DNA of 64,000 nucleotides from Anaerolineae bacterium (lineage in GTDB: Bacteria > Chloroflexota > Anaerolineae > Caldilineales > Caldilineaceae), in contig JAUIHI010000013.1 of NCBI GenBank assembly GCA_030432295.1, positions 62,001 through 126,000 of the forward strand, written 5' to 3'. Shown here piece by piece: positions 1 to 64,000 of this stretch. Under the pieces are notes generated by a model. That model had not been told where the DNA came from. It searched no databases and saw only the letters and a list, made by a program, of their open reading frames with translations. Position numbers and translations under genes: made by a program. The first letter of the stretch is position 1; each line of letters begins with the position of its first letter.

Positions 1-1
1 C

Positions 2-217
2 ATCGCGGCCGAGGACGATCTGGTGGACGATCTCTACAACAAAATCTACCGGGATATCATCGGCTTTCTGGTCGAGAAGCCCCAGCTTTTCGACCGGGCC
101 AACTATCTGCTCTGGGCCGCGCATAATCTGGAACGGGCCGGGGACCGCACAGTCAACATCTGCGAACGGGTGCTCTTCAACGTCACCGGGCAGATGACCG
201 AACTGGACGTGACCTAA
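2..217 (+). CDS. phoU: PhoU-family phosphate signalling protein, C-terminal end (5' truncated by window)
   Basis: The reading frame is open from base 2 and ends at TAA 215-217, leaving 71 residues of a gene that starts outside the window. The sequence has the helical PhoU signature, including NYLLWAAHNLERAGDRTVNI, in which the E-R-x-x-D-R-x-x-N pattern matches the second metal-binding helix of PhoU. PhoU is a cytoplasmic dimer that links the Pst phosphate transporter to PhoR and represses the Pho regulon; pst and pho genes would be expected just upstream. A hairpin follows the stop at 244-277. The family call is firm, although only about one third of the protein is visible. Confidence 0.85.
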   Translation: MAAEDDLVDDLYNKIYRDIIGFLVEKPQLFDRANYLLWAAHNLERAGDRTVNICERVLFNVTGQMTELDVT

Positions 218-243
218 AACGTAGCAACCAAAACCGGTAGGGC

Positions 244-277
244 AGACCTGGCAGGTTTCAGAAAACTTGCCAGGTCT
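244..277 (+). terminator. Hairpin after phoU, possible terminator
   Basis: Arms 244-257 and 264-277 pair over 13 of 14 positions around a 6-nt loop. No T tract follows, so it may be an intergenic palindromic repeat acting as an mRNA 3' end rather than a canonical intrinsic terminator. Confidence 0.4.
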
Positions 278-392
278 CCTCAAATCCGGGATGCACCCCA
301 CTGCGCCATCCGCATCCCCGCTCGCCTCCCCCTGTGGTATACTTCTCCCTTGATCAGACGCACGCCAATTCGACTTCAACTTTTGCCACCCA

Positions 393-3300
393 ATGGCTGT
401 CTACAACGACTTCTCCATTGAAATCAGCGCCACACCCAGCGGCTACACCGTGCGGGCACGCGCATCCGCGGGGCAGGCCCAGGCCGAAACATCTCTCCCC
501 CTCTCTTCTCTGGAACTGGAAAACCGGCTACAGGCCGTCGAACTTTCGCTCCTGCGCGGGCGGGGCGGTCTGCGCAGGGCACTGAGCGAAAATGAACGCC
601 AGGCCCAGGAACTCGGCCAGATTCTCTTCGATTTTCTTCTCAGCGGCCCAGTGCGTGCGCTTTTTGATCTCAGCCGTCTGGAATCGGAGCGGGGCGAGCG
701 AGGGTTGCGCCTGTTGCTGACAGTGAAGCCGCCCGAACTGGCCGCCCTGCCCTGGGAGCTTCTCTTTCACAGCCGGGAAGGCGAATTTCTGGCCCTTTCC
801 CAATCCACACCGGTGGTACGCTACTGGGCCGCGCCCTATGCCCAGCAGGCGCTGACTGTCACACCGCCCCTGCGGGTGTTGGGCGTGGTGGCTGGCCCGG
901 CCGACTGGGAAGACCTGGATGTGGCCCAGGAAAAGCAGCGTCTGGAAGAGGCCCTGGCCCCCCTGCAACAGAGCGGGCTGGCCGAACTGGTCTGGCTGGA
1001 CGGTCAGAGCCGCCGGGACCTGCAAAGTGCCATGCGCTCTGGCCCCTGGCACGCCATCCACTTTATCGGCCACGGCGGTTTTGACAAAGAACGGGACGAG
1101 GGCTTTATCGTCCTCTGCAACGAAGTGGGCCAGGCTGCCCCCCTCTACGCCGTCGAACTGGCCCGGCTGGTGGCGGATCACCCCTCCCTGCGGCTGGTCT
1201 TTCTCAACGCCTGCGAAGGGGCCACCGCTTCCCAGGGCGACGATCTGGCCAGCAGCGCGGCCGCGCTCGTCCGGCGCAGTGTGCCCGCGGTGGTCGCTAT
1301 GCAATATCCCATCAGCGACAGCGCGGCCATCGAATTTGCCCGCACTTTTTACGAAGGCCTGGCCGACAATTTGTCCGTGGACGCGGCTGTCACCGACGCC
1401 CGCAAAGCTGTCAGCTTCTCCGCGCCCCACAGCCCGGAATGGGCCACGCCGGTGCTCTTTCTGGCCGCGGCAGATGGGCGGCTCTTTGCCCTGGAAAAAG
1501 CGGTGGACGCCGCGCCCCCGCCCGACACATCCACCCCGCGGGACGGTCCCCGCGCCGCACCGCCCGGCGGTACGTCCGGTTTCCGACCCTATCTTTGGCT
1601 GCCCATTCTGCTGGTTATCCTGGCCCTTGCGCTCTGGCAATTTTGGCCCTGGGACCAAAGCGAAGGCGGACCGACACCCCGGCCCACCCAGACAACCGCG
1701 GCGGTTGTGCCAATCCCCAGCCCCCAGACCACACCGTCACCGCCCGCGGCTACGGCTGGTTCCAACGGGCCATCAGATGTTCGGCTGCATATCACCTTCG
1801 ACGATCTGGCATCCATTCTTCAGCCCGCGATCGGGGCCGGGGGATTCACCAATCTGACCGAAGAGAACTTTGTCCCAGGCCGTGTCCAGTCCGGTTTGTG
1901 GATACAGGATCGGGGCCAGGTTGTACGCTTTCCTATGCTGGTGGGCGACGCTCCGCTCTTCTCTCTGGAAAAGGGAGAAGCCGAGCTTTGGTATCGGCCC
2001 GACTACGACTTTCTGGACAACCTGCCCGCCCGCAATGAGCATACACTTTTCGTCGTGGGCGACATCTACAACCCGCCCCATTTGTTGCTCACAATGTCCG
2101 AACGGCTGCGCATCGAATACCTGGCCGATTGGGACCATCTCTATTTTGCCGAAAGCGAAAGCCCTGCCCTGCCCTGGACAAAGGGCGATTGGCTGCACAT
2201 CCGGGCCGCCTGGGACCGTTCCAGCCCGGACGACGCATTCCAGCTACACGTCAACGATCTGCGGGTGGATGTGACACGCACAGGGGGCGGCTGGCCCTTG
2301 CCGGATGTGTCCCAGATGGAGTCCCAAATGGGGTCCCATCTGGGGGCGCTCTTTGTCGGCTCTGGCAACGCCACGGGCGATCTGGAGGCCAACGGCCTGC
2401 TCGATGAACTGATTGTGCGAGACGGGGCTGCCACCAAACCCGTCGCCGCTGCAACCGCCACCGCCATCCCCACACCCGTCAGCGGCTGGGCGCGGTTGGG
2501 CGAGAGCGGTCCAGAGATCGACGGCTGGGTCAACGCCCTGGCCGTCACCGACGAGAGCGTCTATGTGGGCGGCACTTTCAAATCGCCCTCCCCCGGCCTG
2601 CTCACCTGGAACCGGCGCGCGGACGAGTGGGGGACGCTGGGCAGCGGTGTCACCGGCACTGTGCAGTCCCTGCTGGTGGATGGCGCGGATGTGTATATTG
2701 GCGGTGATTTTACGGTGGAAGGAGCCGACGGGGAGACGATTCGCGGCCTGGCCCGCTGGGATGGAGAGGCGTGGCACCCCATCGGCGACGGTCTCTTCGG
2801 CCTCAACCGGGGGCCGGTGGCCGGGGTGGCCGCGCTGGCTCTGGACGCGGAGAAGAATCTCTACGTGGGCGGCATCTTCACCGGTGCGGGCAACGGCGAC
2901 GGAACCGGCGTCAGCGCCCGGGGCATCCTGCGCTGGAACCGGGCATTGGCCCAGTGGCAGCGGTTGGGTGGTGACGAAGACGCCTCCGGGCTGGTGCGCT
3001 TCAGTGGGGATAGCCAACCGGTTTTTGTGGCGGCCATGGAAATGGTAGGCGAGTATCTCTACGTGGGCGGACACTTTGCTGCCATCGCCGATCGCAATGG
3101 GGGCAGCTTTCCCAACAGCCGCAACTTTGCCCGCTGGCACATTCCGTCGGAGCAGTGGGAAGGGGTGGGCCGGGTGGGCAGCAACAGCGAACCCGTAGTC
3201 TATGCCATCGCCACGGATGGGGACGACATTTATGTGGGTGGCGATTTCGACACAGTCTACGACGAAGCGGGCACGCCCATCAACGCTGTCCTGTTGGCCC

Positions 3301-3677
3301 GCTGGAACCAGACCAGCCAGGAGTGGGGCGGCATCTGCTGTATCAACGACAAAGACAGTGGCCGCACCCTTGCCAACGGGCTGACCAGCTACGGCACAAT
3401 CGGTGTTGTGCGCGGGTTGGCCGTCGGCGAAAAGGGACTATACGTGGCCGGGCGCTTCAACGAAGCTGGGGATCAGGCGACCAACAATGTGGCCCGCTAT
3501 CGCAACGGCAGTTGGGCGCGGCTCACAATGCGTAGCCCGACGCTGGGCACTGTGGCGGGGGTCAACGACACAATCTTCGCCCTGGCCCTGGCCGGGGATG
3601 AGGTGATCGTCGGCGGGAAGTTTACTGGATTTGGCGAAGTGACAAATGGGTCTGGTCTGGCCCGTTGGGGAGAGTAA
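393..3677 (+). CDS. CHAT-domain protein with transmembrane segment, LamG-like and propeller-like ectodomain
   Basis: This 1094-residue protein begins with a CHAT (caspase-HetF-associated) peptidase domain, residues about 60-370. The expected dyad is visible: His227 in HFIGHGG and Cys274 in FLNACEGA. A proline-rich linker leads to one membrane span at about 399-419 (LPILLVILALALWQF), then a second linker, a LamG/concanavalin-like domain at about 465-625 (HITFDDL start) and, from about 700 to the end, repeats of the form YVGG-x-F, LARWN and W-x-x-(L/I)G that resemble a beta-propeller. The topology suggests a cytoplasmic protease with an extracellular sensor. A potassium-channel gene begins 3 nt after the stop. 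The start ATG has no clear ribosome binding site. The substrate is unknown. Confidence 0.8.
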   Translation: MAVYNDFSIEISATPSGYTVRARASAGQAQAETSLPLSSLELENRLQAVELSLLRGRGGLRRALSENERQAQELGQILFDFLLSGPVRALFDLSRLESERGERGLRLLLTVKPPELAALPWELLFHSREGEFLALSQSTPVVRYWAAPYAQQALTVTPPLRVLGVVAGPADWEDLDVAQEKQRLEEALAPLQQSGLAELVWLDGQSRRDLQSAMRSGPWHAIHFIGHGGFDKERDEGFIVLCNEVGQAAPLYAVELARLVADHPSLRLVFLNACEGATASQGDDLASSAAALVRRSVPAVVAMQYPISDSAAIEFARTFYEGLADNLSVDAAVTDARKAVSFSAPHSPEWATPVLFLAAADGRLFALEKAVDAAPPPDTSTPRDGPRAAPPGGTSGFRPYLWLPILLVILALALWQFWPWDQSEGGPTPRPTQTTAAVVPIPSPQTTPSPPAATAGSNGPSDVRLHITFDDLASILQPAIGAGGFTNLTEENFVPGRVQSGLWIQDRGQVVRFPMLVGDAPLFSLEKGEAELWYRPDYDFLDNLPARNEHTLFVVGDIYNPPHLLLTMSERLRIEYLADWDHLYFAESESPALPWTKGDWLHIRAAWDRSSPDDAFQLHVNDLRVDVTRTGGGWPLPDVSQMESQMGSHLGALFVGSGNATGDLEANGLLDELIVRDGAATKPVAAATATAIPTPVSGWARLGESGPEIDGWVNALAVTDESVYVGGTFKSPSPGLLTWNRRADEWGTLGSGVTGTVQSLLVDGADVYIGGDFTVEGADGETIRGLARWDGEAWHPIGDGLFGLNRGPVAGVAALALDAEKNLYVGGIFTGAGNGDGTGVSARGILRWNRALAQWQRLGGDEDASGLVRFSGDSQPVFVAAMEMVGEYLYVGGHFAAIADRNGGSFPNSRNFARWHIPSEQWEGVGRVGSNSEPVVYAIATDGDDIYVGGDFDTVYDEAGTPINAVLLARWNQTSQEWGGICCINDKDSGRTLANGLTSYGTIGVVRGLAVGEKGLYVAGRFNEAGDQATNNVARYRNGSWARLTMRSPTLGTVAGVNDTIFALALAGDEVIVGGKFTGFGEVTNGSGLARWGE

Positions 3678-3680
3678 ATA

Positions 3681-4064
3681 GTGCTCCAATTCTTTCTCAC
3701 CCTCTGGCATTTTGTGCGGGCCATCCGCAAAGGACTGGCCGACCCGGAATTCCGTTCGCTCTGTATTCTGGTGGGGATCGTCATCGGCTCCGGCACACTT
3801 TTCTACCACTTTGTGGAAGGGATGGGCTGGATCGACGCCCTCTATTTCTGCGTCATCACCCTGACAACCGTCGGCTACGGCGATCTCTCCCCTCAGACGC
3901 CGATTGGCAAACTCTTTACTGTCGTCTATATCTTTGTCGGACTGGGGCTGCTGGCCGCTTTTATTGGCTACGTGGCCCAGAATGCCCGGGAGAATATCCA
4001 GGAGAGCGGTGTCCTGCCCCATCTGCGCGCCAAGGCCAGGCCGGACGAATTGGAAGATTCGTAG
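3681..4064 (+). CDS. Two-TM potassium channel family protein (Ion_trans_2)
   Basis: A 127-residue membrane protein starting at GTG 3681, three bases after the CHAT gene, so almost certainly co-transcribed with it. It has a first helix (LCILVGIVIGSGTLFYHF), a pore loop with the K+ selectivity filter TTVGYGDLSP, and a second helix (LFTVVYIFVGLGLLAAFIGY), followed by a short charged tail. No RCK/TrkA-N regulatory domain is present, so gating is not evident; it would work as a tetramer in the cytoplasmic membrane. The pairing with a CHAT protease and a large ectodomain is unusual and may be functional: proteolytic signalling coupled to ion flux is one inference. Confidence 0.85.
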   Translation: MLQFFLTLWHFVRAIRKGLADPEFRSLCILVGIVIGSGTLFYHFVEGMGWIDALYFCVITLTTVGYGDLSPQTPIGKLFTVVYIFVGLGLLAAFIGYVAQNARENIQESGVLPHLRAKARPDELEDS

Positions 4065-4124
4065 GCCTGGCCCATCCACGATTTTTGATTCACCATTCGC
4101 GCTGGCTGGTGTGGCGGAGGCGGC

Positions 4125-5333
4125 CTATTTGCCGCTGATCAATGGCACAAAAATAGCGAAGGAATCCCCCTTGGCTGCGAGGGAGACGGCAATTACTTTC
4201 TCGGCAATCACTGTCCCTCCGCTCTTCAGCAGAGAAACCGTGACAGTTGCCTGATCGCTGCCCCCGTTGGCCCCGGCGACCGCGGGGGCCAGGGTGACGA
4301 CTTCGGTGCTGCTGCCTTGGCCGGGGCTGATGTTCAGCCAGGGGACATCGGCCACCACCTGCCAGCTATAGTCCGGATCGCCCCCCACGGCCAGGGGCTG
4401 GATCGTATACCTGTCCGGCGAGGCTGTTTCGTCTTCCGGGTCGTAGTAGAAAGTGATCGAATCGGGCAGGGCGTTGAGTTCCGGCTCGGCTGTGTCCTGG
4501 GTCAGATAGATGGTGTCGCTGGCGTTGGCACTCTTGGACTCTGTGCGCATCTCGACTTCAATGGTGTGTTCCCCGGCCGCGGCCTTCAATTGCCATTGCA
4601 GGGGCAGGGCAAAGGGCTGCCAGTCGGACCATTCGCCCTGATCGACACGCAGGCGAATCTCGTTCCACTCCCCATAGACGTGAATACTCAGGATACCGTC
4701 GTCGGTGGTGGGTGCCTCGCCGTTGATGATGGCCGGGTAGATATCCAGGCGACGGCCAAAATCCTGCACCCAATAATGGCGGTAGGAGCCGCTGCCCTGA
4801 AAATAGCCCACGCCTATCTCCCAATTGTTTGGGGAGAGGATATTGCGGCGGTGGCCGTCACTGTTCATCCAGCCATCCATCACCCTGGCGGGCGTGTCAT
4901 AGCCGGCTGCGATATTCTCGGATCGCCATTGGGCATTGCTGTAATAGGTGCTCAGTCGGTCGCCCCAATTACACACTTCCACCAGTTCGCCGTCGACCCG
5001 GTCGTGGCCGGTATGAGAAAAGTAGTTCTCCTCCGACATATCCGTGGCATGAAAACGGGCCGCGTTGACCAGTGGCTCCACCGATTTCAGGGGGGGCAAT
5101 CCGTTGTCCAGCCGGATTTGATTGGTCAGCCGCACAATTTCTTGCTCGAAGGCTTCGTTGCTGCTGGCAAAAATCGGGCCGCCACACCCGGCCAGTGAGT
5201 CCGAGCTGGGGATGGTGCTCTGGCTGCCTGCCCAAACCGGCGCAGGTCGAACGGGCCATACAGCAGACAGCCCTATCAGGCAGATTGCCACAAGCAGTTG
5301 GAAAATTTGGCGGTTTTTTTGTGTGGAAAGCAT
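4125..5333 (-). CDS. Secreted CAP (SCP/PR-1) domain protein with BACON-like C-terminus
   Basis: This 402-residue exported protein has a signal peptide at residues 1-35 (hydrophobic FQLLVAICLIGLSAVW). A CAP domain spans about 60-195, with ARFHATDMSEENYFSHTGHD, the HRRNILSP motif and the GVGYFQG-x-YRHYWVQDFG end; the His and Glu residues of the usual CAP cavity are present. A middle region of about 120 residues is not assigned, and the last 80 residues (WLNISPGQGSS, then alternating strands) resemble a BACON-type beta sandwich. CAP proteins of bacteria are extracellular and mostly of unknown activity. The gene converges on the channel gene with a 60-bp gap. Confidence 0.82.
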   Translation of the reverse strand: MLSTQKNRQIFQLLVAICLIGLSAVWPVRPAPVWAGSQSTIPSSDSLAGCGGPIFASSNEAFEQEIVRLTNQIRLDNGLPPLKSVEPLVNAARFHATDMSEENYFSHTGHDRVDGELVEVCNWGDRLSTYYSNAQWRSENIAAGYDTPARVMDGWMNSDGHRRNILSPNNWEIGVGYFQGSGSYRHYWVQDFGRRLDIYPAIINGEAPTTDDGILSIHVYGEWNEIRLRVDQGEWSDWQPFALPLQWQLKAAAGEHTIEVEMRTESKSANASDTIYLTQDTAEPELNALPDSITFYYDPEDETASPDRYTIQPLAVGGDPDYSWQVVADVPWLNISPGQGSSTEVVTLAPAVAGANGGSDQATVTVSLLKSGGTVIAEKVIAVSLAAKGDSFAIFVPLISGK

Positions 5334-5457
5334 CGACTATAGACCTTTTTTGACAGAGTGCGCCATCAACGGGTACGGTATACAGATGGAACCTATTCTA
5401 TCCATAGCATAGCGGGTTTATGACCGCTCGACTATAGCCAAAAAGGACAACGAACAT

Positions 5458-6516
5458 ATGTTTGGACGCGAAAAAAGTGTCTTCAGTGAGGCTGATGTAC
5501 TGGCCGCGCTCAGCAAAGTCCAGGAGCCGGAACTCCATCAGGACCTGGTGACGCTGGAAATGGTCAAGGATATCGAGATTCAGGGCCAGGATGTCACTTT
5601 CACAATCGAATTGACCACCCCCGCCTGTCCCCTGCAAGACAAGATTGAAGCGGACTGCCTGGCCGCGGTGAAGTCCGCCATCCCAGCGGTCGGGAATGTG
5701 ACAATTAAGTTCACCCACCGGGTGCGGGGGGACGGGCGTATCTTTGGCAAGCTGAATGTGCCCATCAAAAACATTGTGGCCGTAGCCAGCGGCAAAGGGG
5801 GCGTGGGCAAAAGTACAGTCAGCGTCAACCTGGCCGTGAGCCTTGCGATGGATGGGGCGAAGGTCGGGCTGCTGGACGCGGACATCTACGGGCCGAATAT
5901 CCCGATGATGATGGGGATCGCCGACGCGCCGCCGGTGTTGCAGGGCAAACTGGTTCCAGCCGAAGCCCACGGCGTGCGATTTATGTCTATGGGCTTTCTG
6001 CTGCCCGCGGACAAAGCGCTGATCTGGCGCGGTCCTATGCTGCACAAGGCGTTGCAGCAGCTTTTCACCGACGTGCGCTGGGGCGAACTGGACTATCTGA
6101 TCGTCGATCTGCCCCCCGGCACCGGCGACGCCCAGCTATCCCTGGCCCAGATTGTGCCCCTGACCGGCGGGCTGATTGTGACGATGCCCCAGATGGTTTC
6201 GGTATCGGACGCGATGCGGGGCGCGGCGGCCTTTGAGCAGTTGGATGTGCCGATTCTGGGTGTGGTGGAGAATATGGCCGGGGAGATTTTCGGCAGCGGT
6301 GGTGGCGCGGCCGCGGCCAAGAAGCTGGGCGTGGACTTCCTGGGCCGCATCGAACTCGACCCGAATGTGCGGGTCGGCGGCGACAGCGGCCACCCGGTCG
6401 TCGTCTCCCATCCCGACAGCCCCACGGCCCAGGCCTTCCGCATTCTGGCCCGTGTGGTAGCCGGTCGGGTCAGTATGCGCACTATGACGCCGAGTATGGA
6501 ATTGACGGTGATGTAA
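5458..6516 (+). CDS. mrp: Mrp/NBP35-family P-loop ATPase, Fe-S carrier family
   Basis: This 352-residue protein has an N-terminal DUF59 (MIP18-like) domain, residues about 10-85, containing TTPACPL, then the Mrp ParA-like ATPase with deviant Walker A GKGGVGKS at 112-119, DADIYGPN and [14 protein letters not shown]. The family binds and transfers 4Fe-4S clusters. The C-terminal CxxC that normally bridges the cluster in the dimer is missing: where relatives have ENM-x4-C-x-x-C, this protein runs [12 protein letters not shown] with no cysteine. Cluster binding may therefore be lost or use the DUF59 cysteine. The ATG at 5458 lies about 12 nt after AAAAGGA. It is flanked by a palindromic element on the 3' side. 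Confidence 0.88.
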
Positions 6517-6520
6517 CCAG

Positions 6521-6670
6521 ACTAGCGCCGGTTGAGTAGGCTGGGGCAGTATCCAGCCGTATCGAAACCTAGCGGGTGGGAAGAACAGTCGTGTCACCCA
6601 TTCGCTGGTTTCGATACGCCTCGAAGACGCAGAATCCTTCAGATTCTGTCAGCTACTCAACCGACGCTCA
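6521..6670. repeat. Dispersed palindromic element, type B copy 1
   Basis: An imperfect inverted repeat bounded by GCGCCGGTTGAGTAG on the left and CTACTCAACCGACGCTC on the right, with inner complementary blocks TATCGAAACC and GGTTTCGATA. A second copy lies at 35522-35652, and type A relatives with the same outer ends lie at 10645-10737 and 17818-17907. It starts 5 nt after the mrp stop and separates that gene from the next one. No coding potential or transposase is seen, so it is a REP- or MITE-like non-autonomous element. Confidence 0.8.
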
Positions 6671-6704
6671 CTGATCTGATCTGCGTACAACGAGGAGCCA
6701 CCCA

Positions 6705-7754
6705 ATGTACCGATGTGCCATCGTGGGTGTGGGCGGGAACCGGGCCAACGGCCACGCCGACGCCTATGCCAACGGACGGATCGAGCGGGGCCAACTGGTC
6801 GCGGTCTCCACCCGCAACCCGGAGAAGCTGGCCGCCTTTGGCGAACGCCACGGGATAGCCGCCCGCTACACCGACTACCGGGAGATGTTCGCGGCGGAGC
6901 GGCTGGATTTGGTCCACGTCAACACCCCGCCCGATGTGCGTCTGGAGATATTCCAGGCCGCGGCTGATGCTGGCATCCCCAGCCTGGTGGTGGAGAAACC
7001 CCTGGCCATCCAGTGGGAGGACTACCGGGCCATCGCCGAGTTCGCCCGCACCAGCCCGGTCAAAATCGCCGTCAACCACCAGCTACACTTCCACCCCCGG
7101 CGGCTTGCGCTGCAACGGCTGGTGGCCGAAGGCGGCATCGGCTCTGTGCGATTTGTGGACGCCAGTGCGGGGTTGAATATGGCCTTTCAGGGAACCCACA
7201 CCCTACAGGCCATCCGTGCCTTTCTGCCGGACCGGACGCCACAGACCGTCTTTGCCCAGGCAACCGGCACGGACGGTTTGCAGCCCAATCCCCGCCAGCA
7301 CTACGCGCCCGACGCACTTCTGGCTACCCTGGACTACGGCGACGCCATCACCGCGCTGCTGCGCTGCGGGTCCAACGCGCCCAGAGTGCTGGCCGACGAC
7401 CCGCGCGCCCACATCCACAAACGCATCGGCGTCTACGGCGAAAAGGGCTATGTGCATTGGACGATGTGGTCCTGGGAGGTGGGACAGGCCGGGCGGGTGG
7501 AACGGGGCAGCCACGAATACGGCGCTGAAGATGTGCTGGGCCAGGCCGCGCTCACCGAAGCGATGTTCGACTGGCTGGAGGACGACCGGGCCGTACACCC
7601 CCTCAATTTGGATGTCTCGTTGCAGGACTTTGCGGTGATGCTCAATATCTACGAGAGTGCGCTGCACCGGGAGATTCGCCGGTTGGACGGCGGGGGGTCA
7701 GGCGCGTCCCAGCAGGCGGGGCTGATGGCCGCGCTGCGGGTGGGGTTGGGGTAG
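6705..7754 (+). CDS. Gfo/Idh/MocA-family NAD(P)-dependent oxidoreductase
   Basis: A 349-residue protein with an N-terminal Rossmann fold (CAIVGVGGNRANGHADAY), the family segment LVHVNTPPDVR and the catalytic-loop motif VVEKPLA at about residue 94. The C-terminal alpha/beta domain carries a His-rich stretch (AVNHQLHFHP) typical of sugar or inositol dehydrogenases. The substrate cannot be read from sequence. ATG 6705 follows CGAGGAG by 6 nt. The gene stands alone: a type B palindromic element precedes it and a strong terminator follows at 7821-7853. Confidence 0.85.
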   Translation: MYRCAIVGVGGNRANGHADAYANGRIERGQLVAVSTRNPEKLAAFGERHGIAARYTDYREMFAAERLDLVHVNTPPDVRLEIFQAAADAGIPSLVVEKPLAIQWEDYRAIAEFARTSPVKIAVNHQLHFHPRRLALQRLVAEGGIGSVRFVDASAGLNMAFQGTHTLQAIRAFLPDRTPQTVFAQATGTDGLQPNPRQHYAPDALLATLDYGDAITALLRCGSNAPRVLADDPRAHIHKRIGVYGEKGYVHWTMWSWEVGQAGRVERGSHEYGAEDVLGQAALTEAMFDWLEDDRAVHPLNLDVSLQDFAVMLNIYESALHREIRRLDGGGSGASQQAGLMAALRVGLG

Positions 7755-7820
7755 GGAAAGGCAGAAACGCGCTCCGACAGATTAGCAGAAAGGAGCGCCG
7801 GAAGACCGGCGGAAGGCAAA

Positions 7821-7853
7821 AGGCCCGGAGCATTTCGCTTCGGGCCTCTTTTT
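7821..7853. terminator. Intrinsic terminator, probably bidirectional
   Basis: Arms 7821-7830 (AGGCCCGGAG) and 7839-7848 pair with one wobble, with loop CATTTCG, then CTTTTT on the plus strand. AAAA just before the left arm gives a U tract on the minus strand too. It sits between the convergent oxidoreductase and DUF2283-like genes. Confidence 0.8.
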
Positions 7854-8262
7854 AGGCGGGCAAGGGGATGAGTCGGCTCTCGTCGTTGTGCAGGATGGAG
7901 AGCAGGGAGAGGACGAAGACACCCAAGTGGCGAAGTGGGTGGCTCCAATTCTTGCCGGGTGAAATGGTGCTTTTGAATTCGGGCCAGACTCGGTTGAGAT
8001 CGGCGAACTGGTGGATAAACTGCCGTTCCCAGGCTTCGATTTGGATGCCGATCACTTGGCCTGTGACCGGATCAGCTATGGCTGTCACGTCGTGGTCAAT
8101 GTCGTAGTGGACGCCACGAGCTGGCTGGGCAGAGAAATAGATGATAAAGCTGTCGCTCTCATTGTCGTAATCGACCCAAGTCTCCCCGGTAGCGATTTTC
8201 TCGGCACTGGGCATGGTCAGCCGGACGGTGGGTGGCGGGCCGAGAAGTGTGGCGATGTCCAT
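7852..8262 (-). CDS. DUF2283-like small protein, probable antitoxin-type partner
   Basis: A 136-residue protein. The start at 8262 is chosen because GAGGAGGT lies 5 nt upstream; the longer frame to 8343 overlaps the preceding gene extensively. Residues about 30-75 (TWVDYDNESDSFIIYFS, then HDVTAIADPVTGQVIGIQIE) match the two-strand DUF2283 pattern: a D-x-E-x-D-x-hydrophobic strand followed by a G-x-V-x-G-I-E-I-type strand. The gene overlaps the 3' end of the upstream nuclease-like gene by 46 nt, so translation is coupled. Such small partners often accompany toxin-like nucleases; an antitoxin role is inference. Confidence 0.55.
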   Translation of the reverse strand: MDIATLLGPPPTVRLTMPSAEKIATGETWVDYDNESDSFIIYFSAQPARGVHYDIDHDVTAIADPVTGQVIGIQIEAWERQFIHQFADLNRVWPEFKSTISPGKNWSHPLRHLGVFVLSLLSILHNDESRLIPLPA

Positions 8263-8552
8263 ATGACCTCCTCTGTAGGTTTTGGATGATTTTTGACGAA
8301 GGCGGTGACGACTGCGCTCTGGCGGACGACAACCCGTACCCACTCTTTAGGATAATCAGGATGGGCGGCTTGTCTGTAATAAATCTCTACAAGTTCGTCG
8401 GAGGCGTCACGAGTGATGATGTGAGGGTCGGTGACGGTCTCTTCAATATACTCGACCCGATCCATTTCCGGGTGGCGTCTGCGAATATGTGTGTAATAAC
8501 GCTGCTCGGTCAGGTAGACTCTGGAACCGCGGGGATCGTAAAGGTCGAACAC
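8217..8552 (-). CDS. Barnase/EndoU/RelE-like (PBECR-type) nuclease-fold protein, putative toxin
   Basis: A 111-residue protein starting at GTG 8552. An in-frame upstream extension to 8663 exists, but a well-formed promoter (TTGACA at 8613-8618, TATTGT at 8590-8595) lies inside it, favouring the downstream start. The core reads LTEQRYYTHIRRRHPEM, then VTDPHIITRD, VEIYYRQ, WVRVVVR and VVTAFV. This His/Arg-rich helix followed by a four-strand sheet is the pattern of phage-type barnase/EndoU/colicin-like RNase domains used as toxins. It overlaps the DUF2283-like gene downstream. Confident as a small alpha+beta nuclease-like protein; toxicity is inferred from fold and pairing. Confidence 0.5.
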   Translation of the reverse strand: MFDLYDPRGSRVYLTEQRYYTHIRRRHPEMDRVEYIEETVTDPHIITRDASDELVEIYYRQAAHPDYPKEWVRVVVRQSAVVTAFVKNHPKPTEEVIWTSPHFSARHPPSG

Positions 8553-8589
8553 ACTATTGCCTTGCTGTGGTGAGTGCTGTATGTCTGTA

Positions 8590-8618
8590 ACAATACAGGA
8601 GTGCGGGACGGTTGTCAA
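8590..8618 (-). promoter_or_regulatory. Sigma70-type promoter for the toxin-like pair
   Basis: On the minus strand, TTGACA (8613-8618) is separated by exactly 17 nt from TATTGT (8590-8595), leaving a leader of about 30 nt before GTG 8552. The -35 box is perfect. Confidence 0.7.
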
Positions 8619-8656
8619 GCATTTTTTGGTGTGTATCTGTTTATGCAGATTTCCCT

Positions 8657-8685
8657 TTGACAACTTTGTTTGGGTCGCCTACACT
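8657..8685 (+). promoter_or_regulatory. Sigma70-type promoter for the TPR gene
   Basis: TTGACA (8657-8662), 17-nt spacer, TACACT (8680-8685). It fires away from the toxin-pair promoter, giving a divergent promoter region. The leader to ATG 8761 is about 70 nt. Confidence 0.65.
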
Positions 8686-8760
8686 GGATGCGTTATGAAA
8701 GAAATCTGTAGTTGCCAGTGGTAAGATGATAATTGTAGTTGTCAGGCAGGGGAGGGTCTT

Positions 8761-10506
8761 ATGATGCGAGGCGTGGCCTTGATACGGAAGATGTTATTGT
8801 TTGTTGGAGAACTGCCCAGCATCTTCGCCCAAGCTATCCAATCATACAGGCAACGACCACTTATAGTGATGATTTCTACAATTGTTGCGGTGCTGGTAGC
8901 CGTCCTTGCCATCTACTCCGATTCCGGCGCTATAGCCAAATATCCGCTTTTCCCGACCAATACGCCACCGCCCACGGCCACCACCGCGCCTACAGCAACC
9001 CCGACTGCGACCCATCCCCCGCTGCCCACCCCTACACCGTTAGCATTTCGACCTGCCGCCGAAGGAGAGACGCTAATCGTCATCGCCAAATTTGCCTATT
9101 TGGAGGGGGCAGACGACACCGACCCGGCAGGCGAAATTGCAATCGCCATTCGGGAGGCAGCAAAGACGCTTGACTTCACGACCCTACGCGTGGAGGTAGA
9201 GCCGACACAGATCGGTCGTTTAGGGCGGGAAGCGGCGGAGAGTTTGGGACGACAATACGACGCAGCTATTGTCATCTGGGGTGAAGTATCTACGGTGGCT
9301 GTGACCACCAACTTTCTCAATTTATCGGAACCGAAATTGCCAGCCGCCTATGTCAACATACGCGAGACAGAGCGAACACAATCAAGACAGGAATTGAGTG
9401 GTATACCTCTCTTTTCTGAATATGTCACAAAAAACCTCCCACAATTACTGGTCTCTTTAGCCTTTTTCGCCGTCGGTAACTCATATTATCAGGCTCAAAA
9501 CTTTGCCGAAGCACGAGTTGCTTTTGAGAAGAGTGTCTCATCCTGGCCTAAAGAAGCCGAACTGGAAGGGTTGGATATTTCGGTCTTCGCTTTAGCGCTT
9601 TTGAGTCAGATTGATGGAAACCTTATTGGGCAGATTGCCGGAAATTTCGTTGAAGCTATCACCCGTCACGACAAGACTATCAAGTCTGACCGGACGGATG
9701 TAGTTGCCTACAACGATAGGGGCATTGCACTCAGTTCGCAGAAGCAGTACGAAGAAGCCATCGCTAGCTACGACAAGGCCATCGAACTCGACCCGGCTTA
9801 TGTAAATGCCTATATCAATCGGGGACTCGCTCTCTATTATTTGCAGCAGTACGAAGAAGCCATCGCTAGCTACGACAAGGCCATCGAACTCGACTCAGCA
9901 TATACAGATGTCTACATCAATCGGGGCAATGCGCTCAGGGCTTTGGCGCAGTACAAGGAAGCCATCGCCAGTTACGACAAAGCCATCGAATTCGATCCAG
10001 CGTCAGCAGTTGCTTACATCAATCGGGGCAATGCTTTCAGGGCTTTAGAGCAGTATGAAGAGGCCATCGCCAGCTACGACAAGGCCATTGAACTCGACCC
10101 AGCATATACAGATGTCTACATCAATCGGGGCAATGCACTCAGGGCTTTGGCGCAGTACAAGGAGGCCATCGCCAGTTACGACAAAGCCATCGAATTCGAC
10201 CCAGCGTCAGCAGTTGCTTACATCAATCGGGGCAATGCGCTTAGAGCTTTAGAGCAATACGAAGAAGCCATCGCCAGCTACGATAAGGCCATTGAACTCG
10301 ACCCAGCATATACAGATGTCTACAACAATCGGGGTGTTGCCTTTTGGGATTGGGGGATCACCTACGCCAGGCAGGGCGACTTTGCTCAGGCAGCAGAGTT
10401 TATGCAGGTTCTCGTGGACTACGAACAGGAAAATAATTATCCTGATGCAGGAAAACATTCTGAAACGGTGGAGGAGTATCGAAGACGGGCCGCGGCGGGT
10501 GAATAA
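8761..10506 (+). CDS. Membrane-anchored TPR protein with near-identical tandem repeats
   Basis: A 581-residue protein with an N-terminal signal anchor (LIVMISTIVAVLVAVLAIYS, about residues 38-57) and a Thr/Pro linker. An alpha/beta domain at about 100-210 (ETLIVIAKFAYLEG, AAIVIWGEVS) resembles the N-terminal domains found before TPRs in secreted Chloroflexota proteins. A TPR array follows from about residue 240. Six consecutive 34-residue units (DNA 9709-10320) share the core EEAIASYDKAIELDPAY and end in a degenerate capping repeat. Ribosome binding site GGGGAGGG precedes ATG 8761. The array should make a protein-interaction superhelix outside the membrane; the partner is unknown. Confidence 0.82.
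   Translation: MMRGVALIRKMLLFVGELPSIFAQAIQSYRQRPLIVMISTIVAVLVAVLAIYSDSGAIAKYPLFPTNTPPPTATTAPTATPTATHPPLPTPTPLAFRPAAEGETLIVIAKFAYLEGADDTDPAGEIAIAIREAAKTLDFTTLRVEVEPTQIGRLGREAAESLGRQYDAAIVIWGEVSTVAVTTNFLNLSEPKLPAAYVNIRETERTQSRQELSGIPLFSEYVTKNLPQLLVSLAFFAVGNSYYQAQNFAEARVAFEKSVSSWPKEAELEGLDISVFALALLSQIDGNLIGQIAGNFVEAITRHDKTIKSDRTDVVAYNDRGIALSSQKQYEEAIASYDKAIELDPAYVNAYINRGLALYYLQQYEEAIASYDKAIELDSAYTDVYINRGNALRALAQYKEAIASYDKAIEFDPASAVAYINRGNAFRALEQYEEAIASYDKAIELDPAYTDVYINRGNALRALAQYKEAIASYDKAIEFDPASAVAYINRGNALRALEQYEEAIASYDKAIELDPAYTDVYNNRGVAFWDWGITYARQGDFAQAAEFMQVLVDYEQENNYPDAGKHSETVEEYRRRAAAGE
9709..10320 (+). repeat. 102-bp tandem repeats with 204-bp superperiod inside the TPR gene
   Basis: Six 102-bp units each encode one TPR. 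The pair 9913-10116 is almost base-identical to 10117-10320, including shared silent positions, indicating a recent two-unit duplication. Confidence 0.9.
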
Positions 10507-10871
10507 ACGACAAACCGCTGCGTCGTCCCCCTTTCTGGTTATCCTATACCCAACCGCTTGGCAACGGCGTCAAAACCCCGGCCGCGTAGAGTAGATTTCA
10601 ATCCAGTCACCGGTTGGGTTTGCCCAATAATTTTTATTTCGACGAGCGACGCCGGTTGAGCCTGTCGAAACCCAGGAGCGGGTCTACGAGAGATCGCCAT
10701 CTAAGCCGCTGGTTTCGACAAGCTCAACCGACGCTCTCTGAGCTGGTTGACACGATTTGTCCTCTTATGTTAGAAACTGTCGAGTAGCCAGACAACCGTT
10801 CACTTCGTCCAAAACCAACAAACCACACCCAGGACGCTCCACCCACAGGACCCCGCCAAGGAACCCCACCG
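10507..10871. other. Intergenic region containing dispersed palindromic element type A copy 1
   Basis: These 365 bases hold no gene. The core 10645-10737 is an inverted repeat whose ends read GACGCCGGTTGAGC and CTCAACCGACGCTC, with inner CTGTCGAAACC paired to GGTTTCGACA. A downstream block GAAACTGTCGAGTAG at 10773-10787 resembles the right arm of the homologous element at 17791-17958. No promoter stands out. Confidence 0.75.
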
Positions 10872-12890
<2,019 letters not shown>

Positions 12891-12893
<3 letters not shown>

Positions 12894-12986
12894 AGCGGTA
12901 GAGCGGCAGAGCGTTGAAACGTGGGGTATCGAGAGATCACACGTTTCGATGCTCTGTCGTTTAAACGCTCCAACGCTTCAACGCTT
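12891..12986. repeat. Imperfect inverted repeat between convergent genes
   Basis: Copies of GAGCGTTNAAACG-like sequence are arranged as opposing arms (12891-12922 against 12938-12986) with several indels. It fills the whole gap between the Fe-S oxidoreductase and KDPG aldolase genes and could act as a two-way transcript end. No T tract is seen. Confidence 0.55.
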
Positions 12987-13636
12987 TACCCTTCCCACGC
13001 CTTCTTCAACGCCCGTGCCCGGGTAATCAAATCCGCCATCGTCTGGTTTGGTCCGGTGATGAGGGTACTGCCTACGCCCAGAGCCACCGCACCGGCTGCC
13101 CGCCAGGCCGCCGCGTTCTCGGCAGAGACGCCGCCGGTGGGGGCAAAGGCCACGTCGTCCAGGGGGGCGCGCAAGGCCTTCAGATAGGATGGCCCGCCCT
13201 GATCCGCGGGGAAGAGTTTGAGAATGGGGCAGCCCGCCTGCCAGGCCATCTCGGCTTCGCTGGCCGTGTAGACGCCGGGGATGTGGAGCACGCCCCGTTC
13301 CTGCGCTCGCTCCACCACACCCATCACCAGACTGGGCGAAAGGGTGAACTGGGCACCAGCCGCCACCGCAGCGTCGAACTGGACCACTGTGCGCACTGTT
13401 CCCGCGCCGATGCGCATATTTGCCCCGTAGCGGGTGCGTAGCAGCGCGATCAGTTCGGTGGCCCCCGGTGTGTTCATCGTCACTTCCATACAGAGAATCG
13501 GCGCGGCCAAGAGTGCGTCGCCGATCTCCAACACCCGCTCCGCGGCAAAGTCTCCCCGCACAATCGGGATAATCCCTCCCCGCTTCAGCCAATCCGCCGT
13601 CTCCACTACGCCTGCCCTTCGTTCAACTGCTTGCAT
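12986..13636 (-). CDS. eda: 2-keto-3-deoxy-6-phosphogluconate aldolase (KDPG/KHG aldolase)
   Basis: A 216-residue class I aldolase with a TIM barrel. The proton-relay Glu51 lies in MEVTMNTPG and the Schiff-base Lys140 in PILKLFPAD, matching E45 and K133 of the E. coli enzyme in spacing. IPIVRGD at 24-30, GAGTV and GVSAEN phosphate-binding segments are present. It cleaves KDPG to pyruvate and glyceraldehyde-3-phosphate, the last step of the Entner-Doudoroff or uronate pathways. No Edd, KdgK or uronate genes are adjacent, so the feeding pathway is not shown. Confidence 0.9.
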   Translation of the reverse strand: MQAVERRAGVVETADWLKRGGIIPIVRGDFAAERVLEIGDALLAAPILCMEVTMNTPGATELIALLRTRYGANMRIGAGTVRTVVQFDAAVAAGAQFTLSPSLVMGVVERAQERGVLHIPGVYTASEAEMAWQAGCPILKLFPADQGGPSYLKALRAPLDDVAFAPTGGVSAENAAAWRAAGAVALGVGSTLITGPNQTMADLITRARALKKAWEG

Positions 13637-13656
13637 TATCTTCTCTGCTCCTTTGT

Positions 13657-13701
13657 GCCTTTGTATGCAAAGCCTTTGTCTACAAAGCCTTTGTCTGCAA
13701 A
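13657..13701. repeat. Three 15-bp tandem repeats upstream of eda and plsX
   Basis: Units 13657-13671, 13672-13686 and 13687-13701 follow GCCTTTGTNTNCAAA. Each unit is itself a partial palindrome (TTTGT and ACAAA). They lie in the divergent promoter region between eda and plsX and could modulate either gene. Confidence 0.75.
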
Positions 13702-13796
13702 GCTTTACCCCTCAATAAACCCCCAGCAACTTCCCTTTTGGGCTGGTGTTATAGTAGTATATCACTAAGTACGCTTGATTCCCGGAGGAGACCTGC

Positions 13797-14825
13797 ATGA
13801 ACATAGCCCTCGACGTGATGGGCGGAGACAATGCGCCGCAGGAAGTGGTTGCGGGTGCAGTATTGGCGGCCAGAGAATACGAGATTGCCGTTTCCCTGGT
13901 GGGGAGACCGGATGTGATTGCCCGGGAGCTGAGCAAACACGACGTGCGCGGGCTGAAGTTGCCGATTGTGCCAGCCAGCGAAGTCATTGAAATGGACGAC
14001 AAACCGGCCACGGCGGTGCGGGCCAAGAAAGACAGTTCGATGGTCGTCGCCTGCCAGTTGGTCAAAGCGGGCAAGGCAGACGCTTTTGTCACCTGCGGCA
14101 ACACCGGCGGCGCACTGGCCGCGGGCATTCTCCATGTCGGGCGCATGAAAGGCATCCAGCGCCCGGCCCTCATCACCCCTTTTCCCACCCAAACCGGCTT
14201 CTGCCTGCTGCTGGATGTGGGGGCCAATGTGGATTCCCGCCCGGAGCATTTGCAGCAGTTTGCGGTGATGGGCAGCATCTATTCCAAGCGAATTATGGGC
14301 GTGACTTCGCCCACAGTGCGCATTCTGAGCAACGGCGAGGAGCAGGGCAAGGGCAGCCAACTGGTGCTGGAAGCGACTGCGCTGCTGGAGAAGACACCGG
14401 GTATCACTTTTTTGGGCAACATCGAAGGCCGGGATATTGTCAACGATGTGGCCGATGTGGTGGTGACCGACGGCTTCACCGGCAATGTGCTGATCAAAAC
14501 TGCCGAGGGTGTGGGCAAACTGATCCGCACGATTCTGGTGGAGGAACTGACAGCCTCGCCCATCTCCAGCCTGGGCGGACTGCTGGCCAAATCGGCCCTG
14601 CGGCGGCTCTCCCGGCGCATCGACGACAGCGAATTTGGTGGGGCTGTGCTGCTCGGCCTCTCCAATCTGGTGGTGGTGGCCCACGGGCGCAGCAATGCCA
14701 ACGCGGTGCGCCACGCCATTCGGGTTGCCAAGCAGTCCATCGACTATCGAATTGTCGATGAAATTCAGGCGGGCGTCCAGGTGATTCCCAAAGCCGCTGC
14801 CGAACTGCAATCCCAGGCGGCGTAA
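13797..14825 (+). CDS. plsX: Phosphate acyltransferase PlsX
   Basis: This 342-residue protein shows the PlsX signatures: [13 protein letters not shown] at the N-terminus, [32 protein letters not shown] and [17 protein letters not shown]. The enzyme makes acyl-phosphate from acyl-ACP, the first step of PlsX/PlsY phospholipid synthesis, on the cytoplasmic membrane face. GGAGGAGA lies 5 nt before the ATG. Neither fabD/fabH nor rpmF follows, unlike many bacteria; the gene is followed by a repeat-rich spacer. Confidence 0.95.
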
Positions 14826-14829
14826 GGCT

Positions 14830-14995
14830 TTGAGCCACGGATGGACTCAGATAAACACGGATGACTCCACTGCAAAAAGCCATTTGAACCACAAAGAACG
14901 CAAAGAGCACAAAGAAATACAGGAGAAAAATCCGCTTTTATCCGTGTTCATCAGCGTTTATCAGTGGCTCAAAAGGCTTTTTTACAGCAGAATCA
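14830..14995. repeat. Palindromic intergenic element with TIR shared with 55072-55230
   Basis: Outer arms 14830-14862 and 14937-14969 are inverted copies of a GAGCCAC...ACACGGAT sequence. A second pair, TGACTCCACTGCAAAAAGCC at 14862-14881 against its near-complement at 14975-14995, matches the terminal repeat of the element at 55080-55224. No coding capacity. Confidence 0.65.
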
Positions 14996-15056
14996 TAGCC
15001 AACGAATTCAATTATTCAGTACCAATAGCATCTACTGGAAAGACGAAACTGCACCG

Positions 15057-15863
15057 ATGAAAATTTATCGCAATCTGGCGGAGATCAAGCGCAAGGAAAG
15101 CCTGGGCCGCCGCATCACACTGGGCGGGCTGGCCGTACTTTTTATCGGCCTGCTGGCCAGTTTCACCCCCACCTGGTTTCCCCCGGACCAACCCGCAGCC
15201 AATGCACTGATCGGTTTCGTCCAGTCCTATTGGGCCTACATCAGTTTTGGCTCCCTGGCCCTGGGCTTTCTGGCCTCGAATATCGGCAGCTATTACATCA
15301 ATCGCTTTGCCCCCCGCCGCTGGCCCGATTCCAACCGCATCGCCCGCCCGGACGAACTGGTGGAACAGAATTTGAAGGGCTTCGATGACAAGTACGGCCT
15401 ATTTCTGTGGAGCCTGCCCGATGCGCCCTATCTACTGGCCGGGCCGAATGGCATTCAGGTCTTTATCGTGCGGGGTGACAAAGGCCAGGTGAATGTCTCC
15501 GGCGATCGCTGGAAAGAACCCTTCAGCATTGGTCGGATGTTCACCGCCTTTACCCGGGAAGGGCTGGGCAATCCAGGCCGGGAGGTGGAGGAGACGAAGC
15601 AGAAGGTGCGGGAACTGCTCCAGGCTGGGGAGGCCAGCCAGAAGTTGGGGATACAGGCCGGCAATGTGCCGATCGAGGGTGCTGTTGTCTTTGTCAATCC
15701 GGCCATCAATCTGACACTGGACAACCCGACGGTCCCGGTTGTGGCCGTGGCCCAACTCAAAAAGGTGATCCGCACGGGTGGCAAAAACCAGCAGATGTCC
15801 AACAACGACGTGCGCGCCCTCACCGACTATCTGCAGGACGTGAGCGTCGTCTCCGACTTGTAG
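15057..15863 (+). CDS. Two-TM membrane protein with NERD-like domain
   Basis: This 268-residue protein starts at ATG 15057; the longer frame from 14964 runs through an intergenic repeat and is rejected. Two membrane helices are predicted at about 22-40 (LGGLAVLFIGLLASF) and 60-82 (YISFGSLALGFLASNIGSYY). The cytosolic part has LLAGPNGIQVFIVRGDKGQV, W-x-x-PF and the GAVVFVNP-x-x-x-L segment, a pattern like the nuclease-related NERD domain, though the catalytic residues are not clear. Function unknown. It converges on radC across a perfect 52-bp palindrome. Confidence 0.55.
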   Translation: MKIYRNLAEIKRKESLGRRITLGGLAVLFIGLLASFTPTWFPPDQPAANALIGFVQSYWAYISFGSLALGFLASNIGSYYINRFAPRRWPDSNRIARPDELVEQNLKGFDDKYGLFLWSLPDAPYLLAGPNGIQVFIVRGDKGQVNVSGDRWKEPFSIGRMFTAFTREGLGNPGREVEETKQKVRELLQAGEASQKLGIQAGNVPIEGAVVFVNPAINLTLDNPTVPVVAVAQLKKVIRTGGKNQQMSNNDVRALTDYLQDVSVVSDL

Positions 15864-15886
15864 AAGGAGTCAGACGAAAGACCGCT

Positions 15887-15938
15887 GACGAAAGACGAAC
15901 GGGTTGATCCATATGGATCAACCCGTTCGTCTTTCGTC
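15887..15938. repeat. Perfect 52-bp palindrome between convergent genes
   Basis: Two 26-base arms meet without a spacer at CATATG (15910-15915 centre). The left arm starts GACGAAAGACGAACGGG, and a partial direct copy (GACGAAAGACCGCT) lies just upstream at 15873. It is likely a two-way transcript end or the remnant of an inverted duplication. Confidence 0.9.
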
Positions 15939-16000
15939 AATCGTCCGCTGTCATACCTGTAGAGCACGTTTTCTTGACCGATAAGCTACACCTGATTTTT

Positions 16001-16720
16001 TTACTTGCGGAAGCCCAGCCCCCGCTCTTTCAGACTGACGAAGCGGCTGCGGGTGACGATCAGGTGGTCGAGCACGTCGATATTGAGCAACTGACCCGCT
16101 TCGACGATCTTCTCCGTCACCCGCACATCCTCCGGGCTGGGGGTGGGGTCGCCGCTGGGGTGATTGTGGACGACAATCACCGACGCACTGTTGGCCCGGA
16201 TTGCATCCCGAAATATCTCCCCCACTCGCACCACCGCGGTATTCAGGCTCCCCGAATAGACAGTAATAATCCGCTGCACCCGGTTTTTGGTGTCCAGCAG
16301 GACTGTGCGCAACTGCTCCCGTTCCAGCAATCCCATCTCCAGCATCAGCAGATTCGCCACATCCGCAGGGCTGTGGATCTGCGCCTGCTCTTCCGGCGCG
16401 GCCAGGAGCAAGCGCCGACCCAACTCCAGGCTGGCTTTGATCTGCGTCACTTTGGCCGCGCCCAGGCCGTGGGTCTGGCAAAGTTCCTCGTGGCTGGCCA
16501 GGGCCAGACCGGTCAGCCCCCGGTATTGGATCAGCAGCCGCTCGGCCATGCGGATCACATTTTCGCCTTTGCCCCCCGTGCGCAGGATAATCGCCAGCAA
16601 TTCCGCGGTACTCAGCGCGTTGGCCCCGAAGTAGGCCATCCGCTCCCGGGGGCGCAGGTCTTCGGGCAGTTCTTTGATGGTGGGGTTGTAGTCAGTGATG
16701 GGAATATCGGGTGTAAGCAT
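16001..16720 (-). CDS. radC: RadC-family JAB/MPN domain protein
   Basis: A 239-residue protein with the usual RadC layout: an N-terminal helix-hairpin-helix region ([15 protein letters not shown], then [13 protein letters not shown]) and a JAMM domain with the metal motif HNHPSGD-x3-S-x2-D, whose first His is residue 185. It is named for DNA repair, but biochemical evidence for the family is weak; a metal-dependent hydrolase role is plausible. Complete length, start ATG 16720. A long hairpin lies immediately upstream. Confidence 0.92.
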
Positions 16721-16739
16721 TGGATTCTCCTGGGTGGGT

Positions 16740-16810
16740 GATATTGGGTATTGGATATTTCGTAGTGATGCCCCGGTGCTGCCGGTACGAAATATCCAAT
16801 ACCCAATATC
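16740..16810. repeat. Perfect 25-bp inverted repeat with 21-nt loop
   Basis: Arms 16740-16764 and 16786-16810 are exact complements (GATATTGGGTATTGG... and its inverse). TTTTT follows on the plus strand, but flanking genes run on the minus strand, so a terminator role for them is doubtful. It lies in the radC leader. Confidence 0.85.
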
Positions 16811-16861
16811 TTTTTCCCGCCAAGTATATCCTTACGGCGATTTCTGCGCAAACGCTCTTTT

Positions 16862-17680
16862 TTATCCGCCCAATTGGCGATAGGCCGCGGCTACCCGTTG
16901 CAGAAATTTCAGCGAACGGTCCCAGCCTCGGGGCGTTTCCACATCCAATCGGGTAGCCAAAGTCTGGGCCAGCCGCTCCATCGAGCGATGGGAGATGGCG
17001 CCCCGGCGGAAGCGGGCCAGTGTTTCTTGGACCAATTCGTAGTCAGTACTGGTCAGACTGCGAATGTTGGGAAAGGCCAGGAGCAGACTTTCGTCTATAG
17101 TTGCCGGGCCAGACCCGGAACGGGTGGATAGGGCATCCAGCGATACGTCGGCCAGCTCCCGGATGACGAGGGTTCCCGCGGCGAAGTCACCCAGGCGACG
17201 GCTCTTTTGGTTGAGGAGCATCACCAGCAGCCCCAGTCCGTAGCCGCTGGGCAGAAAGTCAATCGGGCGCACCAGATTGCGCAGAAGCACCTCGACAAAA
17301 CCTGCCGGGTTGCCGTCCATGCGCAGGACACGGATTTTCACGAAACGCTTGCCCGGTGTCTGCCCGTTCCATAGCCATTCAAAGAGGATGTAATAACCCC
17401 AAAAGAAGGAAAAGTTGAGCAGTGCGTAGAGGGCAATCACCAATCCCCCCATCCAACTGGGCGGATCACCACCCGAAAGTGTGTCCAGTGTGAGATCACC
17501 CACCAGTTCCAGGGCGACGAGGACGAGCAGATTGAGCAGAGCGAGGGCGGCTGCCAGAATTGCCGAGTCGATGAGCGCGGCGATGAAGCGGTTACCGATG
17601 CCCGCCACTTCGTAGGCAAAGGTGACGCTCTCTGGGGTGTCGATGGCGTAGTCTTGCTCTAACAAGGGGGAATCGGCCAT
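16862..17680 (-). CDS. RDD-family membrane protein
   Basis: A 272-residue protein whose first 190 residues are an RDD domain: GIGNRFIAALIDSAIL, LFEWLWNGQTPGKRFVKIRVL and RRLGDFAAGTLVI carry the conserved Arg/Asp residues. Four membrane helices are expected. The 80-residue tail is soluble and helical. RDD proteins are often found with SpoIIM and DUF58 genes, as here (both follow within 3 kb), suggesting a shared envelope function; the role is otherwise unknown. Divergent from the spoIIM-like gene. Confidence 0.85.
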   Translation of the reverse strand: MADSPLLEQDYAIDTPESVTFAYEVAGIGNRFIAALIDSAILAAALALLNLLVLVALELVGDLTLDTLSGGDPPSWMGGLVIALYALLNFSFFWGYYILFEWLWNGQTPGKRFVKIRVLRMDGNPAGFVEVLLRNLVRPIDFLPSGYGLGLLVMLLNQKSRRLGDFAAGTLVIRELADVSLDALSTRSGSGPATIDESLLLAFPNIRSLTSTDYELVQETLARFRRGAISHRSMERLAQTLATRLDVETPRGWDRSLKFLQRVAAAYRQLGG

Positions 17681-18022
17681 TGGGTCTCTCGCGGTTTGAT
17701 GGTAAGATTGGTGGAAGTGAGCAGGGAAAAAGGCGGACGCAGATTACGCTGAAAAGAATGATTTGCACTGATATTTCAGCGACAGTCTAGCTACCGGACA
17801 GTTTTAATCTGGACCAGCGACGCCGGTTGAGCCTGTCGAAACCCAGGAACGGGTCAACGAGAGATCGCCGTCTGAGCCGCTGGTTTCGACAATCTCAACC
17901 GACGCTCTCCGACTGGATTGGCACGATCTGTGCATCTGTGTCATAAACTGTCGGGTAGAGCCAGAGCGACAATCATTCTTTTCAGCGCTATCAGCGTCCT
18001 ATTCTCCGGTCAGGTCAACACA
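17681..18022. other. Intergenic region with three-level nested inverted repeat (type A element copy 2)
   Basis: These 342 bases carry no gene. Outermost perfect 17-bp arms lie at 17747-17763 and 17971-17987 (CGCTGAAAAGAATGATT). Inside, 14-bp arms at 17791-17804 and 17945-17958 (CTACCGGACAGTTT type, one mismatch) enclose the type A core 17818-17907, homologous to 10645-10737. The promoters of the divergent RDD and SpoIIM genes must lie at its edges. Confidence 0.8.
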
Positions 18023-18967
18023 ATGCAGATCGACCAATTGATCGAAAAAGAAAAGGCGGGCTGGCAACGGCTGGAAGCGTTGAACGCACGCACCCGGGGC
18101 AACGCGGAAGCGCTCTCCGAGGCCGAACTCTACGAGTTGGGCCGCCTCTATCAGATCGCGGCTTCTGACCTGGCCCTGGCCCAGCGGGACTTCCCCAGCC
18201 ATCAGATCACCCGCTATCTCAACCAACTGGTGGGGCGCACCCACGCAATTCTCTACCGGGAAGAACCCCTGCGCTGGCAGCAGATCAGCCATTTCTATCG
18301 GGTGCTTTTCCCCCAGATGTATCGTCGTCTGCTCCCCTATACAGCTGCGGCCTTCGTGCTTTTTCTTCTGCCTGCGCTCATCGGTTTCTTCGTCGTCTGG
18401 CAAACGCCGGACACCATCTACACTCTGCTGGGCCAGGAGATCGCGTCTCTGGTCCATACGGTGGAGGATGGCAAACTGTGGACGGATATCGCGCCCAGCG
18501 TGCGCTCCTCGGCAGCCGCTACAATCCTCACCAACAATATCGGTGTGATGTTCTACGCCTTTGCCGGTTCGCTGACTGGCGGGCTGTTCACCCTCTATAT
18601 TCTGCTCTTCAACGGGCTGAGCCTGGGCGCAATTTTTGGCCTGCTCCAGTTCCACGGGATGAGTCCGGGGCTGGCCGAGTTTGTTCTGGCCCACGGCCCG
18701 GTGGAACTGAGCGTCATTTTCCTGGCTGGCGGCTGTGGACTCTTTGTGGCCGACGGGCTGCTGCGTCCCGGTCTGCTTACCCGCCAGGCCGCGTTGGTGG
18801 AGCGGGCCAAAATCGCCGTGCAGCTCATCCTCGGTTCGGTCCCCCTCCTCATCGGCGCGGGGCTGATCGAAGGCTTCATCAGTCCCAGCGGGCTGCCGTG
18901 GATTGTGAAGGCGCTGGTCGGGCTGGCGACGGGGGTGGCGTTGCATAAATATTGGTTGAGTAGTTGA
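18023..18967 (+). CDS. SpoIIM/DUF95-family integral membrane protein
   Basis: This 314-residue protein starts at ATG 18023; the upstream in-frame extension runs through the nested repeat. The N-terminal 100 residues are helical and soluble (LEKEKAGW-type start, [17 protein letters not shown]). Five or six membrane helices follow from about 115, with the family motif FTNNIGV-like segment [20 protein letters not shown] and [16 protein letters not shown]. In sporulating bacteria SpoIIM acts in engulfment; in non-sporulators its homologues sit with RDD and DUF58 genes and their role is unknown. Confidence 0.85.
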
Positions 18968-19042
18968 TTGGTTGATTGGGAAAGCACCGAATGAGCCGCA
19001 ACCAGTGAACTAATCAACCAGTAAACTAATCAACCAATCAAC
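18963..19042. repeat. Inverted repeat between convergent genes
   Basis: Arms GTTGATTGGTTGATT (18963-18977) and AATCAACCAATCAAC (19028-19042) are perfect complements; extra AATCAACCAGT copies lie between. The left arm overlaps the stop codon of the SpoIIM-like gene. Confidence 0.75.
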
Positions 19043-19047
19043 CACCC

Positions 19048-20367
19048 TCAAATCAACATCCGCGCTTTAATCTCCAAATATCGGTCAATCAGCGCCACAC
19101 TCAATTCGTCCGCGGGCACGTCCAGCGTCAACACGCCGTAGCGGCGCAACTGCTCCAGACGCAATTCCCGCTCCCGCAGCAGTGTTTCGGCCACTGTGCG
19201 CTGGTAGAGGGTGGCACCGTCGGCGATGGGCTGGCGGGCCATCTGCTCGACGGTCGGGTCCCGCATTGTGACCAGCAGGGGCAGATGGCTACGGCGCAGA
19301 CGCAGCATCCCCGCGATGAGACTGTCCGCGGCCACGCTGCCGGTGAGATCGCTGAAGACCAGCACCAGCGAGCGGCGGCTCTGGCGGCTGGCCAGATAGC
19401 CGAAGGCCCGGCTGTAATCCGGCTCTACCGGCTGGCCCTGCACAGCGTAGAGAAGTTCGAGCATCCGCTGAAACTGGCCTTTGCCTGTGCGGGGTGTCAG
19501 CCAACTCTGCACGTCGTCGGCAAAGGTCATCACCCCCACCCGGTCGCTCTTTTGGGTCGCCACATAGGCCAGGAGCAGCACCGCATTGATGGCGTAGTCC
19601 ATCTTCGCCACATCCCCCACCGGGCTGCGCATGAGCCGCCCCACATCCAGCAAGGCCACCAGATTCTGGCTGCGTTCGGTCTCGTACTCCATTGTAATCG
19701 GCTTGCCCCGGCGGGCCGTCGCCTTCCAGTTGATTTTGCGGTATTCGTCGTCGGGCTGATACTCCCGCATCCGCTCGAACTCGGACCCCGCGCCCAGCAG
19801 CCGGGTATTGCGCAGACCCAACTCCCACAGCCGGTTCTTGCGCAGGAGCAGGTCGTACTTTTTCACATCCACCAAATTGGGGTAGACCTTCACCGGGCCA
19901 GCGGCTGGAAAAGTGGCCTGGCGGCGCAGCAGCCCCAGCACCGAATCCCAGCGCAAGTGCAGATCGCCAAAAGTGTAGTCGCCGCGGCGGGGCGGGCGCA
20001 GATAGTAGACGAAAGTTGTCTCTTCTCTGGGCGTGGCCGTGCCTGTGAGGATGCGCTGCTCGTCGGAAATGGCGAAGGTGGGCGGCGTCTCGTCCCTCAG
20101 CCGTAGGGCCAACGGGCGCAGGCCGAAGCCCAGGCGGACAGTCACCGCCACCCGATTCCAGGCGGCCAACGAGAGCCGGTCGTCGTGGCTGCGGGTCACT
20201 TCCCAGGCCGCGGGCGGGGGCGTCAGTTGCCAGTCCGCCAGGAGGAGGGCACAGGCCAACACCAGCCAGCCCCCGGCCAGCCAGAGGAAGAATCCGGCGA
20301 AGGTGGCCGCCAGCAGGAAAAGGGCGGTGATGGAGAGGATGAGTAGTCCGCGTTGGGTGATTTGCAT
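19048..20367 (-). CDS. DUF58 domain-containing protein
   Basis: This 439-residue protein has two N-terminal membrane helices (LLILSITALFLLAATFAGFF and a second at about 30-48) and a beta-rich middle region. The DUF58 core follows with GAGSEFERMREYQPDDEYRK, INWKATARRGKP and a vWA-like half (LVALLDVGRLM, DRVGVMTFADDV, LVLVFSDLTG). Such proteins usually work with a MoxR AAA+ ATPase, not present in this window. Position beside RDD and SpoIIM genes repeats a common association and suggests one envelope-related complex. Confidence 0.88.
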   Translation of the reverse strand: MQITQRGLLILSITALFLLAATFAGFFLWLAGGWLVLACALLLADWQLTPPPAAWEVTRSHDDRLSLAAWNRVAVTVRLGFGLRPLALRLRDETPPTFAISDEQRILTGTATPREETTFVYYLRPPRRGDYTFGDLHLRWDSVLGLLRRQATFPAAGPVKVYPNLVDVKKYDLLLRKNRLWELGLRNTRLLGAGSEFERMREYQPDDEYRKINWKATARRGKPITMEYETERSQNLVALLDVGRLMRSPVGDVAKMDYAINAVLLLAYVATQKSDRVGVMTFADDVQSWLTPRTGKGQFQRMLELLYAVQGQPVEPDYSRAFGYLASRQSRRSLVLVFSDLTGSVAADSLIAGMLRLRRSHLPLLVTMRDPTVEQMARQPIADGATLYQRTVAETLLRERELRLEQLRRYGVLTLDVPADELSVALIDRYLEIKARMLI

Positions 20368-20397
20368 AGCCTAAGGCGCCTTCAGGTAAATAGCCGT

Positions 20398-20604
20398 CCA
20401 CAGATTGCGCAGATTCTCACAGATTTTGTATTGGTCAGCAACATTTTGAAGTGTTAAATTTCAATGCCAAGAAGCCAAGTAGCAATGACACAAAGCTGTT
20501 CTCTGCGTCTCCCCGTCTCTGCGACTCTGCGTTAAAGTTCAATATCTTCCTGACCAGTACAGATTTTCACAGATTTTCTCTGTGAAAATCTGCGCAATCT
20601 GTGG
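20398..20604. repeat. MITE-like element with 26-bp terminal inverted repeats
   Basis: Ends 20398-20423 and 20579-20604 are inverted copies with one mismatch (CCACAGATTGCGCAGATT start); inner TTGGTCAG and CTGACCAG add a second pair. It fills the gap between the DUF58 and folC genes. No open frame. Confidence 0.75.
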
Positions 20605-20626
20605 ATTATTAAAATCTTGGAACAGC

Positions 20627-21988
20627 CTAAACCGTTGCCCCTTCCGCTTGCACCAGCAACCCTGCGGAAGGAAACCAGTATTCACGAATGTCACCAATCA
20701 GATAGAGCGAACCTGTGACCCAAATCAGATCGCCGGGATGGGCCAGGGCAAATGCCTGCCCCAACGCTTGCATTGGGTCCGGCGCAATGCGAATCTCCAG
20801 GCCCGGCGCGAGTTCGGCGGCTGCCTCTGCCAGAACTTCGGGCTTGCACGCCTCCCACAATTCAGTATCTGCGAAGGCGGTCACGACCAGCACGGACGCA
20901 TCTTTGAGCACGTGGGGCAGAATGCTGCGATAGGCCTTATCCGATTTCAGCGACAGTACCACAACCCTGCGCCGCGCTCCATACGACTTGTCAATCGCCT
21001 CTGCCGCCGCGCCTATCTTGTCCGGGTTGTGCGCCCCGTCCAGAATGACGATGGGGTCTTCCTGCACACGCTCCAATCTGCCGGGGATGGCCGCTTGCTG
21101 CAAACCTTCCCGCACAGTCGAAGGGGCAACGCCCTGGGTGAAGGCGTGAACCGCGGCGATGGCGTACGCGGCATTCGTCATCTGAAAATTGCCGTGGAGA
21201 CCAACCCGGAGGTCGTCATAGGTTCGGTCTGGAAAGGTCACGGCAAAGGTGTCGTCGCTCTCCGTCTGTAGGCTGAAGGTCGAACCCAACTGCCACAGAG
21301 TCGCCCCCTGCGTGGCACAGCGCTCTTGCACAATCGCCTGTGTGGACGGCTGGGTGAATCCACTGATCACAATCTGCCCCGGTTTGATGATCCTCGCTTT
21401 GTTTTGCGCAATCAGTTCGACAGTATCGCCCAGAATCTCCGTATGATCGAGGCCCACATTCGTCAGGACAGAAATCTGCGGGCGGAGGACATTTGTGGCG
21501 TCCAGCGCGCCCCCCAGCCCCACTTCAATGACTGCCACATCCACCTGCTTCCGGGCGAAGAGGGCGAAGGCCAGGGCCGTCTGTGCTTCAAAATAGCTGG
21601 GACGCCCAAAAGGATTCTCCCTGGCAACTTGCGCGATGGCGGGTTTGAGCGTCTCGAAAACATCGGCCAAGTCCGTCGTGGCGGCAAAGTGGTTGTTGAT
21701 CTGATAACATTCGTTGAGAACCTGCAAATGTGGCGACAGATAGAGACCGGTGCGATAGCCCGCACGGGTCAGTAGCGCGGCTGTCATTGTCGCCGTTGAC
21801 CCTTTCCCCGAAGTGCCGCCCACGTGGATAGAGCGAAAAGCGTCCTGGGGATTGCCCAATAGCTCCAGAAGATGGGCAATGCGCTCCAATTTCATATTCG
21901 TCTCTTTGTGGAAGCGCGTCGCCGGGATCAGCTCGGCCAGGTCGCTCTCCAATCTTTGATAGCGCGCCAATACCGCTTTCCGATCCAT
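20627..21988 (-). CDS. folC: Bifunctional folylpolyglutamate synthase/dihydrofolate synthase
   Basis: A 453-residue Mur-ligase-family enzyme. The start ATG 21988 is chosen because AGGAG lies 6 nt upstream. The N-terminal ATP site IHVGGTSGKGSTATM is the FolC form of the P-loop. AVIEVGLGGALDATN, TNVGLDHTEILGDT and LDGAHNPDK are signature segments. It adds glutamate to dihydropteroate or folates in the cytosol. No other folate gene is adjacent. Confidence 0.93.
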   Translation of the reverse strand: MDRKAVLARYQRLESDLAELIPATRFHKETNMKLERIAHLLELLGNPQDAFRSIHVGGTSGKGSTATMTAALLTRAGYRTGLYLSPHLQVLNECYQINNHFAATTDLADVFETLKPAIAQVARENPFGRPSYFEAQTALAFALFARKQVDVAVIEVGLGGALDATNVLRPQISVLTNVGLDHTEILGDTVELIAQNKARIIKPGQIVISGFTQPSTQAIVQERCATQGATLWQLGSTFSLQTESDDTFAVTFPDRTYDDLRVGLHGNFQMTNAAYAIAAVHAFTQGVAPSTVREGLQQAAIPGRLERVQEDPIVILDGAHNPDKIGAAAEAIDKSYGARRRVVVLSLKSDKAYRSILPHVLKDASVLVVTAFADTELWEACKPEVLAEAAAELAPGLEIRIAPDPMQALGQAFALAHPGDLIWVTGSLYLIGDIREYWFPSAGLLVQAEGATV

Positions 21989-22053
21989 CAGCAACTCCTC
22001 TGGCCGATAATAAATTTCAGACGTGGAATTCGTCTTTGCGGGGAGCGCTGGTG

Positions 22054-24834
22054 TTAGGCGACAGGGATTTTACCCGTGGCCAACGCCCTTTTCCCCTCCT
22101 CACTCAGCCCCACGACAATCCCGCCGTGACTCAACTCCTCCTCCACCAGCAGACCCGCTGCGAGTAGATTATCCGCCAGCCCGCGAATGGCCGCCTCGCT
22201 GCGGAAGGCCAGTGCGCCAAAGCCCGGCGAGTTCCCAGCCCGATCCTGCATTTTAGCGTCCCCTCGCAGCACGCCCAGCAGACTGCGCCAGCCCCAGCCG
22301 TGCTTTTCCAGCGCGAGCAGAATTGTGCGCAATTGCTCAGCGTCGTCGGGCAGATCCGCGCCGTCGGTCTGGACCAGATCGTCCATACAGTTGTCGCAGA
22401 CCGGACACTTCGCACGGGGCGTACCGCCCAGATAGGAGGCCAGATGGCCGTGGCGACAGTGGCGGGTGCGGGCGTAGCGCACAATTTCAGTGATGCGCTG
22501 GGATTGGATGGCCTCGTCCCGCGTGAGCAGCGCGTCGATGCGGGTGGGGGAATCTGCCGGCGCGGGCGGCACTTCCAGCAGCAGGTCCCGCCCGCTGGGA
22601 GAGAAGCTGAGGTGGCCGCCGCTCTGCCAGCCCAGCAGCCGCTCCTCCAGTTCCGTGGGCGGGATTCCGACGGTCTGGCAGAGGTCCGCGTAGGAACGGG
22701 TGACGCTCTGGCCCGTGCGCAGATGGGCAGCGTCGGCGAAGGCGTCGAAGCTGGTGTCCTGGCCCTGGCTCAACCGCTGCAAAGTGACGGCTCGGGGCGG
22801 GTCGTAGTGGCGGATGAGCAGACCGGCCTGCTCCAGATTACTCAGCCCCACCCGCACTTCGGTATCGCTCATTTGCGTGGCTTGGACCAGTTCGTCGGTC
22901 GGCAACAGGGCAAAGCGCCCTCCCGCTGCTCTGCGTTTGACCAGCCCGTAGAGCGTGCGCAGAAATTCGATAGATGTGCGTCCCCGGTTGGCGTTGCGGG
23001 TCAGGGTGGACTGGTCCGACGAACTGTGCAGGAGGACGCAGGAGGCGGGTTCGCCGTCCCGCCCGGCCCGGCCTGCTTCCTGATAGTAGGACTCCACCGA
23101 ATCGGCTAGGCCGTAGTGGACGATAAAACGGATGTCCGATTTGTCCACGCCCATCCCAAAAGCAATCGTCGCCACAATCACCCGGATGTCACCCCGCATA
23201 AATTTGTCCTGCACTTGGCTGCGGTTGGAGATGCCCGCGTGGTAGTGGTCCGCGTCCACCCCCTGCTGACGCAGGAGCGCGGCCAGTTCCTCGCAGCGTC
23301 GGCGGGTGCGGGCGTAGACAATGCCGCTGCCTTCCAGCCCCGCGCAGAGTTCGAGCAGATGGCCCAGCTTTTCGTCTTCGTTGCGGCAGGGATAGGCGAG
23401 AAAGCGCAGGTTGGGGCGAAAGGTGTCGGTGGCGATGACTCGCAGTTCCTCCGTGCCTTCGCCGACGCCGAACAACTGGCGCTCGATGTCCTCCCGCACC
23501 CGGATGGGCGCTGTGGCGGTCAGGGCCAGCACCGTCGGCTCGCCCAAATCCCGTCGGGCCTGGGCGATGTGCAGATAGTCCGGGCGGAAGTCGTGGCCCC
23601 AGACCGAGACGCAGTGGGCCTCGTCGATGACCAGCCGACTCAGCCCCGCGGCGCGCATGGCGTGGAGAAAAGGGCGTTGGCGCAACCGTTCGGGCGCAGC
23701 GTAGACCAGCCGGTAGCGTCCGCCCGCCACGTCCTGAATCGCCGCGGCCAGCTCCGCCCCGTCCAGGCTGCTGTTGATGGCGACGGTCTGAGCCTGCAAC
23801 GCTTCCGGCAGTCCATCCACCTGATCTTTCATCAGGGCGATGAGGGGCGAAATGACGAGGGTCACGCCGTCGTCCAGGAAGGCGGGCAACTGATAGCAGA
23901 GAGATTTGCCCGCGCCTGTGGGCAGAATCGCCAGCACATTTTCACCCCGGCGGGCACAGGCCATAATTTCGGTCTGGGCGTGGAGCAGGGAAGTAAAGCC
24001 AAAGAGCCGCTCCACCGCTTCGGCCAATTCGGCCCGCTCGCTGTCGCTGACCGGGACCGCGGCCAGATCGGGCAGAGGCGGCGGGGTGGGAAGTGTTGGC
24101 GCGGCGTCGGTTTTGCTCAGGGCCGCGGGCGCGCTGCCGTCGATCTCCAGATTGAGAGCCTGCAACTCGGCCTGAAAACGGCGGGCCAGTTCGTCGGTAG
24201 CTTCGGCGGCCCGTTGGGGATCGCCATTTTCCGCAAAGAAGTCCCGCAATTGGCGCAGGAATTGGACCGAATGTTCCCGCTCGCCTTCGCCGACGGTATA
24301 GGCCTGGACCGCAAAAGCCCCGGATGTGACCCCTTCGCCCCGTTGCGCGTAGAGCCGGGCCAGACCGAGCAGGGCAATGCTGCTGGACGGCGCGATGGCC
24401 CGGTGGCGTAGATAGGCGGCTTCGGCTTCGGCCAGATCGCCCGCAGCCAGGAGGACGTCGCCCAACATACTCCACAGATAGGCGGTGGTTTCGCTGCTCT
24501 TGACCAGCGCTTCGGCCTCAGCCCGCGCCCGCGCCAGTTCCCCCGCGTGGAGCAGGCAGTGGACCAGCCGTTGGCGTGCGGCCACGGCTACCCGCTGCTC
24601 CAGCCGGGTTTCCATCACCGCCACAGCTTCGGCGGATCGACCCAACCCATCCAGCGCGTCGGCCTGCATATCCTGAAAGGAGACATACGTCTCCACCGGC
24701 AATTCGGCCAGACAGGCCAGGGCATCCTCCCAGGCTTCCCAGCGCAGGAGGAAGTGGAGCAGTTTGTTGCGCAGGGCCGCGGGCAGGCCGGGAATGGCGG
24801 ATGGGTCGAGTTTGAGGTCGGTGAGAAGGGTCAT
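22054..24834 (-). CDS. recQ: RecQ-family ATP-dependent DNA helicase with N-terminal helical-repeat extension
   Basis: A 926-residue protein; ATG 24834 (MTLLTDLKL) is preferred over an upstream frame. Residues 1-250 are Ala/Leu/Glu-rich helical repeats resembling TPR/HEAT units (for example YLRHRAIAPSSSIALLGLA), not found in standard RecQ of about 600-700 residues. The helicase core follows: Walker A PTGAGKSLCYQLPA, DEAH-type box VIDEAHCVSVWGHDFRPDY, motif VI YYQEAGRAGRDGEP. A zinc site C-x-x-G-H... ending CPVCDNC then precedes a winged-helix-like tail. No HRDC domain is evident. Acts 3'-5' in recombination and fork repair; the extension may recruit partners. Confidence 0.87.
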   Translation of the reverse strand: MTLLTDLKLDPSAIPGLPAALRNKLLHFLLRWEAWEDALACLAELPVETYVSFQDMQADALDGLGRSAEAVAVMETRLEQRVAVAARQRLVHCLLHAGELARARAEAEALVKSSETTAYLWSMLGDVLLAAGDLAEAEAAYLRHRAIAPSSSIALLGLARLYAQRGEGVTSGAFAVQAYTVGEGEREHSVQFLRQLRDFFAENGDPQRAAEATDELARRFQAELQALNLEIDGSAPAALSKTDAAPTLPTPPPLPDLAAVPVSDSERAELAEAVERLFGFTSLLHAQTEIMACARRGENVLAILPTGAGKSLCYQLPAFLDDGVTLVISPLIALMKDQVDGLPEALQAQTVAINSSLDGAELAAAIQDVAGGRYRLVYAAPERLRQRPFLHAMRAAGLSRLVIDEAHCVSVWGHDFRPDYLHIAQARRDLGEPTVLALTATAPIRVREDIERQLFGVGEGTEELRVIATDTFRPNLRFLAYPCRNEDEKLGHLLELCAGLEGSGIVYARTRRRCEELAALLRQQGVDADHYHAGISNRSQVQDKFMRGDIRVIVATIAFGMGVDKSDIRFIVHYGLADSVESYYQEAGRAGRDGEPASCVLLHSSSDQSTLTRNANRGRTSIEFLRTLYGLVKRRAAGGRFALLPTDELVQATQMSDTEVRVGLSNLEQAGLLIRHYDPPRAVTLQRLSQGQDTSFDAFADAAHLRTGQSVTRSYADLCQTVGIPPTELEERLLGWQSGGHLSFSPSGRDLLLEVPPAPADSPTRIDALLTRDEAIQSQRITEIVRYARTRHCRHGHLASYLGGTPRAKCPVCDNCMDDLVQTDGADLPDDAEQLRTILLALEKHGWGWRSLLGVLRGDAKMQDRAGNSPGFGALAFRSEAAIRGLADNLLAAGLLVEEELSHGGIVVGLSEEGKRALATGKIPVA

Positions 24835-24963
24835 TTTGGGTAAGCTGATACTGGTACAGGTTGAATTTATGGGGTGCGCTAACTTGGCGGATTGTAATGC
24901 AGGAAAAGCGTATGTGCAAACAGTCAAAGGTGGACACTTGGCTGCCTATGGAAAACGAATGGC

Positions 24964-25008
24964 AAAAAGGAGAGGGGGACCGGCATTTGCCGGTCCCCCT
25001 CTCCTTTT
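24964..25008 (-). terminator. Strong intrinsic terminator after tRNA-Leu
   Basis: Perfect 21-bp arms at 24965-24985 and 24988-25008 (GGAGAGGGGGACCGGCA type stem) are followed on the minus strand by TTTTT. It starts 3 nt after the tRNA 3' CCA. Confidence 0.9.
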
Positions 25009-25011
25009 GTC

Positions 25012-25097
25012 TGGTGCCCCCGGTCCGACTCGAACGGACACGTCCTAAAGGACACAGGCCCTCAACCTGCCGTGTATGCCAATTCCACCACGGGGGC
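25012..25097 (-). tRNA. tRNA-Leu (anticodon GAG)
   Basis: An 86-nt gene with acceptor stem GCCCCCG pairing CGGGGGC, discriminator A and encoded CCA at 25012-25014. The anticodon loop TTGAGGG gives GAG at 25061-25063; a long variable arm (TGTCC/GGACG) and T-loop TTCGAGT are present. It reads CUC/CUU leucine codons. A strong terminator follows directly. Confidence 0.95.
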
Positions 25098-25133
25098 AGA
25101 CAGAGAAAAGTATAGCCGATTCTATGAGAAAGA

Positions 25134-27851
25134 TCAAAGATCGCCAACGACTTTTCGTGCAGAAAAGACCTGGGGCAGGCTATCTGCCGGTGGCAGAGCA
25201 GCCGCACTGTCCACTTTGGGAATCTCAGGGCGGCCAGACACAAAGTCACGATTACCGATTGGCTTTGCCTGTGCCCGTCTGCCCGACAGGATAAAACGCT
25301 GGCTCAGTTGCAGCAACTCACCGGCAATCCCGTTCAGGGCATCCACAGCAGCCGAAGCTTCCTGGGCCTGGGCGCTCACCTCGTCCACGCTGGAGGAGAC
25401 TTGCAGGGCCGCGGCGCTGTTCTCCTCGGCCACAGTTGCCATATCAGAGATCGCCTGCAATATAAAATTGCCTTTGAGCGCCAACTCTTCGGCCATCCCC
25501 ACATTGCCCTGGGCAGTGGAAGCCACCCGGTTTATGGCTGTTTCCAGACGGGTGCTGCCTGTGCGCATTTCCCCCACGGATTGGGTCAATGTGGCGGTCC
25601 GCTCGCCTGCGTCTGCCATGGCCGAGCGGATTTCAGCCAGGGCAGTCTGGGTCTTTTCAGCCAGAGACAGCCCATTCCGCACCTCCTGGCTGCTCTTACC
25701 CATTGCCACAACCACCTGGTCGGCGCTGCTGCGCACCCCGTTGATCTTCTCTGCGATCTCCCTGGTCGAGCGGGCCGATTGCTCTGCCAGTTTGCGCACT
25801 TCGTCTGCTACCACTGCAAAGCCCCGTCCGTGCTCCCCGGCCCGGGCCGCCTCGATGGCCGCATTGAGCGCCAGCAAATTGGTACGGTCGGCAATTTCAT
25901 CGATTGTGCGAACAATACCTTCGATCTCCTGGGAACGCTGCCCCATCGCCCGTACCCGCTCCGCCATCTGTCCGGTTACATCGGCGATCGCCTGCATCCC
26001 GGCGATGGTTTCGCTGACAGCCACTGCGCCATTTTCCGTGGCCTGAACTGCCCGCCGCACAGCCCGATCGCTGATCGTCGCGCTCTCGTCCGCCTCGATG
26101 ATGGCGGGGGCCAGTTGGTTGCGAAGGACATCTGTCACTTCGCCCACGGTTGTCATCTGCTGATTGGCGCCGACTGCGATACTTTCGATAAAATCGGCCT
26201 GTTTATCCACATTGCCTTGCACCGAATCCAGCCCGTGGGCCTGGATTTGGCTGCCGTCGGCCACCTGTTGGATGGCGCTGGCAATCTGCTGGGTGGCACT
26301 CTCGGTCTGTTCGCTGATATCCAGCAGAGCGTTGCTCGACTGCTCTACACTCCTGGCGTTGCGCTGGAGATCACCGATCAGTGCGCTCAGATTGTCGATC
26401 ATTGCACGGAAACTGTGGCCCAGGCGGTCGTCGGCAGATTTGGGCACGATCTCAATCGTCAGGTTGCCGTGGGCGATCTGATTGGCGGCTTTTACCATCT
26501 CCTGCTGATAGTTGGTCATCTGACGAAAGGCATCGGCCAGATGGCCAATCTCATCGCCATTTTGGTAGGTGATTTCCAGGTCACTATTGCCCACAGCCAG
26601 CGCGTTGGCCCCGCTGACCATCTGGCGGATCGGCTTGGCCAATGAGACGCCCAGCCAATAGGCAAAGAGGCCGCCGAAGATCGTCATCACCAGACCGGTC
26701 AAGCCCAATGTGCGCATCATCTCCGCGCGCCCGCTATCGAGCTTCTGGAAGACCCCGGCATAGTCCGCTTCGTTGGCACCCACGACGATCACCCAATCCC
26801 AGGGCGCATAGTAGGCGATGCGGTCGATGTGATTCTCAAGCAGGCCGTCCTCGCCGCTTGGCCATCGATAACGAACTGTGGCCAGTTGGTTGAGGCTCAG
26901 GGCACGGCCAGCCGCCACAATCTCCTGGTAGATATAGCGACCGTCGGCGTCCTGGATATCCCAGACCGCTGGTCCGCCATCAAAATTTGCGGGTGGAATC
27001 AGCATCTGGCCCTGGTTTGTGCCGCTGCCACGCAGCACATAGACAGAGCCATTGGCCCCTACCCGGGTCTGCTGAATCGCCAGGCGCAAGGAGCGGATTT
27101 CGTCCAGCTTGACACCGACGTACAAGGCGCCGATCACTTCCCGGTCTTCGTTGTAGAGTGGCTCGTAGGCGGTGACGAAGGATTCGTTGACTACAGAGGC
27201 TACACCCCGAAAAATATCGCCGTCTTTCAGGGCTGCTACCACCGGATTGGGCTTTCCGTCTGGGTTGACCGCGGGAATATAGCTGCCGATGGCCCGACTT
27301 CTATCGCTGTTTTGGATGTTTGTGGCTACCCGGAGCATTGTGCCGTCCGCGTCCACCCGCTGGAAAATCGACACAGACTGCCCCACCAGGCGCGCCATCT
27401 CATCCACCACCGGGGCCTCCGCCGTCCAATCGGCATTCTGGCCCAGCCACTTGTCCCCCACATAAAACTTGGGGACTTCCAGCGTATGCACATCGCCCGT
27501 AATCTGGTTCTCTGCTTCCCACTGGACTGTCTCATCGCTTAAATGGGGGCGGCCATGTTTGCTCAGCACATAGCGCACAACGTTCATGTCGTTGTTGACT
27601 TGACGCTGGGCAAAGTCATCCTGGGCCTGAACCAACTGGTAGACGCTCTGGGCAATGTGGTCCAGATCGGCCTGCACCAGTGCATCGACCTCTGTGCTCG
27701 CGGCTTCGGTAAATGCTTGTGTCTGCGAGAATCCCACCGCCGTCAAGAGCAACGCCGTGCCAATAATGGAGCTAATGCCCAGATTTACAAGTTTGGCTTG
27801 GACATGAATTCCGTTCAACCAGTCCCACAGTGCCTTCACGCTATCTCCCAT
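25134..27851 (-). CDS. Methyl-accepting chemotaxis protein with dCache sensor
   Basis: About 905 residues from ATG 27851; an in-frame extension to 27974 is possible but AT-rich and less likely coding. A first membrane helix ([21 protein letters not shown]) precedes a long extracellular Cache_3/Cache_2-type sensor ([46 protein letters not shown]). A second helix ([18 protein letters not shown]), HAMP segments and the MCP hairpin follow, with the conserved tip [20 protein letters not shown] and [23 protein letters not shown]. It should signal to CheA/CheW, none of which is nearby. The ligand is unknown; Cache sensors bind small organic molecules. Confidence 0.9.
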
Positions 27852-28163
27852 CCAGTACACCAATCCGTAGACAAAAGTCAGAAGACCTGCACACGACCAC
27901 AGGTCTTTGCCTTTCGTTTTGTTACTGAATGATAGCTGATTGAACAAAAAAATGATGTACGTATTCCGACGCACACAGAGATGCGAGGGCTTACAACAGA
28001 AGGATGGCCTGGGGAGGGGATAAGAGGGATGGGAGCGTAACGCTCAAATAATTCGCCGATTTCGACCGTCTCTGGAGCTTTGTATACACGGATAAAAGGG
28101 AACACCGATCGGTCAAAAATCTGTGTTCCCTTTTATCCGTGTATACAACACAAAACCCGCTGC
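27852..28163. other. Intergenic region with perfect 25-bp inverted repeat
   Basis: These 312 bases hold arms 28081-28105 and 28123-28147 (TGTATACACGGATAAAAGGG start), exact complements around a 17-nt loop. The rest is AT-richer upstream sequence of the chemoreceptor gene with no further signal that I can support. Confidence 0.75.
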
Positions 28164-30278
28164 CTACCGGGCTTCGATGCTGTACTCGTATTGGGCTTCT
28201 TCAGTGGTGACTGGCGTTGCGCCGCTGATGATCACAACCGCGTTGGTTGCGCTGGAAAGTCCATTGATTTGGATGGTCGTCGCGCCATCGGCATTGACCG
28301 TAGCCCGTTCCACACTGAGCAATTCGCCGTTGTGCAGGGCCAAGACCTGAATGATCCAGCGCTGGGGCAGCCGGTTGTCGGTGATCATCCAGCCCTGGCT
28401 TTCCCAGCCGTCCGGGCCATTCTCAAAGTCCGTGCTGTAGCCGATGGCGGGGATGCGGATGTCGTCCACAAAAGCACCGGGGTAGTTCACCGCGTCGTCG
28501 GTGACGTATTCAAAACGGATCGATACCTCCTGGCCCGCATAGGCGCTGAGATCGTAGCGCTCCTCGATCCACTCGGGGATTTCGTCGCCGCTGGGCGAGC
28601 TTTCGCCGGTGTAGGCAGCACCGAAGCTGTTGCCGCTGGGATTTTCGGTGGTGGTGAGTTGGCCGGGCAGAATCTCCCACTTTTTGCCGTCCACACTGGC
28701 CAGCACATAGAGATAGTCGTAGTCGTTCTCGATGTCATACCAGAGGTTGGCCTGCATCTCCAGCTTTGTGCCCGCAGCCACCCCGGAGAAGTCGAAGGAA
28801 CGGGTCAGGCGGCTGTCCGAATCGTCGGCCCGGTTGCTCCAGAACATCAACTGACCGCTGTGGGGTGTCACATTGGCCAGGCGGGTCTCTGTGTCGCCCT
28901 GAAAACGGAAGGTCACATCCCCGCTCCCCTGCAATTCCAGATAGTCGGAGCCAAAGTTGCGCACAGTCGTTGCCCGGCTCTCCACTGGATAGCGGCGGAA
29001 AGTCTTCTCTGACGAAGGCTGGGGGGCCTGCAACTGCTGGTAGCCATAGACACCCTCCGCGCCCAGTGCGTCCGGGTCGTTGACATAATTCGCCACCACC
29101 CAATCGGCAAAGACATCCTGAAAGGTGAATGCGTAGCCCTCTTCCGCCAGCGCCTCGGCCACACCCGCAATCCCGTTGGCGGGATGGGCTACCACCGCTT
29201 TGGTCACATCCTCGCCAAAACGCTGGAGAGTATAGGCCATAAAGAGATAGGCGCTGCCGTAATGCTCGCCGTTGCCCGCGGGGTTGTCGCTCCACGTATT
29301 GAGCTGAGTATCCGGCACGCTGGCAAAGACTGAGGCAAAGCCCGTGTCCGGTGGATAGCCCGCCACCTCCTGGGCCAGTTCACTCAGCCCCTCGTTCACC
29401 CACGTCTCTTCGTTGCGGTCGTTGTACCAGTGCACCATATGCTGAAACTCGTGGGCCAGCACTGTCTCGTAATATTCGTAGTCCCGGCTGCGGTTGAGCC
29501 ACTCCAGACTGATGTAGAACATCTCCTTTTCGTTGGAGTATTCGTTGGCCAGGCGGCTGAACTCGTCCGCGCTGCTGTAATAACCGGCAATCGAACTGCC
29601 CAGATCATTGGCGTGCAGGATATGCAGCCGGGGATTGTTGTCCACGCCCGGACTCCATTCGCTGCCGAAGAAGGCCCGCACTGTGGGGTAGCTCTTCTCG
29701 CTGAAGGTATCGACCGAACGGATAATCTCTCTCTCGTCGTAGTCCTCTCCGGACTCGACCCAGACATAGACCACATCGGTCATGTAAACCAGCGTGGCTT
29801 TTACCTCAAACTGGCGGTTGTCATCCACATTCGACGCCCAAAAGCTGATCTCGTCGCCCACTGCGTAGTTAACCGATTCGATGACTTCTGGGACATCTTC
29901 CACATCCGGGCGCAGACGCAGGGCCAACTCGCGCAAATCCCGGGTGGGCACAATCACCTGGGCAAGCTGCTTCTCCGTCTCCGATTGGTCCAGCGGCGCG
30001 GCGGCGGAAGCGGGGCGCTCTGGCACGGCTGTGGCCCGGCTGCCCGGTTCCGGCGTCTGACCGGGTGCGGCGGGGGTGGCGGTAGCCAGTCTGGGCGCGG
30101 GGGTGTTGTCCGGCTCATCGATGCGGATGTCTATCGCACTGGTATCGCCACCGTCGCTGCTGCCGAAGATGAAGTACCCAATCGCCGCGGTCGCAGTGAA
30201 AGTCCCCACACACACAAAGACGATCAGCGTGAGAACGCCCACCAGCACCAAATTGCGTTTACGTTCGTTGCTCTCCAT
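28164..30278 (-). CDS. Secreted/anchored zinc metalloprotease (immune inhibitor A/M6-like)
   Basis: A 704-residue protein starting at ATG 30278, chosen for the GGAGAAGG site 1-2 nt upstream and the signal anchor (LVLVGVLTLIVFVCVGTF) at residues 10-30. After a Pro/Ala-rich linker comes a metalloprotease domain with HEFQHMVHWYNDRNEETW then VNEGLSELAQE, that is HExxH plus a downstream Glu as in gluzincin-like M6 relatives. The C-terminal half holds beta-sandwich domains (IEERYDLSAYAGQEVSIRFE, FVDDIRIP) typical of immune inhibitor A-like proteins. Probably an extracellular protease for protein scavenging. A palindromic repeat lies directly upstream. Confidence 0.82.
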   Translation of the reverse strand: MESNERKRNLVLVGVLTLIVFVCVGTFTATAAIGYFIFGSSDGGDTSAIDIRIDEPDNTPAPRLATATPAAPGQTPEPGSRATAVPERPASAAAPLDQSETEKQLAQVIVPTRDLRELALRLRPDVEDVPEVIESVNYAVGDEISFWASNVDDNRQFEVKATLVYMTDVVYVWVESGEDYDEREIIRSVDTFSEKSYPTVRAFFGSEWSPGVDNNPRLHILHANDLGSSIAGYYSSADEFSRLANEYSNEKEMFYISLEWLNRSRDYEYYETVLAHEFQHMVHWYNDRNEETWVNEGLSELAQEVAGYPPDTGFASVFASVPDTQLNTWSDNPAGNGEHYGSAYLFMAYTLQRFGEDVTKAVVAHPANGIAGVAEALAEEGYAFTFQDVFADWVVANYVNDPDALGAEGVYGYQQLQAPQPSSEKTFRRYPVESRATTVRNFGSDYLELQGSGDVTFRFQGDTETRLANVTPHSGQLMFWSNRADDSDSRLTRSFDFSGVAAGTKLEMQANLWYDIENDYDYLYVLASVDGKKWEILPGQLTTTENPSGNSFGAAYTGESSPSGDEIPEWIEERYDLSAYAGQEVSIRFEYVTDDAVNYPGAFVDDIRIPAIGYSTDFENGPDGWESQGWMITDNRLPQRWIIQVLALHNGELLSVERATVNADGATTIQINGLSSATNAVVIISGATPVTTEEAQYEYSIEAR

Positions 30279-30341
30279 ACCTTCTCCAAAAATATCTGGC
30301 GACGCTTGCACCGCCACAAAATTCACGAAACACCCAAAATC

Positions 30342-30408
30342 TGTAGGTGCGGTTTCTAACCGCACATTGGGGGGTTCCCCTGACGTGCGGTTAGAAACCG
30401 CACCTACA
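30342..30408. repeat. Nested palindrome in the metalloprotease leader
   Basis: Perfect 24-bp arms at 30342-30365 and 30385-30408; each arm itself contains a GTGCGGTT/AACCGCAC palindrome. It sits between the GT-C protein gene and the metalloprotease gene. Confidence 0.85.
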
Positions 30409-30433
30409 AAACTCACCCAATCCCCTGCCCCTC

Positions 30434-33400
30434 CTACGGCAACGCATCCAACGGCGCACGCCACAGGGAAACCTGACAGGACGCGCTGTCTGACACGGCC
30501 AGCAGCACGCCCCCTTCCATAATCAGCGCACCCACCCCCACCGGTTTGGCAAAGAGTTCGCTGGAGAGTTGGCCCAAAGGCTGACCGTCCTGACTGTAAT
30601 AGAGGATCAGTCGGCGTTCCGGGTCGCTGATAAAGAAGTTGCTCGTCGTCAGACCGGCCAGATGGGGTCCGTCAAAGGTATTGGCCGGCGCCACCGCTGG
30701 CCAGGATTCGCCTGTATCCAGCCGCCAGAGTCTGCCGTCCTGGGCTGTGATTGTGTAGATTGCGCCAGTAGGCAGAGCCAGGACATCCACAGGCTGTCCC
30801 TGCCCCAGAAGCGAATCCGGGCCGCCCTCCTGCAAGTCCACTGTGCCATCGGCCCCATTCAGCGAAACCACCCGCGCGCCGCCGGTGTCGGCCACATAGA
30901 AATTGCCGTTCAGGTCCATTCCCATCCCCCGGGGCCGGTAGAAGGCCGTCGTGTTTGGCTGGGGAATCGCCGTACCCTGGGGTTCCTCAAAAGTGTAAAT
31001 GGTTTGGGAGGCCGCATCCAACAAAAAGACCTTACCCAGCAGATTTACATCCACATCAAAAGGCTCGTCAAACGTCTCGTCGGTGTAATAATCCACCAGC
31101 GCGCCGTCGCTCAGATCCCGCAGCACCATCCGCCGATTGGCCTGATCCGCCACATAGACCACTTCGTTGAAGCGATTCAACGCTACGCCTCTCGGCTGCT
31201 GGAACTGCTCAATATCAGCGCCACAACTGCCCACTTGCCAGACCAGAGAAAAGGGCAATTCTGGTAATTCCGTCGCCAGGGAACCGTCTGTTGGCGTCTG
31301 CAACTCCGCAGTAAAGCCGGTGCCAGTTTGGGCCTTGGCCAGCGCGAGGCTGGGCAGTTCCTCTTCTATGGGCAATGCAGGCATCGCCAGCCCCACTGCC
31401 GGGACATCCGCTGGCAGGGGAATCAGGAATGCGGAAGGAAGGGTTGTCTCCCGCCCCGCGCCAGGCGGCTGCCACAGCAGTTGAATTTCGCGCCCAGTTT
31501 TGCTTTCCACCCCAGGCAGATAACGCAGGGTCAGATCGTGCCAGCCCTGGCTCAGCAGCAGAGATGTACGGCTCTCTGTCCCACTTTGGCTGTCGATGAG
31601 CAGAATGCCGTCGATCTCCAACTGGTGGGGGGCGTCCGCCTGCACCGCGAAGGCGTAGGTTCCATCCACCGGCGCGGCCACTTTGCCCTGCCAGCTTATG
31701 CCCCGGGCCGTTGTCTGGAGTTCGCTCCCAGCCAGCCACGGCTCCATCCGCCAGCCCAGCAGCGGTCGGCTGCTCAGTCCGTCAAAGTCCGAATCCCCAG
31801 AGCCGTCCGCCGGTTCTCCGTAGTAGCGGGCCAACAGCCCATTCGGCTGCGCGGCCTCTGCGCTGTAGAGCGCCTGTCGGGGGATCGTCTCCCACGAGCC
31901 GCCGGGCCGCTGCCACTGGACAGAAAGCGTTCCTCCACTCCCGCCGCTGTAGGCGGTCAACTGCATAGGGAAGAAGCCCTGGGGCAAATCGACAACTATC
32001 TCGGCAATCCCCGCATCTGTATCCAATGCCACAGATTGGGCCAAAGGACTTTCGATTGTCATTTGGGCGCTCAAACTCCCGTCAGCGACGATGCGAAAGC
32101 CGTAGATGCCTGCTTCGGGAATATAGAGTGCGCCCTGTCCAGTCAGGATAAAGGGGCGGACAACCGGTGGTGCGCTCTGCCAGTCAAAATCCAGTGGGCC
32201 TTCCCGCGCCGTCTTGGCCGCATCCTGCAGGGGATCGATGGCCTCACCTTCAAAATAGCGGACGGGCAATCCCTGCGTGCTGGCGGCCTGGCTGCGGCTG
32301 ACAATATACGCGTCCGCCTGGTTCTGCCCCGATGGGTCTTGAATCGGTTCCGCGGCCAAGCCGGGATAGAGCGCTTCGAGCGTCCGCCCTATATTCCCAT
32401 CCTGCCCAGGCACAATATAGAGCAAATCGCCCATGCCCTGGCCGATAAAGGGCGGACCGACAAAGGGCAAATGGAGCACCGGGTCCAACGCAAGGATGCG
32501 GGTGGACGAAGCCAAAGTACCCCTGGCCGCAAGCTGGGTGGCCGGATCGTCCAGGACAGAGCGGGGAACCAACACCAGTCTATCGTCACCGGCAGCCGAC
32601 CCCTGCAAGCGATCGTACAAATAGGCCCCAATCGCCGCGTGGCTGCTCGCCTGGCCCTGGCTCGAACTATCGGCCAGGGCGTTCAAGCGGGAGACCCCGC
32701 CGACGGCCAGCAGCAAAACCAGCAGCCCGGCCGCTGTCAGCGCGACGCGGCGGGGGGATAACACCGGCGACCAGACCCGGCTGAACTGTCCCAGAATCTG
32801 GTCCAGGGCCACCACCGCACTGAGACTGAGCAGGGCCAGCAGGGGCGACAGATAGAGCAGATTGGCAGAATGGGGCGTGGCAAAAATGGACAAACCCGCC
32901 ACGACAAAGCCAATGCTCCAGAGCCAGCCCTCCCGCCAGCGCAGGTAGCGCAGCAGCCAGGCCGCGCCCAGCAGCGCCAACAATCCCGGCAGATAGCCGC
33001 CTTCAGCCAGCAGTTGACCAGCCATCTCCCCCGCCTGCGCAAAATATTGGAGCGGAGATGCGACGCCCAAAAGTTCACCGCCCAGCCCCCGGCCCAAGCC
33101 AGGCAGGGCCGCGGCCACCAGCGGCGCAAAATAGGCAAGCCAGTGGCTGCGCTGGGGGGGAGGCGTCAATGCAAACCAGAGCAGCAGCAGCCAGGTCAAC
33201 GGAGGGGGCGCGGCCAATACGGCCAACCCGGCCACCAGACCCGCCACAGCCCAGCGCCCCGCCGCAGCCCAGCGACCAGCCGTCTGATTCCCGACCCCAG
33301 GCCGCAGGGCCAGCCAGCCATAGACGAGCAAAATCAGCAGCAGAGGCGGGGCCGGATGTCGGCTCAGGGCGATGTGGGCCGGGCTGAAGACGAGGAGCAG

Positions 33401-34225
33401 CGTGCCCAACAGCGCCACAATCGGTGTGACAAAGCGTTTGGCAGCGGCATAGAAAAGGGGGATTGTGGCTGTTCCCAGCAGCAGTCCCAGGACGATTGTA
33501 CCTGTGGCGCTGATGCCGAAGATTGTCAAGAGCGAAGCAAAAAGCAGTGTATACAGCGGTGAGGGCGTTTCCAGCAGTCCGCGCAGACTGCCCGTGGCCA
33601 GAAAATCCATCCCGGCCACCAGCCCGTTACATTCCAGGGGCAGACAGCCGCTGGTCAACCCGGAAAAGTTCCAGAGACGCAGCAACAGACTGAGCGCTAC
33701 AATCAGTGCAAGGGCGATCCCAACCGTTCGGCGGTCCAGCCCTGGCTGATTCGGCGGCGTCTGCTCTGACTCGGCGGCCTCTCTGCGCTGCAAAAACTGA
33801 CGGGCGCTCTCCACCGTCCACACACCGGGTGTCGGGGTGGCGTCACCCCGCGGCGACCGCTTGCCCCAAAGCAGCACACCCATCCCCCCAACCAGCCCGA
33901 TCAGCCAGAGGGCGGAGGGAAGCAGCAGCGCGCCGTTTTCCCCGTCGCCGTTCAGGGCCAGCAGAAGCCAGCCGCCCGCGGCCAGGGCAAGACCGAAGCC
34001 GATGGCGGCCCCGATTGTCTGCACTTTCGATGGACTTCCGGGGCTGGCTTTACTATCCGAGCGGGGCGGGCTGGGACTGTTGATGGCAAATGTCACCAGC
34101 CCCAGTAGCACAATCAGCAAGCCGTCGCGCAATGCGACTTCGGGCGCGACCCCATCGCCGAGGAGGATGGAACGTCCCCACAGGAGGAAGGCTATGGCGG
34201 CAAAGAGAAGGATCAGACGACGCAT
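30434..34225 (-). CDS. Large membrane protein: GT-C glycosyltransferase-like core, two PA14-like domains, NHL-type propeller
   Basis: This 1263-residue protein begins with about 13 membrane helices (residues 1-520), including a GT39/PMT-like loop (LLRLWNFSGL, LLFASLLTIFG, AHIALSRHPAPP), consistent with a polyprenyl-phosphate-sugar-dependent glycosyltransferase; a clear catalytic Asp pair is not obvious. Two PA14-like domains follow (GLPVRYFEGEAIDP and GLLARYYGEPADG starts, IYGFRIVADGS, TYAFAVQADA), then NHL/propeller repeats (FQQPRGVALNRFNEVVYVAD, FYRPRGMGMDLNGNFYVAD). PA14 domains bind carbohydrate. The fusion could glycosylate and display surface material. The activity is uncertain. Confidence 0.72.
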   Translation of the reverse strand: MRRLILLFAAIAFLLWGRSILLGDGVAPEVALRDGLLIVLLGLVTFAINSPSPPRSDSKASPGSPSKVQTIGAAIGFGLALAAGGWLLLALNGDGENGALLLPSALWLIGLVGGMGVLLWGKRSPRGDATPTPGVWTVESARQFLQRREAAESEQTPPNQPGLDRRTVGIALALIVALSLLLRLWNFSGLTSGCLPLECNGLVAGMDFLATGSLRGLLETPSPLYTLLFASLLTIFGISATGTIVLGLLLGTATIPLFYAAAKRFVTPIVALLGTLLLVFSPAHIALSRHPAPPLLLILLVYGWLALRPGVGNQTAGRWAAAGRWAVAGLVAGLAVLAAPPPLTWLLLLWFALTPPPQRSHWLAYFAPLVAAALPGLGRGLGGELLGVASPLQYFAQAGEMAGQLLAEGGYLPGLLALLGAAWLLRYLRWREGWLWSIGFVVAGLSIFATPHSANLLYLSPLLALLSLSAVVALDQILGQFSRVWSPVLSPRRVALTAAGLLVLLLAVGGVSRLNALADSSSQGQASSHAAIGAYLYDRLQGSAAGDDRLVLVPRSVLDDPATQLAARGTLASSTRILALDPVLHLPFVGPPFIGQGMGDLLYIVPGQDGNIGRTLEALYPGLAAEPIQDPSGQNQADAYIVSRSQAASTQGLPVRYFEGEAIDPLQDAAKTAREGPLDFDWQSAPPVVRPFILTGQGALYIPEAGIYGFRIVADGSLSAQMTIESPLAQSVALDTDAGIAEIVVDLPQGFFPMQLTAYSGGSGGTLSVQWQRPGGSWETIPRQALYSAEAAQPNGLLARYYGEPADGSGDSDFDGLSSRPLLGWRMEPWLAGSELQTTARGISWQGKVAAPVDGTYAFAVQADAPHQLEIDGILLIDSQSGTESRTSLLLSQGWHDLTLRYLPGVESKTGREIQLLWQPPGAGRETTLPSAFLIPLPADVPAVGLAMPALPIEEELPSLALAKAQTGTGFTAELQTPTDGSLATELPELPFSLVWQVGSCGADIEQFQQPRGVALNRFNEVVYVADQANRRMVLRDLSDGALVDYYTDETFDEPFDVDVNLLGKVFLLDAASQTIYTFEEPQGTAIPQPNTTAFYRPRGMGMDLNGNFYVADTGGARVVSLNGADGTVDLQEGGPDSLLGQGQPVDVLALPTGAIYTITAQDGRLWRLDTGESWPAVAPANTFDGPHLAGLTTSNFFISDPERRLILYYSQDGQPLGQLSSELFAKPVGVGALIMEGGVLLAVSDSASCQVSLWRAPLDALP

Positions 34226-34570
34226 AGGAATTCACGGATAGTCGGGCGACAGCGGAATGTTCCTAAAGTGTAGCCGCGGGGGTGGAAAGACGCAAACCGG
34301 GGAAGAATGGGGGCGTAATTCAAATTTCGGGGCGAACAGGAATCGTCCGTGCCGCCCGGTGCTAAAGACACCGGGCTACCGAGCTACGCCCCCTGAACGG
34401 GGCTTTCGGAGGAACAGACAGACCGTTTCTAAGCCGGATTTATCCGGCGTCGCCCTGTAGCTGTGGGCTACGGCCCAGTGGTCTTTAGCCCGGTGCGGTC
34501 GTCACAAACCCACCCCTGCCCCTAATTTGAATTACACCCAGAACAGCGTAGTTCAGCGTGACTGGCAGTT
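34226..34570. other. Intergenic region holding a 229-bp MITE-like element
   Basis: No gene in these 345 bases. The element 34311-34539 has terminal inverted repeats of about 22 bp (left GGGCGTAATTCAAATT, right AATTTGAATTACACCC) and an inner pair GGTGCTAAAGACACCGGGCT against AGTGGTCTTTAGCCCGGTGC. It separates the GT-C protein promoter side from the end of the PqqB-like gene. Confidence 0.75.
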
Positions 34571-35410
34571 TCAGAGAGACCAGCGGTCCCCTGTCCCGGC
34601 TACGCCCACCCCCCGCTCGGCAACCCAAGCCCGCTCTGGGCCGTCGTCCCACAGCGGATTGGTGTGGTTCAGATGGAGCAGTCGCACATCACAGTCCGCG
34701 CTGGAAGCTCGCTCTGCGGTGTCAGTTGCCAGGGGGTGGGTGATTTCGGCGATGTTGCGTCCGGGAATCTCTGCCGGGCTGAAGAATGCGCCGTCGAGCA
34801 GGGCCACGTCCACCTCTGCCAGCATCCGGGCCAGGGGATAGTCCCAGCGGTCCCAGTCGTCGATGTCCGGGCAGTAGAAGAGGGAGCGATCCGGGCCATC
34901 TATGCGGAAGGCCATCGTATCGCTCCACTCGTCCCGGTGGGGCACGGCGATGGGCGTTGCCGACAGACCCGGAGCCAGGGCAATCGGCTGCCCCGGCGGG
35001 CTGAGACGGATGGCGATATTGCCAAATTTTGTCAACTGCTGCCAGGGCTGGTTGCGCATCAAAAAAGCGGCCATGCGCGGCGTGGCGTAGACGGGCATCC
35101 GCTGGGTATTCCAAGCTTCCCGGCCCAGTTGGATCAGCCCGGTGTAGTGGCCCATGTGGGCGTGGGTGAGGAGGATACCGGCCAATTCGCATTCGGGCGC
35201 GGCCCGGTGGAGCAGGGCCAACTGTTCCCGGAAGTCCGGGGTGGCGTCGATCATCCACGCCTGTCTGCTCTCCCGGTGGATCAACCCAAGGCAGACGACG
35301 TATTGGCGCAAGGCCGGGTTTTCCAGGGCGCGACGGCAGCGCTCACAGGCACAACCAGCCTGGGGGAGTCCTGCGTCTTGGGCTGCGCCGAGCAGAATGG
35401 CTTCGATCAT
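34571..35410 (-). CDS. PqqB-like metallo-beta-lactamase-fold hydrolase
   Basis: A 279-residue protein (ATG 35410; an in-frame GTG at 35425 is the alternative). It has the PqqB start EAILLGAAQDAGLPQ followed by CACERC, a Cys pattern seen in PqqB-type proteins, DATPDFREQL, the metal motif THAHMGHYTG (HxHxxH variant with Gly), PVYATPRMAAFL and LLHLNHTNPLWDD near the end. PqqB is an iron-dependent hydroxylase of the PQQ pathway, but no pqqA/C/D/E lies here, so this is better called a PqqB-like MBL-fold protein. Confidence 0.8.
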   Translation of the reverse strand: MIEAILLGAAQDAGLPQAGCACERCRRALENPALRQYVVCLGLIHRESRQAWMIDATPDFREQLALLHRAAPECELAGILLTHAHMGHYTGLIQLGREAWNTQRMPVYATPRMAAFLMRNQPWQQLTKFGNIAIRLSPPGQPIALAPGLSATPIAVPHRDEWSDTMAFRIDGPDRSLFYCPDIDDWDRWDYPLARMLAEVDVALLDGAFFSPAEIPGRNIAEITHPLATDTAERASSADCDVRLLHLNHTNPLWDDGPERAWVAERGVGVAGTGDRWSL

Positions 35411-35754
35411 ACGGGGATTATCCACCAGCCGGGGCGGAATGACAAGAATGAAAAGAGGGACGCTGATTCACGCTGAAACAGATGATCAGCGCAAATATTA
35501 TCAGCGTCGTAACTATACAGGACTAGCGCCGGTTGAGTAGGCGGGTGCTGTTTCCCGCCGTATCGAAACCGAGCGGGTGGGAAGAGCCGTCTCGTCGACT
35601 CGTTCGCTGGGTTTCGATACGCCTCGAAGACTCGGCTACTCAACCGGCGCTCACTTGACTTGCCGTGTATAGATACTCAGCGTCAATCATTTTTTCAGCG
35701 TCCTCTTTATATCCTCATTTGTCCAAACGCAACCGACAGGCTATAGTGGAAGGT
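35411..35754. other. Intergenic region with nested inverted repeat (type B element copy 2)
   Basis: About 330 bases without a gene. The type B element 35522-35652 has ends GCGCCGGTTGAGTAG and CTACTCAACCGGCGCTC. It is enclosed by outer inverted copies of ACGCTGAAA (35470-35478 and 35693-35701), the same outer sequence that encloses the type A element at 17.8 kb. Confidence 0.75.
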
Positions 35755-36663
35755 ATGCCATCTGTTGCATTTCTCCTCACCAACTGGTCATTGCCGCCCC
35801 TGACTGGACTGGTGCTCCTAAGCATCGGCCTGCTCTACGGGCGCGGCTGGCAGCGGATGCGCATACACACAACCGTCTCCCGTGCCCGAATCCGACTGTT
35901 CGCCTTCGCATTGGGCTGGCTGCTGATGGTCGTCGCCTTCTGCTCGCCCCTCTTTGCCCTGCGCACAGAGCTGCTGCTGGCCCGCACCATCCAGCAGATT
36001 TTGCTGGGACTGCTGGCCGCGCCACTGCTCTGGCTGAGTGCGCCCGTTCAGACCATCCGCTGGGGGCTGCCGGGGCGATGGCGGCGACGTTTCACCCGAC
36101 TGTTGCGCCCGGACAGCCGCACAGGCCAGGGATTGCGCGCCGTCACCCGTCCGGTCTTCATCTGGCTGGCGACTATCGCCTCGTTTCTGATCTGGGCCGA
36201 CCCGCTCTTTGTGGAATGGAGCATTGCTGACAACCTGCGCTATTCTGCTTCCCTTTGGGCATTCTGGTTCGTCTATATGCTCTTCTGGATGCACGTGATA
36301 AAAAGCGGTCCCCGGCTGCATCGGCCCCTCCATCCGGGCATTGGCTTCTTCTATGTGCTGCTGGGCGGCGAAATTCCCAATATGATTACGGGAGCAACAA
36401 CGGCCTTTCGGGAGAATCTGCTCTATCCCTTCTACGCGGCTGGCTCGTCCACCGTCCCTCTCTCACCCTTGCTGGACCAGTCGATCAGTGGCGGTCTGCT
36501 GTGGGTGGTTGGCACAGCCATCTACGTTTCTATCTGTCTGGCGATTCTGAGCCAGGTCTTTCGCAACGAAGACGCGCCCACGCCTATGCCCCTGGAATGG
36601 GATGCTACCGAGCGCAGCATCGCCCCCGGCCTGGAGCATCGGGTCTCGTCCCGGAGGAGTTGA
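35755..36663 (+). CDS. ctaG: CtaG-type cytochrome c oxidase assembly membrane protein
   Basis: A 302-residue protein with about seven membrane helices and the caa3_CtaG signatures: early W-rich helix (TNWSLPPLTGLVLLSIGLLY), AFALGWLLMVVAFCSPL, QQILLGLLAAPLLWLSAP, and IGFFYVLLGGEIPNMITG. Start ATG 35755 follows GGAAGG. CtaG of this type is needed for assembly of caa3-type cytochrome oxidase, probably for copper delivery. No cox genes are in the window. It overlaps the next gene by TGATG (36661-36665), so the two are translationally coupled. Confidence 0.85.
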   Translation: MPSVAFLLTNWSLPPLTGLVLLSIGLLYGRGWQRMRIHTTVSRARIRLFAFALGWLLMVVAFCSPLFALRTELLLARTIQQILLGLLAAPLLWLSAPVQTIRWGLPGRWRRRFTRLLRPDSRTGQGLRAVTRPVFIWLATIASFLIWADPLFVEWSIADNLRYSASLWAFWFVYMLFWMHVIKSGPRLHRPLHPGIGFFYVLLGGEIPNMITGATTAFRENLLYPFYAAGSSTVPLSPLLDQSISGGLLWVVGTAIYVSICLAILSQVFRNEDAPTPMPLEWDATERSIAPGLEHRVSSRRS

Positions 36664-37043
36664 TGAAGGCTGCCCCGCCCTCCATTTACGATCAGATTCT
36701 GGCAGTGATTCGTCAGATTCCCCCGGGCCGGGTTGCCAGCTACGGGCAGATCGCGTGGATTGTCAATGCACCCACGCCCCGGATGGTGGGCTATGCCCTG
36801 GCCGGTCTGGCCGACGACGCGGATGTGCCCTGGCAGCGGGTGATCAACAGCCAGGGCGGCATCAGCCCCCGGGGTGACCCACTCTCCAGTGGACGCCAGC
36901 GTCAGCTTTTGGAAGCCGAAGGGGTGGCGTTTGGCCCGGATGTACGGGTCGATTTTGCCCGCTTCGGCTGGGACGGCCCGGACCCGGAATGGCTGGCCGA
37001 GCAGGGATTTACGCTGCTGCCCTGGCCGGGACCCCGGCGCTGA
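36663..37043 (+). CDS. Alkyltransferase-like (ATL) protein, MGMT family without catalytic Cys
   Basis: A 126-residue protein with the Ogt/MGMT DNA-binding fold: YDQILAVIRQIPPGRVASYG (helix-turn-helix with Arg finger), RMVGYAL. At the active site it reads PWQRVIN instead of PCHRV, so Trp replaces the acceptor Cys, as in ATL proteins that bind O6-alkylguanine and pass it to nucleotide excision repair. GGAGGAG precedes the overlapping start. It is coupled to ctaG, an odd pairing. Confidence 0.88.
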   Translation: MKAAPPSIYDQILAVIRQIPPGRVASYGQIAWIVNAPTPRMVGYALAGLADDADVPWQRVINSQGGISPRGDPLSSGRQRQLLEAEGVAFGPDVRVDFARFGWDGPDPEWLAEQGFTLLPWPGPRR

Positions 37044-37200
37044 GGAACTGTCCTGAAAAGAGCTTTGTAAACACGGATCAGAAGGAACACGGATTTCTTC
37101 TGCGAAAATCTGCGCAATCTGTGCCGCTTGCGACCTCTGCGTTCTGATTTTCGTTCTTATGGGTGTCAACCCTCCCCTTTCACAGAAATGATCTCTACTT

Positions 37201-38319
37201 ATGCCATCAATAGTCAGCGGCGTATTGCAGTGCCAGCCCCGCAAGGGCGGCTTCCTGCGCGACCCGGAATTCTCCTTCCAGCCCGGCCCGGATGACCCCG
37301 CGGTCTCGGCCAAAACGATTCAACAGTACGGGCTGGTCAACGGCGCGGCGGTCACGGGCACTGTACGGGATGGCAAGCGGGGGCCGGAACTGGCGACGGT
37401 TGAGTCGATCTGCGGCCTGGCGCCCGAGGCCTTCAAAAAACGCACACCCTTCGAGCGGTTGATCGCCATCGACCCCAACGAACGCTTTCGTCTGGGCGAG
37501 GGTAGCAACAAAACAATGCGTGTGGTAGAACTGATCGCACCCATCGGCAAAGGGACTCGCGGGCTGATCGCTGCTCCACCCCAGGCAGGCAAGACCCAAA
37601 TTCTGGAGGAGATTGCCAACGCCATCCGCGCTGAGGAGCCGGAGACCCGGATACTTGTGCTGCTCATCGACGAGCGCCCGGAGGAGGTGACTCACTTCCG
37701 TCGGGCCGTGGATGCCGAAGTGCTGGCAAGCTCCAACGATCAGGGCATCGCCGCCCACACAGCCCTGGCCGAACTGACTCTGGCCCACGTGCGCTGCGAA
37801 CTGGAGTGCGGCCGGGATGTGGTGTTGCTGGTGGATAGCTTGACCCGGCTGGTGCGGGCCTTCAATCTCCACGGCAGTGGAGGCGGCGGGCGGGGACTTT
37901 CCGGGCGCACAATGTCCGGCGGCATCGACGCCAGCGCGATTGAACTGCCCCGACGCTTCTTCGGCCTGGCCCGCAACATCGAAAATGGCGGGTCGGTGAC
38001 GGTCATCGCCACCGCGCTGATCGAGACCGGCTCGCGCATGGACGATTACGTCTATGAGGAGTTCAAAAGTACGGGCAACAGCGAAATTGTGTTGGACCGG
38101 GAACTGGCCGAGGCCCGCATCTTCCCGGCCATCAACATCCAGTCCAGCAGCACCCGCAAAGAGCACCTGCTCTACAGCGAAGACGAAATGGCCCGGCTGG
38201 CAACCCTGCGTCGCTGGCTGGCAAGCGGCAACAACAAAGCGGCCATGAATGGGCTGCTCAAATTGCTGGACCAGACGAAGAGCAACGACGAACTGCTGAA
38301 GCGGCTGAAGCCGTCGTAG
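37201..38319 (+). CDS. rho: Transcription termination factor Rho
   Basis: A 372-residue Rho lacking the N-terminal Rho_N helical domain: it starts in the CSD-like RNA-binding domain (SGVLQCQPRKGGFLRD). The ATPase has Walker A APPQAGKTQ at about 123-131, LLIDERPEEVTHFRR, VVLLVDSLTRLVRAFN, and the Q/R-loop regions LSGRTMSGGIDASA and GSRMDDYVYEEFKSTGN. RNA-binding, hexamer ring and ATPase parts are intact, so it is probably functional and short, like Rho of several other phyla. It ends in a tandem 16-bp duplication that includes its stop codon. Confidence 0.93.
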   Translation: MPSIVSGVLQCQPRKGGFLRDPEFSFQPGPDDPAVSAKTIQQYGLVNGAAVTGTVRDGKRGPELATVESICGLAPEAFKKRTPFERLIAIDPNERFRLGEGSNKTMRVVELIAPIGKGTRGLIAAPPQAGKTQILEEIANAIRAEEPETRILVLLIDERPEEVTHFRRAVDAEVLASSNDQGIAAHTALAELTLAHVRCELECGRDVVLLVDSLTRLVRAFNLHGSGGGGRGLSGRTMSGGIDASAIELPRRFFGLARNIENGGSVTVIATALIETGSRMDDYVYEEFKSTGNSEIVLDRELAEARIFPAINIQSSSTRKEHLLYSEDEMARLATLRRWLASGNNKAAMNGLLKLLDQTKSNDELLKRLKPS

Positions 38320-38342
38320 CCGAAAACCGTCGTAGCCGAAAA
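38311..38342 (+). repeat. Tandem 16-bp duplication spanning the rho stop codon
   Basis: CCGTCGTAGCCGAAAA occurs at 38311-38326 and again at 38327-38342; the first copy contains the TAG stop of rho. Confidence 0.9.
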
Positions 38343-38363
38343 CCACGAAGACACAGAATCGCA

Positions 38364-39569
38364 ATGAACCAGCCAACCCTCCTGGGCGATACCCTCGCCG
38401 GCACCCGCGTCGTAGACCTGACCCGCAACTTCGCTGGCCCCTACTGCACAATGATTTTGGGCGATCTGGGCGCGGATGTGGTCAAAATCGAGCATCCGGC
38501 TGGGGGCGACGATACCCGGCGCTGGAAGCCGCCCCTGTGGAACGAAGAGAGCGCGACTTTTCTGGCTGCCAACCGCAACAAACGCAGCGTAACCGTTGAC
38601 CTGAATCAGCCAGCGGGTGTGGAGATTGTGCGCCGTCTGGCCGCGTCGGCGGATGTGCTGGTGGAGAGCTTCCGCCCCGGCTCGTTGGCGAAACGGGGGC
38701 TGGGTTACGACGCTCTGCGGGCCGAAAACCCCCGGCTGATCTACTGTTCCATCTCCGCCTACGGCCCCACCGGTCCTCTGGCCGACAGCCCCGGTTACGA
38801 TCCCATTTTGCAGGCGTCTTCCGGGATGATGGAATTGACCGGCGCACCGGATGGCGAACCGGCCCGTCTGCCCATCGGCATCAACGATCTGGGCGCGGGA
38901 ATGTGGGCGGTGATCGGCATTCAGTCCGCGCTGATGGCCCGGCAGCAGAGCGGGCTGGGCAGCAAAGTGGACACCAGCCTCTACGAGACCGCGGCCTGGT
39001 GGCTCAACTATCACCTGGCCGGTTTTCTGGGCAGCGGTGTCGTGCCCACCCGCCAGGGCACGGGGACCACAATGATTGCCCCCTACGAGTCCTTCCCCAC
39101 GGCTACGGATGATATTTTTGTCTGCGTCGCCAACGACAATCTCTTCCGCACTTTTTGCCGGGTGCTGGGTTGCCCGGAGCTGGCCGACGATCCGTGTTTT
39201 ATCGCCAATCCTCTGCGGGTTGCCAACCGGCCCGCGCTGCGTCAGGCGATTATTGCCCAACTGAGCCAGCGCCCGGTGGCAGAGTGGCAGGCACTCTTCG
39301 CGGCCGAGTCGATTCCCTGCACGCCCATCCGCACGATTGCCGACCTGGCCGATGACGAGCAGTTGGCCAGCCTGGAAATGTTAGCCCCCTTCCCCCACCC
39401 GGCTGTGCCTGACCTGCGACTGGTGGATATGCCTGTCAGCCAGAACGGGAGCCGGGCCGCCCGACGCTATCCACCGCCTGGATTGGGTGAGCATACCGAG
39501 GATGTGCTGGGGGAGATGGGGTACAGCGCGGATGAGATTGTCGCGTTGCGCGCAATGGGCGCGGTTTGA
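38364..39569 (+). CDS. CaiB/BaiF family (class III) CoA-transferase
   Basis: A 401-residue protein with family III CoA-transferase signatures: TRVVDLTRNFAGPYCTMILG, GADVVKIEHPAGGDDTRRW, NRNKRSVTVDLNQPAG, DVLVESFRPG and the catalytic-Asp region SSGMMELTGAPDGEP then NDLGAGMWAVIGI. It transfers CoA between carboxylic acids; the donor and acceptor are not evident. It follows rho by 44 nt and may be co-transcribed, though without functional link. Confidence 0.88.
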   Translation: MNQPTLLGDTLAGTRVVDLTRNFAGPYCTMILGDLGADVVKIEHPAGGDDTRRWKPPLWNEESATFLAANRNKRSVTVDLNQPAGVEIVRRLAASADVLVESFRPGSLAKRGLGYDALRAENPRLIYCSISAYGPTGPLADSPGYDPILQASSGMMELTGAPDGEPARLPIGINDLGAGMWAVIGIQSALMARQQSGLGSKVDTSLYETAAWWLNYHLAGFLGSGVVPTRQGTGTTMIAPYESFPTATDDIFVCVANDNLFRTFCRVLGCPELADDPCFIANPLRVANRPALRQAIIAQLSQRPVAEWQALFAAESIPCTPIRTIADLADDEQLASLEMLAPFPHPAVPDLRLVDMPVSQNGSRAARRYPPPGLGEHTEDVLGEMGYSADEIVALRAMGAV

Positions 39570-39647
39570 TTTTTGTGAGAAGGTGATACCGCAAAATCGC
39601 GCAATCCATTTTCCGAAAATTGAGTAGAACCACGCCCGGTGCATCGG

Positions 39648-39675
39648 TTGCGGTCTATTCAATTTGTGGTATACT
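39648..39675 (+). promoter_or_regulatory. Probable promoter of the esterase gene
   Basis: TTGCGG (39648-39653), 16-nt spacer, TATACT (39670-39675), about 48 nt before ATG 39724. Confidence 0.5.
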
Positions 39676-39723
39676 GCAACTCCTCTTACCCTACTGCTTG
39701 CCAAAATGACAAAGGAGTCATTG

Positions 39724-40620
39724 ATGTACAGCTACGAAATCATTGCGCCGCCGCCCCGGGATATTCTATTGGGAGAAAAGTTGTCTGTTGCCTATTGGCG
39801 CGACTATCGGGAACTCAAACGGGGAATGGCCCACACTGTCACAGGCGATGTGCAGGTCCTCAACGAACTCTACAGTCCCCAACTCCACAACCGGCGGGAG
39901 ATTCTCGTCTATCTCCCCCCATCCTACGCGACCAGTGACCAGCGCTATCCGGTTGTCTATATGCACGACGGCCAGAATCTCTTCGACGACAGCACCAGTT
40001 TTGCCGGTGAGTGGGGCGTTGACGAGACCCTGGATGCGCTGAGTCAGGAGGGAATCGAAGCGATTGTCGTGGGCATTCCTAACCTGGGCAACGAACGGGT
40101 CAAAGAATATAGCCCCTTTGTGGATAGGCGGCACGGCGGCGGGCTGGGCGATCTCTACGTGGATTTCATCGCCGACACGCTCAAGCCAGTCATCGACAGC
40201 GCCTTCCGCACCCAGCCCGAACGGGCGCACACGGGCATCTTCGGCTCCTCAATGGGCGGGCTGATCAGTCTTTACGCCTACTTCCAGCGCCCGGAAACCT
40301 TTGGCTTTGTGGGCGCAATGTCCCCCTCCTTCTGGTTTGCCGGGGCTGCGATCCTGCCCTACATTCGCAATGCCCGGCCCAATCCAGGCCGCATCTATCT
40401 GGACATCGGCGAGAAAGAATTGCCGTCGTCCCGGCGCTGGTGGGAGATTCCTCTGCTGGATTCCCTGCGCCAGAATCATTGCCAACGGGTGGCCTCTCTG
40501 CTGGAACGCAAAGGCTGTGGCGCGGAGGACCTGCGTTTTGTGGTTGATCCCGCGGGGGAACACAACGAGGCGGCCTGGCGGCGACGCTTGCCCGATGCGC
40601 TGCGCTTTTTGTTGGGGTAG
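39724..40620 (+). CDS. Esterase D-like alpha/beta hydrolase (IroE/Fes-type putative esterase)
   Basis: A 298-residue protein starting at ATG 39724, with AAGGAG 8 nt upstream. It shows the putative-esterase layout: NRREILVYLPPSYATSDQ, YPVVYMHDGQNLFDD, nucleophile elbow GSSMGG at about 174-179, MSPSFWFA, and a C-terminal His in DPAGEHNEAAWRRR. No signal peptide, so probably cytosolic. Similar enzymes cleave acyl esters of sugars or siderophores; the substrate is open. A clear terminator follows at 40649-40675. Confidence 0.83.
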   Translation: MYSYEIIAPPPRDILLGEKLSVAYWRDYRELKRGMAHTVTGDVQVLNELYSPQLHNRREILVYLPPSYATSDQRYPVVYMHDGQNLFDDSTSFAGEWGVDETLDALSQEGIEAIVVGIPNLGNERVKEYSPFVDRRHGGGLGDLYVDFIADTLKPVIDSAFRTQPERAHTGIFGSSMGGLISLYAYFQRPETFGFVGAMSPSFWFAGAAILPYIRNARPNPGRIYLDIGEKELPSSRRWWEIPLLDSLRQNHCQRVASLLERKGCGAEDLRFVVDPAGEHNEAAWRRRLPDALRFLLG

Positions 40621-40648
40621 GCAGCAGCGGGAATTGAGACAGGAAAGC

Positions 40649-40675
40649 ACGGGATGCTGAACAGCATCCCGTTTT
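40649..40675 (+). terminator. Intrinsic terminator after the esterase gene
   Basis: Stem ACGGGATGCTG/CAGCATCCCGT around AA, followed by TTTCTGTTT. The arms are perfect. Confidence 0.85.
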
Positions 40676-40872
40676 CTGTTTCCACTTTTCCAGGAGCAGC
40701 ACAAAACCATCCGGTTCGGATTGCGCCTGTTCGTTACGCAGGGCAGGCCATTTGGGAAGAGCCGTTGACGGGGGGATAATAGGAAGTGCGCTATCTCGAA
40801 CCGCGGGCACTCTTTGCCTGTATTGGCGATAGGAGCACTATCAATTCAAAAGTCATGCAAGAAAGGCAGCAA

Positions 40873-41613
40873 ATGATTCAGGTAACGGTGACGCCCGCCA
40901 TGGGCAAACGGCTGATCGGCAAAGGAATGGTGGCCCATCCCTCCATTCAGCGGGTATTAGCAAAGGGAACGCTGACGATTATCGGCGGTTCTACTAACGG
41001 CTACGTGGCGGAAGAGATTCTTGCGTCTATTGGCTATGAGGGCTTTAACCGGATTGGCTTTCGCCGGGGGCTGACCGTAGCGCCAGGGACAAAAGCACCG
41101 GAGATGGACTTTCCAGGCGATATAGTGATTCAGGACGGGAAAGTAGTGCTGAGCAGTTCAATCTTTGAGATCGGACCGAAGATGGGGCCGGGAGATGTGG
41201 TGCTGAAGGGTGGCAACGCTTTCGATGTCCGTCGCCAACCGGCTGTGCAGATCGGCAGCAATGTGGGCGGCACAGCCCTGGCCGCAGTCTCAGCGGTCAT
41301 CGGGACGCGGGTGGAGTTGATTGTGCCCATCGGCATGGAGAAACGGGTCTTTGGGGATGTGTACGAATTGGCCCTGCTTACCAACGCACAGGACGGCAAA
41401 GGCCCCGGCTATTTTCCCCTGCCCGGCACAATTTTCACAGAGATCGACGCCATCCGCCTGCTGACCGGAGCCGAAGCCACAATGATTTCTGCCGGTGGGG
41501 TCTACGGCGCGGAAGGGGCGATCTGGCTGGTGATCAACGGGACGAAAGAGCAAGTGAAGAATGCCGCTGCGCTGGTCAAATCTGTGGCCGAAGAGCCGCT
41601 GTGCGAGGCATAA
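40873..41613 (+). CDS. Conserved protein of unknown function
   Basis: I do not recognise this 246-residue protein. ATG 40873 (after AAAGG) is preferred over a start 87 nt upstream. It has no membrane segments. Notable conserved-looking blocks are GKRLIGKGMVAHPSIQRVL, TIIGGSTNGYVAEEIL, FPGDIVIQDG, GPGDVVLKGGNAFD, GSNVGGTALAAVSAVIGTRV and LLTGAEATMISAGGVYGAEG, rich in glycine turns and consistent with an alpha/beta nucleotide- or metabolite-binding fold. It precedes two hydrolase genes by 15 nt and 0.9 kb in the same direction, suggesting one operon for use of an acylated compound. Confidence 0.6.
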   Translation: MIQVTVTPAMGKRLIGKGMVAHPSIQRVLAKGTLTIIGGSTNGYVAEEILASIGYEGFNRIGFRRGLTVAPGTKAPEMDFPGDIVIQDGKVVLSSSIFEIGPKMGPGDVVLKGGNAFDVRRQPAVQIGSNVGGTALAAVSAVIGTRVELIVPIGMEKRVFGDVYELALLTNAQDGKGPGYFPLPGTIFTEIDAIRLLTGAEATMISAGGVYGAEGAIWLVINGTKEQVKNAAALVKSVAEEPLCEA

Positions 41614-41628
41614 TAGAGAAGGATTGCG

Positions 41629-42456
41629 ATGAAGAGTGAACAGAACGTTATTCGTCTGTACGACGGCCCGGCTCCGGGGTCGGAAAGCTGGACCCATTCT
41701 GAGCAGGAAAGTTTCAGCCAGCCCTGGCAGACGCAAGTCGTCTTCAATGTGGTGGACCCGACGCTGACTCTCGTCGCGCCCGCAGCGGGTACAGCCAACG
41801 GCACGGCCATCGTCATCTGTCCCGGCGGCGGCTTTCATGCCCTGTCGATCGAAAGCGAGGGGTTCGGGGTAGCCCGCTGGCTGGCGGCTAAAGGCGTCAC
41901 CTGCTTTGTGCTCAAGTATCGGCTGGCCGAATGCCGGACGGATGACCCGGCCAGCGAGCAGGCGACCAAGAGTCGCCCAGACTTCGAGGCTGCGGTCCAA
42001 TCTGTGATCGGTCTGGCTATGGCCGATGCACAAGCGGCCCTGGCCCACGTGCGAAGCAACGCTGACGGGTACGGTGTGGACGCCAATCGGATCGGCATCA
42101 TCGGCTTTTCCGCGGGGGGAATAACCGCCGCGTCTACTGCTTACAGCTATACTCCAGCCAGTCGCCCCGATTTTGTGGCACCGATCTACGCTGTGTACAA
42201 CTGGCTCCCCGACAAGCGTGTCCCCGCGGATGCGCCACCGATGTTCCTGGCGGCCGCCACGGACGATCCACTTGGCCTGGCCCCCCACAGCGTCTCCTAC
42301 TACAACGATTGGACTGCGGCCCAGAAACCGGTCGAACTCCATCTCTATTCTGTGGGTGGTCACGGCTTTGGGATGCGGAAACAGAATCTGCCATCGGATA
42401 GCTGGATTGAACGTTTTGGGGACTGGCTGGGGGTTCAAGGCTTTCTGGACCAGTAG
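41629..42456 (+). CDS. Alpha/beta hydrolase (acetyl esterase/xylanase-associated type)
   Basis: A 275-residue protein with the BD-FAE/acetylesterase pattern: AIVICPGGGFHALSIESEG (oxyanion loop), CFVLKYRLAE, nucleophile motif IGFSAGGI at about 163-170, acid/base pair near FLAAATDD and VGGHGFGMRK. No signal peptide. AGAAGGA precedes ATG 41629. It lies between the unknown protein and an SGNH hydrolase, and a decayed copy of its 3' part lies downstream at 43203-43345. Confidence 0.85.
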   Translation: MKSEQNVIRLYDGPAPGSESWTHSEQESFSQPWQTQVVFNVVDPTLTLVAPAAGTANGTAIVICPGGGFHALSIESEGFGVARWLAAKGVTCFVLKYRLAECRTDDPASEQATKSRPDFEAAVQSVIGLAMADAQAALAHVRSNADGYGVDANRIGIIGFSAGGITAASTAYSYTPASRPDFVAPIYAVYNWLPDKRVPADAPPMFLAAATDDPLGLAPHSVSYYNDWTAAQKPVELHLYSVGGHGFGMRKQNLPSDSWIERFGDWLGVQGFLDQ

Positions 42457-42497
42457 ATAGACCGTCTATTTGCAGATTCTATACTGGAGAGACAAAG

Positions 42498-43148
42498 ATG
42501 ATTATTCCGCCCAACAGCAAACTGGTCATGATTGGCGATTCCATCACCGATAGTGAGCGGGCACGACCAGATGGAGAAGGATTGTTCGACGCCTTGGGGA
42601 AAGGGTATGTGAGTCTGGTGGATGGACTGTTGACGGCTCGGTATCCGGCACGCCGGATTCGGATCGTCAATAAGGGGCTGGGGGGCAATACAGTGCGGGA
42701 TTTGCGTTACCGTTGGCAAACGGACGTGCTGGACCTGAAACCGGATTGGCTCTCCATCTGTATCGGAATCAATGACGTCTGGCGGCAATTTGATTCACCC
42801 CTGCAAACCGAACGGCATGTGCTCCTGGACGAATATACCCACACATTGGAAGAATTGGTGCAGACCACCCGACCCACGTTGAAAGGGCTGGTTCTGATGA
42901 CGCCCTATCTGATCGAACCCAATCCAACGGATGCCATGCGAGCAATGATGGATGAGTACGGTGCGACGGTTCGTCAGCTTGCCGAGAAATATCAGGCGCT
43001 GCTGGTCGATACCCAAGCAGCCTTTGATGTCGTATTGAAAGACCTCCACCCGATGGCGCTGGCGTGGGATCGGGTACACCCCAACCGTACCGGTCACACA
43101 GTTTTGGCACGCGCCTTCCTGCAAACGATCGGTTATGAGTGGGCGTAA
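42498..43148 (+). CDS. SGNH/GDSL hydrolase
   Basis: A 216-residue protein with the four SGNH blocks: LVMIGDSITDSERARPDG (Ser), LGGNTV (Gly), ICIGINDVWRQFD (Asn) and WDRVHPNRTGH (Asp-x-x-His). It is a lipase/acyl-esterase family enzyme, likely a carbohydrate deacetylase given the adjacent acetylesterase. Ribosome binding site GGAGAG 8 nt upstream. Cytosolic by sequence. Confidence 0.88.
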   Translation: MIIPPNSKLVMIGDSITDSERARPDGEGLFDALGKGYVSLVDGLLTARYPARRIRIVNKGLGGNTVRDLRYRWQTDVLDLKPDWLSICIGINDVWRQFDSPLQTERHVLLDEYTHTLEELVQTTRPTLKGLVLMTPYLIEPNPTDAMRAMMDEYGATVRQLAEKYQALLVDTQAAFDVVLKDLHPMALAWDRVHPNRTGHTVLARAFLQTIGYEWA

Positions 43149-43202
43149 TAGCTGGCTCAGGGGTCTGGGGAGAGCAGATGCGAGAGGTACGCCTCCGTCT
43201 CC

Positions 43203-43345
43203 GGTTAGCCGCCACGGACGATAGATTTTATCTCTATTCTGTGGGCGGACACGGCGTTGGTATACGGAAACAGAATTTGCCGTCGGATAGTTGGATTGAA
43301 CGTTTTGAGGGCTGGCTGGAAGTGCACGGCCTATTGGATAGATAA
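43203..43345 (+). pseudogene. Decayed duplicate of the 3' end of the alpha/beta hydrolase gene
   Basis: The sequence is a second, diverged copy of bases about 42250-42456. It contains the AATDD segment joined directly to LYSVGGHGVGIRKQNLPSDS and WIERFEGWLEVHGLLDR, so roughly 70 bases between the catalytic Asp and His regions are deleted. The 5' 600 bases of the gene are absent. It sits after the SGNH gene, showing that an alpha/beta-hydrolase to SGNH segment was once duplicated in tandem. Confidence 0.85.
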
Positions 43346-43476
43346 AGGAGGTGCAGCGTGTAGTAGCGCGTGCGTCAACAGCCAAGATGCGTGTATTGGA
43401 TAGGTTTCGCCACGCTTGCAGAGATGGTCTTCTGAGGGGGGAATGGAGGAGGATGACGCTTTACGAGGCCTCGAGC
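43346..43476. other. Spacer between the pseudogene and the HNH cassette
   Basis: Together with 43149-43202 this is the non-coding part of a 328-base gap. AAGGAGG at 43346-43352 follows the pseudogene stop with no open frame after it, suggesting another lost gene start. No other signal seen. Confidence 0.4.
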
Positions 43477-43902
43477 TTATGTGGGTGGATGTTTTCCCGC
43501 CAAAATGAGTAAGGAGCGCAGATTGACTACGCCTTCACGATTCAACCGAAGTGCTTCTACTGTCGTCCGACCAATTCCAGTCAGCCCAATCACGCGTGTA
43601 TAGGTTGTGTCCCAGCCAAAATGGACAGGCCAGCCATCCTGCCGTGGGTGAAAGAGACGGGTTTGCCGTCCATCCACCGGATCAACGCCTGTGACACGGG
43701 TATGTTTGAAGCTGTTGCATCCAGAGCAGGCCAGGGCCAGATTGTCGGATGAGGATGAACCACCCAAACTCAACGGAATGATGTGATCCACATTGAAGGT
43801 CTGGGTAGCATAGCTGACAGGGGATTGGCAATATTCACAGCGCCCCTGGGCACGTTCGATAACTGAACGCCGGATGGCCTGGGGAATGTGGGGCCTAGGC
43901 AT
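43477..43902 (-). CDS. HNH endonuclease
   Basis: A 141-residue protein with an HNH domain in its first 70 residues: C22/C25 (CEYC), D39-H40 (VDHIIPLSLGG), N54 and C59/C62 (CSGCN), H67 (KHTRV), that is, a zinc-stabilised beta-beta-alpha metal nuclease. The C-terminal half (FHPRQDGWPVHFGW, GLTGIGRTTVEALRLNR) is typical of the DUF4357-like/HNH restriction-type family and may bind DNA. Its start overlaps the preceding helical-protein gene by 8 nt. It is the last gene of a six-gene minus-strand cassette with HerA and MntA/HepT. Confidence 0.88.
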   Translation of the reverse strand: MPRPHIPQAIRRSVIERAQGRCEYCQSPVSYATQTFNVDHIIPLSLGGSSSSDNLALACSGCNSFKHTRVTGVDPVDGRQTRLFHPRQDGWPVHFGWDTTYTRVIGLTGIGRTTVEALRLNREGVVNLRSLLILAGKHPPT

Positions 43903-44302
43903 AGATGGAACGCTGAATGTCGAGCTGGTCCATTACCGTGTCCAACGAAACACCGCGCAGTTGCGCCAAGTCGATCAGACTCTTCAGTCGCTCCACATCA
44001 TACGCTTCAATCTGCTCAACCAGCCCTATCAACTCTGCCTGCTCTTCGTTGCTAAGGTTTTCGTCCTGTAACTTTTCATTGAGCAGGGCGTAACGCTGGC
44101 GCAGTTCGAGTGACGGCCCCCGATTGATAATTTCCAGAAGTTGGGTCTCGCGTTGAGATAAGCCAGGCGCTTTTCGCCGCGCCAGTAAGCTGTTTACCTC
44201 CGCTGCGAAAGCCTCCAGATCAGAAAGTTCCAGCTTTGCTACGCTATCGATTACTTGCGTCAGTTCGATATCGACTGTTGACGTCACGTGCATTGTCGGC
44301 AT
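43895..44302 (-). CDS. Small helical protein coupled to the HNH nuclease
   Basis: A 135-residue protein; ATG 44302 is fixed by AGGAGGTG at 44309-44316, 6 nt upstream. After a short strand-forming start it is all helix: LSDLEAFAAEVNSLLARRK, QRETQLLEIINRG, LRQRYALLNEKLQDENLSNE, IEAYDVERLKSLIDLAQLRG. No catalytic motif is seen. The 8-nt overlap with the HNH gene suggests a stoichiometric partner, either an inhibitor or a specificity subunit. Homologues are often found singly next to HNH genes. Confidence 0.65.
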   Translation of the reverse strand: MPTMHVTSTVDIELTQVIDSVAKLELSDLEAFAAEVNSLLARRKAPGLSQRETQLLEIINRGPSLELRQRYALLNEKLQDENLSNEEQAELIGLVEQIEAYDVERLKSLIDLAQLRGVSLDTVMDQLDIQRSIYA

Positions 44303-44323
44303 TTTTGTCACCTCCTGATCTCC

Positions 44324-45991
44324 CTACGCCCACAACTCCCCGTCCGCGTCCCGGTTGAGTTTTTTCTCGGCGAAGAGCGCGCCGTCCTGGGCCGCAGATA
44401 AGCCTTCTCCGTCAAACCACTTGCGCCAGAGTTCGGGGGCGTCGATGTCCTGGCCGCCGTGCTCGGTATAGCGGGTGCGCACTTTGAGCATTACCGGTGT
44501 GTTGACGCTGGCGCCGGTCACAATTACCTGGCCTTTGCTGAGGCTGGGCAGTTCCATCAGCAGGTCCCGACCCACGCTCTCCACAGATTCGGCGATGCGG
44601 TTCTGATCGATGGGGTTGGTGATGCGCATAATGCACTGGGTCATACACTGGCTGAGTACGTCGCTGTCCAACTTGCCGGGGCGCTGGCTGATCAGCCCGA
44701 TGCTCACACCGAACTTGCGCCCCTCACTTAGAATCGTCTTTAGCACTTCCGAACTCACCGCGTCGGCGTTGGCCGGCGCGTAGTTGTGGGCCTCTTCCAT
44801 CAGACAGAAGACGGGGAAAGGCACGTAATTGCGGTCGCCTCGCGTCGCTTTGCCCTTTTCCGTATCCACCCGGGCCTGGTAGACCCGGCGCAGGAGTGTG
44901 GCCGCGATGACCTGCTGCTCCCGCTGGTCCACTTCGTTCAACTGGACGATTGTGCAGCGCCCCGGCTCGAAGAGTTCGTTCAGTTCCAGATTTTGGAAGT
45001 CGTTGAAAATTTTGCTTCCACCCAAAGATGCGCCCAGCCGCCAGATCAGCGCGCCGGTGGTTGGGTCGTCCTCCTCCATTTCATCCTCGCCCCGCTTGCC
45101 CTCGGCGGTCTGACGCACGGCCATTTTGAGTTGTTCGAGCGTATATTTGTCCTCGCCCCAAGTGCGGTTGGCAAAGGCAAAGGCCCGACCCAACTGGTAA
45201 TGCATCTTCTCGGACAAATTGGGCAACAGATAGCGCAGATCACCGAGCGTCAGACTGCTGGTGCGCACACGCAGATCGTCCGGGCGGAAGATGCGCACGC
45301 TGGGCTTGTAGTTGCCCTCGCGAAATTCGGGCAGATTTTGGATGTCCTGGAGTGTGTCGTACTCGCCGTGGGGGTCGATAATCAGCACCGCGGCCCGGTT
45401 GTAGGGCATCATCAACTCTTCCAGTAGCACACCGGCCAGATAGCTTTTTCCGCTGCCGGTGCTGGCAATAATCGCCAGATGGGTGCTGGTGAAGCCCCGC
45501 ACATTCAGGGCCACGGGCACGGCTCCCGGCCCCCGGCTGAGCAGATCGCCGATGTGGGCGCTGCCCCGTTCGCCCTTGCGCCCCCGGCTGAGGACGTCTG
45601 TGAGCATCCCGTCCTCGGCGATGTAGACCGGCGCGCCGCCGATGGGTGGGACGCGAGGGTTGACAAAATCGTGCAGAATCGAATCGTAGAAGCCCAGGAC
45701 GGTGACGGTAATTTCGAACAGTTCCCGGGCGTCGCTGTCGTAGCCGAGCAGCGCGGCGACAGTATCCGGCGGCACCTCCGGGTCTGCCATAAAGCTGTCG
45801 GGGAAGATGCGCACAGGTTCCCGGCCCGTCACCCGGCCCAGGATATCCTTCGCCACGCCGTCCACCGACGCGGCGTAGTAGACAAACTCGCCGTGCTTTA
45901 CCCGCCGCTCCGGGTCCGGTGCGATGAATGTAAATTCGTGGGGGGTCTCCCCCGGTCCTTTGACAGTGCCGATGCAGGTGGATGGGGTCAT
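44324..45991 (-). CDS. herA: HerA-type (DUF87) DNA-translocating ATPase with HAS-barrel
   Basis: This 555-residue protein has an N-terminal HAS-like barrel (CIGTVKGPGETPHEFTFI, GEFVYYAASVDG) and a FtsK/HerA ATPase: Walker A ASTGSGKSY with STGSGKS at 177-183, VLIIDPHGEYDTL, Walker B CLMEEAHNYAP, and sensor SEGRKFGVSIGLISQRPGKLD with arginine-rich IMRITNPIDQNRIAESV. HerA forms a hexameric translocase that normally partners NurA nuclease in end resection or, in defence systems, Sir2 or DUF4297 effectors. No NurA is present; the nearby nuclease is the HNH protein two genes downstream. Confidence 0.9.
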   Translation of the reverse strand: MTPSTCIGTVKGPGETPHEFTFIAPDPERRVKHGEFVYYAASVDGVAKDILGRVTGREPVRIFPDSFMADPEVPPDTVAALLGYDSDARELFEITVTVLGFYDSILHDFVNPRVPPIGGAPVYIAEDGMLTDVLSRGRKGERGSAHIGDLLSRGPGAVPVALNVRGFTSTHLAIIASTGSGKSYLAGVLLEELMMPYNRAAVLIIDPHGEYDTLQDIQNLPEFREGNYKPSVRIFRPDDLRVRTSSLTLGDLRYLLPNLSEKMHYQLGRAFAFANRTWGEDKYTLEQLKMAVRQTAEGKRGEDEMEEDDPTTGALIWRLGASLGGSKIFNDFQNLELNELFEPGRCTIVQLNEVDQREQQVIAATLLRRVYQARVDTEKGKATRGDRNYVPFPVFCLMEEAHNYAPANADAVSSEVLKTILSEGRKFGVSIGLISQRPGKLDSDVLSQCMTQCIMRITNPIDQNRIAESVESVGRDLLMELPSLSKGQVIVTGASVNTPVMLKVRTRYTEHGGQDIDAPELWRKWFDGEGLSAAQDGALFAEKKLNRDADGELWA

Positions 45992-46055
45992 TGTTTAGGC
46001 CGCAAATTCATAGACGGGTGTTTGTACCACGCAGTTTGGTTCTGTTTCGACGAAT

Positions 46056-46403
46056 TCATTCCGATTCATCCGGACTCTCCAAAATCTGTTTGATTTGCCC
46101 TCGCAACATCGGTACATCGACAGTTACCGTATTCCAAACAATCGACCAATCCACCGAAAAATAGGCGTGAACAGCGATGTTGCGAAAAGCCACAATGTCC
46201 TGCCAGGGAATTTGTGAATGTGCAGAACGAGTCGTCTGGGAGACGCGAGCGGCAGCTTCGCCTATGACAATCAATTTTTGCAGGATAGCACTCTGCTGCA
46301 TTTCGTTGAGAAGAAAGCTCTCCTCTGGCGCGTCGGCCAAGAATCGCTCAATAGCTTCCGCTGCTTCAACGATATCGTTCAAATTAAGTCGATCAGTGCG
46401 CAT
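46056..46403 (-). CDS. hepT: HepT-type HEPN toxin (DUF86)
   Basis: A 115-residue HEPN protein with the RNase motif R-x4-H followed by x-Y: R74, H79, Y81 in FRNIAVHAY. In the characterised MntA/HepT systems MntA AMPylates this Tyr to silence the toxin. The helical bundle (IVEAAEAIERFLADAP, KLIVIGEAAARVS) is complete. The start overlaps the nucleotidyltransferase gene by 11 nt, so the pair is coupled. It is embedded within the HerA/HNH cassette. Confidence 0.92.
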   Translation of the reverse strand: MRTDRLNLNDIVEAAEAIERFLADAPEESFLLNEMQQSAILQKLIVIGEAAARVSQTTRSAHSQIPWQDIVAFRNIAVHAYFSVDWSIVWNTVTVDVPMLRGQIKQILESPDESE

Positions 46404-46752
46404 AGAGCAACTCTGCCTGGGAAAGAATTTGCTCGCGAATGATTGGTTTTAGTCCATTGCGAGGCACCAAATCCACTGGCCGTTGAAAGAGATCAGTCAA
46501 TTCACGCTGCATACGCGCCAAAGCCAAGAAACCAATTTTAGCATCCGATTCAAACTCGACCAGCAGGTCAATATCACTCTTGTCCGTGAAATCCCCTTTA
46601 GCCGCCGAGCCAAAAAGGCTCAAAGTGCTAATCTGATTCTGTTGGCAAAAGGTAGCTAATTCTTTGGGTGTAAACACCAGTCGAGTATCCACGGCAATCT
46701 CCAATCTCCAATCTCCAGTCTCCAATCTCCAGTCCCCAATCTCCGATTCCAT
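46393..46752 (-). CDS. mntA: MntA-type minimal nucleotidyltransferase antitoxin
   Basis: Conserved core from about 46692: LFGSAAKGDF with the SDIDLLVEF metal-binding Asp pair, the MNT fold that AMPylates HepT. Two starts are possible. ATG 46752 lies one base after the stop of the previous gene and gives 119 residues, but its first 18 residues come from a 7-bp tandem repeat (46695-46743). GTG 46692 gives 99 residues, the usual MntA length. A change of one repeat unit would put the ATG start out of frame and leave the GTG start intact. Confidence 0.88.
   Translation of the reverse strand: MESEIGDWRLETGDWRLEIAVDTRLVFTPKELATFCQQNQISTLSLFGSAAKGDFTDKSDIDLLVEFESDAKIGFLALARMQRELTDLFQRPVDLVPRNGLKPIIREQILSQAELLYAH
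46695..46743. repeat. Seven 7-bp tandem repeats in the mntA start region
   Basis: Seven units of CAATCTC (plus-strand reading; two variants, CAGTCTC and CAGTCCC). Unit length is not a multiple of three, so copy-number change shifts frame. Confidence 0.9.
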
Positions 46753-46753
46753 C

Positions 46754-47365
46754 TTACCCCGCGGGCTGCACAATCGACTTCCACGCCACATTGTTGCGCA
46801 TCACCTGCAACTGTCGGCTCTGCTCCGGGAAGAGTGCGACCAGCCGGTCGATGAGGGTCAGCAGCAGTTGGGGGACGAGTGGATTGTTCATCCCCATCAG
46901 CACAGAGGCGTAGCGCAGGGAGAGCCGCCCGGCCCCGTCCAGATGAAAGGCGCATATCTCCTCGTCGCTCAGGCGGCGGACGGGCGCGTCCACATCCGCG
47001 GCCAGACCGGGCACGCCCTGGCGATAGACGCCGCCGCCTTCCCGCCAGCCCAGGGCGATGATGCCAACGAGGGTAGCTGTCTCGGAAAGATAGTCCGGCG
47101 TGAAAATTTCCTGCTCGCCCCGCGGACTTAAGCGCGGCCCCAGGCTGCCAAAGTCGGGATTGAGCAGGAGCGTATTGTAGATGACGCCGATCAGCGCGCC
47201 GGGACTGTTGTCGCTGCCATAGCCGTTCAATTCAATCGCCACAAATTCAGCGAAGGCGTAGTCCGTGGGCGAGGGCTGGGTCACCAACTCGCCTGGCCCG
47301 TAGACCTGGCAGACGTAATCGATGTGGGTATTGGATTTGACGATTTTGCCGATTGCTGTTGTCAT
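46754..47365 (-). CDS. HAS-barrel-like protein associated with HerA
   Basis: A 203-residue protein with an N-terminal barrel-like domain (IGKIVKSNTHIDYVCQVYGP, DYAFAEFVAIEL), an LIGVIYNTLLLNPDFGSLGP segment and FTPDYLSETATLVGIIALGW, then a helical tail rich in Leu/Val. The layout resembles the isolated HAS barrel subunits that accompany HerA-type ATPases in cyanobacteria and Chloroflexota. It is the promoter-proximal gene of the six-gene cassette; its stop is one base before ATG of mntA. Probably an assembly or DNA-loading partner of HerA. Confidence 0.65.
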   Translation of the reverse strand: MTTAIGKIVKSNTHIDYVCQVYGPGELVTQPSPTDYAFAEFVAIELNGYGSDNSPGALIGVIYNTLLLNPDFGSLGPRLSPRGEQEIFTPDYLSETATLVGIIALGWREGGGVYRQGVPGLAADVDAPVRRLSDEEICAFHLDGAGRLSLRYASVLMGMNNPLVPQLLLTLIDRLVALFPEQSRQLQVMRNNVAWKSIVQPAG

Positions 47366-47530
47366 AGACTCTATCTAACCAGAAAATTTGTTCGGATGCA
47401 AATAGGGATGGGGACTGGGACTGGGACTGGGAAATGAAATGCGGAACGCAGATTTTATCCGTGTTCCTTTCCATCCGTGTATACACTCTATTTTCAGGCC
47501 AGATGACAAAAACGCAAAGTGGAGGAACGA
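47366..47530. other. Divergent promoter spacer
   Basis: 165 bases between the HAS-barrel and HAD genes, with a three-unit GGGACT repeat near 47413-47430 and a degenerate ACGCAGATTTTATCCGTG intergenic repeat. No clear -35/-10 pair. Confidence 0.4.
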
Positions 47531-48136
47531 ATGATCAAAGCATTAATTTTTGATGTGGGTGGTGTGCTGGTGCGTACTGTGGATCGCAGCCGCCGGGCTA
47601 TTCTGGAGGCAGAGTTGGGACTACCCAAAGGCCAGACCGATGAGACTGTCTTCAACAGCGCGATGGGGCAGGCAGCCCAGCGGGGCGAAGTGACCTCGCA
47701 CGCCCTGTGGAGTTGGGTGGCCGCGGATTTAGGGCTGGACAAACAGGGGCTGGGCCATTTCCGTCATGAGTTTTGGGGGGGAGACAGATTGAACGAGGAG
47801 TTGGTGGCACTGATTCGATCCCTGCGCCCCCGCTATCAGACGGCCATCATCAGCAACTTTATGGACGATCTGCGGGAAAGCCTGACAGTGGAATATCCTA
47901 TCATCGATGCCTTTGATCTGGTGGTCATCTCCGCCGAGGAAAAGGTGATGAAGCCCGATCCGCTGATTTTTCAACGTACAATCGAGCGCTTGGGGCGCAA
48001 GCCGGAGGAGTGCGTCTTTGTGGACGACTTCGCCCACAATGTGGAAGGTGCGCGGGCGGTGGGGATGCACGCCATCCATTATGGACCAAAGACCGATATA
48101 CAGGCCGAACTGGCAGCGTTGGGGATTGTCCTGTAG
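47531..48136 (+). CDS. HAD-superfamily (subfamily IA) hydrolase
   Basis: A 201-residue phosphatase-like protein. ATG 47531 follows GGAGG by 5 nt. Motif I is DVGGVLVRTV, an Asp-x-Gly-Gly-Val-L variant where the second Asp of DxDxT is replaced by Gly, common in HAD-IA enzymes with DVGGVL starts. Motif II is TAIISN, motif III K-x6-PDPLIFQRTIE, motif IV VFVDDFAHNVEGA. Likely a small-molecule phosphatase or haloacid dehalogenase relative; the substrate is unknown. The last case matters here because a halogen-related operon lies 11 kb away, but no specific evidence links them. Confidence 0.85.
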   Translation: MIKALIFDVGGVLVRTVDRSRRAILEAELGLPKGQTDETVFNSAMGQAAQRGEVTSHALWSWVAADLGLDKQGLGHFRHEFWGGDRLNEELVALIRSLRPRYQTAIISNFMDDLRESLTVEYPIIDAFDLVVISAEEKVMKPDPLIFQRTIERLGRKPEECVFVDDFAHNVEGARAVGMHAIHYGPKTDIQAELAALGIVL

Positions 48137-48199
48137 CCCCCAAAACTTTCATCCGCGTTCCGTTTTATTTCTTACTTCAACCAACATCATTAACGGTGA

Positions 48200-48261
48200 A
48201 AACTATCCATAGATGGCACCGATTTTCCACAGAGAAAATCGGTGCCATCTATGGATAGTTT
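48200..48261. repeat. Perfect 28-bp inverted repeat
   Basis: Arms 48200-48227 and 48234-48261 (AAACTATCCATAGATGGCAC start) are exact complements around a 6-nt loop. It lies between the convergent HAD and DUF2892 genes, so it may stop both transcripts. Confidence 0.9.
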
Positions 48262-48313
48262 AATCTTGGGAATAGCCTTAGTTCGTGTATACATTCCGCC
48301 TATTTTCAGAACA

Positions 48314-48775
48314 CTACCAAGTCGCAGGCGGATCGCTGGCGGGAAACGAGGCGTTGGATGCCCTATCGATTTCGTCCATTCGGGCTTCTGCTTCCCGGCG
48401 ACGTTCCAATTGTTCGTTCTGGACATCCTCGTCCGCACAGGGGGCGGAACCGGGAAAGAGCCAGCGGTCCAGACTCCGGCTGTCGACCTGGGCAATCCGG
48501 TAGAGGGCACACCGGCCTGTGACACCCCGCAAGAGTAGATAGGCAGCAATCCACGCGCCGCCTACAAAGAAACCGTACTTGCGCATCAGCCGAAAAAGCA
48601 GCGCCCCACCGCCCGCCAGAGAGAGCCAGCGCTCCACATTGCCCACATTGATCTTTGAGGAGGCTGTTGAGGCGGTTGGTGGCATTGGCCTGCCATTCGC
48701 AGGCTGCTTTTGATTCTGGGGCTTGTGGCTTTGCGCTCGATTCACTTCCTGTTCAGCAATGTATTCTTTCTGCAT
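48314..48775 (-). CDS. DUF2892 (YgaP-like) inner-membrane protein
   Basis: A 153-residue protein from ATG 48775, with GAAGGGAAG upstream. Residues 55-110 hold the DUF2892 domain: INVGNVERWLSLAGGGALLF, RKYGFFVGGAWIAAYLLLRG, TGRCALYRIAQV, two membrane helices with the GVTGxCxLY motif. The 40-residue C-terminal tail is acidic and Arg-rich with QNEQLERRREAEARMDEID and a SFPASDPPATW end, which is found in a conserved group of stress-related proteins. Function unknown. Confidence 0.85.
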   Translation of the reverse strand: MQKEYIAEQEVNRAQSHKPQNQKQPANGRPMPPTASTASSKINVGNVERWLSLAGGGALLFRLMRKYGFFVGGAWIAAYLLLRGVTGRCALYRIAQVDSRSLDRWLFPGSAPCADEDVQNEQLERRREAEARMDEIDRASNASFPASDPPATW

Positions 48776-49026
48776 GGCAAACTTCCCTTCCTCTTCAAAA
48801 TCCAAATTGAGTTCGACACAATACATTTATCGTACCTCTTCAACCCCGCCGCCACAACGCCGCTTTGCATAGACTTCCCCTGTCGTCAACGACAGGTTCG
48901 ATTGACCTGCACCGCCAGAGCAAAACCGTCTGTCACTCCATTGAGAAGCGTAGCTGCGTCGGCTATAGTAGAGTCAGAATCCTTCCTGAGAAAAGGAGGG
49001 CACAAGAAAGAAAAGGAGAATTTGAT
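48776..49026. other. Divergent spacer upstream of PRC-barrel gene
   Basis: 251 bases with no gene. AAAGGAGA at 49011-49018 is the ribosome binding site for 49027. I see no promoter pair I would defend. Confidence 0.35.
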
Positions 49027-49719
49027 ATGCTACGCAAAGCACACGATATGCTCGGATTCCAGATGCGCGCCACCAACGGCGACATCGGCAGCGTGGACGA
49101 CTTCTACTTTGACGACAACCAGTGGCAGGTCCGCTATTTTGTCGTCAACACAGGGAACTGGCTCTTTGGCCGCCGGGTGCTGATCGCGCCCCAGGCAATC
49201 GAAGCGCCCCTGTGGGAGGAAGAAGTGCTGCCTGTCCATCTGACCAAAGAGATGGTGGAGAACAGCCCGGATGTGGACCTGGACAAGCCGGTTACGGAAC
49301 AGATGCATTCTCGATTGTACGAACACTACGGCTGGACGAACCTCTGGATCAGACCGGGCGTCTACGCCTATTCTGGCGGTGGGGCCGGGATGATGGCTCC
49401 TCCGCAGCCGGCGGGTGTGGCTGTTTTGGAGAAGCCCGCACCGGAGAGTGCCGCAGAGAGGGCCGATCCCAATCTGCGCAGCATCCAGGAAGTGCTCGGC
49501 TATCACATCGCCGCTACTGATGGCGATATCGGCCACGTGGAGGATTTCTTTGTGGATGAAGCGGACTGGACCATTCGCTATATGCTGGTGGACACCCACA
49601 ATTGGTTGCCAGGCCGCAAAGTGCTCGTCTCGCCCAATTGGATCAACCGGGTGAGCTGGAACGAATCCAAAATTCATGTGGATGTGCCCAAGCAACGGAT
49701 TGAGGAGAGTCCAGAGTAA
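49027..49719 (+). CDS. Two-domain PRC-barrel protein with in-frame stop before its conserved tail
   Basis: The 230-residue product has two PRC-barrel domains: residues 1-85 (TNGDIGSVDDFYFDDNQWQV, YFVVNTGNWLFGRRVLIAP) and about 155-230 (TDGDIGHVEDFFVDEADWTI, YMLVDTHNWLPGRKVLVSP). AAAGGAGA precedes ATG 49027. Translation stops at TAA 49717-49719, but the frame continues open for 25 codons to TAA 49795 and encodes DPSGPIERGYENHLYEYYGL, which aligns with the tail of domain 1 (EQMHSRLYEHYGW). The stop is probably a recent nonsense change or a readthrough site. Role unknown; PRC barrels bind RNA or photosystem-like proteins, and stress links are common. Confidence 0.85.
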   Translation: MLRKAHDMLGFQMRATNGDIGSVDDFYFDDNQWQVRYFVVNTGNWLFGRRVLIAPQAIEAPLWEEEVLPVHLTKEMVENSPDVDLDKPVTEQMHSRLYEHYGWTNLWIRPGVYAYSGGGAGMMAPPQPAGVAVLEKPAPESAAERADPNLRSIQEVLGYHIAATDGDIGHVEDFFVDEADWTIRYMLVDTHNWLPGRKVLVSPNWINRVSWNESKIHVDVPKQRIEESPE

Positions 49720-49797
49720 GACCCGTCGGGACCGATCGAACGGGGGTACGAAAACCATCTCTACGAATACTACGGCCTTCCCGGCTACTGGATATAA
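49720..49797 (+). pseudogene. In-frame continuation of the PRC-barrel gene after the stop
   Basis: 25 codons in frame with the preceding gene, ending at TAA 49795-49797, homologous to the tail of the first PRC repeat. It is what the gene would encode if the TAA at 49717 were a sense codon. Confidence 0.7.
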
Positions 49798-49941
49798 GAA
49801 CGCCGTAGGCTATTTCACAAAAATAAGCCCCCCAAAGTCCCCTGGCACTGCACACACACCAACGGAGAAGCTATGGCGTACCGGCTCTCTTGGATAGAAA
49901 GTGCCGGGGGACTTACATTCCCAAAGGAGGAAAAATCTTCC

Positions 49942-51186
49942 ATGCGAAAATCAATGCGAAAATTCGACTATCTGATTCTGGGCGGCGGCGTCGTTGCTGG
50001 TTATGCCGCCCAGGAGTTCGCCCAGCAGAAGCGGAAAGGGGCGAATGTGGCCATCATTTCCGCGGATGATGCCTTGCCCTATGAACGCCCGCCCCTTTCC
50101 AAAGCGTATCTGGCTGGCGAAAAGGAGGCCCAGGAGATCCTCATCAATGACCCGGATTTCTACAGTGAAAATGAGATCGAAGTCTTTTTGGAGACGCGGA
50201 TTGAGAAAGTTGACCTGGACGAGAAAAAGCTGGTGGCCGAAAACGGACAAGAATTTACCTATGGCAAGCTGCTGATCGCCACCGGTTCTCAGGTCCGCAA
50301 ACTGGACGTGCCAGGCGCGGATGACGAAGCCGTCTTCTATCTGCGCTGGCTGGACAACGCCCAGGCTATCCGCCAACGGGTGGCTGAGTCCAAACGGGCA
50401 GTTGTGGTCGGCGGCGGATTCATCGGTCTGGAGACAGCTTCTGTCCTGGCGCAAGAGGGCGTGGATGTGACGATGGCCTTTCCCGAAGGGTATGTGATGG
50501 AACGTCTCTTTACACCAGAGATGGGAGACTTTTTCCACAGCTACTATTCCGAGCGGGGCGTTACGATTCTGCCCAAAAGTACAGTTGTCGGCTTCGACCG
50601 TCACCGCGGCGAACTGACGGCGAAGTTGAAGTCCGGCGACCGCCTGCACACGGATATGGCAATTGTCGGTATCGGTGCGCAACCCGCTGTGGAACTCTTC
50701 CGCGACACAGCCATAGAAACCGATGACGGTATTGTAGTCAACGAATTTCTGGAGACCAGTCTGCCCGATGTCTACGCTGCAGGGGATGTCGCCCGCTATA
50801 AGGACCTGATCTTCGACACCTATCGCCGTGTGGAACACTGGGACAACGCAATGGCGCAGGGCACACACGCCGCCCAGGTGATGAGCGGCAAACGCCAACC
50901 CTTCGAGCATCTGCCCTATTTCTTCTCCGACGAGTTTGATCTCTCCTGGGAGTTCTGGGGCGATGAGTCCGACGCCGACACGACCATTCACCGGGGCGAT
51001 GTGGCGGGCGGAGAGTTCAGCACCTGGTGGATCAAAGGGAAGCGGCTGGTCGCCGCCTTTGTGCTGAACAGGCCGGAGGCCGAGGGCAAAGTGGCCCAAC
51101 AGTTGATCCGTAGCCAGGAACCCGCACCCGTCGATCTCTTGCGCAACAGCAGCCTTGCCCTGGAAGATAGTCCTATGCTTGCCTGA
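49942..51186 (+). CDS. FAD-dependent pyridine nucleotide-disulphide oxidoreductase (ferredoxin reductase/MDHAR-like)
   Basis: A 414-residue flavoprotein; ATG 49942 follows AAAGGAGG. FAD-binding YLILGGGVVAGYAAQEF, LPYERPPLSKAYLAG (the ferredoxin-reductase PPLSK motif), NAD-binding VVVGGGFIGLETAS, and FAD motif PDVYAAGDVA are present, with a C-terminal reductase domain (WDNAMAQGTHAAQVM). No active CxxC, so it is of the NAD(P)H:ferredoxin/monodehydroascorbate reductase type rather than a disulphide reductase. It probably shares a transcript with the BON gene, 42 nt downstream. Confidence 0.88.
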   Translation: MRKSMRKFDYLILGGGVVAGYAAQEFAQQKRKGANVAIISADDALPYERPPLSKAYLAGEKEAQEILINDPDFYSENEIEVFLETRIEKVDLDEKKLVAENGQEFTYGKLLIATGSQVRKLDVPGADDEAVFYLRWLDNAQAIRQRVAESKRAVVVGGGFIGLETASVLAQEGVDVTMAFPEGYVMERLFTPEMGDFFHSYYSERGVTILPKSTVVGFDRHRGELTAKLKSGDRLHTDMAIVGIGAQPAVELFRDTAIETDDGIVVNEFLETSLPDVYAAGDVARYKDLIFDTYRRVEHWDNAMAQGTHAAQVMSGKRQPFEHLPYFFSDEFDLSWEFWGDESDADTTIHRGDVAGGEFSTWWIKGKRLVAAFVLNRPEAEGKVAQQLIRSQEPAPVDLLRNSSLALEDSPMLA

Positions 51187-51228
51187 ACAGCAGACAAAGT
51201 CAAAGGGCAAAACCAATAGGAGATGTAT

Positions 51229-51762
51229 ATGACAACCCAAAACAAAGACAATCCGGACCGGGCTGGGGCAGAATCGGCCCCCATCTATAGCATCGAGGCT
51301 CTCAACGAATTGGGAGAAGAAGTGCGCAGAGAGCAGGACCTGCAGGCCATCGATACAGCCCATACAGACGGTTCCACCACCAATCCCCATCAGGCCCAGG
51401 AGCAGGGACTCGTCTACAACCCGCCCAGCGACCCGCCAGTCTTGCCCAGCGACGATCCCCAGGGGGCCAGAATTGCCGCGGGTTTCGCCGACAGTATGGA
51501 AGCGGTCGATCCCAATGCGGTCGATCTGCCCGAACGGGTGGACAATCAGGACCTGGACTTGGAAGAGGACATCCGGACTGCATTGCGGAACAACAGCGAG
51601 ACCGCCCATCTTACCGATGTGGACGCAGAGGTTCACAATGGGGTCGCTTTTCTGCGCGGCACAGTCGCCAGCGCGGATGACATCCCCCGGGTGGACCACA
51701 TCGTCAGCGGGCTGGAGGGCATCTACGAGGTGAGCAATCAATTGACTTTTGAGGCCGGGTAA
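51229..51762 (+). CDS. BON-domain protein
   Basis: A 177-residue protein; ATG 51229 is chosen because AGGAG lies 6 nt upstream, whereas ATG 51223 directly abuts it. The first 115 residues are acidic and low in hydrophobics (NPHQAQEQGLVYNPPSDPPV), probably disordered. The last 60 form a BON domain (LEEDIRTALRNN, VDAEVHNGVAFLRGTV, VDHIVSGLEGIYEVSNQL). BON domains bind phospholipid or envelope partners and occur in osmotic-stress proteins. No signal peptide is evident. Confidence 0.87.
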   Translation: MTTQNKDNPDRAGAESAPIYSIEALNELGEEVRREQDLQAIDTAHTDGSTTNPHQAQEQGLVYNPPSDPPVLPSDDPQGARIAAGFADSMEAVDPNAVDLPERVDNQDLDLEEDIRTALRNNSETAHLTDVDAEVHNGVAFLRGTVASADDIPRVDHIVSGLEGIYEVSNQLTFEAG

Positions 51763-51836
51763 GGTTTGGCGCAGCAGGGATAGCGGAAACATCGGGGCGT
51801 TTGGATGACTGCCGCCTCAATTTGAGCCGTTCCAAT

Positions 51837-51865
51837 TTGACCGGTAAAGGGTATGGGCGTATAAT
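51837..51865 (+). promoter_or_regulatory. Strong sigma70-type promoter of trxB
   Basis: TTGACC (51837-51842), 17-nt spacer, perfect TATAAT (51860-51865). The leader to ATG 51987 is about 115 nt. Confidence 0.8.
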
Positions 51866-51986
51866 TCACTACAGAAAATATAGTGCCCTGTTGTCAATGG
51901 GTACTTCGATCACAACCCAATCTGTGCTAGACTGACCGCAGATTTCTGCAATCAGCAGCCCAGACCCTTATCAGGAGGATTTAAAA

Positions 51987-53051
51987 ATGGCGGACGAAAA
52001 TGCCCCGCGACCGGCAGTCGAAGAAACGATGATTATCGGCAGCGGCCCCGCGGGCTGGACAGCAGGCCTTTACACGGCCCGGGCCAACCTGAACCCGCTG
52101 CTCATCACCGGCAACGACTACGGCGGCCAGGTCAGCATCACCTATGAAATCGAGAACTATCCCGGCTTTCCCGAAGCCTTGAGCGGGCCAGAACTGGTGG
52201 AGAAGATGAAGGAACAGGCCGAGAAATTTGGCCTGACAACCGTCTACGATCACGTGAGCGAAATCGTCACCGACCAGCACCCCTTTATTGTGCGCACAGC
52301 GTCGGGCAAAGAGTATAAGTCCAAATCCCTGATCCTCTGCACCGGCGCACGGCCCCGCTATCTGCAAGTGCCGGGCGAGAAGGAATTCACCGGCAAGGGT
52401 GTCAGCTATTGCGCCACCTGTGACGGTTTCTTCTTCCGGGGCAAAGATTTGGTCGTCGTCGGCGGCGGCGACAGCGCGGTGGAAGAGGGCCTCTTCCTGA
52501 CCAAATTCGCTACGAAAGTGCGCATCATCCACCGGCGAGACGAACTGCGGGCCAGCAAAATCCTGCGCGACCGGGCCTTTGCCAACGACAAAATCGAATT
52601 TGTCTGGAATACAGTCGTCACTTCCATCAATGGGGAGGAAGGCGGTTCGGTGAATGGCGTCAGCGTGGAAAATACTGTGACTGGCGAGAAGAGCGAACTG
52701 AAGACCGACGGCGTATTTGTCTACGTCGGCCACCTGCCCAACAACGACCTCTACCACGGCAAGTTGCATCTGGACGAGGACGGCCATCTGATCACCGACA
52801 AGAAGACGCGCACGAATGTGCCGGGCATCTTCGCTGCCGGTGAAATTCAGGACAAAGTCTTCAAGCAGGTGGCAACGAGTGTGGGCCAGGGCTGCTCCGC
52901 GGCTATGCAGACCGAGAAATTCCTGGCTGAACTGGAGTCGGAAGGCTATCACGGCGGGGTGGACCCACGGGAATTCCCGTCCTATGCGCCCTTCACTGCG
53001 ACCCCCACCGTCACTGCCAAGACGCCGGAACGGGAACTGGTTCCCGCCTGA
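51987..53051 (+). CDS. trxB: Thioredoxin reductase
   Basis: A 354-residue low-molecular-weight thioredoxin reductase. FAD motif [17 protein letters not shown], redox-active C142-A-T-C145 in [16 protein letters not shown] motif [17 protein letters not shown] with RRDELRAS, and [18 protein letters not shown]. The C-terminal 35 residues extend past the usual end. AGGAGGAT precedes the ATG. It regenerates thioredoxin in the cytosol with NADPH. A strong promoter upstream and bidirectional terminator downstream make it a single-gene unit. Confidence 0.93.
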
Positions 53052-53071
53052 GATTGACAAACAGTTGAACC

Positions 53072-53108
53072 AAAAGGGGCATCTCCATCGATGGAGATGC
53101 CCCTTTTT
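53072..53108. terminator. Bidirectional intrinsic terminator
   Basis: Perfect stem AAAAGGGGCATCTCCAT paired to its inverse around CG, followed by T on the plus strand and U-rich on the minus strand. It separates trxB from the convergent sensor kinase gene. Confidence 0.92.
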
Positions 53109-53117
53109 CGTGCCCGT

Positions 53118-54269
53118 TCACACCGGGCCAATCGGCAGGCTGATGACAAACGCCGTGCCCCTGCCCAACTTGCTTTGCACGGTCAGTGTGCCGCCGTGGG
53201 CCTGCACCAGTTGGCTGGCAATCGACAGGCCCAGCCCGCTGCCCGTGCCGTCCCGATGGGTGCGCGCCCGGTCTCCCCGCCAGAAGCGGTCGAAGACAAA
53301 GGGCAAGTCGTCGGCGGGGATGCCTTCGCCGGTGTCAGCCACCCGGATGGAAAGCTGCGCTCCGTCCTGCTCTGCGGAAAGGGCCACTGATCCACCCGCT
53401 GGTGTGTGGCGCAGGGCATTGGCGATGAGATTGCCCAACACCTGATCCAGCCTGTCCGCGTCGCCGACGACAACTAACGGCGCAGGGTCTGCCACTTCCA
53501 GACGCAGGACGACTCCCATCTCCTCGGCCTGACCGCTGAAACTGGTAACTGCGTCGGCCAGCAGATCAGCGACATCCACCGCCTCTCGGCGCAGAGGCAA
53601 TTCCCCCGCCTCGGCCAGGGAAAGAGTGCGCAGATCGTCCACCAGCCGGGCCAACAGACGGGTCTCCTGCAGCGTGGCGTCGATCTGTTCGGGGGAAGTC
53701 GGATATACTCCGTCCAGCATCCCTTCCAGATTGCCCTGAATGACGTGCAGGGGGGTGCGCAGTTCGTGGGCCACGTCCGCGGTCAGGTTACGCCGCTGGC
53801 GCTCGGTTCGCTCCAACTCGGCCAACATCCGGTTGAAGGCGCGGGCCAGCCGTTCCATTTCCCCCCGACCGTTCTCCGGCACACGCACGCTCAGATCGCC
53901 TTCGGCCGCGGCATCGATCACAGCCAGAATGTCGGTTAGGGGCATGACGAAGCCCCGCACAGTGCGCAGGCCAATCAGCACAGCCAGAATCGGCAGCCCC
54001 AGAGCCAGCCCCATCCCGCCTAGCCAGACGAGCAGAGTAGTGTGGCCGTCGCCGCCGTAGAAGCGGGTGAGGAGAAAGGAGAGGACCGCCATTCCCCCGG
54101 TCACCAGCAGAGCCATCAGCCCGACGGCACAGCCCACGCCCCGAAAGATACGCCGTCGGCGCTTGCCCCAGCCGTGACGCCAGGGCGGTCCGTGCCCTTC
54201 TGCCGCACCCCATTTAGCTGGTCCCCATTCGGGCCGATTGGACCGGGGGCTTTCGTCGCTTTCACTCAT
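53118..54269 (-). CDS. Two-component sensor histidine kinase (HAMP, HisKA, HATPase)
   Basis: A 383-residue kinase. ATG 54269 overlaps the response regulator stop as ATGAGTGA. Two membrane helices (GCAVGLMALLVTGGMAVLSF, MGLALGLPILAVLIGL) with only about a dozen residues between them, so the sensor likely lies in the membrane. HAMP at about 100-155, HisKA with H168 in DVAHELRTPLHVIQG, and ATPase boxes LIANALRHTP, VADTGEGIPADDL, GSGLGLSI. With no periplasmic domain the signal may be membrane or partner-borne; the small membrane protein 1 kb upstream is a candidate. Confidence 0.92.
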   Translation of the reverse strand: MSESDESPRSNRPEWGPAKWGAAEGHGPPWRHGWGKRRRRIFRGVGCAVGLMALLVTGGMAVLSFLLTRFYGGDGHTTLLVWLGGMGLALGLPILAVLIGLRTVRGFVMPLTDILAVIDAAAEGDLSVRVPENGRGEMERLARAFNRMLAELERTERQRRNLTADVAHELRTPLHVIQGNLEGMLDGVYPTSPEQIDATLQETRLLARLVDDLRTLSLAEAGELPLRREAVDVADLLADAVTSFSGQAEEMGVVLRLEVADPAPLVVVGDADRLDQVLGNLIANALRHTPAGGSVALSAEQDGAQLSIRVADTGEGIPADDLPFVFDRFWRGDRARTHRDGTGSGLGLSIASQLVQAHGGTLTVQSKLGRGTAFVISLPIGPV

Positions 54270-54954
54270 CTGTCTTCTCTGTGAACTGGTAGCCAATGCC
54301 GTAGACGGTCAGAAGGTATCGCGGGTTGGCCGGGTCGTCCTCGATTTTGCGGCGCAGATTCTTGACGTGGGCGTCGATGCTGCGGTCGTAGCCCCCGTCC
54401 GCCGGGCCGTGCAGCCGGTCGATCAGTTGGCTGCGGCTGAAGGTCTGGCCGGGGTGCTGGGCCAGGATCGCCAGCAGATTGAACTCGATGCGGGTGACGC
54501 GCAGACTCTCCCCGCGCAGGGTGACCCGGTTGCCGTTGAGATCGATCTCCAGCTCGCCCGCCCGGACGACGCCGGTCGTCTGCACTTCGCCTTGGGTGCG
54601 GCGCAGGACAGCCCGCACCCGGGCCACCAGCTCTCTGGGCGAGAAAGGCTTGACGATATAATCGTCCGCGCCCAGTTCCAGGCCGATCAGCCGGTCGGTC
54701 TCCTCGGCCCTGGCCGTGAGCATTATCACCGGCACGCTGGATTCCCGGCGCAGGGAACGGCAGACATCCAGCCCATCCATTCCCGGCAGGTTCAGGTCCA
54801 GGACGACCAGATCGGGTTTCTGCTGTCTGGCCGCGGCCAGGGCAGCGATGCCGTCGTGGGCAGGAAAGGTGCGAAAACCGCTCCGCTCCAGATAGTCTTT
54901 GGCCAGGCGGGTGATTTTGGGTTCGTCGTCTACGATAAGGATGAGTTCGTTCAT
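54262..54954 (-). CDS. OmpR/PhoB-family response regulator
   Basis: A 230-residue regulator: receiver with VDDEPKIT, phospho-acceptor D53 (VVLDLNLPGMDG), MLTARAEETDRL and KPFSPRELVARV, then a winged helix (RVTRIEFNLLAILAQHPGQT, RSIDAHVKNLRRKIED). It overlaps the kinase start by 8 nt. ATG 54954 is the natural receiver start, though no strong ribosome binding site is seen. Confidence 0.93.
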   Translation of the reverse strand: MNELILIVDDEPKITRLAKDYLERSGFRTFPAHDGIAALAAARQQKPDLVVLDLNLPGMDGLDVCRSLRRESSVPVIMLTARAEETDRLIGLELGADDYIVKPFSPRELVARVRAVLRRTQGEVQTTGVVRAGELEIDLNGNRVTLRGESLRVTRIEFNLLAILAQHPGQTFSRSQLIDRLHGPADGGYDRSIDAHVKNLRRKIEDDPANPRYLLTVYGIGYQFTEKTDE

Positions 54955-55274
54955 AGGAGTTGCGGGTTGTGAGTTGCGAATTGCGATAGTAGTGGGTGAT
55001 GCGGGATGGATGGGTGTTGTGTGGGACGGGTGAAACGTGAAACGTGAGATCGCTCGACGAACTCTCACGTTTCATCTCTTGACTCTCCTGCAAAAAGCCT
55101 CCTGGCCCACCGCGGAGACGCGGGGAACGCGGAGTTTCGCGGAGGTTTTCTCCTGAATTTCTCCGCGTTTCCTCTGCGTCCTCTGTGCCTCCGCGGTGAA
55201 ATTGACCTTTTTGCAGTGGAGTCATCTCTTCGGCTGGGCGTTGACTTGGATTCCAGTCAACGCCCAGCACTGCG
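54955..55274. other. Intergenic region with MITE-like element and hairpin
   Basis: No gene in 320 bases. A palindromic element at 55080-55224 has inverted ends TGACTCNNCTGCAAAAAG and is flanked by a 9-bp direct repeat TCATCTCTT (55072-55080 and 55222-55230). A hairpin with perfect 14-bp arms lies at 55233-55246/55255-55268, directly after the next gene's stop. A third inverted pair, GAAACGTGAGA/TCTCACGTTTC, lies near 55040-55072. Confidence 0.75.
55233..55268 (-). terminator. Hairpin after the 55275-55751 gene
   Basis: Stem GCTGGGCGTTGACT/AGTCAACGCCCAGC, 8-nt loop, beginning 6 nt after the stop codon. It lacks a T tract on the minus strand, so termination may be partial. Confidence 0.5.
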
Positions 55275-55751
55275 TTACTTTTCGTCAGCCGGCGGCTCTG
55301 GTGAATCAGCCGCTTTTGGTGTCTCTGCCGGAGTAACAGATTGGGCAGGTACGGGCTGTGCGGGCGGCGCTTGCTCTTCCGCCTGATGCCAGGCTCGGTG
55401 TGCTTCCCACATTCCGCGGTGGTGGGGCGAAAAGGCGTGTTCACCGCCGTTGCCGTTCCATTTCCGGTGCATCTTCCAGCGGGCAAAGCCGAAGAATTTG
55501 GCGATCACGGCCAGAAAGACGAGGAAGAAGCCGATGCGCAGCAGCCCCCCAAAGAAGCCGAAACCGCCGTGCATCCCCCCCATTCGGGAGAGCAGATAGG
55601 GGTTCATTGTGCCCCCTTCGCTGCCCGATACCAGCATTCCTGTGACCATTCCCGATGAGTAGCCCGAATTGTAGAGCAGGGAACCGATCCCAAAGAGTAT
55701 CACCAGGGCTAGGGCCGCCTTTGCCCAGCGGGGAATCTGTCGTTCGTTCAT
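55275..55751 (-). CDS. Small membrane protein, unknown function
   Basis: A 158-residue protein with two membrane helices (AALALVILFGIGSLLYNSGY; LLRIGFFLVFLAVIAKFFGF) separated by a Gly/Met-rich loop (MGGMHGGFGFFGG), then a His/Trp-rich stretch (MHRKWNGNGGEHAFSPHHRG, MWEAHRAWH) and a Pro/Ala/Glu tail. The His/Met clusters suggest metal binding, but this is inference. GAAAGGATGG precedes ATG 55751. It lies upstream of the OmpR-type two-component genes on the same strand and may be their sensory accessory. Confidence 0.6.
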   Translation of the reverse strand: MNERQIPRWAKAALALVILFGIGSLLYNSGYSSGMVTGMLVSGSEGGTMNPYLLSRMGGMHGGFGFFGGLLRIGFFLVFLAVIAKFFGFARWKMHRKWNGNGGEHAFSPHHRGMWEAHRAWHQAEEQAPPAQPVPAQSVTPAETPKAADSPEPPADEK

Positions 55752-56010
55752 TGTTGTGCCATCCTTTCACAGATGCAGAGTTGAGGTTCGTTATGCTGTC
55801 TTCCAGCAGGTACGCTGCGCTGCGTACGTCCTCAGTCTGCGCCCAACCTGTGAAAAGAATGTGAAGAAGTGTGGCAGAGGTGGTGAAATTCAGAAGACGG
55901 CTGACGACGGACCGCTGACCGCTGAAAAGTCTCAACACTCCCAGCGAGAAGCTGGCCGAACGGTGCTACACGCCGATATTTGGGGTCCGCTGTCTGCCGT
56001 CTGCGGTCGC
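55752..56010. other. Repeat-bearing spacer
   Basis: 259 bases without a gene. GACGGACCGCTGACC near 55906 and inverted relatives GGTCCGCTGTCTGCCGTC near 55984 form a loose palindrome of the type seen between other convergent genes. Confidence 0.45.
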
Positions 56011-56376
56011 TCACATTTTCTCCAATTGTGCCTTTTGTGCCTTCGTCAGCCCCTTCACCACCAGATCATACGAGGCGTCGATCATCTCCTCCACTTCGTC
56101 CTCCGGCACTTCCCCATCCAGCAGAATCGTATTCCAGTGTTTTTTGTTCATGTGATAGCCGGGCGTGACTGCCGCGTAGGTTCCCCGCAGCAGCAGGGCC
56201 AGGTTGGGGTCACATTTCAGGCTGATGGAGAGGGGGGTGTCCCGCCAGGCGACGAGTGCGAACATTTTACCCAGCACTTTGAAGACGAGGGCTTCCGGGC
56301 CGAAGGGGAGTTCTTCGCTCGTGCCTGGCTTGGCGAGGAGATAGGCGCGCAGGGGTTCGAGTTGGGTGATGGACAT
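56011..56376 (-). CDS. MmcQ/YjbR-family DNA-binding protein
   Basis: A 121-residue protein with the YjbR fold signature: LPFGPEALVFKVLGKMFALV, SLKCDP, GYHMNKKHWNTILLDG and the C-terminal helix pair (EEMIDASYDLVVKGLTKAQK). Family members bind DNA in vitro by a two-hybrid winged-like fold; the biological role is not established. Single-gene unit. Confidence 0.9.
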   Translation of the reverse strand: MSITQLEPLRAYLLAKPGTSEELPFGPEALVFKVLGKMFALVAWRDTPLSISLKCDPNLALLLRGTYAAVTPGYHMNKKHWNTILLDGEVPEDEVEEMIDASYDLVVKGLTKAQKAQLEKM

Positions 56377-56719
56377 GGGAATTGGCTCGCTTGAACATTT
56401 GCAATAATCGTATTTGGCAAATCTGCCTATAGTATACCAGTTTTCGGGGCTGATACTGCAACGCCCCGGCCAGCTTCAACACTGGATGATTTGAGTATGC
56501 TCAGCGCAAGAGGAATCAGGCGAAATCGCTTCTGCTGCCCATTTTGCCAGGCGGCGGCGAGTCGTGAATCGTTCCCAGACTGTAGTAAGATGGGAGAGCA
56601 GGTGGAATTGTCATCTCTGATTCTATGGGCAAGACAATTCCTCGCCAGCGTCTGCAACGGAGCATCAGATCAGTTGCTCTGGATGGCGCTCCCTACCTTA
56701 TGTCACTTTGGAGAAATCG
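56377..56719. other. Upstream region of the sensor kinase gene, with candidate operator
   Basis: 343 bases with no gene. Perfect inverted 9-mers GGAATTGTC (56604-56612) and GACAATTCC (56633-56641), centres 29 bp apart, are a candidate regulator site about 80-110 bp before the kinase start. No strong promoter pair is apparent. Confidence 0.45.
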
Positions 56720-58330
56720 ATGCAGCGTTTCGGAAAAAAATTTTACGATCTCATCCTTTCTGTACCGGTTAACTACAAAATTGCAGGCATTATGCTGCTT
56801 TCGGTTTTGATTCTTGGCCTTTCGCTGAACTACTGGGTCACCTCCGGGCTGGCGGACTGGCTCTCGTATTTGCTGACCGATGTGCGTGTACAAGCCGCCA
56901 TGGCCGCCGGACGCCGCAGCGTGACTGTAGTCACTATCCTGTCCGCGGCAGGCTCCATTCTGTTGGCCACCCTTTTGACCCACGTCTTGACTCAACCCCT
57001 GCTCGAACTGCGCAAGATGGCGATTCAGGTGGCGAATGGCGACCTGAATGCCCGTGCCCCCGTCTATTCCAAAGACGAAATCGGCGATGTGGCGACAGCC
57101 ATCAACACTATGACCGATCATCTGGTACAGGCCCAAAACGACCTGATCCGCACCAACCGGCGCCTGACGGCTATCAATCGGGTCATCCAAGCCGCAGACC
57201 GGGAGCAAGAGATCCACGACGTGCTATATGTCATCCTGTGCACAGTGTTGGACGTACTCAACCTGGAGATGGGCTGGGTCTATCTGCGGGACCCAGAGCA
57301 CGATCTTTACCATTTGGCCACTTGGCACAACGTGCCGCCGGACCTGGGCGCGCATTTGCTGCATGCGCCGGAGCAAGAGACCTGCCGTTGTCAGAAAATG
57401 CTGTTGTCCGGTGAGCTGGCCGCCTCCGAAGTCAAGTTCTGCGCCTGTGGACGTCTGGAGGCTTACTTGCCTCTAACCCAGCGGGCCAGCCATCTTACCC
57501 TGCCCATTTTGGCGGGCGAACAGCGGCTGGGCGTGGTCAATCTGCTCTGCGCCCACGACCGCACCCTGTCCAACGATGACCTCGATCTGCTCGCCGCCAT
57601 CAGCACCCAAATTTCTGAAGTGGTATCCAATGCCTGGCTGCGGCTAAAGTTGACCGAAAAGGAGCAGGCCCGCCAATATCTGCTCGAATCCCTGGTGGAT
57701 GCCCAGGAAGAAGAGCGGGGGCGTCTGGCCCGCGAACTCCACGACGGGGCCGGGCAGATGCTCACCAGTCTATTGGTACGCCTCAAAGTGCTGGAAAATC
57801 AGGCCGACACTCCGCCGGTGAAACAGGGCCTCTCGTCCACCCTGGATATGGTGTCCAACACTATCGAACAGATGCGCAACCTCTCCTACCGTCTGCGCCC
57901 TGCCGCTCTGGAAGAGTTCGGCCTGGCCGTTGTCCTGCGCACGCTGGTCGCAGAGACTCTGGAAGAGTCGGGCATTGCTACCCGTTGCCATGTGGACTTG
58001 GGGAATCTCGTTTTGCCCCACGGCGTCGAGGTCACTCTCTATCGCATCGCTCAGGAAGCGCTGACCAATGTCATCCGCCATGCCGGGGCGAAAAATGTAG
58101 TCGTCGAACTTACCCGGAGAAATGGGGGGATCACCTTGCAGATCCGGGATGATGGATGTGGCTTTCACCCGCGCCCCTTGCCCGATCGAAAAGGCGAGCG
58201 CCACTTGGGTCTCATCAGTATGACTGAGCGGGCTGAGATGGTCAACGGTAGCCTGCGTGTGGATAGTGCACCGGGCCAGGGCACAACCATTCATATCTAT
58301 ATTCCAATTCAGGAAAGTGTACCCACATAA
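56720..58330 (+). CDS. NarX/NreB-type sensor histidine kinase with Cys-rich GAF domain
   Basis: A 536-residue kinase; ATG 56720 follows GGAG by 6 nt. Two membrane helices (about 18-38 and 72-94) flank a short periplasmic loop of about 30 residues; HAMP covers about 95-145. A GAF domain at about 160-310 carries four cysteines in two pairs, C222-x-C224 and C241-x-C243 (TCRCQ, FCACG), suitable for an Fe-S cluster, heme or zinc and so for redox sensing. HisKA_3 has H341 (ARELHDGAGQ), then HATPase (IAQEALTNVIRHA, DDGCGFHP, GLISMTERAEM). It overlaps the response regulator as TAATG and lies just upstream of the dehalogenase operon. Confidence 0.9.
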   Translation: MQRFGKKFYDLILSVPVNYKIAGIMLLSVLILGLSLNYWVTSGLADWLSYLLTDVRVQAAMAAGRRSVTVVTILSAAGSILLATLLTHVLTQPLLELRKMAIQVANGDLNARAPVYSKDEIGDVATAINTMTDHLVQAQNDLIRTNRRLTAINRVIQAADREQEIHDVLYVILCTVLDVLNLEMGWVYLRDPEHDLYHLATWHNVPPDLGAHLLHAPEQETCRCQKMLLSGELAASEVKFCACGRLEAYLPLTQRASHLTLPILAGEQRLGVVNLLCAHDRTLSNDDLDLLAAISTQISEVVSNAWLRLKLTEKEQARQYLLESLVDAQEEERGRLARELHDGAGQMLTSLLVRLKVLENQADTPPVKQGLSSTLDMVSNTIEQMRNLSYRLRPAALEEFGLAVVLRTLVAETLEESGIATRCHVDLGNLVLPHGVEVTLYRIAQEALTNVIRHAGAKNVVVELTRRNGGITLQIRDDGCGFHPRPLPDRKGERHLGLISMTERAEMVNGSLRVDSAPGQGTTIHIYIPIQESVPT

Positions 58331-59016
58331 TGAACTCACCGATAGATTCCTCGACATCCCCCGTGCGCATTTTGCTGGTGGACGATCACGAAGTGCTGCG
58401 TGACGGGCTGCGGGCTTTATTGGAGCATGAAAGCGATCTGCGGATTGTAGGCGAGGCAGGAACCGGTGCCCAGGCCATTGCCTTGACGAACTCTCTGAGG
58501 CCGGATCTGATTGTCCTCGATCTGGGCCTGCCCGACATCAGCGGCCTGGAGGTGATCCGAGCCATTCGCCAGCACAATACCAGCGTTCGTATCGTCGTTC
58601 TTTCCATGCACGGTCGGCGGGAGTATGTGGTGCCAGCCATCGAAGCTGGTTGCGATGGCTACGTGCCCAAGTCCGCCACCCACACCAGCCTGCTCCAGGC
58701 CATTCGTTCTGTCCTCGCTGGCGAAGGTTATTTGCACCCCACCGCGGCCAAAGCATTGATGGGATCCATCCAGGATACGCAATCAGAATCCGCCCAGTTC
58801 GAAGCTCTCTCCGAACGGGAGCAGGATGTGATCCGGCTCACAGCCCAGGGATTTACCAGCCGGGAGATCGGCGAGAAATTGGATATCAGCTCCAAAACAG
58901 TGGAAACCTACCGTCAGCGGGCCACAGAAAAATTGCAGATCGAGAACCGTTCCGGCCTGGTCAAGTTTGCCGTGCGTGCTGGGCTGTTGGACGATTTCAA
59001 GAGCAGCGAGGAGTAG
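58330..59016 (+). CDS. NarL/LuxR-family response regulator
   Basis: A 228-residue regulator. The receiver has LLVDDHEVLRDGLRALL, phospho-acceptor D64 (VLDLGLPDISG) and CDGYVPKSATHTSLLQAI; the C-terminal LuxR helix-turn-helix reads LSEREQDVIRLTAQGFTSRE, IGEKLDISSKTVETYRQR. The start overlaps the kinase stop by one base (TAATG). It probably controls the rdhA operon that begins 256 bp downstream in the same direction. Confidence 0.94.
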   Translation: MNSPIDSSTSPVRILLVDDHEVLRDGLRALLEHESDLRIVGEAGTGAQAIALTNSLRPDLIVLDLGLPDISGLEVIRAIRQHNTSVRIVVLSMHGRREYVVPAIEAGCDGYVPKSATHTSLLQAIRSVLAGEGYLHPTAAKALMGSIQDTQSESAQFEALSEREQDVIRLTAQGFTSREIGEKLDISSKTVETYRQRATEKLQIENRSGLVKFAVRAGLLDDFKSSEE

Positions 59017-59100
59017 GAGGTTGGGAAGGAGGTTGGGAAGGAGGTTGGGAAGGGGGTTGGGAAGGGGGCTGGGAAGGGGCCTGGGATTGGGATCGGGAGC
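59017..59100 (+). repeat. 12-bp tandem repeats, G-quadruplex-prone
   Basis: Six units of GAGGTTGGGAAG and variants start at the base after the response regulator stop; later units drift to GGGGNTGGGAAG, giving many GGG runs spaced by 2 nt. This satisfies the G3+N1-7 quadruplex pattern on the plus strand, in the spacer before rdhA. Confidence 0.9.
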
Positions 59101-59182
59101 ATTTCAACCCAGCCCCTGATCTCCGTCGGGAAAATTCCCACAAAAAAGCAGGGATTTCCTGCTACACCGCTATGTCTGCCAA

Positions 59183-59191
59183 TGCTAGAAT
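59183..59191 (+). promoter_or_regulatory. Candidate extended -10 promoter of rdhA
   Basis: TGCTAGAAT matches an extended -10 (TGnTANAAT) about 80 nt before the rdhA start. No good -35 lies at the right distance, as expected for an activator-dependent promoter. Two ACGATCAAT direct repeats lie just downstream (59239-59259). Confidence 0.4.
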
Positions 59192-59272
59192 GGTCACAAA
59201 GTTCGAACATTTTGGCCTATTCATTTTCATGTTCATCCACGATCAATCTAACGATCAATTCAAGGAGCCATG

Positions 59273-60670
59273 ATGGCAGACAAACGTAATCTTAAGCTAG
59301 GTCGCCGGGATTTCTTACGGGTGGCTGGTTTGGGTGCCGGCGCAGCGGCTGTCGCTACGATAGCAAAACCAACCACAGTTAAGGCTGGATCGCAAGGTGC
59401 CAAGTTCACAGACCCGGCAGGGCGCGTCAATCGCCCCTGGTGGGTACGCACAGTGGATCAGCCCACCACTGAGATCGACTGGAATGTGATGCAGCGCTAC
59501 AATGAACGCATGGGAACCGTGCGTGGCCCCGGCATGGCAGGCTATGTGGGCCAAGAGGAAGTGGATCGCCTGGAAGCGGCCGCTGCGAAAAATGAACTGC
59601 AACGCATGATCGACAATGTAGACGGCTATACCCTCAAAGACCAGGCGTTGGCCGAGGCCCATGTGGCCTTGGGCTGGAGCTTCCTGGGACCGCAGAAGGC
59701 ACCTACGCCAGAAGAGCGGGGCATGCCTAAATGGACAGGAACCCCGGAAGAAGCGTCCAAGATCATCCGGGCCGCCATGCGCCACTTTGGTGCGGCCACG
59801 GTGGGTTTCATTGAACTGGACGAAAACACCCGCAAGCTGATCTACGCGGTTGATCCCGATGGCAAAGACATGATCTTTACCGATGATGCAGTCGCCACAG
59901 AGACTGACGACGCTCGCTATATCCCCAATTCGTGCAAGTATGTCATTTCTTACACGGTGCAGATGTCCCAAGAAACCATGCGCCGTTGCCCCACTCCCTT
60001 GGCCCAGCAGACCACTCAGTTGGCCTACAAGCGTGGTCAGGATATCCAGGCATCGACCCAGGAATTTGTCCGCGGTCTTGGCTATCAATGTTTGGGTGAA
60101 TCCAGCACGAACGCGTTGGCCATTTCCCCGGCCTTGGCCGTCCTGGCCGGTCTGGGTGAGATGTCCCGACTCAATCGGTTGATCACACCCGAATTTGGGC
60201 CAATGGTGCGTGTCTTCCACCTCCTGATCGATCTGCCCGTGGCGGTGGACAAGCCCATCGATGCCGGCATCATGGAATTTTGCAAGCGCTGCAAGAAGTG
60301 CGCCGAGGCTTGCCCCTCGGAATCCTTGAGCTTTGAGACCGAACCGACCTGGGAGACCCAAGGCGGTTGGAACAATCCGGGCCACAAAGCCTACTTCGAG
60401 AATGCGGTTACCTGTCGGGCCTACTGGCGAGAAGTGGCGGGCACAAACTGTGGCATTTGCTTTGCCGTTTGTCCCTTCGCCAAGAAGGACAAAGCCTGGG
60501 TCCACGAGTGGGTCAAGGCCAGCGGGTCTATGGTTCCCGCGTTGGATAGCTTCTTCCGCACCATGGATGACGCTTTCGGCTACGGTGTGCAGGCCAGCGC
60601 CGAAGAATGGTGGGGCCTGGATCTGCCTGAATTCGGTATCGACACCACAATGTCTGTAAGAGAGGGTTAA
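59273..60670 (+). CDS. rdhA: Reductive dehalogenase catalytic subunit (RdhA-like), Tat-exported
   Basis: A 465-residue protein; ATG 59273 follows AAGGAG by 5 nt (an ATG also at 59270). Tat signal LGRRDFLRVAGLGAGAAAVA. The corrinoid-binding core has YIPNSCKYVISYTVQMSQET, LGYQCLGESSTNALAISPAL, AGLGEMSRLNRLITPEFGP. Candidate active-site residues are Y252, N280 and R313; the N-to-R spacing of 33 matches PceA of Sulfurospirillum (from memory). Two 4Fe-4S motifs: C337-x2-C340-x2-C343-x3-C347-P, and C381-x11-C393-x2-C396-x3-C400-P. It would cleave C-halogen bonds on the outer membrane face with B12 and electrons from RdhC. Epoxyqueuosine reductase (QueG) is a relative but lacks a Tat signal and an anchor gene. 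Confidence 0.9.
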   Translation: MADKRNLKLGRRDFLRVAGLGAGAAAVATIAKPTTVKAGSQGAKFTDPAGRVNRPWWVRTVDQPTTEIDWNVMQRYNERMGTVRGPGMAGYVGQEEVDRLEAAAAKNELQRMIDNVDGYTLKDQALAEAHVALGWSFLGPQKAPTPEERGMPKWTGTPEEASKIIRAAMRHFGAATVGFIELDENTRKLIYAVDPDGKDMIFTDDAVATETDDARYIPNSCKYVISYTVQMSQETMRRCPTPLAQQTTQLAYKRGQDIQASTQEFVRGLGYQCLGESSTNALAISPALAVLAGLGEMSRLNRLITPEFGPMVRVFHLLIDLPVAVDKPIDAGIMEFCKRCKKCAEACPSESLSFETEPTWETQGGWNNPGHKAYFENAVTCRAYWREVAGTNCGICFAVCPFAKKDKAWVHEWVKASGSMVPALDSFFRTMDDAFGYGVQASAEEWWGLDLPEFGIDTTMSVREG

Positions 60671-60672
60671 TT

Positions 60673-60885
60673 ATGTCTGACAAAATGACCATTGCTATCC
60701 GTAAGCGCTCGTGGATCGAATGGAGCGGTTGGGCCATCTGGTTCGTTGGGATTCTCCTCATTGTCCAAAATGCCATTGGCAGTGCACAGGAATTGGAACC
60801 CCGTGCCGCCCTGATCCTCTGGGTCAGTCTGGCCGTCTGGCTGCTGGCTGGACTTGTCGTCTGGTTTGTCCGCAAGGACCGTTGA
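60673..60885 (+). CDS. rdhB: RdhB-like small membrane anchor
   Basis: A 70-residue protein starting 2 nt after the rdhA stop, with two membrane helices (WSGWAIWFVGILLIVQNAIG; LILWVSLAVWLLAGLVVWFV) and charged ends (MSDKMTIAIRKRSW; VRKDR). Classical RdhB anchors are about 90 residues with three helices, so this is a shortened form, identified mainly by position and topology. It would hold RdhA at the outer membrane surface. A terminator-like hairpin follows at 60898-60934. Confidence 0.75.
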   Translation: MSDKMTIAIRKRSWIEWSGWAIWFVGILLIVQNAIGSAQELEPRAALILWVSLAVWLLAGLVVWFVRKDR

Positions 60886-60897
60886 TTTGCCAACTGG

Positions 60898-60934
60898 GAC
60901 GGGAGGGGAGCATATCCTCTCCCGTCTCTATTTT
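60898..60934 (+). terminator. Hairpin and U-rich tract between rdhB and rdhC
   Basis: Stem GACGGGAGGGGA (60898-60909) and TCCTCTCCCGTC (60915-60926), 10-11 of 12 paired, loop of 5, followed by TCTATTTT. It would end or attenuate the rdhAB transcript and lower rdhC/apbE expression. Confidence 0.7.
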
Positions 60935-60976
60935 GCTCAATTGTTCACCATAAAATCAGGTGTAATAAATTTTCGC

Positions 60977-62230
60977 ATGTCATCTACTTCTCGTTTACCT
61001 ATTTCGCTTGAAGAACCTGTAGACAGCCGAAGAAGCGCCAATGCAATCGCTCATAAACGTCAGAATCGGCGCGAGCGGCTGCTTCTGCTTTTGGCTGCTG
61101 GCGCTGTTGTGCTGGCCTGGTTCTACGGCTATTTCACCAGTGGCGCGGACGTTGCGCCTCTGGTCCCCCAGGTGCTGCCCGATGTCGCATCGGTGACAAT
61201 GCAGGGAGACATCTTTGTAGGCAGCGACGCAGACGGTCAGGTCATCGGCTATGCGGCTACGGCCACATCCCCAGGCTATGGCGGCCCCATCGACGTGCTG
61301 GTTGGGGTTGATCCAACCGGCGAAGTGCTGGGGGTCGAAATCGTGACGCAACGGGAGTCGCCCGGCTTTTTCCGCTTGGTGACGAGCAGCGATCTGGTCT
61401 CTGAATATACCGGGCGCGCCATAACCGACCCCCTGCGTCTGGGCGACGATCTGGACGCTGTGACCGGAGCCACAGTCAGCGCGGAAGGGGTGTCGAATGC
61501 CGTGCGGGCCGCAGTACGCACAGTGGCCGCCTCGGCCCTGGACACCACCCTGCCCCCGGAGTCCACCCCCATCAAATTTGGCGCACCGGAGATTGTGCTG
61601 ATCCTGCTCTTTGCCGCTGGCTATGTGGGCCACCGGGTGCGCAAGCCAGCGCTCAAGAAGCGCATCCGCTGGGGAACACTGCTGGGTGGGCTGATCTTCC
61701 TCGGCTTTATCTACACCGCGCCGCTGACCATCACGATGATCGCCTCGTTGTTGAGTGGCTATTGGCCCGACTGGCATTCCAACCTCTACTGGTATCTGCT
61801 CATCAGCGGCATCCTTTTTGTCACCACAGTGGAAGCTAAGAACCCCTATTGCTCCTGGTTCTGCCCTTTCGGGGCCTTTCAGGAGTGCATGGCCGCGGTC
61901 TCTGGGGTCAAAGCCTATCGGCCCCGCAACTTGGGCGATGCGCTCAAATGGGTGCAGCGGGGGCTGGCCTTCACAGCAATTATCTTGGGGCTGGCCTTGC
62001 GTCGTCCGGGCGTGGCAGGCTACGAACCCTTTGCCACCCTGTTTGACCTGCGGGGTAATCTCATCCAATGGGCGCTGCTGATTATCGTCGTTCTGGCCAG
62101 TCTGGTGATGTATCGTCCTTTCTGCAACTATCTCTGCCCGATGGACCCGGTGATCGATGTCATCGCGGCTACCCGACGCTGGATCAAGGAGACGTGGACA
62201 ACGTGGCGCGCAAACCCAACGATCAACTAA
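60977..62230 (+). CDS. rdhC: RdhC/NosR/NapH-like flavin- and Fe-S-binding membrane protein
   Basis: A 417-residue protein from ATG 60977 (no good ribosome binding site). After a first helix (LLLLLAAGAVVLAWFYGYF) an extracytoplasmic FMN-binding domain (about 75-195) ends in DAVTGATVSAEGV: T163-G-A-T166, the [S/T]GAT motif whose last Thr is flavinylated by ApbE. Five further helices carry two C-x3-CP motifs, C292-SWF-C296-P and C383-NYL-C387-P, the NapH/NosR/RdhC pattern. PceC of Desulfitobacterium-type clusters is the model: it carries covalent FMN and is thought to pass electrons from the quinol pool to RdhA. It overlaps the next gene by 28 nt. Confidence 0.87.
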   Translation: MSSTSRLPISLEEPVDSRRSANAIAHKRQNRRERLLLLLAAGAVVLAWFYGYFTSGADVAPLVPQVLPDVASVTMQGDIFVGSDADGQVIGYAATATSPGYGGPIDVLVGVDPTGEVLGVEIVTQRESPGFFRLVTSSDLVSEYTGRAITDPLRLGDDLDAVTGATVSAEGVSNAVRAAVRTVAASALDTTLPPESTPIKFGAPEIVLILLFAAGYVGHRVRKPALKKRIRWGTLLGGLIFLGFIYTAPLTITMIASLLSGYWPDWHSNLYWYLLISGILFVTTVEAKNPYCSWFCPFGAFQECMAAVSGVKAYRPRNLGDALKWVQRGLAFTAIILGLALRRPGVAGYEPFATLFDLRGNLIQWALLIIVVLASLVMYRPFCNYLCPMDPVIDVIAATRRWIKETWTTWRANPTIN

Positions 62231-62523
62231 AACAGAATCTACTGCTGGTCTTCGTTGCCGTCTGCGTGGTCCTTGTGGGGCTGACTTGGGCGGACAATCT
62301 GAGCGAGCCACAAGAGGAGGCGACCGTCCAATTGCGCGGCGCGCCCCCGACTGTGGAATCGGACCGGATGCCCGCCGTGGTGGTGCCGACCAAGGAACAC
62401 AAGAACGAACATGCGTCCACCCCCGAAGCAGGATCTACCTTGGAAGCGGCGTCGACCGTTGAGGCAACACCAGAGCTTACCCCAACTGCACCCTTCTATT
62501 TCAATCCGACGGATGACGAATAG
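62203..62523 (+). CDS. Single-pass membrane protein of the dehalogenase cluster, unknown function
   Basis: About 106 residues from GTG 62203 (GTG 62194 is the alternative; AAGGAG lies at 62186). One membrane helix (LLLVFVAVCVVLVGLTWA) follows the basic start ARKPNDQLKQN, so the 65-residue tail is outside. The tail is Thr/Glu/Pro-rich (HASTPEAGSTLEAASTVEAT) and ends YFNPTDDE. I do not recognise it. It overlaps the rdhC end and precedes apbE by 57 nt, so it belongs to the same transcript and may be a small electron-transfer or assembly accessory. Confidence 0.6.
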   Translation: MARKPNDQLKQNLLLVFVAVCVVLVGLTWADNLSEPQEEATVQLRGAPPTVESDRMPAVVVPTKEHKNEHASTPEAGSTLEAASTVEATPELTPTAPFYFNPTDDE

Positions 62524-62580
62524 TCCTTTCTGCGTAAGAAAATGGGTTCATTGGAAAATTTTGTACGAAAGAAGAACGCA

Positions 62581-63633
62581 ATGAATAATCTGATTCAACA
62601 GGGTGAACAAACACCCATCGAAAATTCAAAGTCTGGGGCGCGCATCACCCGTCGTTCCTTTTTGACCATCACCGCCGTGGCTGGCGGGCTGCTGGCGGTG
62701 GGCGGCTTTGCGAAACTGGGCAGTGGCCGCCAGCCTGTCACTGTGCGGGACGAGCGCCTGCTCATGGGCACGGTGATCCATTTGGCTGTGGTTGCGCCAG
62801 ACGACGGGCAAGGCCAGGCCGCGATTGAAGCCACCTTTTCCGCTATGGAGCGGCTGATCGGCCTTTTTGACTATCGCCGGGCCGACAGCGCTTTGGGTAT
62901 CCTCAACCGGGAGGGCGAGCTCGCCAACCCGCCGACCGAATTCACTGCCCTGCTCACCCAGGCCCAGGCTATCAGCGCCCTGAGCGACGGCGCGTTCGAT
63001 GTGACTGTGCAGCCTTTGCTCGATGCCTACCGCCAGGGCGAGACGGATATGACCCAGGCCAATCAGCTTGTCGACTATCGCCGTCTGCGCGTAGACGAGG
63101 AACACATCCGGCTGGAACAGCCCGGTATGGCCGTCATATTGGATGGGCTGGCCAAGGGCCGGGTGATCGATGAGGCCGTAGCCTCCCTGCGAGAGCTTGG
63201 CTTTGACCGGGTGCTGGTGGAAGCTGGCGGGGATATGATGGGGCTGGGCCAGCGGGATAAGGGGATGCCGTGGCGGGTAGGCGTGGCCAATCCTCGGCCA
63301 GCGACCGCGGCGGGCCAACTGCTGGCTACCCTGGACCTGACCGACGGCGCCCTGGCTACATCTGGGGACTATATGAACTACTTTGTGCAGGATTTCAGCG
63401 CACATCACATCATAGACCCGCGCACGGGCCATTCGCCAACCGAACTGGCTTCGGTGACGGTGATGGCCCCCACAGCCGCAGAGGCTGACGCCCTCAGTAC
63501 AACCTTTATGGTGCTTGGCTCAGCCCAGGGCATGGCTCTGGCCGCCAAGTTGCCCAACGTAGAAGCCCTCTTTGTCACAAAAACGTTGCAACAGTTTGCC
63601 ACGTCGGGCTTTCCAAAAACAACAAGAAGTTGA
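62581..63633 (+). CDS. apbE: ApbE FAD:protein FMN transferase, Tat-exported
   Basis: A 350-residue protein from ATG 62581 (alternative 62542). A Tat-like signal ITRRSFLTITAVAGG leads the chain, unusual since many ApbE proteins are lipoproteins. ApbE signatures: LMGTVIHLAVVAP, FDYRRADSALGILNREGEL, DGAFDVTVQPLLDAY, VILDGLAKGRVIDEAV, EAGGDMMGLGQ, ATSGDYMNYF, HHIIDPRTGHSP and a DALSTTFMVLG end. It transfers FMN from FAD to Thr/Ser of exported domains with Mg2+. The obvious target is T166 of the RdhC-like protein encoded 0.35 kb upstream. Confidence 0.92.
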   Translation: MNNLIQQGEQTPIENSKSGARITRRSFLTITAVAGGLLAVGGFAKLGSGRQPVTVRDERLLMGTVIHLAVVAPDDGQGQAAIEATFSAMERLIGLFDYRRADSALGILNREGELANPPTEFTALLTQAQAISALSDGAFDVTVQPLLDAYRQGETDMTQANQLVDYRRLRVDEEHIRLEQPGMAVILDGLAKGRVIDEAVASLRELGFDRVLVEAGGDMMGLGQRDKGMPWRVGVANPRPATAAGQLLATLDLTDGALATSGDYMNYFVQDFSAHHIIDPRTGHSPTELASVTVMAPTAAEADALSTTFMVLGSAQGMALAAKLPNVEALFVTKTLQQFATSGFPKTTRS

Positions 63634-63655
63634 ATCGATAGATCGGGAGTGCGCC

Positions 63656-64000
63656 ATGACCATTGGAATAAACACACAGGATCCATCCCCAAAGTGGGCC
63701 AAACATCTGGACGATCTGGAAGCCCAGGCGGAAGTCACCCGCGCCCAGGCCGCCCAAGACCCCCAGGCCCATTTGGGTGCGTTGACAGCCCTGGGCCAGC
63801 TCTATCTGGAGGCAGGCATCGCACCCAAGGCCCTCACCCAGTTTGAAGAGGGGTTGGAGTTGGCCGAAGCGAATGAGGATACCGTAGCGGCGGCACGTTT
63901 GTGGGGTCTTAAGGCGCTGGCCCTGCTCAAATTGGGCAACGCCAGTTTTGCACAACGGGCCTTTTTCCGCTGCCTTAACCTGGCCAAAGAGACCGAACAG
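63656..64000 (+). CDS. TPR-repeat protein, N-terminal part (3' end cut by window)
   Basis: An open frame from ATG 63656 runs to the window end (115 codons, no stop). The visible part has a 20-residue start (MTIGINTQDPSPKWAKHLDD) and TPR-like helix pairs: QAHLGALTALGQLYLEAGIA, PKALTQFEEGLELAEANED, LKALALLKLGNASFAQRAF. GGGAG precedes the ATG by 6 nt. It lies 22 nt after apbE on the same strand, so it is probably co-transcribed and may scaffold assembly of the dehalogenase complex; this is inference. Confidence 0.8.
   Translation, partial: MTIGINTQDPSPKWAKHLDDLEAQAEVTRAQAAQDPQAHLGALTALGQLYLEAGIAPKALTQFEEGLELAEANEDTVAAARLWGLKALALLKLGNASFAQRAFFRCLNLAKETEQ

Follow-up and report, generated by a model that had tools for sequence, protein, structure and literature searches.

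The locus analysed here raises two linked questions, namely whether a flavin transferase encoded next to a membrane flavoprotein is its dedicated loader outside the membrane, and whether this arrangement belongs specifically to reductive dehalogenation. The window, i.e., the whole stretch of 64,000 nucleotides that was analysed, lies in a 6.7 Mb genome, and among named genomes, close relatives of the locus occur in MAGs of Caldilineaceae and other Anaerolineae. The initial annotation placed the flavoprotein (RdhC) and the transferase (ApbE) within 60977-63633, which is exact, the two genes being located at 60977-62230 and 62542-63633; it missed a small ORF between the two genes, as well as rdhA and rdhB in the same operon. 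The plus strand carries an operon-like run of kinase, regulator, rdhA, rdhB, rdhC, small ORF, apbE and TPR genes. Very likely, the rdhA-rdhB-rdhC-small protein-apbE operon encodes a Tat-exported ApbE that flavinylates Thr166 of RdhC, which would serve RdhA. At the sequence level, this reading draws on gene content, intact motifs, export signals, a single FMN_bind target and strong linkage in Chloroflexota. The features are as follows.

56708..58330, + strand: HAMP-GAF-HisKA_3 sensor kinase, assigned by its domains and kept upstream in relatives
58330..59016, + strand: NarL/LuxR-type response regulator (PF00072 and PF00196), kept upstream in relatives
59270..60670, + strand: rdhA, reductive dehalogenase catalytic subunit, 466 aa (TIGR02486, PF13486, PceA alignment)
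60673..60885, + strand: rdhB, membrane anchor, 70 aa (translation, EXE motif), kept in relatives
60977..62230, + strand: rdhC, membrane flavoprotein, 417 aa, ATG start (PF04205 and PF12801)
61274..61516, + strand: FMN_bind domain of RdhC, residues 100-180 (Pfam and fold matches)
61463..61474, + strand: putative flavinylation site of RdhC, T163-G-A-T166 (motif)
61850..61867, + strand: first CX3CP motif of RdhC, CSWFCP, residues 292-297
62123..62140, + strand: second CX3CP motif of RdhC, CNYLCP, residues 383-388
62194..62523, + strand: small single-helix membrane protein, 109 aa, GTG start, overlapping the rdhC end (conservation)
62542..63633, + strand: apbE, FAD:protein FMN transferase, 363 aa, ATG start (PF02424, catalytic motifs)
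62650..62655, + strand: twin arginine of ApbE, residues 37-38, in TRRSFLTITA (motif, found in 38/38 linked ApbEs)
63656..64000, + strand: TPR protein continuing past the window (ORF); the closest relatives also have it immediately downstream of apbE

The response regulator is a probable regulator of the rdh operon, and the TPR protein is a probable member of it. The position of the TPR gene is that of the chaperone gene pceT in pceABCT operons; the TPR protein ORF on locus L004 spans 4573-6024, and at L048 and L049 TPR proteins are encoded between rdhA and rdhC.

Three features that define RdhC are present in the flavoprotein: the [ST]G[AS]Tx[ST] motif, two CX3CP motifs and a gene beside rdhA and rdhB. 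Residues 160-168 (DAVTGATVS) match the pattern [DN]xx[ST]G[AS]Tx[ST], with TGATVS at 163-168 and Thr166 as the predicted acceptor. A Pfam search detected FMN_bind at residues 100-180 (E 5.6e-16), and in a phmmer alignment with RnfG subunits of solved structure, Thr166 falls on their acceptor Thr; at least 90% of 45 RdhCs share this residue. AlphaFold 2 modelling (pLDDT 89.6) predicted the FMN domain after helix 1, followed by several long helices, and residues 57-191 of the model match NqrC and RnfG (VIA Z 11 to 15.5), with which Foldseek agrees; the hydropathy profile contains four clear hydrophobic segments, the RdhC criterion being six helices with the FMN domain between the first and the second, on the outside. 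Because of the FMN_bind match and the alignment with the RnfG acceptor, the TGAT motif, conserved and located inside the scored domain, is not a chance occurrence, and the earlier identification of T163-G-A-T166 as an ApbE target pattern in an FMN domain stands. Two other assignments of the protein were rejected, NosR (NCBIfam NF046105, 58.7 bits against a cut-off of 1000) and RnfG (below the cut-off), and a search of plasmid records found no full RdhC.

HMM searches assigned RdhA to TIGR02486 (290 bits, cut-off 160) and also to PF13486. In the alignment with PceA (4uqu, E 1.1e-52), the PceA active-site residues Tyr246, Asn272 and Arg305 correspond to Tyr253, Asn281 and Arg314 of RdhA; both [4Fe-4S] Cys motifs are intact, and RdhA is probably a dehalogenating enzyme. 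Its score with the Tat model, 15.4, is just below the cut-off of 16.7, and the Tat assignment is based on the sequence RRDFL. RdhB contains two hydrophobic segments and an E-L-E motif, the EXE motif being a described RdhB feature (PMC10624902). The genome also encodes a second, distant RdhA-like protein (L058, about 6367-7185; ~32% identity), with neither RdhC nor ApbE nearby.

In the literature, electron transfer from RdhC to RdhA is regarded as unproven, and the electron role of PceC is contested (PMC8905343, PMC10624902). It is quite possible, if somewhat short of an even chance, that RdhC is flavinylated, but that RdhC, the small protein and ApbE constitute an independent quinol or redox module and not the donor of RdhA. 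Four Chloroflexota loci (L089, L095, L101 and L128) contain the three genes without RdhA within about 12-15 kb; the module of L108 is located beside a molybdopterin oxidoreductase, an NrfD protein and a nitrate-reductase-delta-type chaperone, and that of L111 beside a chaperone of the same type, a ferredoxin and a radical SAM protein. Since it is found without rdhA or beside such molybdoenzyme-type clusters, the module is portable, in line with the modularity of NapH-like flavinylated systems (PMC8238504). Moreover, PceA2B2 by itself provides a route from menaquinol to cobalamin, and the RdhB of the window keeps the EXE motif; in Firmicutes, PceC is about 50-fold rarer than PceA (PMC10624902). 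Against an independent module, rdhA is found in the same locus in 33/40 testable Chloroflexota loci, and the RdhC and RdhA distances correlate (r 0.83). As a side observation, the surroundings of the L089, L095, L101 and L128 modules contain no reductase gene. Tat export of ApbE is not confined to dehalogenation either, as Paracoccus also exports its NosX and NirX by Tat (PMC7660919).

A further part of the preferred reading is that the adjacent ApbE is the loader, and the distribution of the two genes bears on this point. Eighty named loci were compared, linkage being counted only where at least 1.5 kb follows rdhC. The apbE gene is located downstream of rdhC in 37/40 Chloroflexota loci and in 0/20 loci of other phyla, which include Shewanella, Desulfoluna, Desulfosediminicola, Bacteroidota and Aminicenantes (Fisher p 4e-13, a descriptive value only, as the loci are related and not independent). 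The three Chloroflexota loci without a local apbE are L067, L073 and L084, which suggests that loading in trans probably occurs; the MAGs of the first two (CFX15 and DeMMO6_45) hold a second rdhC with its own apbE (L090 and L105). Eleven small Dehalococcoidia-like genomes of another Chloroflexota family (f66; 1.4-2.1 Mb), by size and content presumably Dehalococcoides and Dehalogenimonas, each encode several RdhCs and exactly one ApbE, which has a Tat signal, so that one ApbE faces two to four RdhCs; in genus g230 of this family, the single ApbE follows directly after an RdhC pair. Chloroflexota offer a natural pairing of RdhC and one dedicated loader.

Within the source genome, RdhC is the sole FMN_bind protein, a search for NqrB/RnfD-type proteins (PF03116) found none, and among three ApbEs only the rdhC-adjacent one has an export signal. 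Taken together, these observations indicate that this ApbE very probably loads RdhC outside the membrane. Hence, of the earlier proposal of flavin loading outside the membrane specific to the dehalogenase chain, the first part is supported, given the sole target and the sole ApbE with an export signal, while the dehalogenase specificity is at most partly supported, and not in the form proposed, in view of the rdhA-less modules, those beside molybdoenzyme-type clusters and the single ApbEs that face several RdhCs. The single FMN_bind target would also make a flavin-loss test clean. In the family of the source genome, 6/46 genomes encode an FMN_bind protein, all six of them also an ApbE, and 7/7 of the RdhCs found have an adjoining ApbE.

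HMM searches relate the window ApbE to PF02424 (231 bits, model positions 1-266, i.e., the full-length domain), and it matched 13 PDB ApbE sequences. The motifs E227-x-GGD, TSGDY, HHI-DP and D316/T320, aligned with 5mgy, are invariant in 12 relatives, and the protein is probably an FMN transferase. It is unlikely that this ApbE is not the loader, or not the sole one, either because a second ApbE flavinylates RdhC or because the local protein acts mainly as an FAD pyrophosphatase of the Ftp type. The genome does contain two further ApbEs, and the Ftp of Treponema pallidum is described as a pyrophosphatase (PMC4767422); however, the two further ApbEs are signal-less and belong to another clade, and in Chloroflexota the linkage of the local apbE to rdhC is nearly universal. 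A tree of 74 rows, with hardly any outgroups from other phyla, unites the RdhC-linked Tat ApbEs (96/98) and separates them from the signal-less ApbEs that the same genomes encode. Distances among RdhCs correlate with those among ApbEs (r 0.74), which is partly explained by shared inheritance in one operon. The two other ApbE genes of the source genome (L005 on C25 and L006 on C30), whose products have no signal sequence, adjoin genes for a small protein that looks secreted and for a membrane protein with several helices that resembles the b561/ferric-reductase type. In two further genomes of the family (L178 of G035 and L187 of G032), a different short ApbE follows directly after a separate FMN_bind protein unrelated to RdhC.

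The N-terminus of ApbE, TRRSFLTITAVAGGLLAVGG, passes the NCBIfam TAT_signal_seq model (19.4 against 16.7 bits), and no lipobox was found, the signal and its surroundings containing no cysteine; the earlier view that ApbE is exported by an RR signal and is not a lipoprotein is thereby confirmed. Among 38 relatives, one possible lipobox was detected (L080), and the lipoprotein assignment was rejected. The ApbE of L209 carries an RR signal as well. A strict AxA cleavage site is present in 9/38 of the linked ApbEs versus 24/48 RdhAs, and such weak cleavage sites suggest that the signal may stay uncleaved and persist as a membrane anchor. The same figures would also suit an RR segment that is an N-terminal anchor inserted via Sec and not a Tat signal, but this is improbable, considering the twin arginine of all 38 rdhC-linked ApbEs, the score with the Tat model and the TatC encoded in the source genome. 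Non-covalent binding of FMN, or an empty RdhC domain, is most improbable in view of the exact acceptor motif, the conservation of its Thr among the 45 homologues and the PceC precedent (PMC5928378).

In the preferred reading, with Tat-dependent loading of RdhC, ApbE would be made and folded in the cytoplasm and then exported by Tat; the exported enzyme would transfer the FMN part of FAD to Thr166 of RdhC, a residue of the domain outside the cytoplasm, and the flavinylated RdhC would act as a membrane redox protein, with its electrons most likely destined for the Tat-exported RdhA. We infer both that flavinylation takes place and that the window ApbE is its catalyst; the proposed direction of electron flow through RdhC is the least certain step, with roughly even chances of being right. 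Tat export of ApbE would be a simple answer to the question of how FAD reaches the outside in Chloroflexota with an rdhC-linked ApbE.

The small membrane protein is a further constant component of these loci. Its ORF starts inside or at the end of rdhC, and an ORF with one strong hydrophobic helix follows rdhC in 37/38 apbE-linked and 19/24 unlinked loci (56/62) of several phyla; in control positions, the same test gave 1/208 and 3/108 at other gene ends and 3/38 after apbE, while 32/66 positions after rdhA had an ORF, as expected for RdhB. When a profile built from Chloroflexota only was compared with 3,644 ORFs of other phyla, the best 12 matches were rdhC-adjacent (E 5e-11 to 0.009), and no other ORF of that set scored below 0.08; some of the similarity could be compositional, because the common part is a hydrophobic helix. 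The dN is lower than the dS in all but one comparison (e.g., 0.20 vs. 1.9 and 0.04 vs. 0.62), the overlap with rdhC affecting the first codons. The protein matches no family in Pfam or NCBIfam. Its conservation extends over Chloroflexota, Bacteroidota, Shewanella, Desulfoluna and others; a search downstream of rdhC in the Dehalococcoidia-like (f66) genomes did not detect it. A search of openly accessible literature revealed no account of a small protein after rdhC. The simplest guess is that it belongs to RdhC as a subunit or helps to assemble it, and, being kept across several phyla, it is a candidate for a subunit that may have escaped notice in purification studies. More tentatively, and in this full form rather doubtfully, many bacteria may share a module in which the small protein is a missing subunit or assembly factor of RdhC, to which Chloroflexota would add, as the third part, a membrane-anchored Tat ApbE exporting pre-bound FAD.

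One of the closest known systems is PceC, which is covalently flavinylated at Thr168, with loading by Ftp/ApbE (Buttet et al. 2018, PMC5928378). The window RdhC resembles the PceC/RdhC of Desulfitobacterium and Dehalobacter in the FMN_bind domain with [ST]G[AS]Tx[ST], the two CX3CP motifs and the rdhABC order, and also in the extracytoplasmic flavin domain, predicted here (PMC5928378). Unlike in these genera, where ftp/apbE is located elsewhere (in Dehalobacter restrictus, ftp is part of the tat operon, close to rdh clusters), the window apbE is part of the rdh operon, and the Ftps of D. hafniense are lipoproteins, whereas the window ApbE has a Tat signal (PMC5928378); according to a review, most characterised ApbEs are lipoproteins (PMC12052999). 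In the window, moreover, the gene of the small membrane protein lies between rdhC and apbE. NosR with NosX/ApbE of Paracoccus and Pseudomonas is similar in being a NapH-like flavoprotein with a dedicated ApbE, NosX being Tat-exported (PMC7660919), but NosR serves nitrous oxide reductase, and the window RdhC, at 58.7 bits, does not come near the 1000 bits that the NosR model demands. RnfG and NqrC share the fold of the FMN domain and the threonyl-FMN site predicted for RdhC; they do not have its NapH-like Fe-S/CX3CP membrane part, and an Rnf/Nqr membrane subunit is absent from the source genome. The NapH-like flavinylated systems, as presented in the part of Meheust et al. 2021 (PMC8238504) on which we draw, have PF12801 fused to FMN_bind near ApbE, as here, and include a PF13486-defined organohalide class; that part of the source contains no statement on Tat signals in ApbE, on the Chloroflexota linkage or on the small membrane protein. 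Since the flavinylation of PceC at Thr168 and the Tat export of NosX and NirX have been published, the core of the system, a flavinylated RdhC and a Tat-exported ApbE, is of a known kind; to this, the analysis adds the small protein and, for Chloroflexota, the linkage of the two genes and a Tat signal in every linked ApbE.
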